Below are positions 1 to 37,856 of a stretch of DNA of 37,856 nucleotides, in pieces (position 1 is the stretch's first letter; each line of letters begins with the position of its first letter). Location of the stretch: the NCBI GenBank assembly GCA_937888715.1, contig CALARU010000358.1:1-37856 (forward strand), read 5' to 3'. Made by a program: the position numbers and the translations under genes. This DNA is from an uncultured Planctomycetaceae bacterium (lineage in GTDB: Bacteria; Planctomycetota; Planctomycetia; Gemmatales; Gemmataceae). The notes under the pieces were generated by a model. The model was not told where the DNA came from. It did no database searches and saw nothing but the letters and a program-made list of their open reading frames with translations.

Positions 1-55
1 AACCCGGGCTAGCGAAGCGAAGGGCCCTTTTCCCGGAGGGAAGAGGGTTGGGAGT

Positions 56-90
56 AGGGGGAAGAAAGAAAAAGAAAGAAAAGAGAAAGA
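56..90. repeat. Polypurine tract with mirror repeat
   Basis: Thirty-five consecutive purines lie on the plus strand. Positions 62-80 are a perfect 19-nt mirror repeat of A and G centred on position 71. Polypurine mirror repeats can form intramolecular triplex (H-DNA); that it does so here is inference. No convincing gene overlaps it. Confidence 0.6.
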
Positions 91-95
91 CACCG

Positions 96-126
96 GGCGA
101 GTACCAGCGGATTTACATCCGCTGCT
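96..126 (+). repeat. Short hairpin repeat, copy 1
   Basis: Positions 105-112 and 117-124 form a perfect 8-bp inverted repeat around the loop TTAC. The surrounding word GGCGAG..TACC..ATCCGCTGCT recurs at 27648-27670, where 11 nt (the left hairpin arm and loop) are missing and CAG is inserted. Two partial copies about 27.5 kb apart suggest a dispersed intergenic repeat. Its function is unknown. Confidence 0.45.
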
Positions 127-161
127 CATTACGACATTTAAGGGTGGGGGCGATTAAAAGT

Positions 162-419
162 TTACCAGCCAACTTTTGCCCGGAAGACATCCAATCCACC
201 AAGGCATGCTTCATCTGCAGTATCAAATATTTTATCGCAGGGCAATTGTTTGCCATTGATCGTTTGCATTATCTTTACCCCATGCCTACCCTTCGAGGGA
301 ATCAAGGAAATCAAATAGGTTAATTCATCACCAAAGAAAAGCATCCAAGATTTGCCATTCTCGCTGGCAACAAGTTTGGCATCATGGCGCGCAACCCAAT
401 CCGGTGTAGCTACAGACAT
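162..419 (-). CDS. Small conserved-type hypothetical protein (85 aa)
   Basis: This is an 85-residue soluble protein with no signal peptide or membrane segment. I do not recognise a named family. The ATG at 419 follows a GGAG ribosome site about 9 nt upstream. It lies 38 nt downstream of the MFS transporter stop on the same strand, so the two are probably co-transcribed. The sequence has one central and one C-terminal cysteine and no obvious catalytic motif. A small accessory or cytosolic protein is the most that can be said. Confidence 0.6.
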   Translation of the reverse strand: MSVATPDWVARHDAKLVASENGKSWMLFFGDELTYLISLIPSKGRHGVKIMQTINGKQLPCDKIFDTADEACLGGLDVFRAKVGW

Positions 420-457
420 TTTATCTTCTCCAAGTTAGATGCTATTAAGTTATTCTA

Positions 458-1894
458 TTACTCGGGCAGTGGTTTGCCCTTGGTTTCAGGAAGGAAAGGC
501 AAGGCGATCAAGCCAAGTAAAAAGACAGAGCACATTGCAAAACCAGCATAGCGGAAAGGTTCTTCAAAACCTTTTTCTCTGGTAAATACCATGGTGGTTA
601 ACATGCCTAGAACAACGGGGCCGCCCGCTGCAACCAGCCTTCCGAAGTTATAGCAGAAAGAAATACCGGTACTACGCAAGTTGGTGGGGAACAATTCGGG
701 GAAGTAAATCGCATAGCCCCCGAAAAGGGCCAACTGACAAAAGCCCATGATGGGAACCATCCAGAATATTTGATTGAACTCGGTAAGTTTCATGAAGACC
801 ATGGCGGTGCTTAATGCAGCAGCGACGAAGAAAAGGGCAAAGGTAGGTCTTCTACCAAGATGGCTGGTTATCCAAGTGAAGCCATAAATCCCAAAGAATG
901 CGCCCATATTTTGCACTAAAGATGTGATGCCGCCCCAAAAGGCGCGATTTCCTGCAACATAGGATTTTATATCATCCCCTGTTTTCCCTAGTTCAATCGC
1001 TTCCTTTTCAAATTGCTTGGTAAAAACCGTACCTGTGAGATCGACCGCAAAAAATCCTATGCCCCATAAGCCCACCACGCCAGCAAAAGCGAGCATCAAT
1101 CCAAGCATGGCATGCCTGCCCCAAGGTTTCTGACCGAACAATTCTGCAAAGGAACCAGCCTTGACTCCACGAGCTTTGGCCTCGAGCCATTTGGCTGGCT
1201 CTTTCAATCTCCCTTGAATTAAAACCGTAAGAATCGCAGGAATTACCCCGATGATAAACATGATCCTCCAAGGTGTTACGTTAAAACCGAGGAACACCAC
1301 CCCTTCGAAGAACTTCGCTTGTTGCAAGCTACCCAGGTAAATTGAAATTAGCGCTGCTGCACAGTTTCCAAACACGCTCGAAGCTTGTAACAAACCAAGA
1401 GCAAAAGGCCTTGCGTGGGGCGGTACCGTTTCCGCCAATAGTGAAACTGCGACTCCAAATACGCCCCCCACCCCCATCCCCGTTAAAAACCGATAGAACA
1501 TGAAATCGTAGATTCCAACCGAGAATGAGCTTAATCCTGTAAAAACAGAATAAATTAAAATAGTGGTCATCAAAGTTTTAACCCGACCCCTGCGATCACC
1601 CATCACGCCAAAGCCAAGCCCACCAATGGCCCAACCAATAAGGAATACCGAAGTGGAATAGGTGGCATAAAGTTTCACATTATCCGAAATCTTGTTGGCT
1701 TCCATTCCCTCGGGCTTACCATAAAGCTCCATCACTGCAGGGACTCGAGCCAGCACAAAAAGCTGCTGATCCATGCAATCCAGATCCCAAGCCAGGCAGC
1801 AGATGATAAATACAAACCAGTGGTATGGGGTCAAATCCAGCAAACTGGACCAACCACTGCGCTGCGAAATCGAATTACTGTCTGCACTTGCCAT
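458..1894 (-). CDS. MFS transporter, metabolite:proton symporter type
   Basis: This 478-residue inner-membrane carrier has about 12 hydrophobic segments. The loop between helices 2 and 3 carries the MFS signature G-x3-G-D-R-x-G-R around residue 100. The segment FPELFPTNLRSTGISFCYNFG near residue 405 and the C-terminal PETKGKPLPE resemble the sugar-porter/metabolite:H+ symporter group. Length fits the family. The ATG at 1894 follows a perfect AGGAGG site. Substrate cannot be read from sequence; a sugar or organic acid is likely. It is divergent from proC and probably co-transcribed with the 85-residue gene downstream. Confidence 0.85.
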   Translation of the reverse strand: MASADSNSISQRSGWSSLLDLTPYHWFVFIICCLAWDLDCMDQQLFVLARVPAVMELYGKPEGMEANKISDNVKLYATYSTSVFLIGWAIGGLGFGVMGDRRGRVKTLMTTILIYSVFTGLSSFSVGIYDFMFYRFLTGMGVGGVFGVAVSLLAETVPPHARPFALGLLQASSVFGNCAAALISIYLGSLQQAKFFEGVVFLGFNVTPWRIMFIIGVIPAILTVLIQGRLKEPAKWLEAKARGVKAGSFAELFGQKPWGRHAMLGLMLAFAGVVGLWGIGFFAVDLTGTVFTKQFEKEAIELGKTGDDIKSYVAGNRAFWGGITSLVQNMGAFFGIYGFTWITSHLGRRPTFALFFVAAALSTAMVFMKLTEFNQIFWMVPIMGFCQLALFGGYAIYFPELFPTNLRSTGISFCYNFGRLVAAGGPVVLGMLTTMVFTREKGFEEPFRYAGFAMCSVFLLGLIALPFLPETKGKPLPE

Positions 1895-1972
1895 GGCAAG
1901 CCTCCTATGACCATAAAAAAGAATGTTCAGCTTACCTGTTATAAGGTTTTAATGGAACCAATTCCAGCTTCA

Positions 1973-2001
1973 TTGCGTAAAAGGCTGGAAAGAAATACAA
2001 T
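1973..2001 (+). promoter_or_regulatory. Candidate sigma-70 promoter for proC
   Basis: TTGCGT (1973-1978) and TACAAT (1996-2001) are separated by 17 nt, a good match to a housekeeping promoter. The -10 box lies about 40 nt before the proC start, in the divergent MFS/proC gap. Planctomycete promoter consensus is not well defined, so this is a pattern match only. Confidence 0.4.
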
Positions 2002-2040
2002 GATTCTTTGGTTTTCACCCAAGTGCTGGAGAGTTGAATC

Positions 2041-2841
2041 ATGGGAATAGGTTTTTTAGGTGCGGGAAAAATGGCTACAGCTCTGGCAGTTGGCTGGAAA
2101 GATGCTGGCCTTGCCAATGCCGCTGATTGCTTTGCAACCGATGTTTCTGCAGAGGCTTGCGCTGCTTTTACCACCGCCTCGGGCATCAAAACCGCCTCCG
2201 GGAGCAAAGATGTTCTACTCAAATGCAAAACCATTATCCTTGCAGTTAAACCGCAAGCCATGGCAACACTGCTTGCAGAAATCAAACCCCTGCTAACGCC
2301 AGATCATTTAATTATTTCGATTGCTGCGGGCATTAATCTTGAAACTTTGGCCCTAGGAGCAGGAAGCACAAGGCTAATCCGTGTCATGCCTAACACCCCG
2401 GCGTTGGTGATGGCCTCAGCAACGGCATTTGCCTGTGGAACCGGGGTAAAGCCTGCCGACAAGGATTTGGCGGCCCAACTTTTTGGAGCGATAGGAAAGG
2501 CCTTTCATGTGCCCGAATCTCAATTGGATGCAGTTACGGGGCTTAGTGGCAGCGGGCCTGCATTTATTTATCTAGTAATCGAAGCCTTGAGCGATGGTGG
2601 GGTAAAAGCGGGTTTACCTCGTGATTTAGCCACTTCTTTAGCCGCACAAACCGTGCTGGGGGCTGCCAAAATGGTGCTGGAAACGGGCCTACACACTGGC
2701 CAGCTTAAAGATATGGTTGCTAGCCCTGGGGGCACCACCATTGCGGGTATTCACGCCCTCGAAAACAAAGGCGTGCGCGGAGCTTTCATCGATGCTGTTG
2801 TTGCAGCCTCCTTGCGTTCCAAAGAATTAGGGAAGAGTTAA
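2041..2841 (+). CDS. proC: Pyrroline-5-carboxylate reductase
   Basis: Catalyses NAD(P)H-dependent reduction of 1-pyrroline-5-carboxylate to L-proline, the last step of proline synthesis, in the cytosol. The 266-residue protein begins with the dinucleotide-binding motif GFLGAGKMA. It contains RVMPNTPALV (about residue 117) and the C-terminal dimer signature GLSGSGPAF followed by VASPGGTTIAGIHALE, all typical of ProC. Length matches the family (about 265-280). The ATG follows a GGAG site 6-7 nt upstream. It starts a plus-strand run continuing into guaA about 90 nt later. Confidence 0.95.
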   Translation: MGIGFLGAGKMATALAVGWKDAGLANAADCFATDVSAEACAAFTTASGIKTASGSKDVLLKCKTIILAVKPQAMATLLAEIKPLLTPDHLIISIAAGINLETLALGAGSTRLIRVMPNTPALVMASATAFACGTGVKPADKDLAAQLFGAIGKAFHVPESQLDAVTGLSGSGPAFIYLVIEALSDGGVKAGLPRDLATSLAAQTVLGAAKMVLETGLHTGQLKDMVASPGGTTIAGIHALENKGVRGAFIDAVVAASLRSKELGKS

Positions 2842-2929
2842 TCAAATACTTTCCATTATTTCCCACTTATTTCATTACCCTTTCGATAAAGCTCAATAAA
2901 ATTAACTTTTTAAAATAATGAGAGATTTC

Positions 2930-4483
2930 ATGGCAGACATCAAAATTCGCGAATCAGTTTTAATCCTTGATTTTGGATCTCAGTATGGACAACTTATTGC
3001 TCGCAGAGTGCGAGAGTTGAACGTATTTTGCCAGATTGTTCGTAACGATATTTCTGCAAAGCGCATCAAAGAACTAAACCCCAAAGGGATAATTCTGAGC
3101 GGTGGCCCTGCAAGCGTTTATGAAGATGGTGCGCCAAAGTGTGACCCCGAAATCTTCAAGCTCGGAATTCCCGTGCTTGGAATTTGCTACGGTATGCAGC
3201 TTGCCTGCAAATCGTTAGGCACCGATGTCAAGCGCGCCCCATCAAGAGAATTCGGCAAAGCTATCTGTAACACCAAATCTTCTGATGGCATGTTTAAAAA
3301 TATCCCCTCCGAAATTACCGTCTGGATGAGCCATGGCGACCAGGTAGATCAAAACACCCAAGATTTCATTCCCTTGGCATCGACCGAAACATGCCCGATG
3401 GCTGCTGCCAAGCACAAGACCCTTCCCGTTTACGGATTGCAGTTTCATCCAGAAGTTAGCCATACGCCTCAGGGAACCGAGATACTAAAGAACTTCCTTC
3501 ATGAGATTTGCGGTTGCGAAGGGCTCTGGAAAATAGGCAGCTTCCTCGATGAGACGATCATTAACCTGCGTAAAACCATTGGTAATCATCGTGTTATTTG
3601 CGGTCTTTCAGGCGGTGTTGATTCCTCCGTGGTTGCTGCACTTCTTGTTAAAGCCATTGGCAAGCAGGTGGCTTGTATTTTTGTGGATAACGGCTTGCTT
3701 AGGCAGGGCGAATCAGACATGGTTCGTAAAACCTTCCGCGACAACTTCAACGCAGACCTTCATGTAGTTGATGCCTCGGATCGGTTTTTAACCGCACTCG
3801 ATGGCATTACCGATCCACAGCAAAAGCGCAAAATCATAGGCCATGTCTTCATCGATGTATTTAAAGATGAAGCCAAGCATATTAAAGATGCTAAATTTCT
3901 GGCCCAAGGCACCCTGTACCCAGATGTGATTGAAAGCGGCGGAACAGTAGATGGCCCTGCTGCTACGATTAAAACGCACCATAATGTTGGCGGGCTTCCA
4001 GCAGAGCTAGGGTTCGATCTTGTTGAACCTTTGAAGGATTTATTTAAAGACGAAGTTCGAAGGCTTGGGCTTGAACTCGGGTTACCCGAGGGCACCGTTT
4101 GGCGTCATCCTTTTCCTGGCCCAGGCTTGGCGGTTCGTTGCATTGGCGCTATCAACAAAACCAGACTTGAAATCCTTCGGCAGGCAGACACCGTTCTGCT
4201 TGAAGAACTGAAAAAATCCGGATGGTACAAAAAAACCAGTCAAGCGTTCACCGTCTTGCTGCCAGTGCAAACCGTGGGTGTGATGGGTGATGGCAGAACT
4301 TACGAAAATGTGATCGCAGTAAGAGCTGTTGAAACCGATGACTTTATGACTGCAGACTGGTCCCATTTGCCCTATGAGCTGCTTGCAACCATTTCCACCA
4401 GAATCATCAATCAGGTTAAAGGCGTCAACCGGGTTGTCTACGATATCAGCAGCAAACCACCTGCAACCATTGAATGGGAATAA
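2930..4483 (+). CDS. guaA: GMP synthase (glutamine-hydrolysing)
   Basis: Converts XMP to GMP using glutamine and ATP, in purine synthesis. The N-terminal class I amidotransferase has the nucleophile Cys86 in GICYGMQ and the His/Glu pair in QFHPEVSHT. The ATP-pyrophosphatase domain has the P-loop SGGVDSS near residue 227. The dimerisation domain ends in the standard [10 protein letters not shown] chose the ATG at 2930 (517 aa): it follows GAGAG, begins MADIKIRES, and puts the catalytic cysteine at 86 as in E. coli. An in-frame ATG at 2918 would add four residues. dapF begins 12 nt after the stop. Confidence 0.96.
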
Positions 4484-4495
4484 AGGAACTTCGTT

Positions 4496-5335
4496 ATGCG
4501 TTTCGTAAAAATGCAGGGAATAGGCAACGATTACGTTTATGTTGATTGCATTAGGCAGCCTTTGCCCAGTGATATCGCTTCATTAGCAACGAAAATCAGC
4601 GATCGCAATTTTGGTGTGGGTGGCGATGGGCTTATTCTTATCTGCCCTTCCGATAAAGCAGATGCCCGCATGCGCATGTTCAATAACGATGGCAGTGAAT
4701 CCGAGATGTGTGGTAATGGGGTTCGATGTGTTGCCAAGTTTGTCTACGATCACGGCATCGCCAAAAAAACAGCACTTGCAATCGAGACAGGCAGGGGAGT
4801 TCTGAATCTGGAATTGGAAACAGCGGGTGGTAAATGCCATCAAGTAAGAGTGGATATGGGCGAACCAATTCTGATTGCAGAAAACATTCCCACGACACTT
4901 TTAGGTACGCCTCCTTTGGAAGTTCCACTTGTTATCGATGGGGTGGAATTAAAAGTAACTTGTGTCTCGATGGGTAATCCACATTGCATCACCTTTGTTA
5001 AAGAAATCACTAATGATATGGTGTTGGGTATTGGCCCGAAGGTTGAAAAGCATTCCGCATTTCCTCGAAGGACGAATGTTGAATTTGTTCGGGTGGATAA
5101 TCCTGGCGAAATCACCATGCGGGTTTGGGAGAGGGGGTCTGGAGAAACCTTGGCCTGTGGCACTGGGGCTTGTGCGGTTGCAGTCGCGGGCGTACTCACC
5201 GGAAGAACAAATAGGTCAATTATTGCCCATTTAAGGGGCGGAGACCTCAGACTGGACTGGTCTAAAACTGATAATCATGTTTTTATGACTGGGCCAGCAG
5301 TCGAGGTTTTTCAGGGTGAATGGCCCGACTGCTAA
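4496..5335 (+). CDS. dapF: Diaminopimelate epimerase
   Basis: Interconverts LL- and meso-diaminopimelate, a late step of lysine and peptidoglycan precursor synthesis, without a cofactor. Both catalytic cysteines are visible: Cys72 in MCGNGVRC and Cys221 in ACGTGACA. The N-terminal MQGIGNDYV motif and 279-residue length are standard. The start follows GGAA and lies 12 nt after guaA. Its 3' end lies 26 nt before the preferred start of the acyltransferase gene, or overlaps it by 16 nt if that gene starts at 5320. Retention of dapF fits a cell that makes meso-diaminopimelate. Confidence 0.96.
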
Positions 5336-5361
5336 TAGACTTCGTTGTGCCGAGGCTTCGG

Positions 5362-6039
5362 ATGAAAATAAAAAGTCCCTTTCTTATTAAAACACTTGGC
5401 TTCACCATCGCTTGCTTTGTGCGCTCTTGGATTAGCACAATTTTCTACCGTTACATGCCCGAAGCAATTAACTATGACCCTAATCAGCCCAACTTTAAGA
5501 ATCGCTATATTTACATCTTCTGGCATGAAAACCTATTGATGCCTGCTCACCATTATGGCAAACCGAATATCAGCGTTTTAATAAGCAACCATTCTGATGG
5601 CGAAATGATTGCACAAGCCTGTGCGCACCTAGGGTTTAGCCTAGTTCGCGGTTCCAGCACGCGGGGCGGAATAGAAGCCATAAGAAATATGGTTAAATTA
5701 AGTAAAGATGGGCACATCGCTATAACTCCAGATGGCCCCAAAGGCCCCAGAGGCGTTATCCAACAAGGAGTAATTTACCTCGCAGCAAAATCAGGCCTGC
5801 CCATCATCCCCATGGGGTTTGCCTACAGTTCTGTTAAACGCGCTAAAAGCTGGGATAAATTTGCAATTCCCAATCCTTTCAGCAAAGTGATTATGGTGAC
5901 CACACCTGAAATTCATATTCCTGCAGACATTGATAAAGATAGCCTGCAACAACATCTCACCCATGTTCAAAATGAATTAGACCGAGCTACAGCGATGGCA
6001 GAATCCATCCTTCTTGGTAAAATAAATAAAGTTGCTTAA
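5362..6039 (+). CDS. DUF374 lysophospholipid acyltransferase-like protein
   Basis: A 225-residue protein of the DUF374 branch of the LPLAT superfamily, membrane-associated acyltransferases linked to lipid A or phospholipid acylation. Diagnostic blocks are FWHENLLMP, the catalytic H-x-D-G-E in SNHSDGEM, LVRGSSTRGG, and TPDGPKGPRG with GLPIIPMGFAYS. The ATG at 5362 follows GAGG with 6-nt spacing. An upstream in-frame ATG at 5320 overlaps dapF by 16 nt and adds 14 residues, so it remains possible. Coupling to dapF suggests an envelope-synthesis role. The acyl acceptor is unknown. Confidence 0.85.
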   Translation: MKIKSPFLIKTLGFTIACFVRSWISTIFYRYMPEAINYDPNQPNFKNRYIYIFWHENLLMPAHHYGKPNISVLISNHSDGEMIAQACAHLGFSLVRGSSTRGGIEAIRNMVKLSKDGHIAITPDGPKGPRGVIQQGVIYLAAKSGLPIIPMGFAYSSVKRAKSWDKFAIPNPFSKVIMVTTPEIHIPADIDKDSLQQHLTHVQNELDRATAMAESILLGKINKVA

Positions 6040-6081
6040 CTCCTTTTCCATCTGCTATTGCACATTGGCAAACACATCGTT

Positions 6082-6579
6082 ATGAACACCAACCAAGGTA
6101 GGGAATCTGATCTTTCTAAAAGCGCCCAGTTGCCCGGTAGGCCTTTGGATACTTGGCTTCGGACTGCGCTAATTGGATTAGTGCTTGGCATCACTGCGAT
6201 CTTTGGCATCGCTGCTTGGCTTAATCCTTATGGATCAGATGGTAGTGCGCTGCAAATGGGAACGCACGAACAGCTTGGGTTTCCCCCTTGCAACTTCATG
6301 ATTCTAACGGGCAAGCCCTGTCCTTCTTGTGGTATGACCACAAGCTTTGCCCTGATGGTTAGAGGAGACCTTGAAAATGCGCTTGCTGCCAATCCTGTGG
6401 GATCAGCTCTAGCCTTTTTCTTGATGCTTCTTCTGCCTTGGGGGTTGGCAAGTTTATGGTTTGGAAAAACTTTGTTTATCCGATCCATTGAATTGACTGG
6501 CCTTGTTGTTCTTGCTTTGTTTGTTGGTATTGCATTATTGCGCTGGGGGATTATTATCGCCCCCGCATATTGGAAATAA
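6082..6579 (+). CDS. DUF2752 membrane protein
   Basis: A 165-residue integral membrane protein of the DUF2752 family. It has an N-terminal helix (about 28-50), then the family signature GKPCPSCGMTTSF near residue 80, with a CxxC pair and the preceding PPC cysteine, then two further hydrophobic helices. Family function is unknown; the CxxC suggests thiol or metal chemistry at the membrane face. The ATG at 6082 has no clear ribosome site; a TTG at 6058 would add eight residues. It sits 42 nt after the acyltransferase in the same plus-strand run. Confidence 0.8.
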   Translation: MNTNQGRESDLSKSAQLPGRPLDTWLRTALIGLVLGITAIFGIAAWLNPYGSDGSALQMGTHEQLGFPPCNFMILTGKPCPSCGMTTSFALMVRGDLENALAANPVGSALAFFLMLLLPWGLASLWFGKTLFIRSIELTGLVVLALFVGIALLRWGIIIAPAYWK

Positions 6580-6581
6580 AT

Positions 6582-6602
6582 CGACCGGCTCTTTGCCGGT
6601 TG
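6582..6602 (+). other. Hairpin directly upstream of lipoprotein gene
   Basis: CGACCGGC (6582-6589) pairs with GCCGGTTG (6595-6602) around a TCTTT loop: 8 bp including one G-T wobble. There is no T-run, so it is not a classic terminator. It ends a few bases before the AAGGAG ribosome site of the gene at 6616, and could act as an mRNA processing/stability stem or affect translation. This is inference. Confidence 0.4.
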
Positions 6603-6615
6603 CAAGGAGCCTTCG

Positions 6616-7299
6616 ATGATTATCTTGAAAACCTTTTGGCGCAGCTTAGCCCTTATGATGCTGGCATTCAGCATTGCAGGTTGCAACCCTTTTGCTATGG
6701 TCAATTTCCTTTTAATGGATGATCCCAAACACGAGGCAGAACTACAATCGCTTGCATCCAAAGATAAAAAAGCTGAAAAGAAAGTTGTCATCCTTACCTA
6801 TGGCAAATTAGATCTCCGACCAGAACTGATCAATTCCGATCGCGAAATAGGTTACACCGTCGAAAAAAACCTCAAGGCATTAGCCAACGCCAATGGCGAC
6901 AAACTTTCGGTTATTCCCAATCGCAAAGTTGAAGAATATAAAAGCAAACACTCCGACTGGGCAGAGCGGGACCCTACAGAAATCGGTAAGCACTTTAAAG
7001 CGGACTATGTGATTTACCTTGAAATCAATTCTTTGGGTATTTACGAACTCGGTAGTGGCGGCACGCTTTACCGTGGTAGAGCGGATATCAACATTAGTTT
7101 GCTTGATCTTAAAAACCCAGATGAATCGCAACCTTCGCGTAATTTCACTTGCCAATATCCAAAAGAATCCAGAATGCAAGTTACCTCAACTGATCAATCC
7201 CCGATGGAATTCAGACAGTCATTCCTCGATTATGTGGGAAAAAGAGTCTCTTGGAAATTCGCAGCAAGGCCGACCCGTGATGACTTCTACGCAGATTAA
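6616..7299 (+). CDS. Planctomycete-type lipoprotein of unknown function
   Basis: A 227-residue exported lipoprotein. A basic/hydrophobic signal ends in the lipobox IAGC (Cys about 23). The mature part has an alternating alpha/beta pattern: an early KKVVILTYGK strand, then ADYVIYLEINSLGIYELGSG, then a C-terminal region with YVGKRVSWKFA. The strand ADYVIYLEI resembles periplasmic proteins that report on a named second component, but I cannot name a family. The start follows AAGGAG with 5-nt spacing. It is 36 nt after the DUF2752 gene, suggesting co-transcription. Confidence 0.75.
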   Translation: MIILKTFWRSLALMMLAFSIAGCNPFAMVNFLLMDDPKHEAELQSLASKDKKAEKKVVILTYGKLDLRPELINSDREIGYTVEKNLKALANANGDKLSVIPNRKVEEYKSKHSDWAERDPTEIGKHFKADYVIYLEINSLGIYELGSGGTLYRGRADINISLLDLKNPDESQPSRNFTCQYPKESRMQVTSTDQSPMEFRQSFLDYVGKRVSWKFAARPTRDDFYAD

Positions 7300-7355
7300 T
7301 TCAATAGGATAACTTAAGTTCTTAAACCAATTACCTTTAGATGGAGTTTTTCAAT

Positions 7356-7571
7356 ATGTCAGAACCAATCGTGATTCGTTGCAGAGATAATGGTCCCTTC
7401 GTGATCAAAACACCTGTTCAAGTGGTTGACCATGATGGCAAACCATTCACCATTCCAGCAGGAAAAGAAACCATTGCATTGTGCAGATGTGGCGCATCAA
7501 AAAACAAGCCATTTTGCGATGGTGCGCATAATGGCTGTGGATTTCAAGCAGGAGAAAAAGCCCCTGTATAA
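7356..7571 (+). CDS. CDGSH iron-sulfur domain protein
   Basis: A 71-residue protein with one complete CDGSH-type zinc finger: CRCGASKNKPFCDGAH, that is C-x-C-x2-S-x3-P-x-C-D-G-A-H. This three-Cys/one-His set binds a 2Fe-2S cluster in the mitoNEET family. Such small bacterial proteins act in redox or iron-sulfur handling; the exact role here is unknown. I chose ATG 7356 because GGAG (7343-7346) lies 9 nt upstream; an ATG at 7341 would place that site inside the gene. The stop is only 4 nt from the end of the convergent lipoprotein gene. Confidence 0.9.
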   Translation: MSEPIVIRCRDNGPFVIKTPVQVVDHDGKPFTIPAGKETIALCRCGASKNKPFCDGAHNGCGFQAGEKAPV

Positions 7572-7575
7572 GGGA

Positions 7576-7968
7576 TCACTTTTTATTGGATTTACTAGCC
7601 AAATCTATATCTAGATCAGCAACATCCGCTTCCACTTTAAGGTCCTTGGATATTATCCCGGGGCCTTTTTTTTCGGTATTTGCCATAAAGCCTGCACTAC
7701 CTGTCACAGTATAATCACCTGGGGCTAGTTCCGCACTAAAGGCACCATCTTCGCCAACCTTGGCTTGCGACTGCTCTTTGTTTGCTTTGGCTTCAAACTT
7801 GACCATGGGTTTTTCACCCGGGGGCAAACCCGTGATAGGGCTGCCACCAGAGTGGATTTTTCCGCTAACTTTGAAGGTCTTAGCTTTTGTTTCACCGCCA
7901 CAACCCGCAATGCCTACCAAAGCAATTACTAAAGAAGCCATCGCTGCGTTTCTAATTTTAATAATCAT
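7576..7968 (-). CDS. Small lipoprotein following the DUF1559 gene
   Basis: A 130-residue lipoprotein with signal peptide and lipobox GIAGC, then a beta-rich domain with [31 protein letters not shown] and a lysine-rich tail. This resembles the small carboxypeptidase-regulatory-like (transthyretin-fold) lipoproteins that commonly accompany DUF1559 genes in planctomycetes. The ATG at 7968 overlaps the last 11 nt of the DUF1559 gene, so translation is probably coupled. An in-frame ATG at 7983 would add five residues. Likely exposed in the envelope; function unknown. Confidence 0.75.
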
Positions 7969-8869
7969 TGTTGATATCACCATATCCTACGGTTCCTAAA
8001 GCTTGAAAAGATGCCAAAGTAATACTGTAATTGATAAAGCGAACACTGCCATCCACCATCACATAATTGGCCCCACCAGAATGGGACGAACCAAAAATAT
8101 TACCCCCGGCATTGGTACCAAGCTTACCATCAGCTTTTGGTAAGGCATTAGTTGTTCTTGCAACATCGTGATCCCAAGCACAAGCATAGCCTTCATTATC
8201 ATCGCTTTGATAAGAACCCATATTGGTAGTATCCATCCGCTTTTCCCCAAACATCAGGGTATTCGTAGTCCCATCTTTGATATGCCCTAGATTCATGCCT
8301 ACATAACCATAAACCATCGCGCCGTTGGTTCCATCGTTTGCACCCGTATTGTTATTGGAAGATGCATAATCAGTCGGGCCATGTTCATAAGTGCCACCAG
8401 GTCCAAACCAACTTCCAGTAGGCGGTAAAGCGGCAGGAGATCGTCTGCTAGGGCAAAAGTAAATTTTAATGACCGCCTTGATTACATTGATTTGACACTC
8501 AGCAATGGTTGTGCCGCCTGCACCTTTCCAAACTGCAGCCTGTTCAACATAAGGGAGGATCTGATAAAAGGGCCCAGCTTTTTGGCCTATGCCACCCACG
8601 GGGCTTCCCACTGCAGTGAATACAGGAACAGCATCGGTCCACCCTATTCCCCCCGAAGGCAGACGATTATAAACATCGTGATGGTTATGCGCTGCAAGGC
8701 CCATTTGCTTAAGATTGTTGGCGCATTGCGCCCGTGCTGCTGCAGCGCGAACTTTCTGCACCGCGGGCAATAACAAACCGATTAAAATCGCAATGATGGC
8801 TATAACCACCAAAAGTTCTATAAGAGTAAACCCCGAGGGCCTCTCTTTCTTACTAAATTTGAAAACCAT
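7958..8869 (-). CDS. DUF1559 prepilin-like protein
   Basis: A 303-residue protein with a type IV pilin-like N-terminus: a short basic leader, then the cleavage/methylation motif [23 protein letters not shown]. After cleavage before Phe it would expose a hydrophobic helix. The DUF1559 body has the typical [17 protein letters not shown] segment, a cysteine-containing middle (YFCPSRR), and the C-terminal [12 protein letters not shown] signature. These are pseudopilin-like surface proteins, hugely expanded in planctomycetes, and most have no assigned function. The start follows GGAG. Co-transcribed with the overlapping downstream lipoprotein. Confidence 0.92.
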
Positions 8870-8943
8870 GACAATAACTCCAAAAATTAAGAAATGAATA
8901 ATTCTTCATATAATCTACATCGACTTTCATGGCTTGTAAATGC

Positions 8944-8981
8944 AAAAGAAGCTTCTTTGAAATCAAAGAAGCTTCTTTTTT
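8944..8981 (-). terminator. Rho-independent terminator downstream of ppdK
   Basis: A perfect 17-bp inverted repeat (8944-8960 with 8963-8979), separated by only two bases, lies 25-60 nt past the ppdK stop. On the minus strand it ends in TTTT; on the plus strand in six Ts. Each arm contains the self-complementary GAAGCTTC, so arms could also fold separately. The most likely role is transcription termination of ppdK ahead of the DUF1559 gene. Confidence 0.7.
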
Positions 8982-9005
8982 AACTTTACAACTAAGAATC
9001 AGACC

Positions 9006-11765
9006 TTACTTCTTATTCTTTTCCTCAAGCACAGCCTGAGCCGCTGCCAACCGAGCGATTGGCACCCTGAATGGGCTGCAACTCACATAGTTCAAACCAA
9101 GACGATGACAGAATTTCACCGAATCAGGTTCGCCACCATGCTCGCCACAAATACCAATCTTCAGATCAGGTTTCACGGATCGGCCTTTTTCAACACCAAG
9201 TTTCATCAGCGCTCCAACACCATCGAAGTCAATCACTTGGAAAGGATCTTTCTTCACAAGATCATTTTCGATGTAATGGCGGATGAAGCTACCGTAATCA
9301 TCACGGCTGATACCCAAAGTGGTCTGGGTAAGATCGTTGGTACCAAAGCTGAAGAACTCAGCTTCGGTTGCGATTTCAGCAGCAGCCACGCAAGCGCGGG
9401 GCAACTCGATCATCGTACCAACAAGGTATTTAACTCTGGTGCCTTTTTCAGCAAATACCTTTTCAGCAATGGCATGAACCAATTTAACCTGAGCTTTAAG
9501 TTCAGGGAGGAAACCAACAAGAGGAATCATGATTTCAGGATCAACGGCAATTCCTTCCTTGGCAACATCACAAGCAGCTTCGATAATCGCACGAGCTTGC
9601 ATTTCAGTGATTTCGGGGAACACATTGCCCAACCTGCAACCACGGAAACCAAGCATGGGGTTTAACTCATGCAGTTCCTTGATGCGTTTCTCAATGGATT
9701 TGGGGCTAACCCCAATCATCTTGGCAACTTCCTTCTGCTTATCTTTTTGATCAAGCGTAGGAAGGAATTCATGAAGTGGTGGATCCAAAGTTCGGATGGT
9801 AACAGGCTTGCCCTTCATGGCTCTGAAAATGCCAGCGAAATCGCTTCTTTGGAATTCCAAAAGCTTTTCCAAAGCTGCTTTTCGTTGTTCCGTATTGCTG
9901 GAAAGGATCATCTCGCGCATTGGCAGGATATGATCGAAGAACATATGCTCGGTTCGGCATAGCCCGATGCCTTCCGCACCAAAAGCAATCGCTGCAGCAG
10001 CCTGATCTGGTTGATCTGCATTGGTGCGAACTTTCAACTTTCGCACATCATCAGCCCAACTCATAAGCTCGGCAAACTGCTGGTAAACCTGGGAGTCTTC
10101 AGCCTTCATAGTCTTCGAAATCAAAACCTGAACCACTTCGCTAGGTTTGGTTGCAACTTTGCCTTCCATCACTTCGCCCGAAAAACCATCGATCGCAATC
10201 CAATCGCCTTCCTTCAAAGTTTTGCCACCCGCAGTTACAGTTCGCTTCTTGTAATCAATTTTAAGCTCACCACAACCTACGATACAAACCTTGCCCATTT
10301 GGCGACTAACCAAAGCAGCATGGCTGGAAGCGCCACCAAAGGCAGTTAGAATTCCGGTTGCAACCTGCATACCGCGAATATCTTCAGGGCTGGTTTCCTG
10401 ACGAACGAGAACAACTTGCGCATCTTCAGGAAGCTTGCCATTGGCATCGCGACTAAAGCTATTTACATAGGCTTCAGCATCATCAGCATAGAATTTAATT
10501 TTACCTGTTGCAGCGCCTGGGCCAGCATTGATACCCACTGCAAGCATTCGACCTTCTTCAACAGCTTTACGCTTAGCATCTGGGTCGAAGATTGGTTGGA
10601 GAAGCTGATTCAAATCATCAGGAGGAATACGGCCAGCAGAAATAGCCTCTTCCTTAGAGATCAGACCTTCACGAACCATATCAACAGCGAAGCGAACGCC
10701 AGCAAAGCCGGTACGCTTACCATTGCGGGTCTGAAGCATCCAAAGCTTGCCCTTTTGAACCGTGAATTCGATATCTTGAACATCACGATAGTGTTTTTCC
10801 AGCTTGTTACGGATATCGTCAAGCTGCTGATAAACTTCAGGCATTGCAACTTTAAGTTCAGCAATCTTGTTGGGGGTACGAATCCCCGCAACAACATCTT
10901 CGCCCTGTGCGTTGATAAGGTAATCACCAAAGAAAACATTTTCACCTGTGGCAGGATCGCGGGTAAAAGCTACGCCTGTTGCGCAATCATCGCCCATGTT
11001 TCCAAACACCATCGAGCAAATGTTTGCAGCGGTGCCCCAGTTATGTGGGTAGTTATACTGCCTACGGTAAACCACAGCACGATCATTACCCCATGATTGG
11101 AATACAGCGCCAACAGCTTCGAGCAGTTGTTCCATCGGATCATCTGGGAAGTCTTTGCCTGTTCTTTCAAGAACAGCTTTCTTAAACTGCTTGACTAATT
11201 TCTTTAAATCATCGGTGTCTAATTCGTTATCAAGGTGCACACCTTTTTTCTTCTTCATTTTGTGCAAGAGATGTTCGAAAGGATCTTCATCTTCCTTGGT
11301 TTGTGGCTTCATACCCAACACCACATCGCCATACATCTGCACAAATCTGCGGTAACTATCCCAAGCAAAACGCTCGTTACCTGTTTTCTTGATCAAACCT
11401 TTAAGGGTTTGCTCATTAAGACCAATATTCAAAACGGTATCCATCATACCGGGCATGGAAACCCTGGCACCGCTACGGCAGGAAACGAGAAGGGGGTTTT
11501 CTGGGTCGCCAAATATGGCACCCATTTCAGCTTCGGTTTTCTTAAGAGCTTCTTCAATTTGAGCCCGAAGAGTTTCTGGGTACTGACGATTGTTATCGTA
11601 AAAATAAGTACAGACTTCTGTGGTAATGGTAAAACCTGCAGGTACAGGCAGTCCAATATTGCACATTTCTGCAAGATTGGCGCCCTTCCCACCAAGCAAA
11701 TTCTTCATGTCTGAACGGCCGTCAGAACTGGTTCCACCAAAATAATAAACATACTTCGTGCTCAT
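9006..11765 (-). CDS. ppdK: Pyruvate, phosphate dikinase
   Basis: Interconverts pyruvate, ATP and phosphate with phosphoenolpyruvate, AMP and diphosphate. The 919-residue protein has all domains: N-terminal nucleotide-binding (GGKGANLAEM, SCRSGARVSMPGMMDTVLN, QTRNGKRTG), the swivelling phosphohistidine domain with His482 in GGASSHAALVSRQMG, and the C-terminal PEP/pyruvate barrel with LCRTEHMFF, IMIPLV, FSFGTNDLTQTTLG and catalytic Cys873 in GICGEHGGEP. Length is slightly above the usual 870-900. The ATG follows AGGGG about 10 nt upstream. It is monocistronic by context, with its own promoter and terminator candidates. Confidence 0.97.
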   Translation of the reverse strand: MSTKYVYYFGGTSSDGRSDMKNLLGGKGANLAEMCNIGLPVPAGFTITTEVCTYFYDNNRQYPETLRAQIEEALKKTEAEMGAIFGDPENPLLVSCRSGARVSMPGMMDTVLNIGLNEQTLKGLIKKTGNERFAWDSYRRFVQMYGDVVLGMKPQTKEDEDPFEHLLHKMKKKKGVHLDNELDTDDLKKLVKQFKKAVLERTGKDFPDDPMEQLLEAVGAVFQSWGNDRAVVYRRQYNYPHNWGTAANICSMVFGNMGDDCATGVAFTRDPATGENVFFGDYLINAQGEDVVAGIRTPNKIAELKVAMPEVYQQLDDIRNKLEKHYRDVQDIEFTVQKGKLWMLQTRNGKRTGFAGVRFAVDMVREGLISKEEAISAGRIPPDDLNQLLQPIFDPDAKRKAVEEGRMLAVGINAGPGAATGKIKFYADDAEAYVNSFSRDANGKLPEDAQVVLVRQETSPEDIRGMQVATGILTAFGGASSHAALVSRQMGKVCIVGCGELKIDYKKRTVTAGGKTLKEGDWIAIDGFSGEVMEGKVATKPSEVVQVLISKTMKAEDSQVYQQFAELMSWADDVRKLKVRTNADQPDQAAAAIAFGAEGIGLCRTEHMFFDHILPMREMILSSNTEQRKAALEKLLEFQRSDFAGIFRAMKGKPVTIRTLDPPLHEFLPTLDQKDKQKEVAKMIGVSPKSIEKRIKELHELNPMLGFRGCRLGNVFPEITEMQARAIIEAACDVAKEGIAVDPEIMIPLVGFLPELKAQVKLVHAIAEKVFAEKGTRVKYLVGTMIELPRACVAAAEIATEAEFFSFGTNDLTQTTLGISRDDYGSFIRHYIENDLVKKDPFQVIDFDGVGALMKLGVEKGRSVKPDLKIGICGEHGGEPDSVKFCHRLGLNYVSCSPFRVPIARLAAAQAVLEEKNKK

Positions 11766-11864
11766 AATATCATAACCCCTATGTTTCTTAAGCGTCTAGC
11801 TCTTACCAACCGAGTCCAACTCAGTCCCTAAAAGGTACTATCCCTTTTAATAGCTATAGCTCAT

Positions 11865-11893
11865 TTTTTACGAAGTTAACTTGGGTAAGTCAA
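11865..11893 (-). promoter_or_regulatory. Candidate ppdK promoter
   Basis: On the minus strand TTGACT (11893-11888) is followed after 17 nt by TAAAAA (11870-11865), about 100 nt before the ppdK start. Between it and the gene lies a 7-bp inverted repeat (11829-11835 with 11843-11849), which could be an operator or leader hairpin. The rest of the 250-nt gap shows nothing else I can identify. Confidence 0.35.
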
Positions 11894-12015
11894 AAAGAAA
11901 GAGTGCAGGATTCTAAGAAGTAACGCCTTCTAGGAAGAATGCACCCTAAAACAAACAACAATTATTCACAGAATTGCAACATTTCACATTGAGAATGCTT
12001 CTTCAAGCACTTCAT

Positions 12016-15000
12016 TTAATCCTTCGGAGTTATTACCACCTTCAATGGTTCCACCCAATGCTTAAGCTCCGGATTATAATAAAGGTATGCACGAGAAGCC
12101 TGCCCGCTGTAATTCCCAGGCACCCTAGAAATCAAATCGAGACTCAATTCGATATTCTGCTCGGGAGCCAAGTCTCTCCAATACAGAACCAACTCTCTGC
12201 CCAAAACTTCAAACGCACTGAGTGAAGATCTCGAGCCATCCTCCGGAACCAAACACATCTGCTTTAATTGTTTGAAATCCTCGGGCAATGATAGCCCCGC
12301 AGGCAAACCTACAACTGCAACAGCCATCCCCTGTCCCTTCTTTTCATTATTTCTAACCTTAAGCTTTAATTGCAGAGTATCCCCTTCGTTGGCTTTTTCA
12401 GTACTAAGCCGGGTTTCAATACCAAGAGGCAGCTTCGCTTCACCAACGGGCTTAAGGGTGTTGTAAGTCCAACTTATAGTTGCGGGGAAAATATTTTTAC
12501 CAGTGACTTCCAATCGAAGAGCATTCTCACCCGGTTTAAAATTCTTTTCTGGGTTGGGAAGCTTAAGCTCCATTACCTCGGTTGCTCCCGCAGCAAAAAC
12601 GAACTTTGCCATTTCTTCACTTCCCAGAAACAAGCGGACTTCACCCGCCTCTGCAGTCTTCTTGTTGGCCTTGGTGAAAGCGATAAGTGCCTTCAACGCT
12701 AGAATGGTCGATTGTGTTGAACCAAAAGCACCACTGCCATTTCTTTGCTTGCCAACCCAAGTAATTGCTTTACGAACGGGAAGATTAAACTGTGGCTCGT
12801 TGGCTTTTAATAGCGCTAATATTGCCAGCGCTGTAGTTTCAACTTCCAAGCTAACTCCGCCCGACCCGGTGATACTTGTTTTTTCAGCAACCAAGTGTCC
12901 ATCTTCCTTCTGCCCAGAAACCAGCTTTTTAAGCAGAGCTAATGCAGTGGCACGATCATCCCGGTTTAGAAGTGCGTTAGCAACCAAGGCAAGGAAATAC
13001 GGATCGTTGGACTTCTCAGCTTTCTCTTTAAGGGAAGAAAGCTCTTTGGAAACATCATCGCTTTTACCGCTCTCGGTCAAAGACCAAACAATATAAGCAT
13101 TGGTAATATCGTCAGGGGCTCTGCCGAAAGAATCCAATGCCCGCGGATTGCGCTTAAAGCCACCGTTGCCATCCCGTTGTTCCATGATGTAATCCTGCGT
13201 GCGCTTGATCATGTTCTGATCCACATTCATCACCCTGCTCATATCGCGAAATTGTAATAATCCATATGCAGTCAAAGCTTCATGGGCAGGCGCAGTACCA
13301 CCAAACCATTCGTATCCCTGCTTCTTGTTCTGGGCATTCATGCATTCAAACGCAGTGAGTTTTGCGTACCCATTTTCAAGAAGAGTCAAAGCCCGTTTTT
13401 CAATCTCAGGATTATTCTGATTGCTCTCACGCAAATAATCCAACACCAGAAGATTCGGATAATTGGTGGTCGAGGTTTGCTCAAAACATCCATGGGGTTC
13501 TCTCAACATTCCCTCCAAACCTTTCTGAAGATCTGCAAGCACCGAGGGATAAACCCTTGCACTTACCTTCAAAGTTCCTGGAATAATCGATTCGGGCAAT
13601 TTGATTTTCGAAACCATCGTGCCTTCAAGAGTATCGGAATAAGCATCCGCTACAGGAAACCCAGAAGATGAAACCTTGATGGTCTGCCTGATGGCATCTT
13701 GAGCAAACCCCTGCACTTTGCCATTAAATCCAAGGGCGATGTCGCCATCCACGATCTCAGGCTTGAATTTGTAAAGCTTTCTCACAGTTTGATTGGGCTG
13801 GAGTTCAAGAGTCAAATTTGCCTGGCCCTGCAAAAGCTTGAACCCTTCGAATCGTTCGAGGTTAATGTTTGCAGTTCTCTTTTCAGAAGAATTACTTGTA
13901 ATCGCAAGAGGGATGATCACTTCATCACCCGCCGAGATTTCCAAAGGAATCTTGGGCTGCAACACAAGTGGAAGGCGAGATTCCAAAACGATCTTTGCAG
14001 ATCCAAGTCTGCCATCTAAGGTGTGGGCAAAAGCAGTTGCGGTAAAACTTGTAACAGAATCACTTAAGTCGAAAACAGCTTCTGCTTTACCATCTTCAGT
14101 GATGATGAAAGGTTTCCAACAAAGGGTTTCAGAGAAATCAGTGCGAAGCTCGGGCCTTTCGCCTTGGGTTCTTTCATGGGCAAATTCACGAACCACCATG
14201 GGCGACATTATAAATTGTGCCTGAAGCCTTCGCATGGGAGCGGCGGCAGCAGCAGGCCTTCCCAAGGCGTTTTGCTTGTCATCCTGCAGCGCCTTCTTCA
14301 TAAGCAAACCAGCTTGGGGCGCCCGTTGCTGTTCCTGATTAATGTTGCGCCGATCTTGATTCTGAACACCGCGCCCTTCAAGCTCTAATCGGTTGAGGTT
14401 AAAACCTTTTTGATCAGCATCCAAATTGCCATTTTGATTAGCCATCATTCTGGGCTTGGCTCCGAAATTCCCAGCAATGCCAGGCGCTTGATTTTGCACA
14501 TTTAAACCGCCCGCAATATTGTCGGCCTTCATTGCTAAAGGCAAAGGAATGGCCGCCATCTCTTTAGCTTCATCCATCATAAGAATGTCCATCTTCATTG
14601 CAGCGACAGGCATTGCCCCTGCAGCTTCCATGGCTGGGGCTGGACCATTTTGCATTGCAAATTCTCTGTTGACTTGGATCATTCCCAAAGGAAAAAGCAT
14701 CAATGCAAGGCCCATCAAACTAAAGCCAAGCCCTGTAACAATTCTGCCTTTTCTACTATAAATCAAGCCATTAATCCCTAGGCCAGCAGCAAGCAAAAGG
14801 ATCAAAGCGCCAACCATTTTAAAAAGGTTTTCCTTCAAGTTTTTAAAGAAGCTCTTCCAAGCATTTAATTTGCTGATCGCAAGCAACACCGCAGGCGAAG
14901 GCTCTGCTGCGTTCTTGGCTTCTAGCGCTTTATCAGCTTCAGCCTGTGCATCGTTTATTTTTTTCTGATACTCGACAAAAATCTTGTCCACGGGCTCCAT

Positions 15001-17508
15001 TGCAAGATCTTTAGATTGGGTGGAAGACTGCCCAATGGTAACGAGTAAATTATCCGCTTCTTCCTTATGAATCTGCCTGAATTTGGAAGGATCTTGTTCA
15101 GCAAAGCGGCGCCAACCCTGCGAGCCAAGCAACAAATCTAAAGCCTCGGATGCCCTTGGATGCTCGCCTAGTAAAACGTCGGTGTATTCAAGATCCTGCG
15201 ATTTTCGAATTTCAGTAGTGAGAAGAAAATGGGTGGGCATGGTGCGTGCGGTTTTTTCGTCCGCCATGGTTAGCACACTACGATCCACAACACCAAGCAT
15301 GATTATTGAAGAAGCCAATTTGCTAAATTCATCAGAGGTCTCGATTTTCAATTTTACCTTCTGGCCCGGAACATAACTGGCGTGATCGGGGATCAACTTA
15401 ATTCTGAGTGATTCCGCAGGGGTTCTAAAAAAGAGCCTTTCTGCAACAGGAATTAGCGTTCTAGTCCCAGGAACAGCAAGGCGTTCTTCAAAAACAGTCA
15501 CCCTGCAAACACCACCAATCGGATCAGAAAGATTAATATCCGCAGAAGTCTTGCCTTGATCCAAATAGATGGATTCCAACAACCGCCCCCTGCAATACAC
15601 GCCCACCATCAGCCGGGATTTAATGGTTGAATTCACTTCAACCTTAAGGGGTCGGCCTGGTTTGATAATATTATCGACCACACGCAAAACGGTTCCTGCA
15701 TCTTTAATAGCAGGCAACTTAAAACTACCGGCAATACCTGCGGGACTAGTAATTTTAACTTCATAACTGGCATCTTTTTTCGGAGTCAGCTCAAACTTTC
15801 CCAACCCCTGATTGATACCGGACTCTTTTTCATCGGTCAGGGTTTTAACCTGATTCAAAATCTCAACCCCGTTTTCAAAAACAGAAGCAACCACATCTGC
15901 TGGCTTACCCAAAGGTGTTCTAGCCTGAAAATAGATTCTGCTTTTAATCCCTTGAATCAAGTCGCCACCCTCAGGGAAAAACTCCATGTCCAGTTTGTTA
16001 ACAACAACAGGAACAGGCTTCACCAAGGTTTCGGTATTACCACCATCATCAAACACCACAGAAATACTAGCCTGACCTTTTTGAATAACCGCAGGCAACT
16101 TAAACTTCAATGCAACTCTTCCCAGAGAATCAGTTTGAAAACGAGCCTGATCAGCATTGGGGTTACCATCCACTCCTATTTGCACACCATCCAAATTAAT
16201 GGAAGCAAGCACTGACTTACCCGACAAAGGTTTGCCATCCGAGGAAGCAGCTTTGCAGTTGGCGATAACTTCATCGCCCGGCCCGTAAGACCTACGATTA
16301 AAATCAAGTTCTTTATTAATATTTGATTTTTGATATCTGTTAACAATGAATTTACGAACCTGATCAGGGAACCGGCCTGACTGATCCTTAACCGTAAGGA
16401 TGTATTCGCCACCGGGCGCCGTCGGGTCAATCAAGAAAGCACCCGAACCAACGCCTTTCAAGGGTTTACCATCGGGGCCTTTGATTAACTCTGCAGGTTT
16501 ATCGGGGCGTGAAAGGCCACCACCACCCTGCCCAACGACCTTTTGTTCCTGTGTGGGCGTTGTTAAAACAAAGTTAAGCGCAAAATCTTCGAAGGGTGGC
16601 CTTAAGCTAAAGCGCTCTAAAACCAAGGCACGAAAATAAACGGTTTCGCCTGGCTGATACATCGGTTTATCTGTTGAAAGATGCGCAACATAAACAGCCG
16701 AAGCAAGCTGTAGGCCCTCCTTGATTTCAAGCTGTGCGCCTGATTCCCTTTTTGCCGAAACGATAAGCGTGGGATTACTCCCAGCCCGCAGTGGCAAATC
16801 TGGGGGTACAACAATCTGTAATTGCCCCTGCCTTGTACGCTGGGATGCAACAGGAAATCTGGTGCCTGGATTTGCTTTATCTTCAACGAATGCTTCAACC
16901 CGTGCCTCGACAGGCCTGCTCAAATTATCCTGCGTAAGAATCTGGTAGCTGTTGGGGGCCCCAGGCTGCAAGGTCGCTGGCCCTGTCACCAATACTTTAA
17001 GCTGCTTTTTTTGAACTTCTTCGATGGCTTGATTTGCCTTGGCCATACCTTCATTCTGCAATTGCACTACAGCTTTGGCTTTTACATTAAAGTTGGATTG
17101 AACTCTGGCGGCATATTGCTGGTAGTGCTCGACCACCGTGGAATTGCCTATGAAATCATAAATGCCAATGCCTGCAGGTACGCCAATACCAAGCGTAAGC
17201 ACCGAAGCAACCGCCCACATCCAGATCCGGGCATTCTGCATACCGGGCACCGCAGATGCACCGTACTGGAGTATTTTTGCCTGCTGTAATTCTTTCGCAA
17301 CATCTTTAGGTGGAGTAAATTTAACTTCGGGGAACTGGGCCTTCGAAGCTTTCACCAGGATCTCTTTTTGCGACGAGGCCTTCTTTAGCTTTTCGCCACA
17401 TACCGCGCATTCTGTGCAATGGGAAGAAAGCAAGGATTGATCCTGATCATCGAGCAAGCCATAAAGATATTCGAACAGTTTATCTTCGGTATTACTACAG
17501 TTCCACAT
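12016..17508 (-). CDS. Anti-sigma zinc-finger / alpha-2-macroglobulin fusion protein
   Basis: An 1830-residue membrane protein; the ATG at 17508 follows GGAG by 9 nt (an upstream TTG at 17526 would add six residues). The cytosolic N-terminus has the anti-sigma (ZAS) zinc motif H30-x3-C34-x2-C37. A membrane helix spans about 97-119. Then come macroglobulin domains, starting with TDKPMYQPGETVYFRA near 270. An unusual pair of helices (about 898-917 and 922-946) and a Met/Ala/Asn/Gln-rich linker are inserted in the middle. The A2M domain follows (LRTDFSETLCWKPFI, near 1120), then the intact thioester motif GCFEQ (Cys1341, Gln1344), a helical thioester domain, and a C-terminal beta domain. Bacterial alpha-2-macroglobulins trap proteases. 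The sigma factor gene ends 50 nt upstream, so this is probably its regulator and sensor. Confidence 0.88.
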   Translation of the reverse strand: MWNCSNTEDKLFEYLYGLLDDQDQSLLSSHCTECAVCGEKLKKASSQKEILVKASKAQFPEVKFTPPKDVAKELQQAKILQYGASAVPGMQNARIWMWAVASVLTLGIGVPAGIGIYDFIGNSTVVEHYQQYAARVQSNFNVKAKAVVQLQNEGMAKANQAIEEVQKKQLKVLVTGPATLQPGAPNSYQILTQDNLSRPVEARVEAFVEDKANPGTRFPVASQRTRQGQLQIVVPPDLPLRAGSNPTLIVSAKRESGAQLEIKEGLQLASAVYVAHLSTDKPMYQPGETVYFRALVLERFSLRPPFEDFALNFVLTTPTQEQKVVGQGGGGLSRPDKPAELIKGPDGKPLKGVGSGAFLIDPTAPGGEYILTVKDQSGRFPDQVRKFIVNRYQKSNINKELDFNRRSYGPGDEVIANCKAASSDGKPLSGKSVLASINLDGVQIGVDGNPNADQARFQTDSLGRVALKFKLPAVIQKGQASISVVFDDGGNTETLVKPVPVVVNKLDMEFFPEGGDLIQGIKSRIYFQARTPLGKPADVVASVFENGVEILNQVKTLTDEKESGINQGLGKFELTPKKDASYEVKITSPAGIAGSFKLPAIKDAGTVLRVVDNIIKPGRPLKVEVNSTIKSRLMVGVYCRGRLLESIYLDQGKTSADINLSDPIGGVCRVTVFEERLAVPGTRTLIPVAERLFFRTPAESLRIKLIPDHASYVPGQKVKLKIETSDEFSKLASSIIMLGVVDRSVLTMADEKTARTMPTHFLLTTEIRKSQDLEYTDVLLGEHPRASEALDLLLGSQGWRRFAEQDPSKFRQIHKEEADNLLVTIGQSSTQSKDLAMEPVDKIFVEYQKKINDAQAEADKALEAKNAAEPSPAVLLAISKLNAWKSFFKNLKENLFKMVGALILLLAAGLGINGLIYSRKGRIVTGLGFSLMGLALMLFPLGMIQVNREFAMQNGPAPAMEAAGAMPVAAMKMDILMMDEAKEMAAIPLPLAMKADNIAGGLNVQNQAPGIAGNFGAKPRMMANQNGNLDADQKGFNLNRLELEGRGVQNQDRRNINQEQQRAPQAGLLMKKALQDDKQNALGRPAAAAAPMRRLQAQFIMSPMVVREFAHERTQGERPELRTDFSETLCWKPFIITEDGKAEAVFDLSDSVTSFTATAFAHTLDGRLGSAKIVLESRLPLVLQPKIPLEISAGDEVIIPLAITSNSSEKRTANINLERFEGFKLLQGQANLTLELQPNQTVRKLYKFKPEIVDGDIALGFNGKVQGFAQDAIRQTIKVSSSGFPVADAYSDTLEGTMVSKIKLPESIIPGTLKVSARVYPSVLADLQKGLEGMLREPHGCFEQTSTTNYPNLLVLDYLRESNQNNPEIEKRALTLLENGYAKLTAFECMNAQNKKQGYEWFGGTAPAHEALTAYGLLQFRDMSRVMNVDQNMIKRTQDYIMEQRDGNGGFKRNPRALDSFGRAPDDITNAYIVWSLTESGKSDDVSKELSSLKEKAEKSNDPYFLALVANALLNRDDRATALALLKKLVSGQKEDGHLVAEKTSITGSGGVSLEVETTALAILALLKANEPQFNLPVRKAITWVGKQRNGSGAFGSTQSTILALKALIAFTKANKKTAEAGEVRLFLGSEEMAKFVFAAGATEVMELKLPNPEKNFKPGENALRLEVTGKNIFPATISWTYNTLKPVGEAKLPLGIETRLSTEKANEGDTLQLKLKVRNNEKKGQGMAVAVVGLPAGLSLPEDFKQLKQMCLVPEDGSRSSLSAFEVLGRELVLYWRDLAPEQNIELSLDLISRVPGNYSGQASRAYLYYNPELKHWVEPLKVVITPKD

Positions 17509-17558
17509 TTTAGAAATCTCCGGCAAATAATTTGTTGACCGCTAATAAGGATTAAAAA

Positions 17559-18113
17559 TCAGGAAAGGGCCACCTTTAGTTTTTGCAGCGCAGATCGCAT
17601 CTGCGTTTTGATAGTGCCTACGGGCCGGTTTGCAGTTTCAGCAATTTGCTCATACGTCATTTCAGCATTTTGCCTGAGCAGAAAAACTTCTTTTTCTTCG
17701 GGGCGGAGATCCATTAGGGCGGTGCGCAATTGCGCGACCATTTCGTTTTCTTGGAGCGATTCCAATGGGGAAACAGTACTTTTATACATCATGACATCCT
17801 CTTCGGGCATTGTTCGTGTTTTTCGCTTCCATGCACTTTTACGCAGATCCTTGGCGGCATTGATTGCCACTTTAAAAATCCACGCTTTTAGATTTAGAAC
17901 ATCAGGCAGGGCATCTTGCTTTTTCCAACACCGTAGAAACGCATCTTGGGCGATATCCTGAGCATCATCTTTATTCCCAAGAATAAACCAAAGGGTACTG
18001 GTTAACTCGTCCCTTATTTGATTAAAGGTCGCCAATAACCGCTCGCTATTGGATTGATTAGTATCCAACTTCAATGGTGCACTTCCATCCTCGATAATGC
18101 TAGGGCGCTTCAT
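17559..18113 (-). CDS. ECF-type RNA polymerase sigma factor
   Basis: A 184-residue sigma-70 family protein of the extracytoplasmic-function type. Region 2 is at about 28-95, with GNKDDAQDIAQDAFLRCWK and LKAWIFKVAINAAKDLRK, for -10 recognition and core binding. Region 4 is at about 130-182, with LRPEEKEVFLLR and a helix-turn-helix ending in GTIKTQMRSALQKLK. Regions 1 and 3 are missing, as usual for the group. The next gene, 50 nt downstream, encodes a ZAS-bearing membrane protein, the expected cognate anti-sigma. No strong ribosome site precedes the ATG; a weak GAG-type one is present. Confidence 0.93.
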   Translation of the reverse strand: MKRPSIIEDGSAPLKLDTNQSNSERLLATFNQIRDELTSTLWFILGNKDDAQDIAQDAFLRCWKKQDALPDVLNLKAWIFKVAINAAKDLRKSAWKRKTRTMPEEDVMMYKSTVSPLESLQENEMVAQLRTALMDLRPEEKEVFLLRQNAEMTYEQIAETANRPVGTIKTQMRSALQKLKVALS

Positions 18114-18128
18114 GGTTCACACTCATAA

Positions 18129-18156
18129 GACGAAGCAGGAAACAAAAAAGTTTTAC
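18129..18156 (-). promoter_or_regulatory. Possible ECF-type autoregulatory promoter
   Basis: On the minus strand GTAAAAC (18156-18150) is followed after 17 nt by CGTC (18132-18129), loosely like the AAC / CGTC boxes of ECF promoters, 15 nt before the sigma factor start. The match is weak and the leader would be very short. ECF operons are often autoregulated, which is the only added support. The remaining divergent gap up to 18348 holds no other feature I can support. Confidence 0.18.
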
Positions 18157-18348
18157 CGATGGGGCTATGATTTGCGTTTTCCATTCTTCTATCCATGATT
18201 ACTACGAGAACACTTCAAGCTATAGCCACCACAAAATCTTAATGATTTTAAGTAATTTTAGTTATGACACTAGCACAATCACTTGATTGCAGTTACAATA
18301 ATTGAATGGATTTTAAAGGTAGAAATCCGTTTCCAAATGGAGTTGGCA

Positions 18349-18534
18349 ATGAGTACCACGCAAGAAACGCTTAAGAGTTTGCTTGAAATTGGTGAAAGCA
18401 AAGGATTTGTTACTTTTCAGCAAGTTTTTAATGCTGTTACAAAAGAAAAATCCGACCCCGAACGACTCGACAAATTATTGACCCTGCTCGAAGAGCATGG
18501 CATCGAAATCATTGACGATGAAAATGACGATTAA
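18349..18534 (+). CDS. Stand-alone sigma-70 region 1.1 domain protein
   Basis: A 61-residue acidic protein that looks like region 1.1 of primary sigma factors and nothing else: it has LLEIGESKGFVTF, a DPERLDKLLTLLEEHGIEIID segment split by one short loop, and an acidic end. In whole sigma-70 this domain blocks free sigma from DNA and occupies the polymerase cleft as a DNA mimic. The ATG at 18349 has GGAG at 18339-18342; earlier in-frame starts (18283, 18337) are less well placed. It is divergent from the ECF sigma gene and its stop overlaps the convergent peroxiredoxin stop by 3 nt. A role in tuning RNA polymerase is inference. Confidence 0.72.
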   Translation: MSTTQETLKSLLEIGESKGFVTFQQVFNAVTKEKSDPERLDKLLTLLEEHGIEIIDDENDD

Positions 18535-19070
18535 TTATCTCTGGCTTGCGCCTTTTGCAATTGATCCAGTAAAAACTGGATCGTTGGACGGTCGGCAGGC
18601 GATGAAGATTTAAACGCATATACCACTTCACCTTTTGCATCCAATACGAAATCCCCACCCAATTGAAATAAGTCCTCCTTGGAATAGCCCAAGGATGGTA
18701 ACCATCCTGTTAATATTCTTCCCATAAACTTCCACAGCACTTTAGGTAACAGAAAATCCTTCCACTGGGCAGAGCCCAATTCGAACACCTTGTATGCTTC
18801 TTTTTTAGAATCGCTTAGCAAGGGGAATGGCAAATTCAACTCTTGAGCGAGTTTAGACGCCTCGGCGGGTGAAGAAAAAGTGATTGCGACAACTGTCGCA
18901 TTAATATCTTTGAACAATGGGTATTGATCACGGATATCGCCCAGATGGGCTCTGCAAAGCACTCAGCCCAAATGCCTGAGAAAAACCAAAAGAATAGGGG
19001 CTGGGCCAAAAGATCGCAGCTCCCTGATCTGGTTTTGTGTGTCTTGAAACTTTAACAATAAATGGTTCAT
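18531..19070 (-). CDS. PRXL2/SelU-like peroxiredoxin, probable selenoprotein (in-frame TGA)
   Basis: Read from the ATG at 19070 this is a 179-residue AhpC/TSA_2-type thioredoxin-fold protein with one in-frame TGA at 18965-18963 (codon 36). Before it the frame reads PILLVFLRHLG; after it VLCRAHLGDIRDQ. Relatives have FLRHFGCxFCR there, so TGA replaces exactly the first cysteine of the redox CxxC, giving U36-x-x-C39. The downstream part has VVAITFSSPAEA, LPFPLLSD and GGDFVLDAKGEVVYAF, with no other disruption. Naive calling gives only a 143-residue piece from a GTG right after the TGA. No strong ribosome site precedes the ATG. I see only weak candidate SECIS stems after the TGA. The alternative is a nonsense mutation or sequencing error. 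Confidence 0.72.
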
Positions 19071-19307
19071 TGGGTTCGATCAGGGTAAAACATTGAAATT
19101 GAAACTTCCTATTCAACATTATAGCCCCCATCTTCACATGGATAAAACTTAAAACACGAATCTTTGATGCAATCGTTAAAGTTGACACTTTCGTTACGTC
19201 GATAAAAACCTTGCAGATACTCCATGCCATTACCTCGATTGAAGAGAAATGGTTTTAAGCGGGAACGGGAAACCCGGGTGCGTTTAAGTTGTAGAAAGGT
19301 GTCCGAT

Positions 19308-19871
19308 ATGAAAACCAGAAAAAAACACATTGTAGGCGGGTTAATCGCTGCCTTATCTTTAAGCGTGACAGGCTGTATGCCTTTTTCAATGGGGATATTC
19401 ACCCCTACGCCGGTACCCCCTTGGGTTACTGAACGCATGGAAGAAAAATACACCCATCGGAATGATCACCGAACACCGATTATGCCTCCAATCAAAGAAG
19501 GCGCTGCGCCTCCTATTTGCGAAGATGCCCCAGACGATGCACAAGTCATCAGGGCTATGCCACACATGGCACGCGGTTTCCCTTATGTGTATGAAGAGCA
19601 CAGGGATGATGTTCAAATTGTGACCGAAAGGCTTGTGGATAAAATTGATCCACCAAGATTCTTCCCACTAGTTGGACCCGCACAGCTTCATCATTGCCAT
19701 TGGAAAGCAACCATCTATTACACCGAAGTCATTGAATCTGGATATCCGTTTCCTGTGAAAATCAAACGCCCCAGAATTCAAGTCGTATACATCGACAAGG
19801 ATCACTTGCATCTTTATGCAGGAACCCCTGAACTCCAGAAATCTTTCACCAAAGACCTGGCTGGATACTAA
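19308..19871 (+). CDS. Lipoprotein of unknown function preceding BON-domain gene
   Basis: A 187-residue lipoprotein. MKTRKK and a hydrophobic stretch lead to the lipobox VTGC (Cys about 22). The mature protein is proline-rich, then has a conserved-looking body with GPAQLHHCHWKATIYYTE, SGYPFPVKIKRPRIQVVYIDKDHLH; the HHCHW cluster could bind metal. I recognise this type from planctomycetes but no function. The ATG at 19308 has AAAGGTG about 7 nt upstream; a longer frame from 19224 is less likely. A GGG-AAA-CCC-centred imperfect hairpin lies in the leader near 19260-19285. The BON-domain gene begins 43 nt downstream, so they probably form an operon. Confidence 0.72.
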   Translation: MKTRKKHIVGGLIAALSLSVTGCMPFSMGIFTPTPVPPWVTERMEEKYTHRNDHRTPIMPPIKEGAAPPICEDAPDDAQVIRAMPHMARGFPYVYEEHRDDVQIVTERLVDKIDPPRFFPLVGPAQLHHCHWKATIYYTEVIESGYPFPVKIKRPRIQVVYIDKDHLHLYAGTPELQKSFTKDLAGY

Positions 19872-19914
19872 ACCTAGGATTCGAAATCAGCGAACTTTTG
19901 GAGAGACAGACATC

Positions 19915-22029
19915 ATGCGCAAGCCATGGGAATTATCAGCGCAAAGACTTTTAACCTTGAGTGCGTTCGGAATCCTAACAGGGTTTTCTGTTACTGGTTT
20001 AACAAATGCAGCAGAACAAACCAAGCCTGGCGTTATCATCGCCTCTGCAAAGTCTGCTGCAGGAAAATCTACTACAGAAAACAAACCTGAAGATTCTATC
20101 GCCCTTGCAGAATCCATGCGCATTCACATCGAATTTCTCGCTGATCCGTTGATTTCTACAACGGATATCTCGCCTTCAATTAAAAAGGGCAAAATAATTC
20201 TCAATGGCAATGTGAACAACAACACTGTTGCGAATAATGCTGTTGCCCTTGCAAGCAGGCTTACTACCTGCAAGGTGATTAGTGAAATCAGAATCTGGCC
20301 TATTTCTTTTAACAAAACCACAAAAGTTCCTGTGGAAACACTTCAGGCCAACACTAATAAAGTAGTCAGCACCGAATTTCAAACCGCTTACCCAAAATTA
20401 TCCGTTGCTGTTTCTGCGGAAGGTTGCGTAATAGTTTCTGGCCCAGTAATCACCCTCGAAGATAAACTCGAAATTAGCAAACGACTTCGTAAAGTTCCGG
20501 GTTGCCAAAGAGTCATCAATAAAATGGCTGTTCAACCCATGCGCATGGGTAACGAAACAGTGACGATGGTAAATAAAGATGGTACCAAGTGGATTATAGG
20601 CAAAGATCAAACCACAACTCCCACCCAAGCAATCCAATTGACCCCAACCCCAACTGTAATAACTAACAAAGAAATCACCCAAGCGATCGTATCAACAAAG
20701 CCTTCCGACAAAATTGCACCCGCAATAGTACCTGCGCAAAATATCGTGCAATCCCCAAAAACCACCAACAGTAAAGAGCAAAGGCCCAAGGCACTTCCAG
20801 AAAGTCTGGTTCCAGTAGTTCCCGTTGCCAAGCCTTTACCCACTCCAGAAAAAACAGTAGATGTATTCTCGACACCAAAACTTCCTATGGATTGGACCTC
20901 GAAGAAGAGTGAACATGTTCAAAAAAAGGAACCAGTAAAACCTGCAGAAAGCACTGCGAAAAAAATTGCGCCCGAAGATAAAGCAAAACCAGTCACCAAA
21001 ACAGTTGAAGCTAAAACAACCAGCACAACCAAAGAAAAAACAGAAGTTTTCCCAAGCTTCCCGAACCTAAACAAGAAACCAGAAAAACCAGAAGCAACTG
21101 CCTCTACTCCTATAATTAAAAAAGACATTCCCGTAGTAAAGCAAGCTACACCAGTTACACCGAAGAAAGAATTACCAAAGCTTGCAGATAAAAAAGAACT
21201 AGCTGCACCAAAAGTACTAGTTGAAAATGAAACCATAAAAGGCAAAGTAGACACCGTAACAAAAACCGCAGCCCGCACATTCATTCCTGCCCATGATCCA
21301 ATCGGTTCCTCCCCTGTAAAAGCAGATATGCTTGGTTTCCCCTTGGCAAGAAAAGAAGCCCCCCCCTCTGAAACTCAAAAGCCTTTGCTTACTGATAAAG
21401 TACCAACCAGATATGCAACAAACTCTGATAAAGATGGTGACTACAACAGACCCTACCTTGCAACAAGAACTCAGGTTAAGCCCGTTACCAATGAAAACAT
21501 CGTTGCCGAAAACACAACCTCTGTTGCAAGTAAGCCTGCAGCAAAACAAGATACAATCGCAGATATCAAACCCAGCACACCCATAACTTCACAACCTTTG
21601 GTGAAAAAAGAAGCAACTCCTTCCACGACAAAATCTAATACTACTAAAGTGATTGCGACATCGGAAACTCAGGCCTCAACAGTCTCAAACGGCAAAAACA
21701 AAACCGTGCCCGCAACTACTGCAAGCAAAAAAGTGGAATCCTCCACAAAGCCTAATATTGCAACAGGCACCATAATTTTTGATTCTGATGAAGGCGATAC
21801 TAAAACAATCGCAAATTCTAAAACAGCCTTGACCTCGCTCAAAAAACAAGTGGAGCAAGTGTGTGGCAGAAAAGTTTCATCGGTCCAAGTAATCGAAAAG
21901 CCCGATGGCTCTAGAGTGCTTTTGATCGATGTAGCTCATGGAAGCAAGCAGGAAGACCTGGCGAAAACCCTGTTCAGCATGCCTGAAATTGCAGAAAACA
22001 ATGTGACTATTGAATTCATAATCAAATAG
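19915..22029 (+). CDS. Exported BON-domain protein with long disordered linker
   Basis: A 704-residue exported protein. A signal peptide (about 1-34, ending TNAA) is followed by two BON-type alpha/beta domains at about 70-130 (KKGKIILNGNVNNNTVANNAV) and 145-215 (AEGCVIVSGPVITLEDKLEIS). A Lys/Thr/Pro/Ala-rich disordered region of over 350 residues follows. The last 75 residues form a third BON-like fold (VSSVQVIEKPDGSRVLLIDVAH). BON domains bind phospholipid or peptidoglycan-associated partners, so an envelope-spanning tether is plausible. GGAGAG lies 12 nt before the ATG; the frame extends upstream to 19816 but would overlap the lipoprotein gene. It ends at a strong terminator. Confidence 0.75.
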   Translation: MRKPWELSAQRLLTLSAFGILTGFSVTGLTNAAEQTKPGVIIASAKSAAGKSTTENKPEDSIALAESMRIHIEFLADPLISTTDISPSIKKGKIILNGNVNNNTVANNAVALASRLTTCKVISEIRIWPISFNKTTKVPVETLQANTNKVVSTEFQTAYPKLSVAVSAEGCVIVSGPVITLEDKLEISKRLRKVPGCQRVINKMAVQPMRMGNETVTMVNKDGTKWIIGKDQTTTPTQAIQLTPTPTVITNKEITQAIVSTKPSDKIAPAIVPAQNIVQSPKTTNSKEQRPKALPESLVPVVPVAKPLPTPEKTVDVFSTPKLPMDWTSKKSEHVQKKEPVKPAESTAKKIAPEDKAKPVTKTVEAKTTSTTKEKTEVFPSFPNLNKKPEKPEATASTPIIKKDIPVVKQATPVTPKKELPKLADKKELAAPKVLVENETIKGKVDTVTKTAARTFIPAHDPIGSSPVKADMLGFPLARKEAPPSETQKPLLTDKVPTRYATNSDKDGDYNRPYLATRTQVKPVTNENIVAENTTSVASKPAAKQDTIADIKPSTPITSQPLVKKEATPSTTKSNTTKVIATSETQASTVSNGKNKTVPATTASKKVESSTKPNIATGTIIFDSDEGDTKTIANSKTALTSLKKQVEQVCGRKVSSVQVIEKPDGSRVLLIDVAHGSKQEDLAKTLFSMPEIAENNVTIEFIIK

Positions 22030-22057
22030 ATTGTGCAATAACAAATCATTCCCGCAA

Positions 22058-22098
22058 GATGGAGCGCCTATTCCGAAAGGCGCTCCATCATTTTTTTT
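22058..22098 (+). terminator. Strong rho-independent terminator after the BON gene
   Basis: GATGGAGCGCCT (22058-22069) pairs perfectly with AGGCGCTCCATC (22078-22089) around an 8-nt loop, followed by A and eight Ts. It lies 29 nt past the stop of the plus-strand gene. Its right arm and T-run overlap the stop and last codons of the convergent TlpA gene. Confidence 0.9.
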
Positions 22099-22630
22099 CT
22101 ACCACAACTTTATTTAATACTTTTTGAATTTCCCGCTCTATCTTATCCGCTAGATCTTTAAAAGAATTAATATCATCCATGATGGTTTTCGAATTGAAAC
22201 GGATAATCCCCCGCTCATCAATCAGAATAAGCATGGGAAGAAATTCTATATCCCATTCCCGATTGATACTGCCCAACCCATCCCAGAATGAAGGCCATGT
22301 CATGCCAAACTGCTGCTGGGCTTTCACCAACGCAGTTTTATCTATGTCGGAATTAACACCCAGTAAAACAAAAGGCTTGCCTTCAAATTGCTTGACCAAC
22401 TGTTTTTCGTAAGGCAAAAGCTCTTTGCAAGGCCCGCACCACGATGCCCAAAAACTTAACAACACCACCTTGCCCTTATACTGGCTCAATTCCATTTTCA
22501 CCCCCGAAGCATCTTCCGCCTTTATTTCTGGCGCAATGTTTCCAACCCTCACCCCAACAGTCAAAGCCTTCGGTTCCTCTGAACATCCCATAAACAACAG
22601 CAACGCTAGCAACCAATATTTACTTTTCAT
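22088..22630 (-). CDS. TlpA-like thioredoxin lipoprotein
   Basis: A 180-residue envelope-anchored thiol:disulfide protein. The signal ends in the lipobox FMGC (Cys16). A TlpA/ResA-type redoxin domain follows, with YKGKVVLLSFWASWCGPC (active-site WCGPC at 64-68), GVNSDID, and a cis-proline region FLPMLILID. It probably reduces periplasmic disulfides, for example in cytochrome c maturation or protein repair; the substrate is unknown. GAGG lies just before the ATG. The start is one base after the mutY stop, so the two are translationally coupled. The last codons form part of the opposing gene's terminator. Confidence 0.88.
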   Translation of the reverse strand: MKSKYWLLALLLFMGCSEEPKALTVGVRVGNIAPEIKAEDASGVKMELSQYKGKVVLLSFWASWCGPCKELLPYEKQLVKQFEGKPFVLLGVNSDIDKTALVKAQQQFGMTWPSFWDGLGSINREWDIEFLPMLILIDERGIIRFNSKTIMDDINSFKDLADKIEREIQKVLNKVVVEKK

Positions 22631-22631
22631 C

Positions 22632-23765
22632 TCATACCTCTTTTTTCAACTCAAGTGCTTTTACCGCCATCGCTATCATTTTCGATTGAGGCGAACTTTT
22701 GGGATACTTCTCCATATCACTCAAACATACCCAAGCCAATTCCTCATAATAATCGGAGGCCCCTTTTCCAGAAACCTCACCCATAAAAACTCTTACCGTT
22801 ATTTTAAATCGTGTCACCGGATGAATCACTTTGCCTATCTCACGAAACCTTTTTGATTCCACTGATGCATACTTACGGGAAATAATTCCCAACGCTTTCG
22901 CTTCAGTCTCACCCTCCTCCGGGGTATCGTGTGGCACTTCCCATAAACCCGCCCACCGTTGCCCAACAGGCCTTTTACCCAATAGAATCCTTTTCTTATT
23001 AACCAACACCGTGGCCAATTCTTGGACCTGTGTCACTACTACTTTTTTCTTCTTGATCGGTAACTCTGTTACAAGATCGCTTCGCTTGGCAATGCAAAAA
23101 GGGGAAAGAGGACACGAGTTGCACTTGGGGTTAGTCACCGTGCATACCAAAGACCCCACTTCCATCATCGCTTGATTAAATTCTCCGATATCTCTTTCAG
23201 GCAATATTTCCTCCGCAGCTTCCCAAAGGAACTTATTTCCCAAAGAGGAATCCACATCGTGTGCTAATGCGAAAAGTCTGGCCAACACACGCTTGGTGTT
23301 GGCTTCAAGAATGGGCAACCTAGTATCAAAGGCCTGGGATAAAACTGCGTTTCGAGTGTACCGACCCAAACCAGGCAAACAAGAAAGGGCTTCAGGGGTG
23401 TCAGGGAAAACCCCAGCATAATCTGCGATGATCATTTTAGCGGCTTGGTGCATGTGCCTTGCGCGCCTGTAATAACCAAGGCCCTGCCAATGCTTCAATA
23501 CCTCTTGTTCATCTGCAGCAGCAAGCGCTTCTACCGTCGGAAACGACTTCAAAAACCTTTCGAAATATGGAATCACTGTTGCAACTTGAGTCTGCTGCAA
23601 CATGATTTCGCTAACCCATATCGCAAAGGGATCTCTGGTTTTTCTCCAGGGAAGGTCTCGTTTTCTTTCCCCAAACCAAAATAATAAAGCTTTTCCCAAA
23701 AGCTTTTTAGAAGCAGGCAAAAGAGACGGCTTGGGAAGTATTGTTTCCAGCTTTTCTTTTGCCAT
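22632..23765 (-). CDS. mutY: A/G-specific adenine glycosylase
   Basis: Removes adenine mispaired with 8-oxoguanine in base excision repair. The 377-residue protein has the catalytic Glu53 in WVSEIMLQQTQV, a helix-hairpin-helix CLPGLGRYT, the 4Fe-4S ligands C-x6-C-x2-C-x5-C in CTVTNPKCNSCPLSPFC, and a C-terminal NUDIX-like 8-oxoG recognition domain (GKRPVGQRWAGLWEVP). The usual catalytic Asp in PILDGNxKRVL is Glu154 here (PILEANTKRVL), an oddity that may be a clade variant. The start lies 3 nt after the FHA gene stop, with no separate ribosome site, suggesting coupling. Confidence 0.93.
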   Translation of the reverse strand: MAKEKLETILPKPSLLPASKKLLGKALLFWFGERKRDLPWRKTRDPFAIWVSEIMLQQTQVATVIPYFERFLKSFPTVEALAAADEQEVLKHWQGLGYYRRARHMHQAAKMIIADYAGVFPDTPEALSCLPGLGRYTRNAVLSQAFDTRLPILEANTKRVLARLFALAHDVDSSLGNKFLWEAAEEILPERDIGEFNQAMMEVGSLVCTVTNPKCNSCPLSPFCIAKRSDLVTELPIKKKKVVVTQVQELATVLVNKKRILLGKRPVGQRWAGLWEVPHDTPEEGETEAKALGIISRKYASVESKRFREIGKVIHPVTRFKITVRVFMGEVSGKGASDYYEELAWVCLSDMEKYPKSSPQSKMIAMAVKALELKKEV

Positions 23766-23768
23766 GTA

Positions 23769-24395
23769 CTACTTTTTTAAACGGAATTTTGCAAATAATG
23801 CTGCCGCTGCATCTGAAGTATTTCCTGTAGGCTTTGGTTTTTCTTCAGGCTTGGCTCCATCCTCAGAAGTTGCTCCCGATCCGCCTGCATCTTTTTCCGC
23901 ACCCGCCTCGGGTATCGCATCTTTCCACGATGGCTTCGTACCGCTAGGTGCTTTGTCATCATCATCAAACAACAAATCATCCAAATCATCATCATCATCA
24001 CCCGATGATTTTTTTGGCTCAACTTTTTCACCTGGTTTTGCTACGGGTGCAACTACTGCAGGCTTCGCTGCTGGCACCGCAACTGCGGGCTTCGCCGCTG
24101 GCGCTTCAATCTTCACTTCAAAAAGCAAAGGGCCAACTTTCACTTTATCTTTTGGTTTTAGTTCAACTTCTGAGGATATTTTATTGTCATTTACAAAAGT
24201 ACCTTCAGCACTTCCCAAATCTACAAGAAAAAGTTTCCCCTGTTTAACCAAGAAAGCGCAGTGCTTATCCGAAACACCGGAAGCAGGCTTTAGCTGGCAT
24301 GAAGGATCTTTTCCAATTCGAAATTCTGCAGCAGTTATGGGAATTTCTTTACCCATCATTTTACCCGCAGTCAAAACAACCAGACTGATTTTCAT
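23769..24395 (-). CDS. FHA-domain protein
   Basis: A 208-residue cytosolic protein. Residues about 1-95 are a forkhead-associated domain that binds phosphothreonine peptides, with the key FRIGKDPSCQL, VSDKHCAF and GSAEGTFVND motifs intact (Arg, Ser, His, Asn positions present). The rest is an Ala/Pro/Lys-rich linker, an Asp-rich patch (SGDDDDDLDDLLFDDDD) and a Lys-rich tail, probably disordered. The ATG at 24395 has GAGG 9 nt upstream; a longer start at 24416 is less likely. It heads the FHA-mutY-TlpA operon. A Ser/Thr kinase partner is expected but not in the window. Confidence 0.87.
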   Translation of the reverse strand: MKISLVVLTAGKMMGKEIPITAAEFRIGKDPSCQLKPASGVSDKHCAFLVKQGKLFLVDLGSAEGTFVNDNKISSEVELKPKDKVKVGPLLFEVKIEAPAAKPAVAVPAAKPAVVAPVAKPGEKVEPKKSSGDDDDDLDDLLFDDDDKAPSGTKPSWKDAIPEAGAEKDAGGSGATSEDGAKPEEKPKPTGNTSDAAAALFAKFRLKK

Positions 24396-24457
24396 TACAA
24401 AAACCTCGTAAGCCAAATGTCATAATTCGATCATCATCGTACAATCATGCTACATCA

Positions 24458-24486
24458 TTGCATAACATCTCATAAAATGATTATCT
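24458..24486 (+). promoter_or_regulatory. Candidate promoter of the solute-binding protein gene
   Basis: TTGCAT (24458-24463) and TTATCT (24481-24486), with TG just upstream of the -10 box, are 17 nt apart in the divergent gap, ending 25 nt before the start codon at 24511. Pattern match only. Confidence 0.33.
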
Positions 24487-24510
24487 ATTTTAAGGAAAGA
24501 GAGTTTAACA

Positions 24511-26001
24511 ATGCAAAGAAATTCACCCAGTGTTTTAATAATGCTCCTGTGCCTGCTCGCATCTTCAGGCTGTACTGGCAAAAAAAACACCTCAAAAGCA
24601 GTAATACCCGCTAATAACCCTACTCTCGTAATTGCATGCCCTGAAGGCATAGCCCATGATGTGCTAAAAGCCCAAGGCTTTGTAGTTTCTAACAGACTTG
24701 GCGCAGAGCTAAAAATCATCACCCGAAGTTCAGGCAAAATTCCGGATTCAGCTGAATTAAAAGCCGATATCTGGATCATCAAACCTGAAGAAATTGGGGA
24801 ATTCTCCCAAGCAAATCTGTTAGCATTCGCCTCCGATTCAATCCAAGAACCGGGCGACAAAATCAATTGGTCCGACTTATTACCCCTCTATCGTGAAAAG
24901 CTGTTGATTTGGCAACGAAAAATAGTCGCCCTTCCACTTGCTGGAGAAGCCCGAGTTTGCCTTTATCGAAGTGATTTATTCAACAACCCCACTCATCAAA
25001 ATGGTTTTAAAACGAAATACAACACCCCTCTGAAACCACCCAACACTTGGCCAGATTACCATAAAATTGCACAGTATTTTTCTGAAGCTAATTTCAATTC
25101 AGGCAAAAGCCTGCCCGGTTTATCTTCCTCTGAAGAAGATTTCGAGAAAGATTTTCTGAGTTTTGCTGCTGGCTACACTAGGCAACCCGTCAGCCCCTCC
25201 GAAAAAATCACCCCAGAAATCGAGAACGCAGTATTTTCGTTTCAGTATGATTTTCGGACCGGAAAACCATTGATCAACACTACTGGATTTGTCAAAAGCT
25301 TAGAGAAATACAAACTATTGCAAAAATTCCGGGCCAACTCCCCCGAGACAGAATCTGGAACTTCCTTCCTACAAGGTAACGCTGCCCTTACCATTGCAGA
25401 TGCAAGCCTGGTTTACAAAACCCAAAGCAGCCCAGCCCTGAAAGATAAATTCAACATTTGCTCCATCCCTGGCTCCGATGGTTATTATCCTGGTTCATCC
25501 ACCGAATTCAGACCCTTGCCCATAGGTAACAAAATACCCTACCTAGGCGCTTCCAGTAACCTTGGTTGCGTCAATGCAAAATCCGCATCACAGGAATTAG
25601 CCTTCAAATTCTTGATAGAGCTTTCAAGCCCCGAAATCGCAGAGCGCATTTGTGTTGAACCCGCCATTGCAAGTTACACCCGCTATTCCCAATTAGATAA
25701 GATAAGACTCGATGCTTTTGGTTTGGATTCCCAACGAACTACAAGCCTGCGCGAAACGATCCGAGCAAATCTTTCCCACACCGACATTAAAAACCCCGCA
25801 TTGTGCAGCAGGTTGCCTGGCTACCAGCAACGACGAACCATTCTTGTCGAAGAAGTAAAAACTTACCTTAATAGCTCGGGTGGTTCTGCTCAAGAAACGA
25901 TGAATCAAGTTGCAAAGCGCTGGATGGAAATAGACAAAGCATGGCCTGAAAAAGAGTTCCAAGCTTTGGTGAAACAAAGCGTCGGCCTTATCGCAGACTA
26001 G
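24511..26001 (+). CDS. Extracellular solute-binding lipoprotein (ABC family 1 type)
   Basis: A 496-residue lipoprotein with signal and lipobox SSGC (Cys about 21). The body resembles ABC sugar-binding proteins of family 1: KADIWIIKPEEIGEF, a hinge-like VALPLAGEARVCLYRSDLF, PPNTWPDYHKIAQYF, GNAALTIADASLVYK and PEIAERICVEPAIASYTRY. No permease or ATPase gene is adjacent, so it either works with a distant transporter or is a sensor. GAGAG lies upstream of the ATG. Downstream AGACT/AGTCT and a T-run (25995-26027) may form a weak terminator. Substrate unknown; carbohydrate likely. Confidence 0.8.
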   Translation: MQRNSPSVLIMLLCLLASSGCTGKKNTSKAVIPANNPTLVIACPEGIAHDVLKAQGFVVSNRLGAELKIITRSSGKIPDSAELKADIWIIKPEEIGEFSQANLLAFASDSIQEPGDKINWSDLLPLYREKLLIWQRKIVALPLAGEARVCLYRSDLFNNPTHQNGFKTKYNTPLKPPNTWPDYHKIAQYFSEANFNSGKSLPGLSSSEEDFEKDFLSFAAGYTRQPVSPSEKITPEIENAVFSFQYDFRTGKPLINTTGFVKSLEKYKLLQKFRANSPETESGTSFLQGNAALTIADASLVYKTQSSPALKDKFNICSIPGSDGYYPGSSTEFRPLPIGNKIPYLGASSNLGCVNAKSASQELAFKFLIELSSPEIAERICVEPAIASYTRYSQLDKIRLDAFGLDSQRTTSLRETIRANLSHTDIKNPALCSRLPGYQQRRTILVEEVKTYLNSSGGSAQETMNQVAKRWMEIDKAWPEKEFQALVKQSVGLIAD

Positions 26002-26058
26002 AAAATAAAAGGGGACGAGTCTTTTTTAATGAAAAATTAAAAGTGTCCGGCCAACTTC

Positions 26059-26502
26059 TTAACTGCCGCGATATGTGGAATACCCAAAAGGGCTTAACAA
26101 CAAGGGCACATGGTAATGTTCGTCTGTCTTCTCAACCTCAAAGATGATCTCAACCTGAGGAAAGAAAGTCTTGGTTCCCTGCCCCTTGAAATACACCCCT
26201 GTCTCATAGACCAGCCGGTAAGTTCCAGCCTGAAGTGGCTTCTTGGTCTGGTAAAGATCCGCTGCACGCCCCTGTAGATCGGTTAAACCCCGCCCCAATT
26301 CCTCCCAATTCTTTCCCGCTTGGTATTGTAACACGATTGCTACCCCAGCGGCTGGCTTGCCACTAGCAGTATTCAGCACATGAGTGCTTATGGGAGTACG
26401 CTTAACAGAGGGATTATCCACTGACTCTGCAGCATTCAGCAGCGCTGTTAGCAGGAGTGGCAAACTAAAAAGGGCAAAACTAAACCGCTGTGTGATACGC
26501 AT
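26059..26502 (-). CDS. uraH: Exported 5-hydroxyisourate hydrolase (transthyretin-like)
   Basis: Hydrolyses 5-hydroxyisourate in the urate-to-allantoin pathway. The mature part has STHVLNTASGKPAAGV (family signature 1), a central RGLTDLQGRA, and HYHVPLLLSPFGYSTYRGS with the terminal YRGS that defines the family. A signal peptide of about 25 residues indicates export, as in some periplasmic homologues. The ATG at 26502 follows GGAGG with 5-nt spacing; an upstream start at 26535 is less likely. No other purine catabolism gene is in the window, so the substrate source is unclear. Confidence 0.9.
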   Translation of the reverse strand: MRITQRFSFALFSLPLLLTALLNAAESVDNPSVKRTPISTHVLNTASGKPAAGVAIVLQYQAGKNWEELGRGLTDLQGRAADLYQTKKPLQAGTYRLVYETGVYFKGQGTKTFFPQVEIIFEVEKTDEHYHVPLLLSPFGYSTYRGS

Positions 26503-26580
26503 AACCGCCTCCGCCTTTGCCCTGACGCACGGCATCGGTCACAAAATTTATTCTATTCTTAGATCGCCACTATTATTTAG

Positions 26581-26691
26581 GCGCCATCAATACCAGCAAA
26601 TTAATAGGCAAACGCAGACAAAGACTTACTTCAGCTCAGGTAGTTTGATGACGAGGCCCTGATTAAATTCTATCCCTAGTTTTCCTGAGCC
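26581..26691. repeat. Direct repeat, copy A (WD40 3' end and flank)
   Basis: This segment matches 28216-28319 in the same orientation, at high identity by eye, with one 7-nt indel. It includes the terminal codons of the WD40 gene, the stop and about 40 nt beyond. Similarity fades gradually rightwards, as expected of an old duplicate. The two copies enclose the accessory genes between 26787 and 28130. Confidence 0.75.
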
Positions 26692-26705
26692 AAGAATCAT
26701 GGTAC
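26626..26705 (-). pseudogene. Remnant of a WD40-gene C-terminus
   Basis: In the minus frame ending at TAA 26628-26626 the codons read GSGKLGIEFNQGLVIKLPELK, closely matching the last residues of the WD40 protein (GTGKQGTEFNQGLVIKLPGLK). Upstream of about 26705 the similarity becomes weak and no start is present. It is either the tail of a lost tandem paralogue or a 3'-end duplication made by an insertion. Confidence 0.7.
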
Positions 26706-26786
26706 AACTTTTAGTTCGGTTCAGGAATCTTGGGTGTTGGTTTTTCTTGGAAACGAGCAATAATGACTCACGCCACTTTTCACCCT

Positions 26787-27092
26787 TTAGTCAACCTTGA
26801 AAACACCACTAGCATCAACAGAATGGCCAGACTCTGGCTGAGCGTTTTGTAATGCCGATTTTTTTTTGCATTTATCGTAAACAAACTCAGGATCAAGATC
26901 TGCTCCCGCCTCCCATTCAATGGTATCAAAAGCAACTGAAACTTTCCCAAAATTTTTGCAATCCCTAATCCGTTTAAAAACACCAAATCCCAAATAGGGT
27001 TTCATATCCAATACACCAAATTCACCGTTACTGAAGGTGATATCAAGCATGAAATCATCTCGTGGAACAACACCTGTTACTGATGGATACAT
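26787..27092 (-). CDS. DUF2442 protein (putative antitoxin-like partner)
   Basis: A 101-residue protein of the DUF2442 family. The core has DDFMLDITFSNGEFGVLDMKPYL, GVFKRIRDCKNFGKVSVAF and TIEWEAGADLDPEFVYD, which are the family hallmarks. The last 27 residues are a non-conserved extension. A strong AGGAGG lies 7 nt before the ATG. The DUF4160 gene is 11 nt upstream on the same strand. Such pairs are often predicted as type II toxin-antitoxin-like modules; which member would be toxic, if any, is not established by this sequence. Confidence 0.85.
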   Translation of the reverse strand: MYPSVTGVVPRDDFMLDITFSNGEFGVLDMKPYLGFGVFKRIRDCKNFGKVSVAFDTIEWEAGADLDPEFVYDKCKKKSALQNAQPESGHSVDASGVFKVD

Positions 27093-27103
27093 TTTATATC
27101 CTC

Positions 27104-27370
27104 CTATTGCAACGGCTGAATCTTAAAAGGTTCCTCACCATTCATAACTAAATCCCAGTCCTTCATAAGCTCTTCTTGATGCAATTCAGCCCAAGCCAAG
27201 ACTAACTTTATTTGCTTCCTCGGCAAATCTCCTTTAAAAATCTCGCAAGTCCGAATATCCACTGTAGCTGTATATTCAGCATAATAGACATGAAAATGCG
27301 GTGGAGGATGTTCACCAGGTGCAAAATACATTCGAACTACAATCCCATAAAACATCGATATGGTCGGCAA
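27104..27370 (-). CDS. DUF4160 protein, partner of DUF2442
   Basis: An 88-residue DUF4160 protein. It shows the hallmark N-terminus MPTISMFYGIVVRMYF, then HPPPHFHVYYAEYTATVDI, and LVLAWAELHQEELMKDW. The start is TTG at 27370: AGGAG lies 6 nt upstream and the family-typical MPTIS is kept; the internal ATG five codons later would lose it. The conserved His-x-His and acidic residues could be catalytic or metal-binding, which is untested. Forms a two-gene unit with DUF2442 within the accessory island. Confidence 0.85.
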   Translation of the reverse strand: MPTISMFYGIVVRMYFAPGEHPPPHFHVYYAEYTATVDIRTCEIFKGDLPRKQIKLVLAWAELHQEELMKDWDLVMNGEEPFKIQPLQ

Positions 27371-27591
27371 AGTAATCTCCTATTGTACAGCCTTACGCAA
27401 TTACTTCTCCTTAACCATCATTCAATACTGTTCAGCAAACAGGTGACGCCCAAATTTATATTCTACACCTAAAGTAACTAAGTTTAAGTTAACAAACATC
27501 TACTTACTTTTCCACAAAGAAACATTCGCCATTAATTGTCCCCTTGAAAAAACCGCATCTGGATTTTTTTCAATAAAAACAGGAGTGCACC

Positions 27592-27672
27592 ATGGCCATT
27601 GCCTCCACGAATTTAGAACTTAATCAATATAAATTAAGCAAAGCGGCGGCGAGCAGTACCATCCGCTGCTGA
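27592..27672 (+). CDS. Tiny ORF (26 aa), possible truncated gene start
   Basis: An ATG with AGGAG 6 nt upstream opens a 26-residue frame (MAIASTNLELNQYKLSKAAA...). It runs into the repeat/G+C junction near 27640 and stops at TGA 27670-27672. The good ribosome site followed by an abrupt end suggests the 5' stub of a gene whose body was replaced. A real micropeptide cannot be excluded. Confidence 0.35.
   Translation: MAIASTNLELNQYKLSKAAASSTIRC
27648..27670 (+). repeat. Short repeat, copy 2
   Basis: GGCGAG-CAG-TACC-ATCCGCTGCT matches 96-126 except for a CAG insertion and loss of the 11-nt left hairpin arm and loop. It marks the composition junction at the start of the membrane-protein segment. 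Confidence 0.4.
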
Positions 27673-27725
27673 CCCATGATGTCTCAACAAACAGTAATGC
27701 GGTCACGGTTTGCTGCAGCGACTTT

Positions 27726-28130
27726 TTAGCCGCCGTCCTTCTCGGCAACACGCGCTTCCCACCACTCGGGTAGGCCGGGATTGATCCGCTGCCAACCCAC
27801 GCCATGATACGATGGCTTACGCATCTCGACGACGACCACGACAACTGTCACGAACAACGAAACAGGCACCGTGACCAACCAACCGGGCATCTCAAACGCA
27901 ATCGTGGTGCCGGCCAAGGAGATGAAGACTCCAGCCCATATCAATTCGAGCGGCCGAGCTATCCGCCCTATGTTGCAGAACAGAAAAAAATGGGCGAGTA
28001 CAAAAGCGGGGATGAAGCCCCACCACCACACATACATCGACAAAACAATCGCCGATATCGTGCCACCGAAAAGGACGCATACATCAACTACAGAAAGCCG
28101 AAAGCCAGGAGCAAAAGCAGCTTGTTTCAT
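27726..28130 (-). CDS. Small membrane protein, probably acquired
   Basis: A 134-residue inner-membrane protein with about four hydrophobic stretches: 12-34, 36-53, 60-80 and 83-101, the last with VTVVVVVVEM. The C-terminus is cytosolic-looking, with GVGWQRINPGLPEWWEAR. I do not recognise a named family. Its DNA is clearly G+C-richer than its neighbours and it sits inside the repeat-bounded island, so transfer is likely. The ribosome site is weak (GGAAC). It lies between the DUF4160 gene and the WD40 gene on the same strand with wide gaps. Confidence 0.65.
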   Translation of the reverse strand: MKQAAFAPGFRLSVVDVCVLFGGTISAIVLSMYVWWWGFIPAFVLAHFFLFCNIGRIARPLELIWAGVFISLAGTTIAFEMPGWLVTVPVSLFVTVVVVVVEMRKPSYHGVGWQRINPGLPEWWEARVAEKDGG

Positions 28131-28215
28131 TGTAACAGTTCCAATTCTCCATGTTTTCGAGAAGAATATGGTTACTCACTTAGGTTATTGCAATTTGCAA
28201 AAGTTAGATACCCAT

Positions 28216-28319
28216 GCACCATTAATACCAGCAAATTAATCGCAGACAAAGACTTACTTCAATCCAGGGAGTTTGATGACGAGGCCCTGATTGAATTCTG
28301 TTCCTTGTTTTCCTGTGCC
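28216..28319. repeat. Direct repeat, copy B (authentic WD40 3' end)
   Basis: This is the counterpart of 26581-26691, lacking the 7-nt AGGCAAA segment. It spans the end of the intact WD40 gene and 38 nt after its stop. Confidence 0.75.
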
Positions 28320-31300
28320 AGCAGAAGTTGCAATACTCAACGCATCAGGATTAATACTCAAGGAATACAACACGCCCGTAGAAACCTCGTGCGCTGCAAC
28401 AAGCGAACCATCAGCAGGCTTCCATTGCGTAAGTACACCCTTGCCTTTTGGGGCTCCGCCAACTGCAAGCAATTGCTTTCCATCAGGAGTGAAACGAACA
28501 GAATAAATCCAGCCTGGATGAGAAGCAGGTTCTTTATCAGAATTAGGAAGCCCCTTGTTAACCAGATTACGAATGAACTTTCCATCTTGAAGATTCCAAA
28601 GTTTAATAACCCGATCCCCGCCCGCAGTTGCAAGAATGGTTTGATCCGGACTTATTGCAAGTGAGAAAACACCCTCTTTATGGCCGTTATCTGCCTCTTT
28701 TTCTTTGTATGCCTTGATTTCATAAGCCATGGCCCCGGAAGGAATATCCCACGCCTTGATGGAACCCTGCATCGAACAAGAAATCAATCGTTTGCCATCG
28801 TTAGCCCAAAGCACACTATAAACAGGCGAAGGTTCGGCCTTGGTGTGGGCATCAATTTCTTTGACCACATTACCCTTGGCAATATCAAAAAGCCGAACTT
28901 TGCCATCATGGCAACCAGTGGCAAGCAAAAGCCCCTTAGGATCAAAAGCCACTACATCGACAAAGTTCGGATGACCAAAAGATTTTTGAGGAGCAGCGCC
29001 TGCGATCTTCCACTCACTAAAATTGCCTGCTGCATCAGCACTAAAAAGAACTTTGCCTTCCTTGGAAAAAGAAATGGCGTTGGGAATACTACCCATATTA
29101 AAGGTCTGAATAACACTACCAAAATCAGGGGCCAAGGGTTGACCTTGTGTAAACGGAATCTGAAGCATCTGAATTGAACCATCTTCGGTACCCACTGCAA
29201 CAATTTGATCCTTGGCAAAGGTAATGGTTTTAACAACACCTGGAAGTTTAATAGTGCCAATAAGTTTAAGATCGCTGGCTTGAAAAAATCGAACCTCAGG
29301 ATCTAAGCCTCCCGTTGCAATCACTTGTCCGTTAGGAGAAAGGGCAACAACGCGCACGGCATTGCCTCCTGCTTCGATGGTTTTATCAAGCATGTTCGAA
29401 CCAAAATTCCAAGAGCGCAGAATTTTATCATCGCAAGCAGCCCAAACAACTTGGCCACCTTGACCAAATGCAAAACTACGAACCGGGAACCCAGTAACCA
29501 AAACTTTAGTAACCGCAAGATTATGAAGATAAAGAGAACCATCGGTTCCTACCGCATGAATCGAAGTACCATTCTGGCTGAATGCTACGCCGCCTGCGAA
29601 CCCTGCCCCTTCAAAGAACTGCTGTTCTCTACCCAACAAAAGATCCCAAGATCGGGCAATGCCATCCATGCAAGTGGTGACAAGTTTGGTTTTATCAGGT
29701 GAAAAAGCAACCTTGGCAACATCTTTAGGATGACCCAAAACCCAAAGGTCTTTGCCGTCTTCTGTCTGCCATACACGAACATTCTTGCCACTGGTAACAG
29801 CGCATCTTGTACCATCCCTTGATAACACAACATCATTCAAAACATCAACCGCCAAGGCTTTATGTTTGAGGGTTTCCTTAGTGGTGGTGACATCCCACTT
29901 ATGCGGGATTTTATCTTCGCCAAAAGACCAAATGATATTATCCGCAGCGCCATAAACTGCAGTTTTCACTGGATTCGTTCCAACATCCAACATCTTAACA
30001 ATACCAATATCATGAGAGGAAAGAGAATCTTTACCCACAACCATGAGGGATCGGGGTTCCAGCAAGAACTGAAGGTTCTTAGCCTGCTCGCCAGCGATTC
30101 TAAATATCTCTTTACCCAACGTAACATCATAAACCCTAGCTGATTCAGTTGGTTCTTTTTCAAGAACCATTGCAGCCTGCTTGCCATCCTGAGCCAATTC
30201 AAAAGAAGTAACCGGACCAACATTCCACTCGGCCAAAGGTTTATAAATATCTTGAGCAAGATCAGCAACAGCAAGAAAAACAGTTTTGCCATCTTTGCCA
30301 ATGACTGCAACCGTGGACCCATCTTTTGAAGACTTAATAAACTTCACAGGTACACCAAGCGAATTCTTCTCGGATACCAATTTGCCATCTGCATTTTTCA
30401 CAAGAATGAGCTTGCCATCCTCGCAACCCAAAACAGAAACATCCTTGTTGATCAAGGGTGCGATCACATTAATGGGAGCAGCAACACGCACCGACCAATT
30501 AGCATTAGGGGACCAGCTAAATACGCCTTTATCTTTAACCACAGCTAAAGCCTTGGTATTATCTGAAGACCATGCAACTTCCAAGATAGGATCAACCATT
30601 GGCATGTATTCCAAAGTAGTGCCCTCGGATGAAAACAAAGCCATGCCATAGCCTTCGATTAAAGCTAGAATCTTTTTCTCTTCGTTATCAAATGCAAGAG
30701 CCAAGGGATTCCCAAACAAAGGAAGCTTTGCAAGAGTTTTCAAATCGTTGGCATCAAGAATGCGAATAGATTTATCAGCCATCGCGAGCAGGATTTTCTT
30801 ACCCAGAGGAGAAATACGAATCTTATTTAATGGGGCATCAAGAGGTGCAGAGGCAATTGGAGTAAAATCCGAAGCCTTACTTAGCTTCAGGGTTTTATCA
30901 GCGCCCAAGGAAAGCAACCCTGCGGGTGAAAACTCGAGCTTTACGACTTCTCCTACATGAACAGGAACCAGCTTTGGTTCAGCTTTACCTTCAGATTCAA
31001 GAATGGCAATTTTTCCATCAGCGAGGCCTGCAATGATTTGTTTACCATCATTTCTAACAACCAAGCTTCGCACAGGGGCAGGTAGTTTTACAGGCGGCCT
31101 AGTTTCCTTCTTGGTATCAGTTTTGATGATCTGCACCGTATCATTATTTGCAAGAACCATCACTTGTGCATCATGGGAAAAGCTTGCAACATTAAACGGT
31201 GTTGCAGGCTTGGGAATCACTCGGCCTTTATCGGTAGAACCGATGGCATTGCCTGTTTTAATAGAGCCATCGGGAAGAATCATCCAGAGGTTTTTAGAAA

Positions 31301-32873
31301 AGGCTTCGACAAAAACAGCACTGGGGCCGGCCTCTGCAGTTCCTGCCTTGCTTGCGGAAGGTATGGTTTTCCAACTACGAACAAAACCATCATCGCCTGC
31401 AGTTAAAATCATTCCAGCAGGGTTGGCAAACGCAGAGAGCTTGGTTTTATGAGCTTGAATCAGCACATCTTTCTTCTCCGCATTTTGCAGCAATATGCTG
31501 CCATCTGCAAACCCAACATAAGCAGATTTATCCCCATCGCCTGGCAAAATCGCCAAGGGAGTGTCCTTAAGTGCAGCACCAATGTTTATAGGTGTAGCCG
31601 TGGCACCGAGGCCATTCATACGGATTTGTTTACCCGCACCGGCCCACATCCATTTTTTACCATCTTGGCTAGAAACACCGACTAGAGGAACTTCTTGCAA
31701 AGGTGAAGGGGCAGTTGAAGCAGTTGCAGGCACCTGCCAAATTTTCATTACTCCTGTTTTTCCCAAGGACATGAATTGGCTGGATTGGGGGGCAAATTCT
31801 AAAGCAGCAATACCTTCAGGGTGAACAATCTTACTAGAAATTAATTTTCCATCTGCAACCGACCAAACATTGGCAATACCTTTATCATTACCTGCAACAA
31901 CCCACTTCTTATCAGAACTCAAAGAGATTTTGTTAAGGCCTGCAAACTTGGTATCAATATCGCGGGAAGTTTTAAAGCCTTCACCCGAATTGATTTTAAT
32001 CAATGCATCCTTGGAAGCGGTTGCAATCATCGAGCCATCGTTGGAAATAGCAAAGGAAATCACAGGTGATGCGTGTTTTTTATCATTGGAAGAAGATTCT
32101 TTTGTAAGCAGGTTCCAAGATTTGATGGAGCCATCTTCCCCAGAAGAAATTGCTCCGCCATCTTTAGAAAGGACGGAAGTCACAGAACCAACATGTGCAC
32201 CAATCACCAGGCCAGCTTTGCCATCAGCGACATTCCAAGTGCGCAAGGTACCATCGGCGCCGCCGGAGACAAGTTGCAAGCCGTTGTTAACAAAGGCCAG
32301 GGAAGTAACAGGGCCTTGATGCCCTTTCAAAACAACCGGATCTTTAAAAACTTCTTTAGGGTCTGCGATTTTCCACAAGCGAATGCTACCATCTTTAAGA
32401 CCCGCAGCAGCTTTGGTCCCATCGGGTGTAGATACTGTGGAATAAACCGACTCGCCGAGCGCCCATTTTTTGAGGGGATCAGACATCGGATAATCCCAAA
32501 TGTTTGCCGTATTGTCTGAACTACCGGAAGCAATAAGCAAGCCATCGGGGCTAACTGCAACATTAAGAACCATTTGTTTATGGCCTTGGGGGCCGGTAAG
32601 TGTTCGGATTTCTTTACCCGTGTTGGCATCCCAAACCTTGACGGTTTTATCAAAGCTACCAGTGACAATTTGTTTGCCATTGGGGCTGAATACCAGAGAG
32701 TAAATGGTTTCGGTATGCCCCTTCAAAACATTGGAAGGGTTGGGAATCGAAGGAGCTTGCCCCTCGCACCAAGTACCCACCATCAATGCCAATAAAACGA
32801 CAGGGGCCCATCTGCAAGCAATCGAATTAGCAGTGGTAAAAAAGAAGAAACCCGATCGATTATTGGTATACAT
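28254..32873 (-). CDS. Giant exported WD40-repeat protein
   Basis: A 1539-residue protein. After a basic/hydrophobic leader (signal peptide or anchor, about 1-40) almost the whole length is WD40-type repeats. They are classical at the N-terminus (GHTETIYSLVFSPNGKQIVTGSFDKTVKVWD) and C-terminus (GVFSLAISPDQTILATAGGDRVIKLWN) and more degenerate in the middle, so several beta-propellers are expected. No enzymatic domain is visible. The ATG at 32873 has GGAG 6 nt upstream; 32894 is an in-frame alternative. It follows the CocE gene by 92 nt. Such exported propellers are probably protein-interaction scaffolds in the periplasm. A decayed copy of its 3' end lies at 26626. Confidence 0.88.
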   Translation of the reverse strand: MYTNNRSGFFFFTTANSIACRWAPVVLLALMVGTWCEGQAPSIPNPSNVLKGHTETIYSLVFSPNGKQIVTGSFDKTVKVWDANTGKEIRTLTGPQGHKQMVLNVAVSPDGLLIASGSSDNTANIWDYPMSDPLKKWALGESVYSTVSTPDGTKAAAGLKDGSIRLWKIADPKEVFKDPVVLKGHQGPVTSLAFVNNGLQLVSGGADGTLRTWNVADGKAGLVIGAHVGSVTSVLSKDGGAISSGEDGSIKSWNLLTKESSSNDKKHASPVISFAISNDGSMIATASKDALIKINSGEGFKTSRDIDTKFAGLNKISLSSDKKWVVAGNDKGIANVWSVADGKLISSKIVHPEGIAALEFAPQSSQFMSLGKTGVMKIWQVPATASTAPSPLQEVPLVGVSSQDGKKWMWAGAGKQIRMNGLGATATPINIGAALKDTPLAILPGDGDKSAYVGFADGSILLQNAEKKDVLIQAHKTKLSAFANPAGMILTAGDDGFVRSWKTIPSASKAGTAEAGPSAVFVEAFSKNLWMILPDGSIKTGNAIGSTDKGRVIPKPATPFNVASFSHDAQVMVLANNDTVQIIKTDTKKETRPPVKLPAPVRSLVVRNDGKQIIAGLADGKIAILESEGKAEPKLVPVHVGEVVKLEFSPAGLLSLGADKTLKLSKASDFTPIASAPLDAPLNKIRISPLGKKILLAMADKSIRILDANDLKTLAKLPLFGNPLALAFDNEEKKILALIEGYGMALFSSEGTTLEYMPMVDPILEVAWSSDNTKALAVVKDKGVFSWSPNANWSVRVAAPINVIAPLINKDVSVLGCEDGKLILVKNADGKLVSEKNSLGVPVKFIKSSKDGSTVAVIGKDGKTVFLAVADLAQDIYKPLAEWNVGPVTSFELAQDGKQAAMVLEKEPTESARVYDVTLGKEIFRIAGEQAKNLQFLLEPRSLMVVGKDSLSSHDIGIVKMLDVGTNPVKTAVYGAADNIIWSFGEDKIPHKWDVTTTKETLKHKALAVDVLNDVVLSRDGTRCAVTSGKNVRVWQTEDGKDLWVLGHPKDVAKVAFSPDKTKLVTTCMDGIARSWDLLLGREQQFFEGAGFAGGVAFSQNGTSIHAVGTDGSLYLHNLAVTKVLVTGFPVRSFAFGQGGQVVWAACDDKILRSWNFGSNMLDKTIEAGGNAVRVVALSPNGQVIATGGLDPEVRFFQASDLKLIGTIKLPGVVKTITFAKDQIVAVGTEDGSIQMLQIPFTQGQPLAPDFGSVIQTFNMGSIPNAISFSKEGKVLFSADAAGNFSEWKIAGAAPQKSFGHPNFVDVVAFDPKGLLLATGCHDGKVRLFDIAKGNVVKEIDAHTKAEPSPVYSVLWANDGKRLISCSMQGSIKAWDIPSGAMAYEIKAYKEKEADNGHKEGVFSLAISPDQTILATAGGDRVIKLWNLQDGKFIRNLVNKGLPNSDKEPASHPGWIYSVRFTPDGKQLLAVGGAPKGKGVLTQWKPADGSLVAAHEVSTGVLYSLSINPDALSIATSAGTGKQGTEFNQGLVIKLPGLK

Positions 32874-32965
32874 CTTAAACTCCGGAATGATCAACTAAAA
32901 CCTATAGGTATGCAAATTAAGTTTCGCACCTTGGAAGGGCCATGTCAACAAAGTAGAAGGGTAAA

Positions 32966-34606
32966 TCATTTGATCAAAGGTGCAATGATCTTTGACTGAA
33001 ACCCAATCTCATGATGGATGGAATTATTCGCAATCTTAGCGTTAGCGGGAAAATCAACAGTGAGAGGTTCACCGGTATTAGGGTTGGGTTCATAAAAAGG
33101 GGCGCCCGTGCTTGCTATAGTCACCCTTATTTTATGGCCTTTATTAAACTTCATGCTTAATGATCCAACATCAAACGCAACTTTAGCAACCTTCCCTTTT
33201 TCTAAAAACACCTCTTTATCATAACCCTCACGATAACGAAGCCTACGAACATAATCGATGATCAGCATCGATCTGCCATCGGGATAGACATCACTCACCC
33301 TAACAATAAGGTCGGTATCCAAAGCATCAGAAGAGAGAAACATTTCAGCTTGAACTTTACCCGTCCACTCCACAGGCGCATCGAGTATTTCCGTAGTAAA
33401 AGTTTTAACCTGATCCTGCGATTCAAAAGTTCGGGCATCAATCCCACCGGGAAAACCTTTTGCAGGAATAGTCGCAGGCTTGATGGGATCTGCAATAAAA
33501 TCAGTTTTACCGGATTTAATCGTGGTAGGATTTAAGCCAAGCTTCCCACCAGCGCTGAGATAATAGGAAGTGGGTATAGACTTTAAAGGCCAGTCGGCAG
33601 ATTCTTTCCAAACATTACCTGGAGCATCTTTTTCCCCCACCGCACCCATCACATAATACTTGACTGCAACATCTTTTTCCACGCCGTTAGCCACACCCTT
33701 TAAGTAATGATCAAACCAACGAATCATATGGTCATCCATAAAAAACTTAGAGTTGTCAGGATAGACCATCTCATTTGTTTTGTTGGTTTCCTTGAATCTG
33801 CCATGCAACCAAGGGCCGATCAAAAGTTGCTGTGCCCCTCTAGAATTAGGTCCACCCTGATGCTGGCGACCAACATAACTATCGATGGAACCAACAGACA
33901 TAAAATCATACCAACTCCCAACCGTGAAGCAGGGCACATTCATTTTCGAAAAATGTTTGGAGCAATCTTCATCCGCCCAATAGGCATCATAAGTAGGATG
34001 TTTGAACCATTCTTTAAGCAACTGCATGTTATCTTCGGGGTTTCCTGGAACCGTGTTCATGGTTTTGAACCGGGTAGGCCGAGTAGTGCCGCCAATTCTG
34101 TAACCTTCATGAAAAAGGCTAAGGCCCGTATCGATCATATACTGGCAAACAAGATGCGGAGGCTGTGTAACAGCGAGAAAATTCTGAGCAAAACCAGCCT
34201 GCGAACTACCAAGCGTTCCGACTTTCCCCGTGCTAAAAGGCTGCTTTGCAAGCCATTCCACGGTATCGTAACCATCCTTTAGTTCGCCCCACCCTAACGC
34301 TCTATAACCAACCCAAGTTCCTTCGGAAAGATGACTGCCACGAAAATTCTGAACTACCACCACATACCCTGCATTGATAAGTTTTTCGTAACTTTTCCGA
34401 ACCGAAGGAGATTTGATATCGGCATACCGTTGTTCATAAAGCACAGGCCAAGGGCCCTTGCCTTCTGGAGCAAAAAGATACGCAGAGAGTTTTTTTCCAT
34501 CCCGCATGGGGATCATTAAATGCTCATCGCCAGCCCGTACGATTCCATGGCTCATGAGCAGCGAAAAAAGCCACAAAGCAATTCCAAAAGCATTTATTCT
34601 AAACAT
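32966..34606 (-). CDS. CocE/NonD (X-Pro dipeptidyl-peptidase S15) family hydrolase
   Basis: A 546-residue exported serine hydrolase. A signal peptide (about 1-25) is followed by an alpha/beta-hydrolase domain with IPMRDGKKLSAYLFAPEG, oxyanion-side QNFRGSHLSEG, nucleophile Ser135 in GSSQAG, and GPWLHGRF with the likely catalytic His. The C-terminal jelly-roll typical of the family contains LSSDALDTDLIVRVSDVYPDG. Relatives hydrolyse acyl esters or release X-Pro dipeptides; the substrate here is unknown. The ATG at 34606 has GAGGAG about 7 nt upstream (a TTG at 34621 is less likely). It is 17 nt after the double-hydrolase gene, clearly one operon. Confidence 0.9.
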   Translation of the reverse strand: MFRINAFGIALWLFSLLMSHGIVRAGDEHLMIPMRDGKKLSAYLFAPEGKGPWPVLYEQRYADIKSPSVRKSYEKLINAGYVVVVQNFRGSHLSEGTWVGYRALGWGELKDGYDTVEWLAKQPFSTGKVGTLGSSQAGFAQNFLAVTQPPHLVCQYMIDTGLSLFHEGYRIGGTTRPTRFKTMNTVPGNPEDNMQLLKEWFKHPTYDAYWADEDCSKHFSKMNVPCFTVGSWYDFMSVGSIDSYVGRQHQGGPNSRGAQQLLIGPWLHGRFKETNKTNEMVYPDNSKFFMDDHMIRWFDHYLKGVANGVEKDVAVKYYVMGAVGEKDAPGNVWKESADWPLKSIPTSYYLSAGGKLGLNPTTIKSGKTDFIADPIKPATIPAKGFPGGIDARTFESQDQVKTFTTEILDAPVEWTGKVQAEMFLSSDALDTDLIVRVSDVYPDGRSMLIIDYVRRLRYREGYDKEVFLEKGKVAKVAFDVGSLSMKFNKGHKIRVTIASTGAPFYEPNPNTGEPLTVDFPANAKIANNSIHHEIGFQSKIIAPLIK

Positions 34607-34623
34607 CACAAATCTCCTCAATA

Positions 34624-36690
34624 CTATTTAGTTACGGGATTAAGCATTGCGCCAGCGGGATCAATAAGCTTCAATTTTCCACCCAGTTGCGCATAGCATT
34701 CAGGTAGGTCAAAAGAATCCAAAACATTGGGCAGCATGGATGACAAAGGCCAATCATAGCATTCAGAGCACGCAAGTTCTTTGTAGGAACTCAACGCATT
34801 CTTAAGGGTGACCTGTTTGATTTTAGGAGTAAGCATTGCTGCAAAAAGGGCAGGCAGGGTTCCCCATCCCTTTGCAGTAAGATGCACTTCCGTAAAGCCA
34901 TTGCCTTTAAGCCAATCTAAAACACCCATCACATCTAAAACCTTCTGGCCAAGATAGGGTGAATCAAGCATCATGGAATGAACCGCATTGAAATAATCAT
35001 TGCCATAGGGCACAAGAAATTGGTTAACGCCACAAGTATCGGGTCTGGATTCGCCTATGCCACGAACATCACAAGTAAAGAATTCAGATTCGGGTTCAGC
35101 TTTTAAAAGATCGCGAATGAAAGGCTCCTTGCGCAATTCATCAGCAGCGGAATGATGCGCAATATAAAGGACTGCGCGCTTGGTATTTTTAGGCGGCCTA
35201 GAATCGTGGGGTTTGTCTGAAAGCCTGTATACCAAGGCAAAAACTTCAGGCTCAGTTTCAATTGCATAAACATTGGCAATCGGTTTAGGGAAGTCTTTAT
35301 CCCGAATACTGCGCAAAATTCTGGAATCAGGGTCGGAAATACCCTTGGGCATTTTCAAAATAGATTTGATGCGGGTGGTCAACTCCGCAACGCCCTTTTT
35401 ACTTGCTCCAACCAAGGCCTTCGCCTTCTGATCCGTAAACGAAAATAACGATCGTGAACCAAACTTGGCTACCTGCCCTTCAGGCGTACACCAAAGCGTT
35501 TCATCCTTCTCGACAACCACCTTAGGTTCTTTTTGCAAATCCGATATCTTCGTAACACCATTAAACCACTGATACATGGCTTCGCGGTTTTCAACAGAAT
35601 ACCCATGTTCGGTTGGGCCGGTATGTAGCTTGATGTTTTCAGGCGCACCCAAAAGAGTGTATAGCTTCTTCAGTTTTTCGTATGCTTCCTCAGAGCCCCT
35701 TACATCAAAGAAATCTTTTTCCTTGGCAAGAATAACAATGGGTTTGGGTGCAAGCGCAGCAAGAAAATCAGCATGATCGAGGTTTAGCGCCAGCACTTTA
35801 GGCGGGCACTGTTCAGAATCTGCAGGGAGTTCGTTTTCGAAATTACGCCTGAAGGTGGTGACAAAACACGCAGGCGCAGCCATCGTCCACCGTTGCTCTA
35901 ATCCACACAGCCAAGTAGTCATGGTACCACCGCCCGAATTTCCGGTTACCCCAACCTTGGTTGGATCAACTTCAGGCCGGGTCAGCAAATAATCAAGTGC
36001 GCGAATACCATCCCAAGCACGCCATGTCCCAAAGAATTCGCCCACCAAAAGTTGTTGATTCCCACCATGCATATGTTCACCCACACCAATCCTTGGCCGT
36101 TTACTTTGTTCAACATGGCCATACTGAACTCTTTCGCCCTGCCCGATCGGATCAAATATAAGAACCACATACCCCATCATTGCAAGCCCTTGGCAAAAAG
36201 CCTGATAGGCATCTGCAGCTTTTCCATTGCTGGAATGCCCACAAGAAGCAACCACGCCAGGTAACGGATGTTTTTTACCCTTGGGAAGATAAAGGTTGGC
36301 ACTAACAAGGAAATTAGGACGGCTTTCAAAAAGCACTTTCTCGATGGTATAGCCATCCCTTTCCACTTTGCCAGTAACCCGCGCATTCAAAGGGGTTTTT
36401 GTAGGAAACGCACCAAAGCAAGATTGGATTTTCTTGCGCACAGAAAGCACATACTGTTGCGCATCTTCTTTGGATTGAAGACGATTGATACCTTCAAGAT
36501 TTGCGCGATCACTTTCCCTAACCCGCCTGCCCAGATAATCATGCACCATCCTCGGAAAATGATTGTATTGCGGTGGATTATTCTGCGCAGATACCAAGGC
36601 AGTTGTTCCCGTTGCAAGCAAGCCCGATTGCAATGCAACCAACTCCATAAGGTTACGCCTGCTTAACAATGAGAGATCATTCAATAGCAT
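34624..36690 (-). CDS. Exported double alpha/beta hydrolase (acetylxylan-esterase-like)
   Basis: A 688-residue protein. The N-terminus SRRNLMELVALQSGLLATG looks like a Tat signal. Domain 1 (about 60-390) is an active-looking esterase: VVASCGHSSNGK, FDPIGQGER, nucleophile Ser252 in GNSGGG and a His in GPTEHGYS. Domain 2 (about 480-680) repeats the fold (YIAHHSAADEL, CDVRGIGESRP), but the nucleophile elbow reads AKGWGTLPA with no serine, so it is probably inactive. The ATG at 36690 has AAGG 9 nt upstream; 36699 is possible. It lies 13 nt after the M20 gene and 17 nt before the CocE gene. Confidence 0.85.
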   Translation of the reverse strand: MLLNDLSLLSRRNLMELVALQSGLLATGTTALVSAQNNPPQYNHFPRMVHDYLGRRVRESDRANLEGINRLQSKEDAQQYVLSVRKKIQSCFGAFPTKTPLNARVTGKVERDGYTIEKVLFESRPNFLVSANLYLPKGKKHPLPGVVASCGHSSNGKAADAYQAFCQGLAMMGYVVLIFDPIGQGERVQYGHVEQSKRPRIGVGEHMHGGNQQLLVGEFFGTWRAWDGIRALDYLLTRPEVDPTKVGVTGNSGGGTMTTWLCGLEQRWTMAAPACFVTTFRRNFENELPADSEQCPPKVLALNLDHADFLAALAPKPIVILAKEKDFFDVRGSEEAYEKLKKLYTLLGAPENIKLHTGPTEHGYSVENREAMYQWFNGVTKISDLQKEPKVVVEKDETLWCTPEGQVAKFGSRSLFSFTDQKAKALVGASKKGVAELTTRIKSILKMPKGISDPDSRILRSIRDKDFPKPIANVYAIETEPEVFALVYRLSDKPHDSRPPKNTKRAVLYIAHHSAADELRKEPFIRDLLKAEPESEFFTCDVRGIGESRPDTCGVNQFLVPYGNDYFNAVHSMMLDSPYLGQKVLDVMGVLDWLKGNGFTEVHLTAKGWGTLPALFAAMLTPKIKQVTLKNALSSYKELACSECYDWPLSSMLPNVLDSFDLPECYAQLGGKLKLIDPAGAMLNPVTK

Positions 36691-36703
36691 AATCCACATC
36701 CTT

Positions 36704-37856
36704 TTATTTATCTGCGAGGTGAAAAAGTACAGCCGCACCCATGGTTCGTACACCTGTTTTTATCACAGTTGCGTAATCTGGAAAGTAAGAATCTGAATGG
36801 GTAACAGCAAGCGGTTTACCCCCTTGCTTGGCAAGTGCCACTGCTTTAGGATCTGCAGACCCAAGGAAATAATAAAAACCAGGCACACCCGCCCGAACAA
36901 ACTGGCTGAAATCCTCACCGCCTAGGCTCATCGGGCGCTCGTGAACTTTATCTTTACCCAAAAGCGATTCAAAAACCTTGACGGTTTTCGTGGTTAATTC
37001 AGCATCGTTGATCAACTCTGGCGTGAATTCAGATGCGTTCAATCTAACCACCGGTTCAGGCGCACCCGCACCAAGCGATGCAGCCTGAGCCACTCGCTCG
37101 ATGGCACTCAAGATATTAATTCGCGAAGCATTACGCACAGTTCTTACCGTCAATTCTAATTTTACTTCAGCAGGAATAATATTATGTTTTGTTCCACCAT
37201 GAATGGAACCAACCGTAATAACTGCAGGATCTAATGGGTCGCGTTCTCGACTGATGATCAATTGCAAATCTCGCACAACCCGAGCAGCAATCACAATGGG
37301 ATCGATTGCCTTATCGGGGAATGCACCATGTCCACCTTTTCCTTTGATGATAATTTCAACCGAATCTACATTCGCTTGCATGGGCCCTGCCCTGTAATTA
37401 ACATGGCCAAAGGGAAACCTACCATCGCAATGAAGTGCAAGCGCAAGGTCAGGCTTGGGAAACTTGGTGAACAGCCCATCAACAAGCATTGCACGAGCGC
37501 CTCTCCCTGTTTCCTCCGCAGGTTGGCCCACCAAAAGAATCGTTCCTCGCCATTGATCTTTCATCTTTCCAAGAACCGAAGCCACACCAGCAAGGCAGGT
37601 GATATTGATATCATGGCCACAAGCATGCATCACCCCGACCAAGTTCCCGTTATCATCTCGCACTTGAACTTTGCTGGCATAAGGGAGCCCGGTTTTTTCG
37701 ATAAGTGGAAGGGCATCCATATCCGCCCTGATCATAAGCACTCGGCCTTTACCATTCTTTAAAACCCCGACCACACCATGGCCACCAATACCTTCATGAA
37801 CTTCGCACCCCGCAATTTTTAAAGCGTTTGCAAGCCTTTTAGAAGTAAGAACTTCC
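36704..37856 (-). CDS. M20 family amidohydrolase (5' end outside window)
   Basis: The open frame runs off the right edge; in-window residues start EVLTSKRLANALKIAG and continue through GIGGHGVVGVLKNGKG. The IRADMDALP segment, metal-binding HACGHD, the catalytic-base motif PAEETGRGA, LALHCDGRFPFG and LGGEDFSQFV mark a zinc peptidase M20D, the group of hippurate/indoleacetyl-amino-acid hydrolases. These deacylate N-acyl amino acids. A GTG at 37774 is internal, not the start. About 384 residues are visible; a few tens more, perhaps with a signal peptide, are missing. It is the first gene in view of the hydrolase-WD40 operon. Confidence 0.9.
   Translation of the reverse strand, partial: EVLTSKRLANALKIAGCEVHEGIGGHGVVGVLKNGKGRVLMIRADMDALPLIEKTGLPYASKVQVRDDNGNLVGVMHACGHDINITCLAGVASVLGKMKDQWRGTILLVGQPAEETGRGARAMLVDGLFTKFPKPDLALALHCDGRFPFGHVNYRAGPMQANVDSVEIIIKGKGGHGAFPDKAIDPIVIAARVVRDLQLIISRERDPLDPAVITVGSIHGGTKHNIIPAEVKLELTVRTVRNASRINILSAIERVAQAASLGAGAPEPVVRLNASEFTPELINDAELTTKTVKVFESLLGKDKVHERPMSLGGEDFSQFVRAGVPGFYYFLGSADPKAVALAKQGGKPLAVTHSDSYFPDYATVIKTGVRTMGAAVLFHLADK

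Follow-up and report, generated by a model that had tools for sequence, protein, structure and literature searches.

SelL is a diselenide protein with a UxxU motif. Prx-like thiol:disulfide oxidoreductase selenoproteins of the PF00578 superfamily, which carry UxxC or UxxU, are known in bacteria (PMC13188914), and Prx-like families of the UxxC type are discussed together with SelL in PMC2398784. According to a 2026 review, a bacterial selenoprotein of the cd02970 group carries UxxS and the PrxU-type peroxiredoxins have a TxxU motif (PMC13188914). Selenoproteins have also been reported in two Planctomycetes, as given in a supplementary table (PMC4807772). The bacterial SECIS (bSECIS) model that we applied, as quoted in PMC13188914, is a hairpin with a loop of 3-9 nt, a G in the first two loop positions, a distance of 16-37 nt after the UGA, and an MFE of -7.5 kcal/mol or lower. 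A subset of bacterial SECIS elements lies outside this model (PMC13188914), which is therefore common and not defining. Here we describe a gene for a redox enzyme of known family whose in-frame TGA very probably stands for selenocysteine (Sec); it lies in a stretch of 37,856 nucleotides, called the window below.

The gene, its family and the in-frame TGA

The minus-strand frame from ATG 19070 to TAA 18531 encodes 179 residues and contains a single internal stop, a TGA at codon 36 (Table 1). A standard-code ORF caller returns a truncated, GTG-started ORF of 143 aa (18531-18962), exactly the product that the first-pass annotation had expected from automatic annotation. Its description of one stop with family-typical sequence on both sides was also borne out, as two family matches to the read-through protein span the TGA, namely NF040769, 'SelL-related redox protein' (residues 7-170, 150.1 bits against a cut-off of 120), and Pfam AhpC-TSA (PF00578; residues 8-151, 54.6 bits). 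NF040769 was the only NCBIfam family above cut-off, and each of the 27 aligned proteins, whether Sec or Cys form, matches it; Pfam AhpC-TSA_2 (PF13911) scored 59 bits. The same annotation had put the TGA on the cysteine of an FGCxFC motif. In our alignment the TGA does occupy the column of the first Cys of RHxGCxFC in the Cys homologues, but the local motif is LRHLG-U-VL-C, of the UxxC type, and hence LGUVLC and not FGUxFC.

The AlphaFold model (mean pLDDT 93.5) has a peroxiredoxin/thioredoxin fold with Sec36 directly ahead of the active-site helix 37-48. The best match among solved structures was human prostamide/PGF synthase (9usa, a C44S/C47S mutant; Z 20.1), which we take to be PRXL2B; archaeal Bcp4 came out level with it (Z 19.9). 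In archaeal Bcp enzymes the Cys of the peroxidatic S/T-x-x-C motif falls in the column of Cys39, and Sec36 thus takes the preceding, thioredoxin-like position. We are confident that the gene specifies a thioredoxin-fold, Prx-like selenoenzyme of full length, in which SelB and Sec-tRNA(UCA) would decode UGA36 as selenocysteine and the resulting U36-x-x-C39 redox motif would lie where the active-site helix begins. The selenolate of Sec36 may then attack a peroxide or disulfide substrate, a Sec36-Cys39 selenenylsulfide would form next, and a thioredoxin-type thiol donor would presumably reduce it.

Table 1. Coordinates of the selenoprotein gene, the sites within it and the neighbouring genes of the window.
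Feature	Position	Strand	Basis or remark
Full-length selenoprotein gene, 179 aa, predicted Sec at residue 36; SelL-related / AhpC-TSA_2 redoxin	18531..19070	-	Frame, family matches, orthologues, AlphaFold model
In-frame TGA, the predicted Sec36 that opens the UxxC motif	18963..18965	-	22 further genomes have TGA in this column; homologues from other families have Cys
TGC for Cys39, the partner of Sec36 in the UxxC motif	18954..18956	-	Shares its column with the peroxidatic Cys of archaeal Bcp peroxiredoxins
Place of the canonical bacterial SECIS hairpin of distant orthologues (stem 7 bp)	18932..18948	-	Here degenerate, 4/7 pairs broken
Alternative RNA fold of the window genus, GCCC[AUCU]GGGC and a longer hairpin; hypothetical atypical SECIS	18903..18950	-	No covariation; raised synonymous conservation
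Small convergent ORF	18283..18534	+	60-residue C-terminal part matches only Sigma-70 region 1.1 (PF03979, 47 bits); overlaps the selenoprotein stop codon with its last codons
ECF-like sigma factor	17559..18113	-	Downstream gene
Alpha-2-macroglobulin-like protein, 1836 aa	12016..17526	-	Downstream gene
ResA-like protein	22088..22630	-	Second thioredoxin-fold protein in the window

As for the neighbourhood, synteny of the selenoprotein gene with the ECF-like sigma factor and alpha-2-macroglobulin-like genes holds in six of six loci of the genus.

Distribution of the TGA form and the selenocysteine machinery

We surveyed 59 related genomes and read the loci of 16 genomes of other genera (L022-L036 and L044). 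The orthologue has exactly one stop, a TGA, in 6/6 congeners, and a single TGA likewise stands in the same column of the RHxxUxxC motif in all 16 genomes of other genera; no unrelated extra stops occur in either group. In this column, other families of the class have homologues with Cys (RHxGCxFC). Among the 44 best full-length matches to NF040769 from the 246 genomes of the phylum that were searched, 28, spread over 27 genomes, contain one TGA. A tree of 55 sequences places the window genus, with strong support, beside Sec forms from its own family (L022, L044); the Cys forms are placed elsewhere, and a few other branches contain both Sec and Cys forms. Plasmid records gave distant homologues only (< 60 % identity). 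Since standard gene callers reduce the gene to a 143-aa fragment, its active site is lost from the annotation, and the same loss is likely throughout Planctomycetota, where many genomes carry the TGA form of the family. A single TGA is present, too, in many weaker thioredoxin-fold hits from the phylum, and at the level of sequence this suggests that planctomycete selenoproteomes may be large.

The window genome (4.56 Mb in 414 contigs, 99.6 % complete) encodes tRNA-Sec (selC; 68.8 bits, above the Rfam cut-off). Family searches recovered selA (2.4e-136) and selD (2e-104), and selB (3.1e-121) shares the contig of selA and lies ~300 nt upstream of it, so that all four genes are present. The selD gene (L052, G000:C312:74197-75126, minus strand) is itself a Sec form, with one in-frame TGA in its active-site motif (CAGUAGK) and, after it, a canonical-looking SECIS stem whose loop is GUU. 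Because tRNA-Sec, selA, selB and a Sec-form selD all occur in the genome, the organism very probably makes selenocysteine. Global reassignment of TGA was considered and is ruled out, as several ordinary genes of the window terminate in TGA. A full SelA gene was found in 21/23 TGA genomes versus 1/7 Cys genomes (p 3e-4), an association that is confounded by phylogeny; SelA was not found in two TGA congeners, both of them incomplete assemblies (86-88 %).

The RNA signal after the TGA and competing readings

Among the distant orthologues, 15/16 sequences have a hairpin after the UGA in which six or all of the seven scored pairs form (L036 is a weak exception); its loop, GGC, GGU, GUC, GUU or GUG, begins 20-21 nt downstream of the UGA. 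In the ungapped alignment of this stem, 92.9 % of the cells are paired and 11 cells are changed on both sides; its covariation score was reached by none of 500 shuffles, and slid controls fell to 36-49 % pairing. This covarying hairpin fits the bacterial SECIS model. A uniform scan for model hairpins of -7.5 kcal/mol or lower found them in 24/30 other Sec forms and 2/22 Cys forms, and in 0/7 members of the window genus, whose best candidates with a loop G reach about -1 to -4 kcal/mol. The first-pass annotation had offered a GCCC/GGGC stem and a GGG/CCC stem enclosing AUC-CGU-GAU as weak SECIS candidates; considered here as GCCC[AUCU]GGGC and AUC[CGU]GAU, they stay weak, as no hairpin of the genus conforms to the bSECIS model. 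A longer hairpin ~25-60 nt after the UGA has a low energy (z -3.2, in a stretch picked after the fact), but its z lies between -0.2 and -1.8 in the congeners and no compensatory changes were found in the alternative folds of the genus, and we therefore treat it as a mere candidate. Among other Sec forms of the family (L062, L066, L069, L075, L077, L080 and L083, with RHFGUxFC or UxLC), bSECIS-like hairpins occur at other distances after the UGA than in the relatives of the window gene, and these sequences suggest that subfamilies differ in where the SECIS lies.

Synonymous conservation in the window genus is raised in codons +1 to +14 after the TGA (9/12 invariant vs 34/97 elsewhere, p 0.01), which makes an RNA constraint there likely; in pairwise comparisons p was about 0.02 against L021, and mostly not significant against L020. 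The SECIS of the window genus has diverged and is either atypical or unrecognised, and its misfit to the bSECIS model lowers, and does not exclude, membership among bacterial selenoproteins. We tentatively propose, at somewhat less than even chances, that the genus decodes the UGA through an RNA signal outside the described bSECIS model, the ancestral hairpin having been lost and replaced while Sec was retained. If true, a family hairpin still present in sister lineages was swapped here for another structure. The covarying canonical SECIS of most relatives, set against its absence from the window genus, offers a small, self-contained natural experiment on the true requirements of SelB.

Loss of the canonical hairpin in 7/7 genus members would also be expected if the SECIS had decayed and a near-cognate tRNA (Trp, Cys or Arg) now read through UGA36. 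We consider this very improbable, because the TGA is kept though TGT or TGC is one mutation away, selA, selB, selC and selD are all retained, the relatives carry both TGA and SECIS, and the conserved synonymous sites right after the TGA suggest an RNA signal. Translation of two products, a 35-aa peptide ending at the TGA and a 143-aa protein re-initiated at the adjacent codon, has a still smaller chance of being correct: this codon is GTG, a possible start, in the window genus, but in most other genera it is ATA, ATC, CTC, TTC, AAC, etc., none of them a start, for which reason we rejected re-initiation; the short product would moreover lack the beta strand 26-30 ahead of the active site and the first residue of the motif.

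Selection on the coding sequence bears on the full-length product. On either side of the TGA, congener pairs show a dN far smaller than dS (dN/dS well below 1); in the pair L015/L021, for instance, dN is 0.18 before and 0.23 after the TGA, with dS of about 1.8 and 1.6. The part upstream of the TGA is therefore translated and constrained jointly with the downstream part, the full-length protein is the selected product, and recent pseudogenisation is excluded. A nonsense mutation or a miscalled TGC/TGT, conceivable for one stop in an assembled draft genome where the genus has no canonical SECIS, is refuted in practice by this purifying selection and by the TGA in seven separately assembled genus genomes (dS up to about 1.7) and, with no other stops, in 16 other genera. 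Taken with the Sec machinery of the genome and the TGA kept in relatives, the selection on both sides upholds the original reading of codon 36 as selenocysteine.

Relation to described selenoproteins

The likeness to the SelL-related family (NF040769) consists of a score above the curated cut-off, for Sec and Cys members alike; SelL itself has UxxU, whereas the present protein has UxxC with one Sec. With PRXL2/SelU (FAM213; PF13911 / cd02970), it shares the PF13911 domain and a C/UxxC motif, C44 and C47 of PRXL2B being spaced as CxxC. The PRXL2/SelU-like assignment made from the sequence at first pass is thus plausible, given the PF13911 score and PRXL2B as the best fold match, but the protein is not separable from other peroxiredoxins, being nearly equal on AhpC-TSA and Bcp4. 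The bacterial cd02970 selenoprotein differs in having UxxS in place of UxxC. PrxU resembles our protein as a peroxiredoxin fold with Sec, but there Sec replaces the peroxidatic Cys, whereas here it stands three residues ahead of that column.

The bacterial Prx-like selenoproteins (PF00578) share both the Pfam superfamily and the type of Sec motif with the present protein, a likeness drawn from their published descriptions. The RHLxUxxCxxHL planctomycete clade is not set apart in the tables of PMC13188914 and PMC2398784, and in the main texts of the literature searched we found none that names this clade as a selenoprotein. In essence, Sec redoxins of the UxxC kind have already been described in bacteria, to which this gene adds a well-supported further member, and the divergent SECIS of its genus is its sole unusual point.
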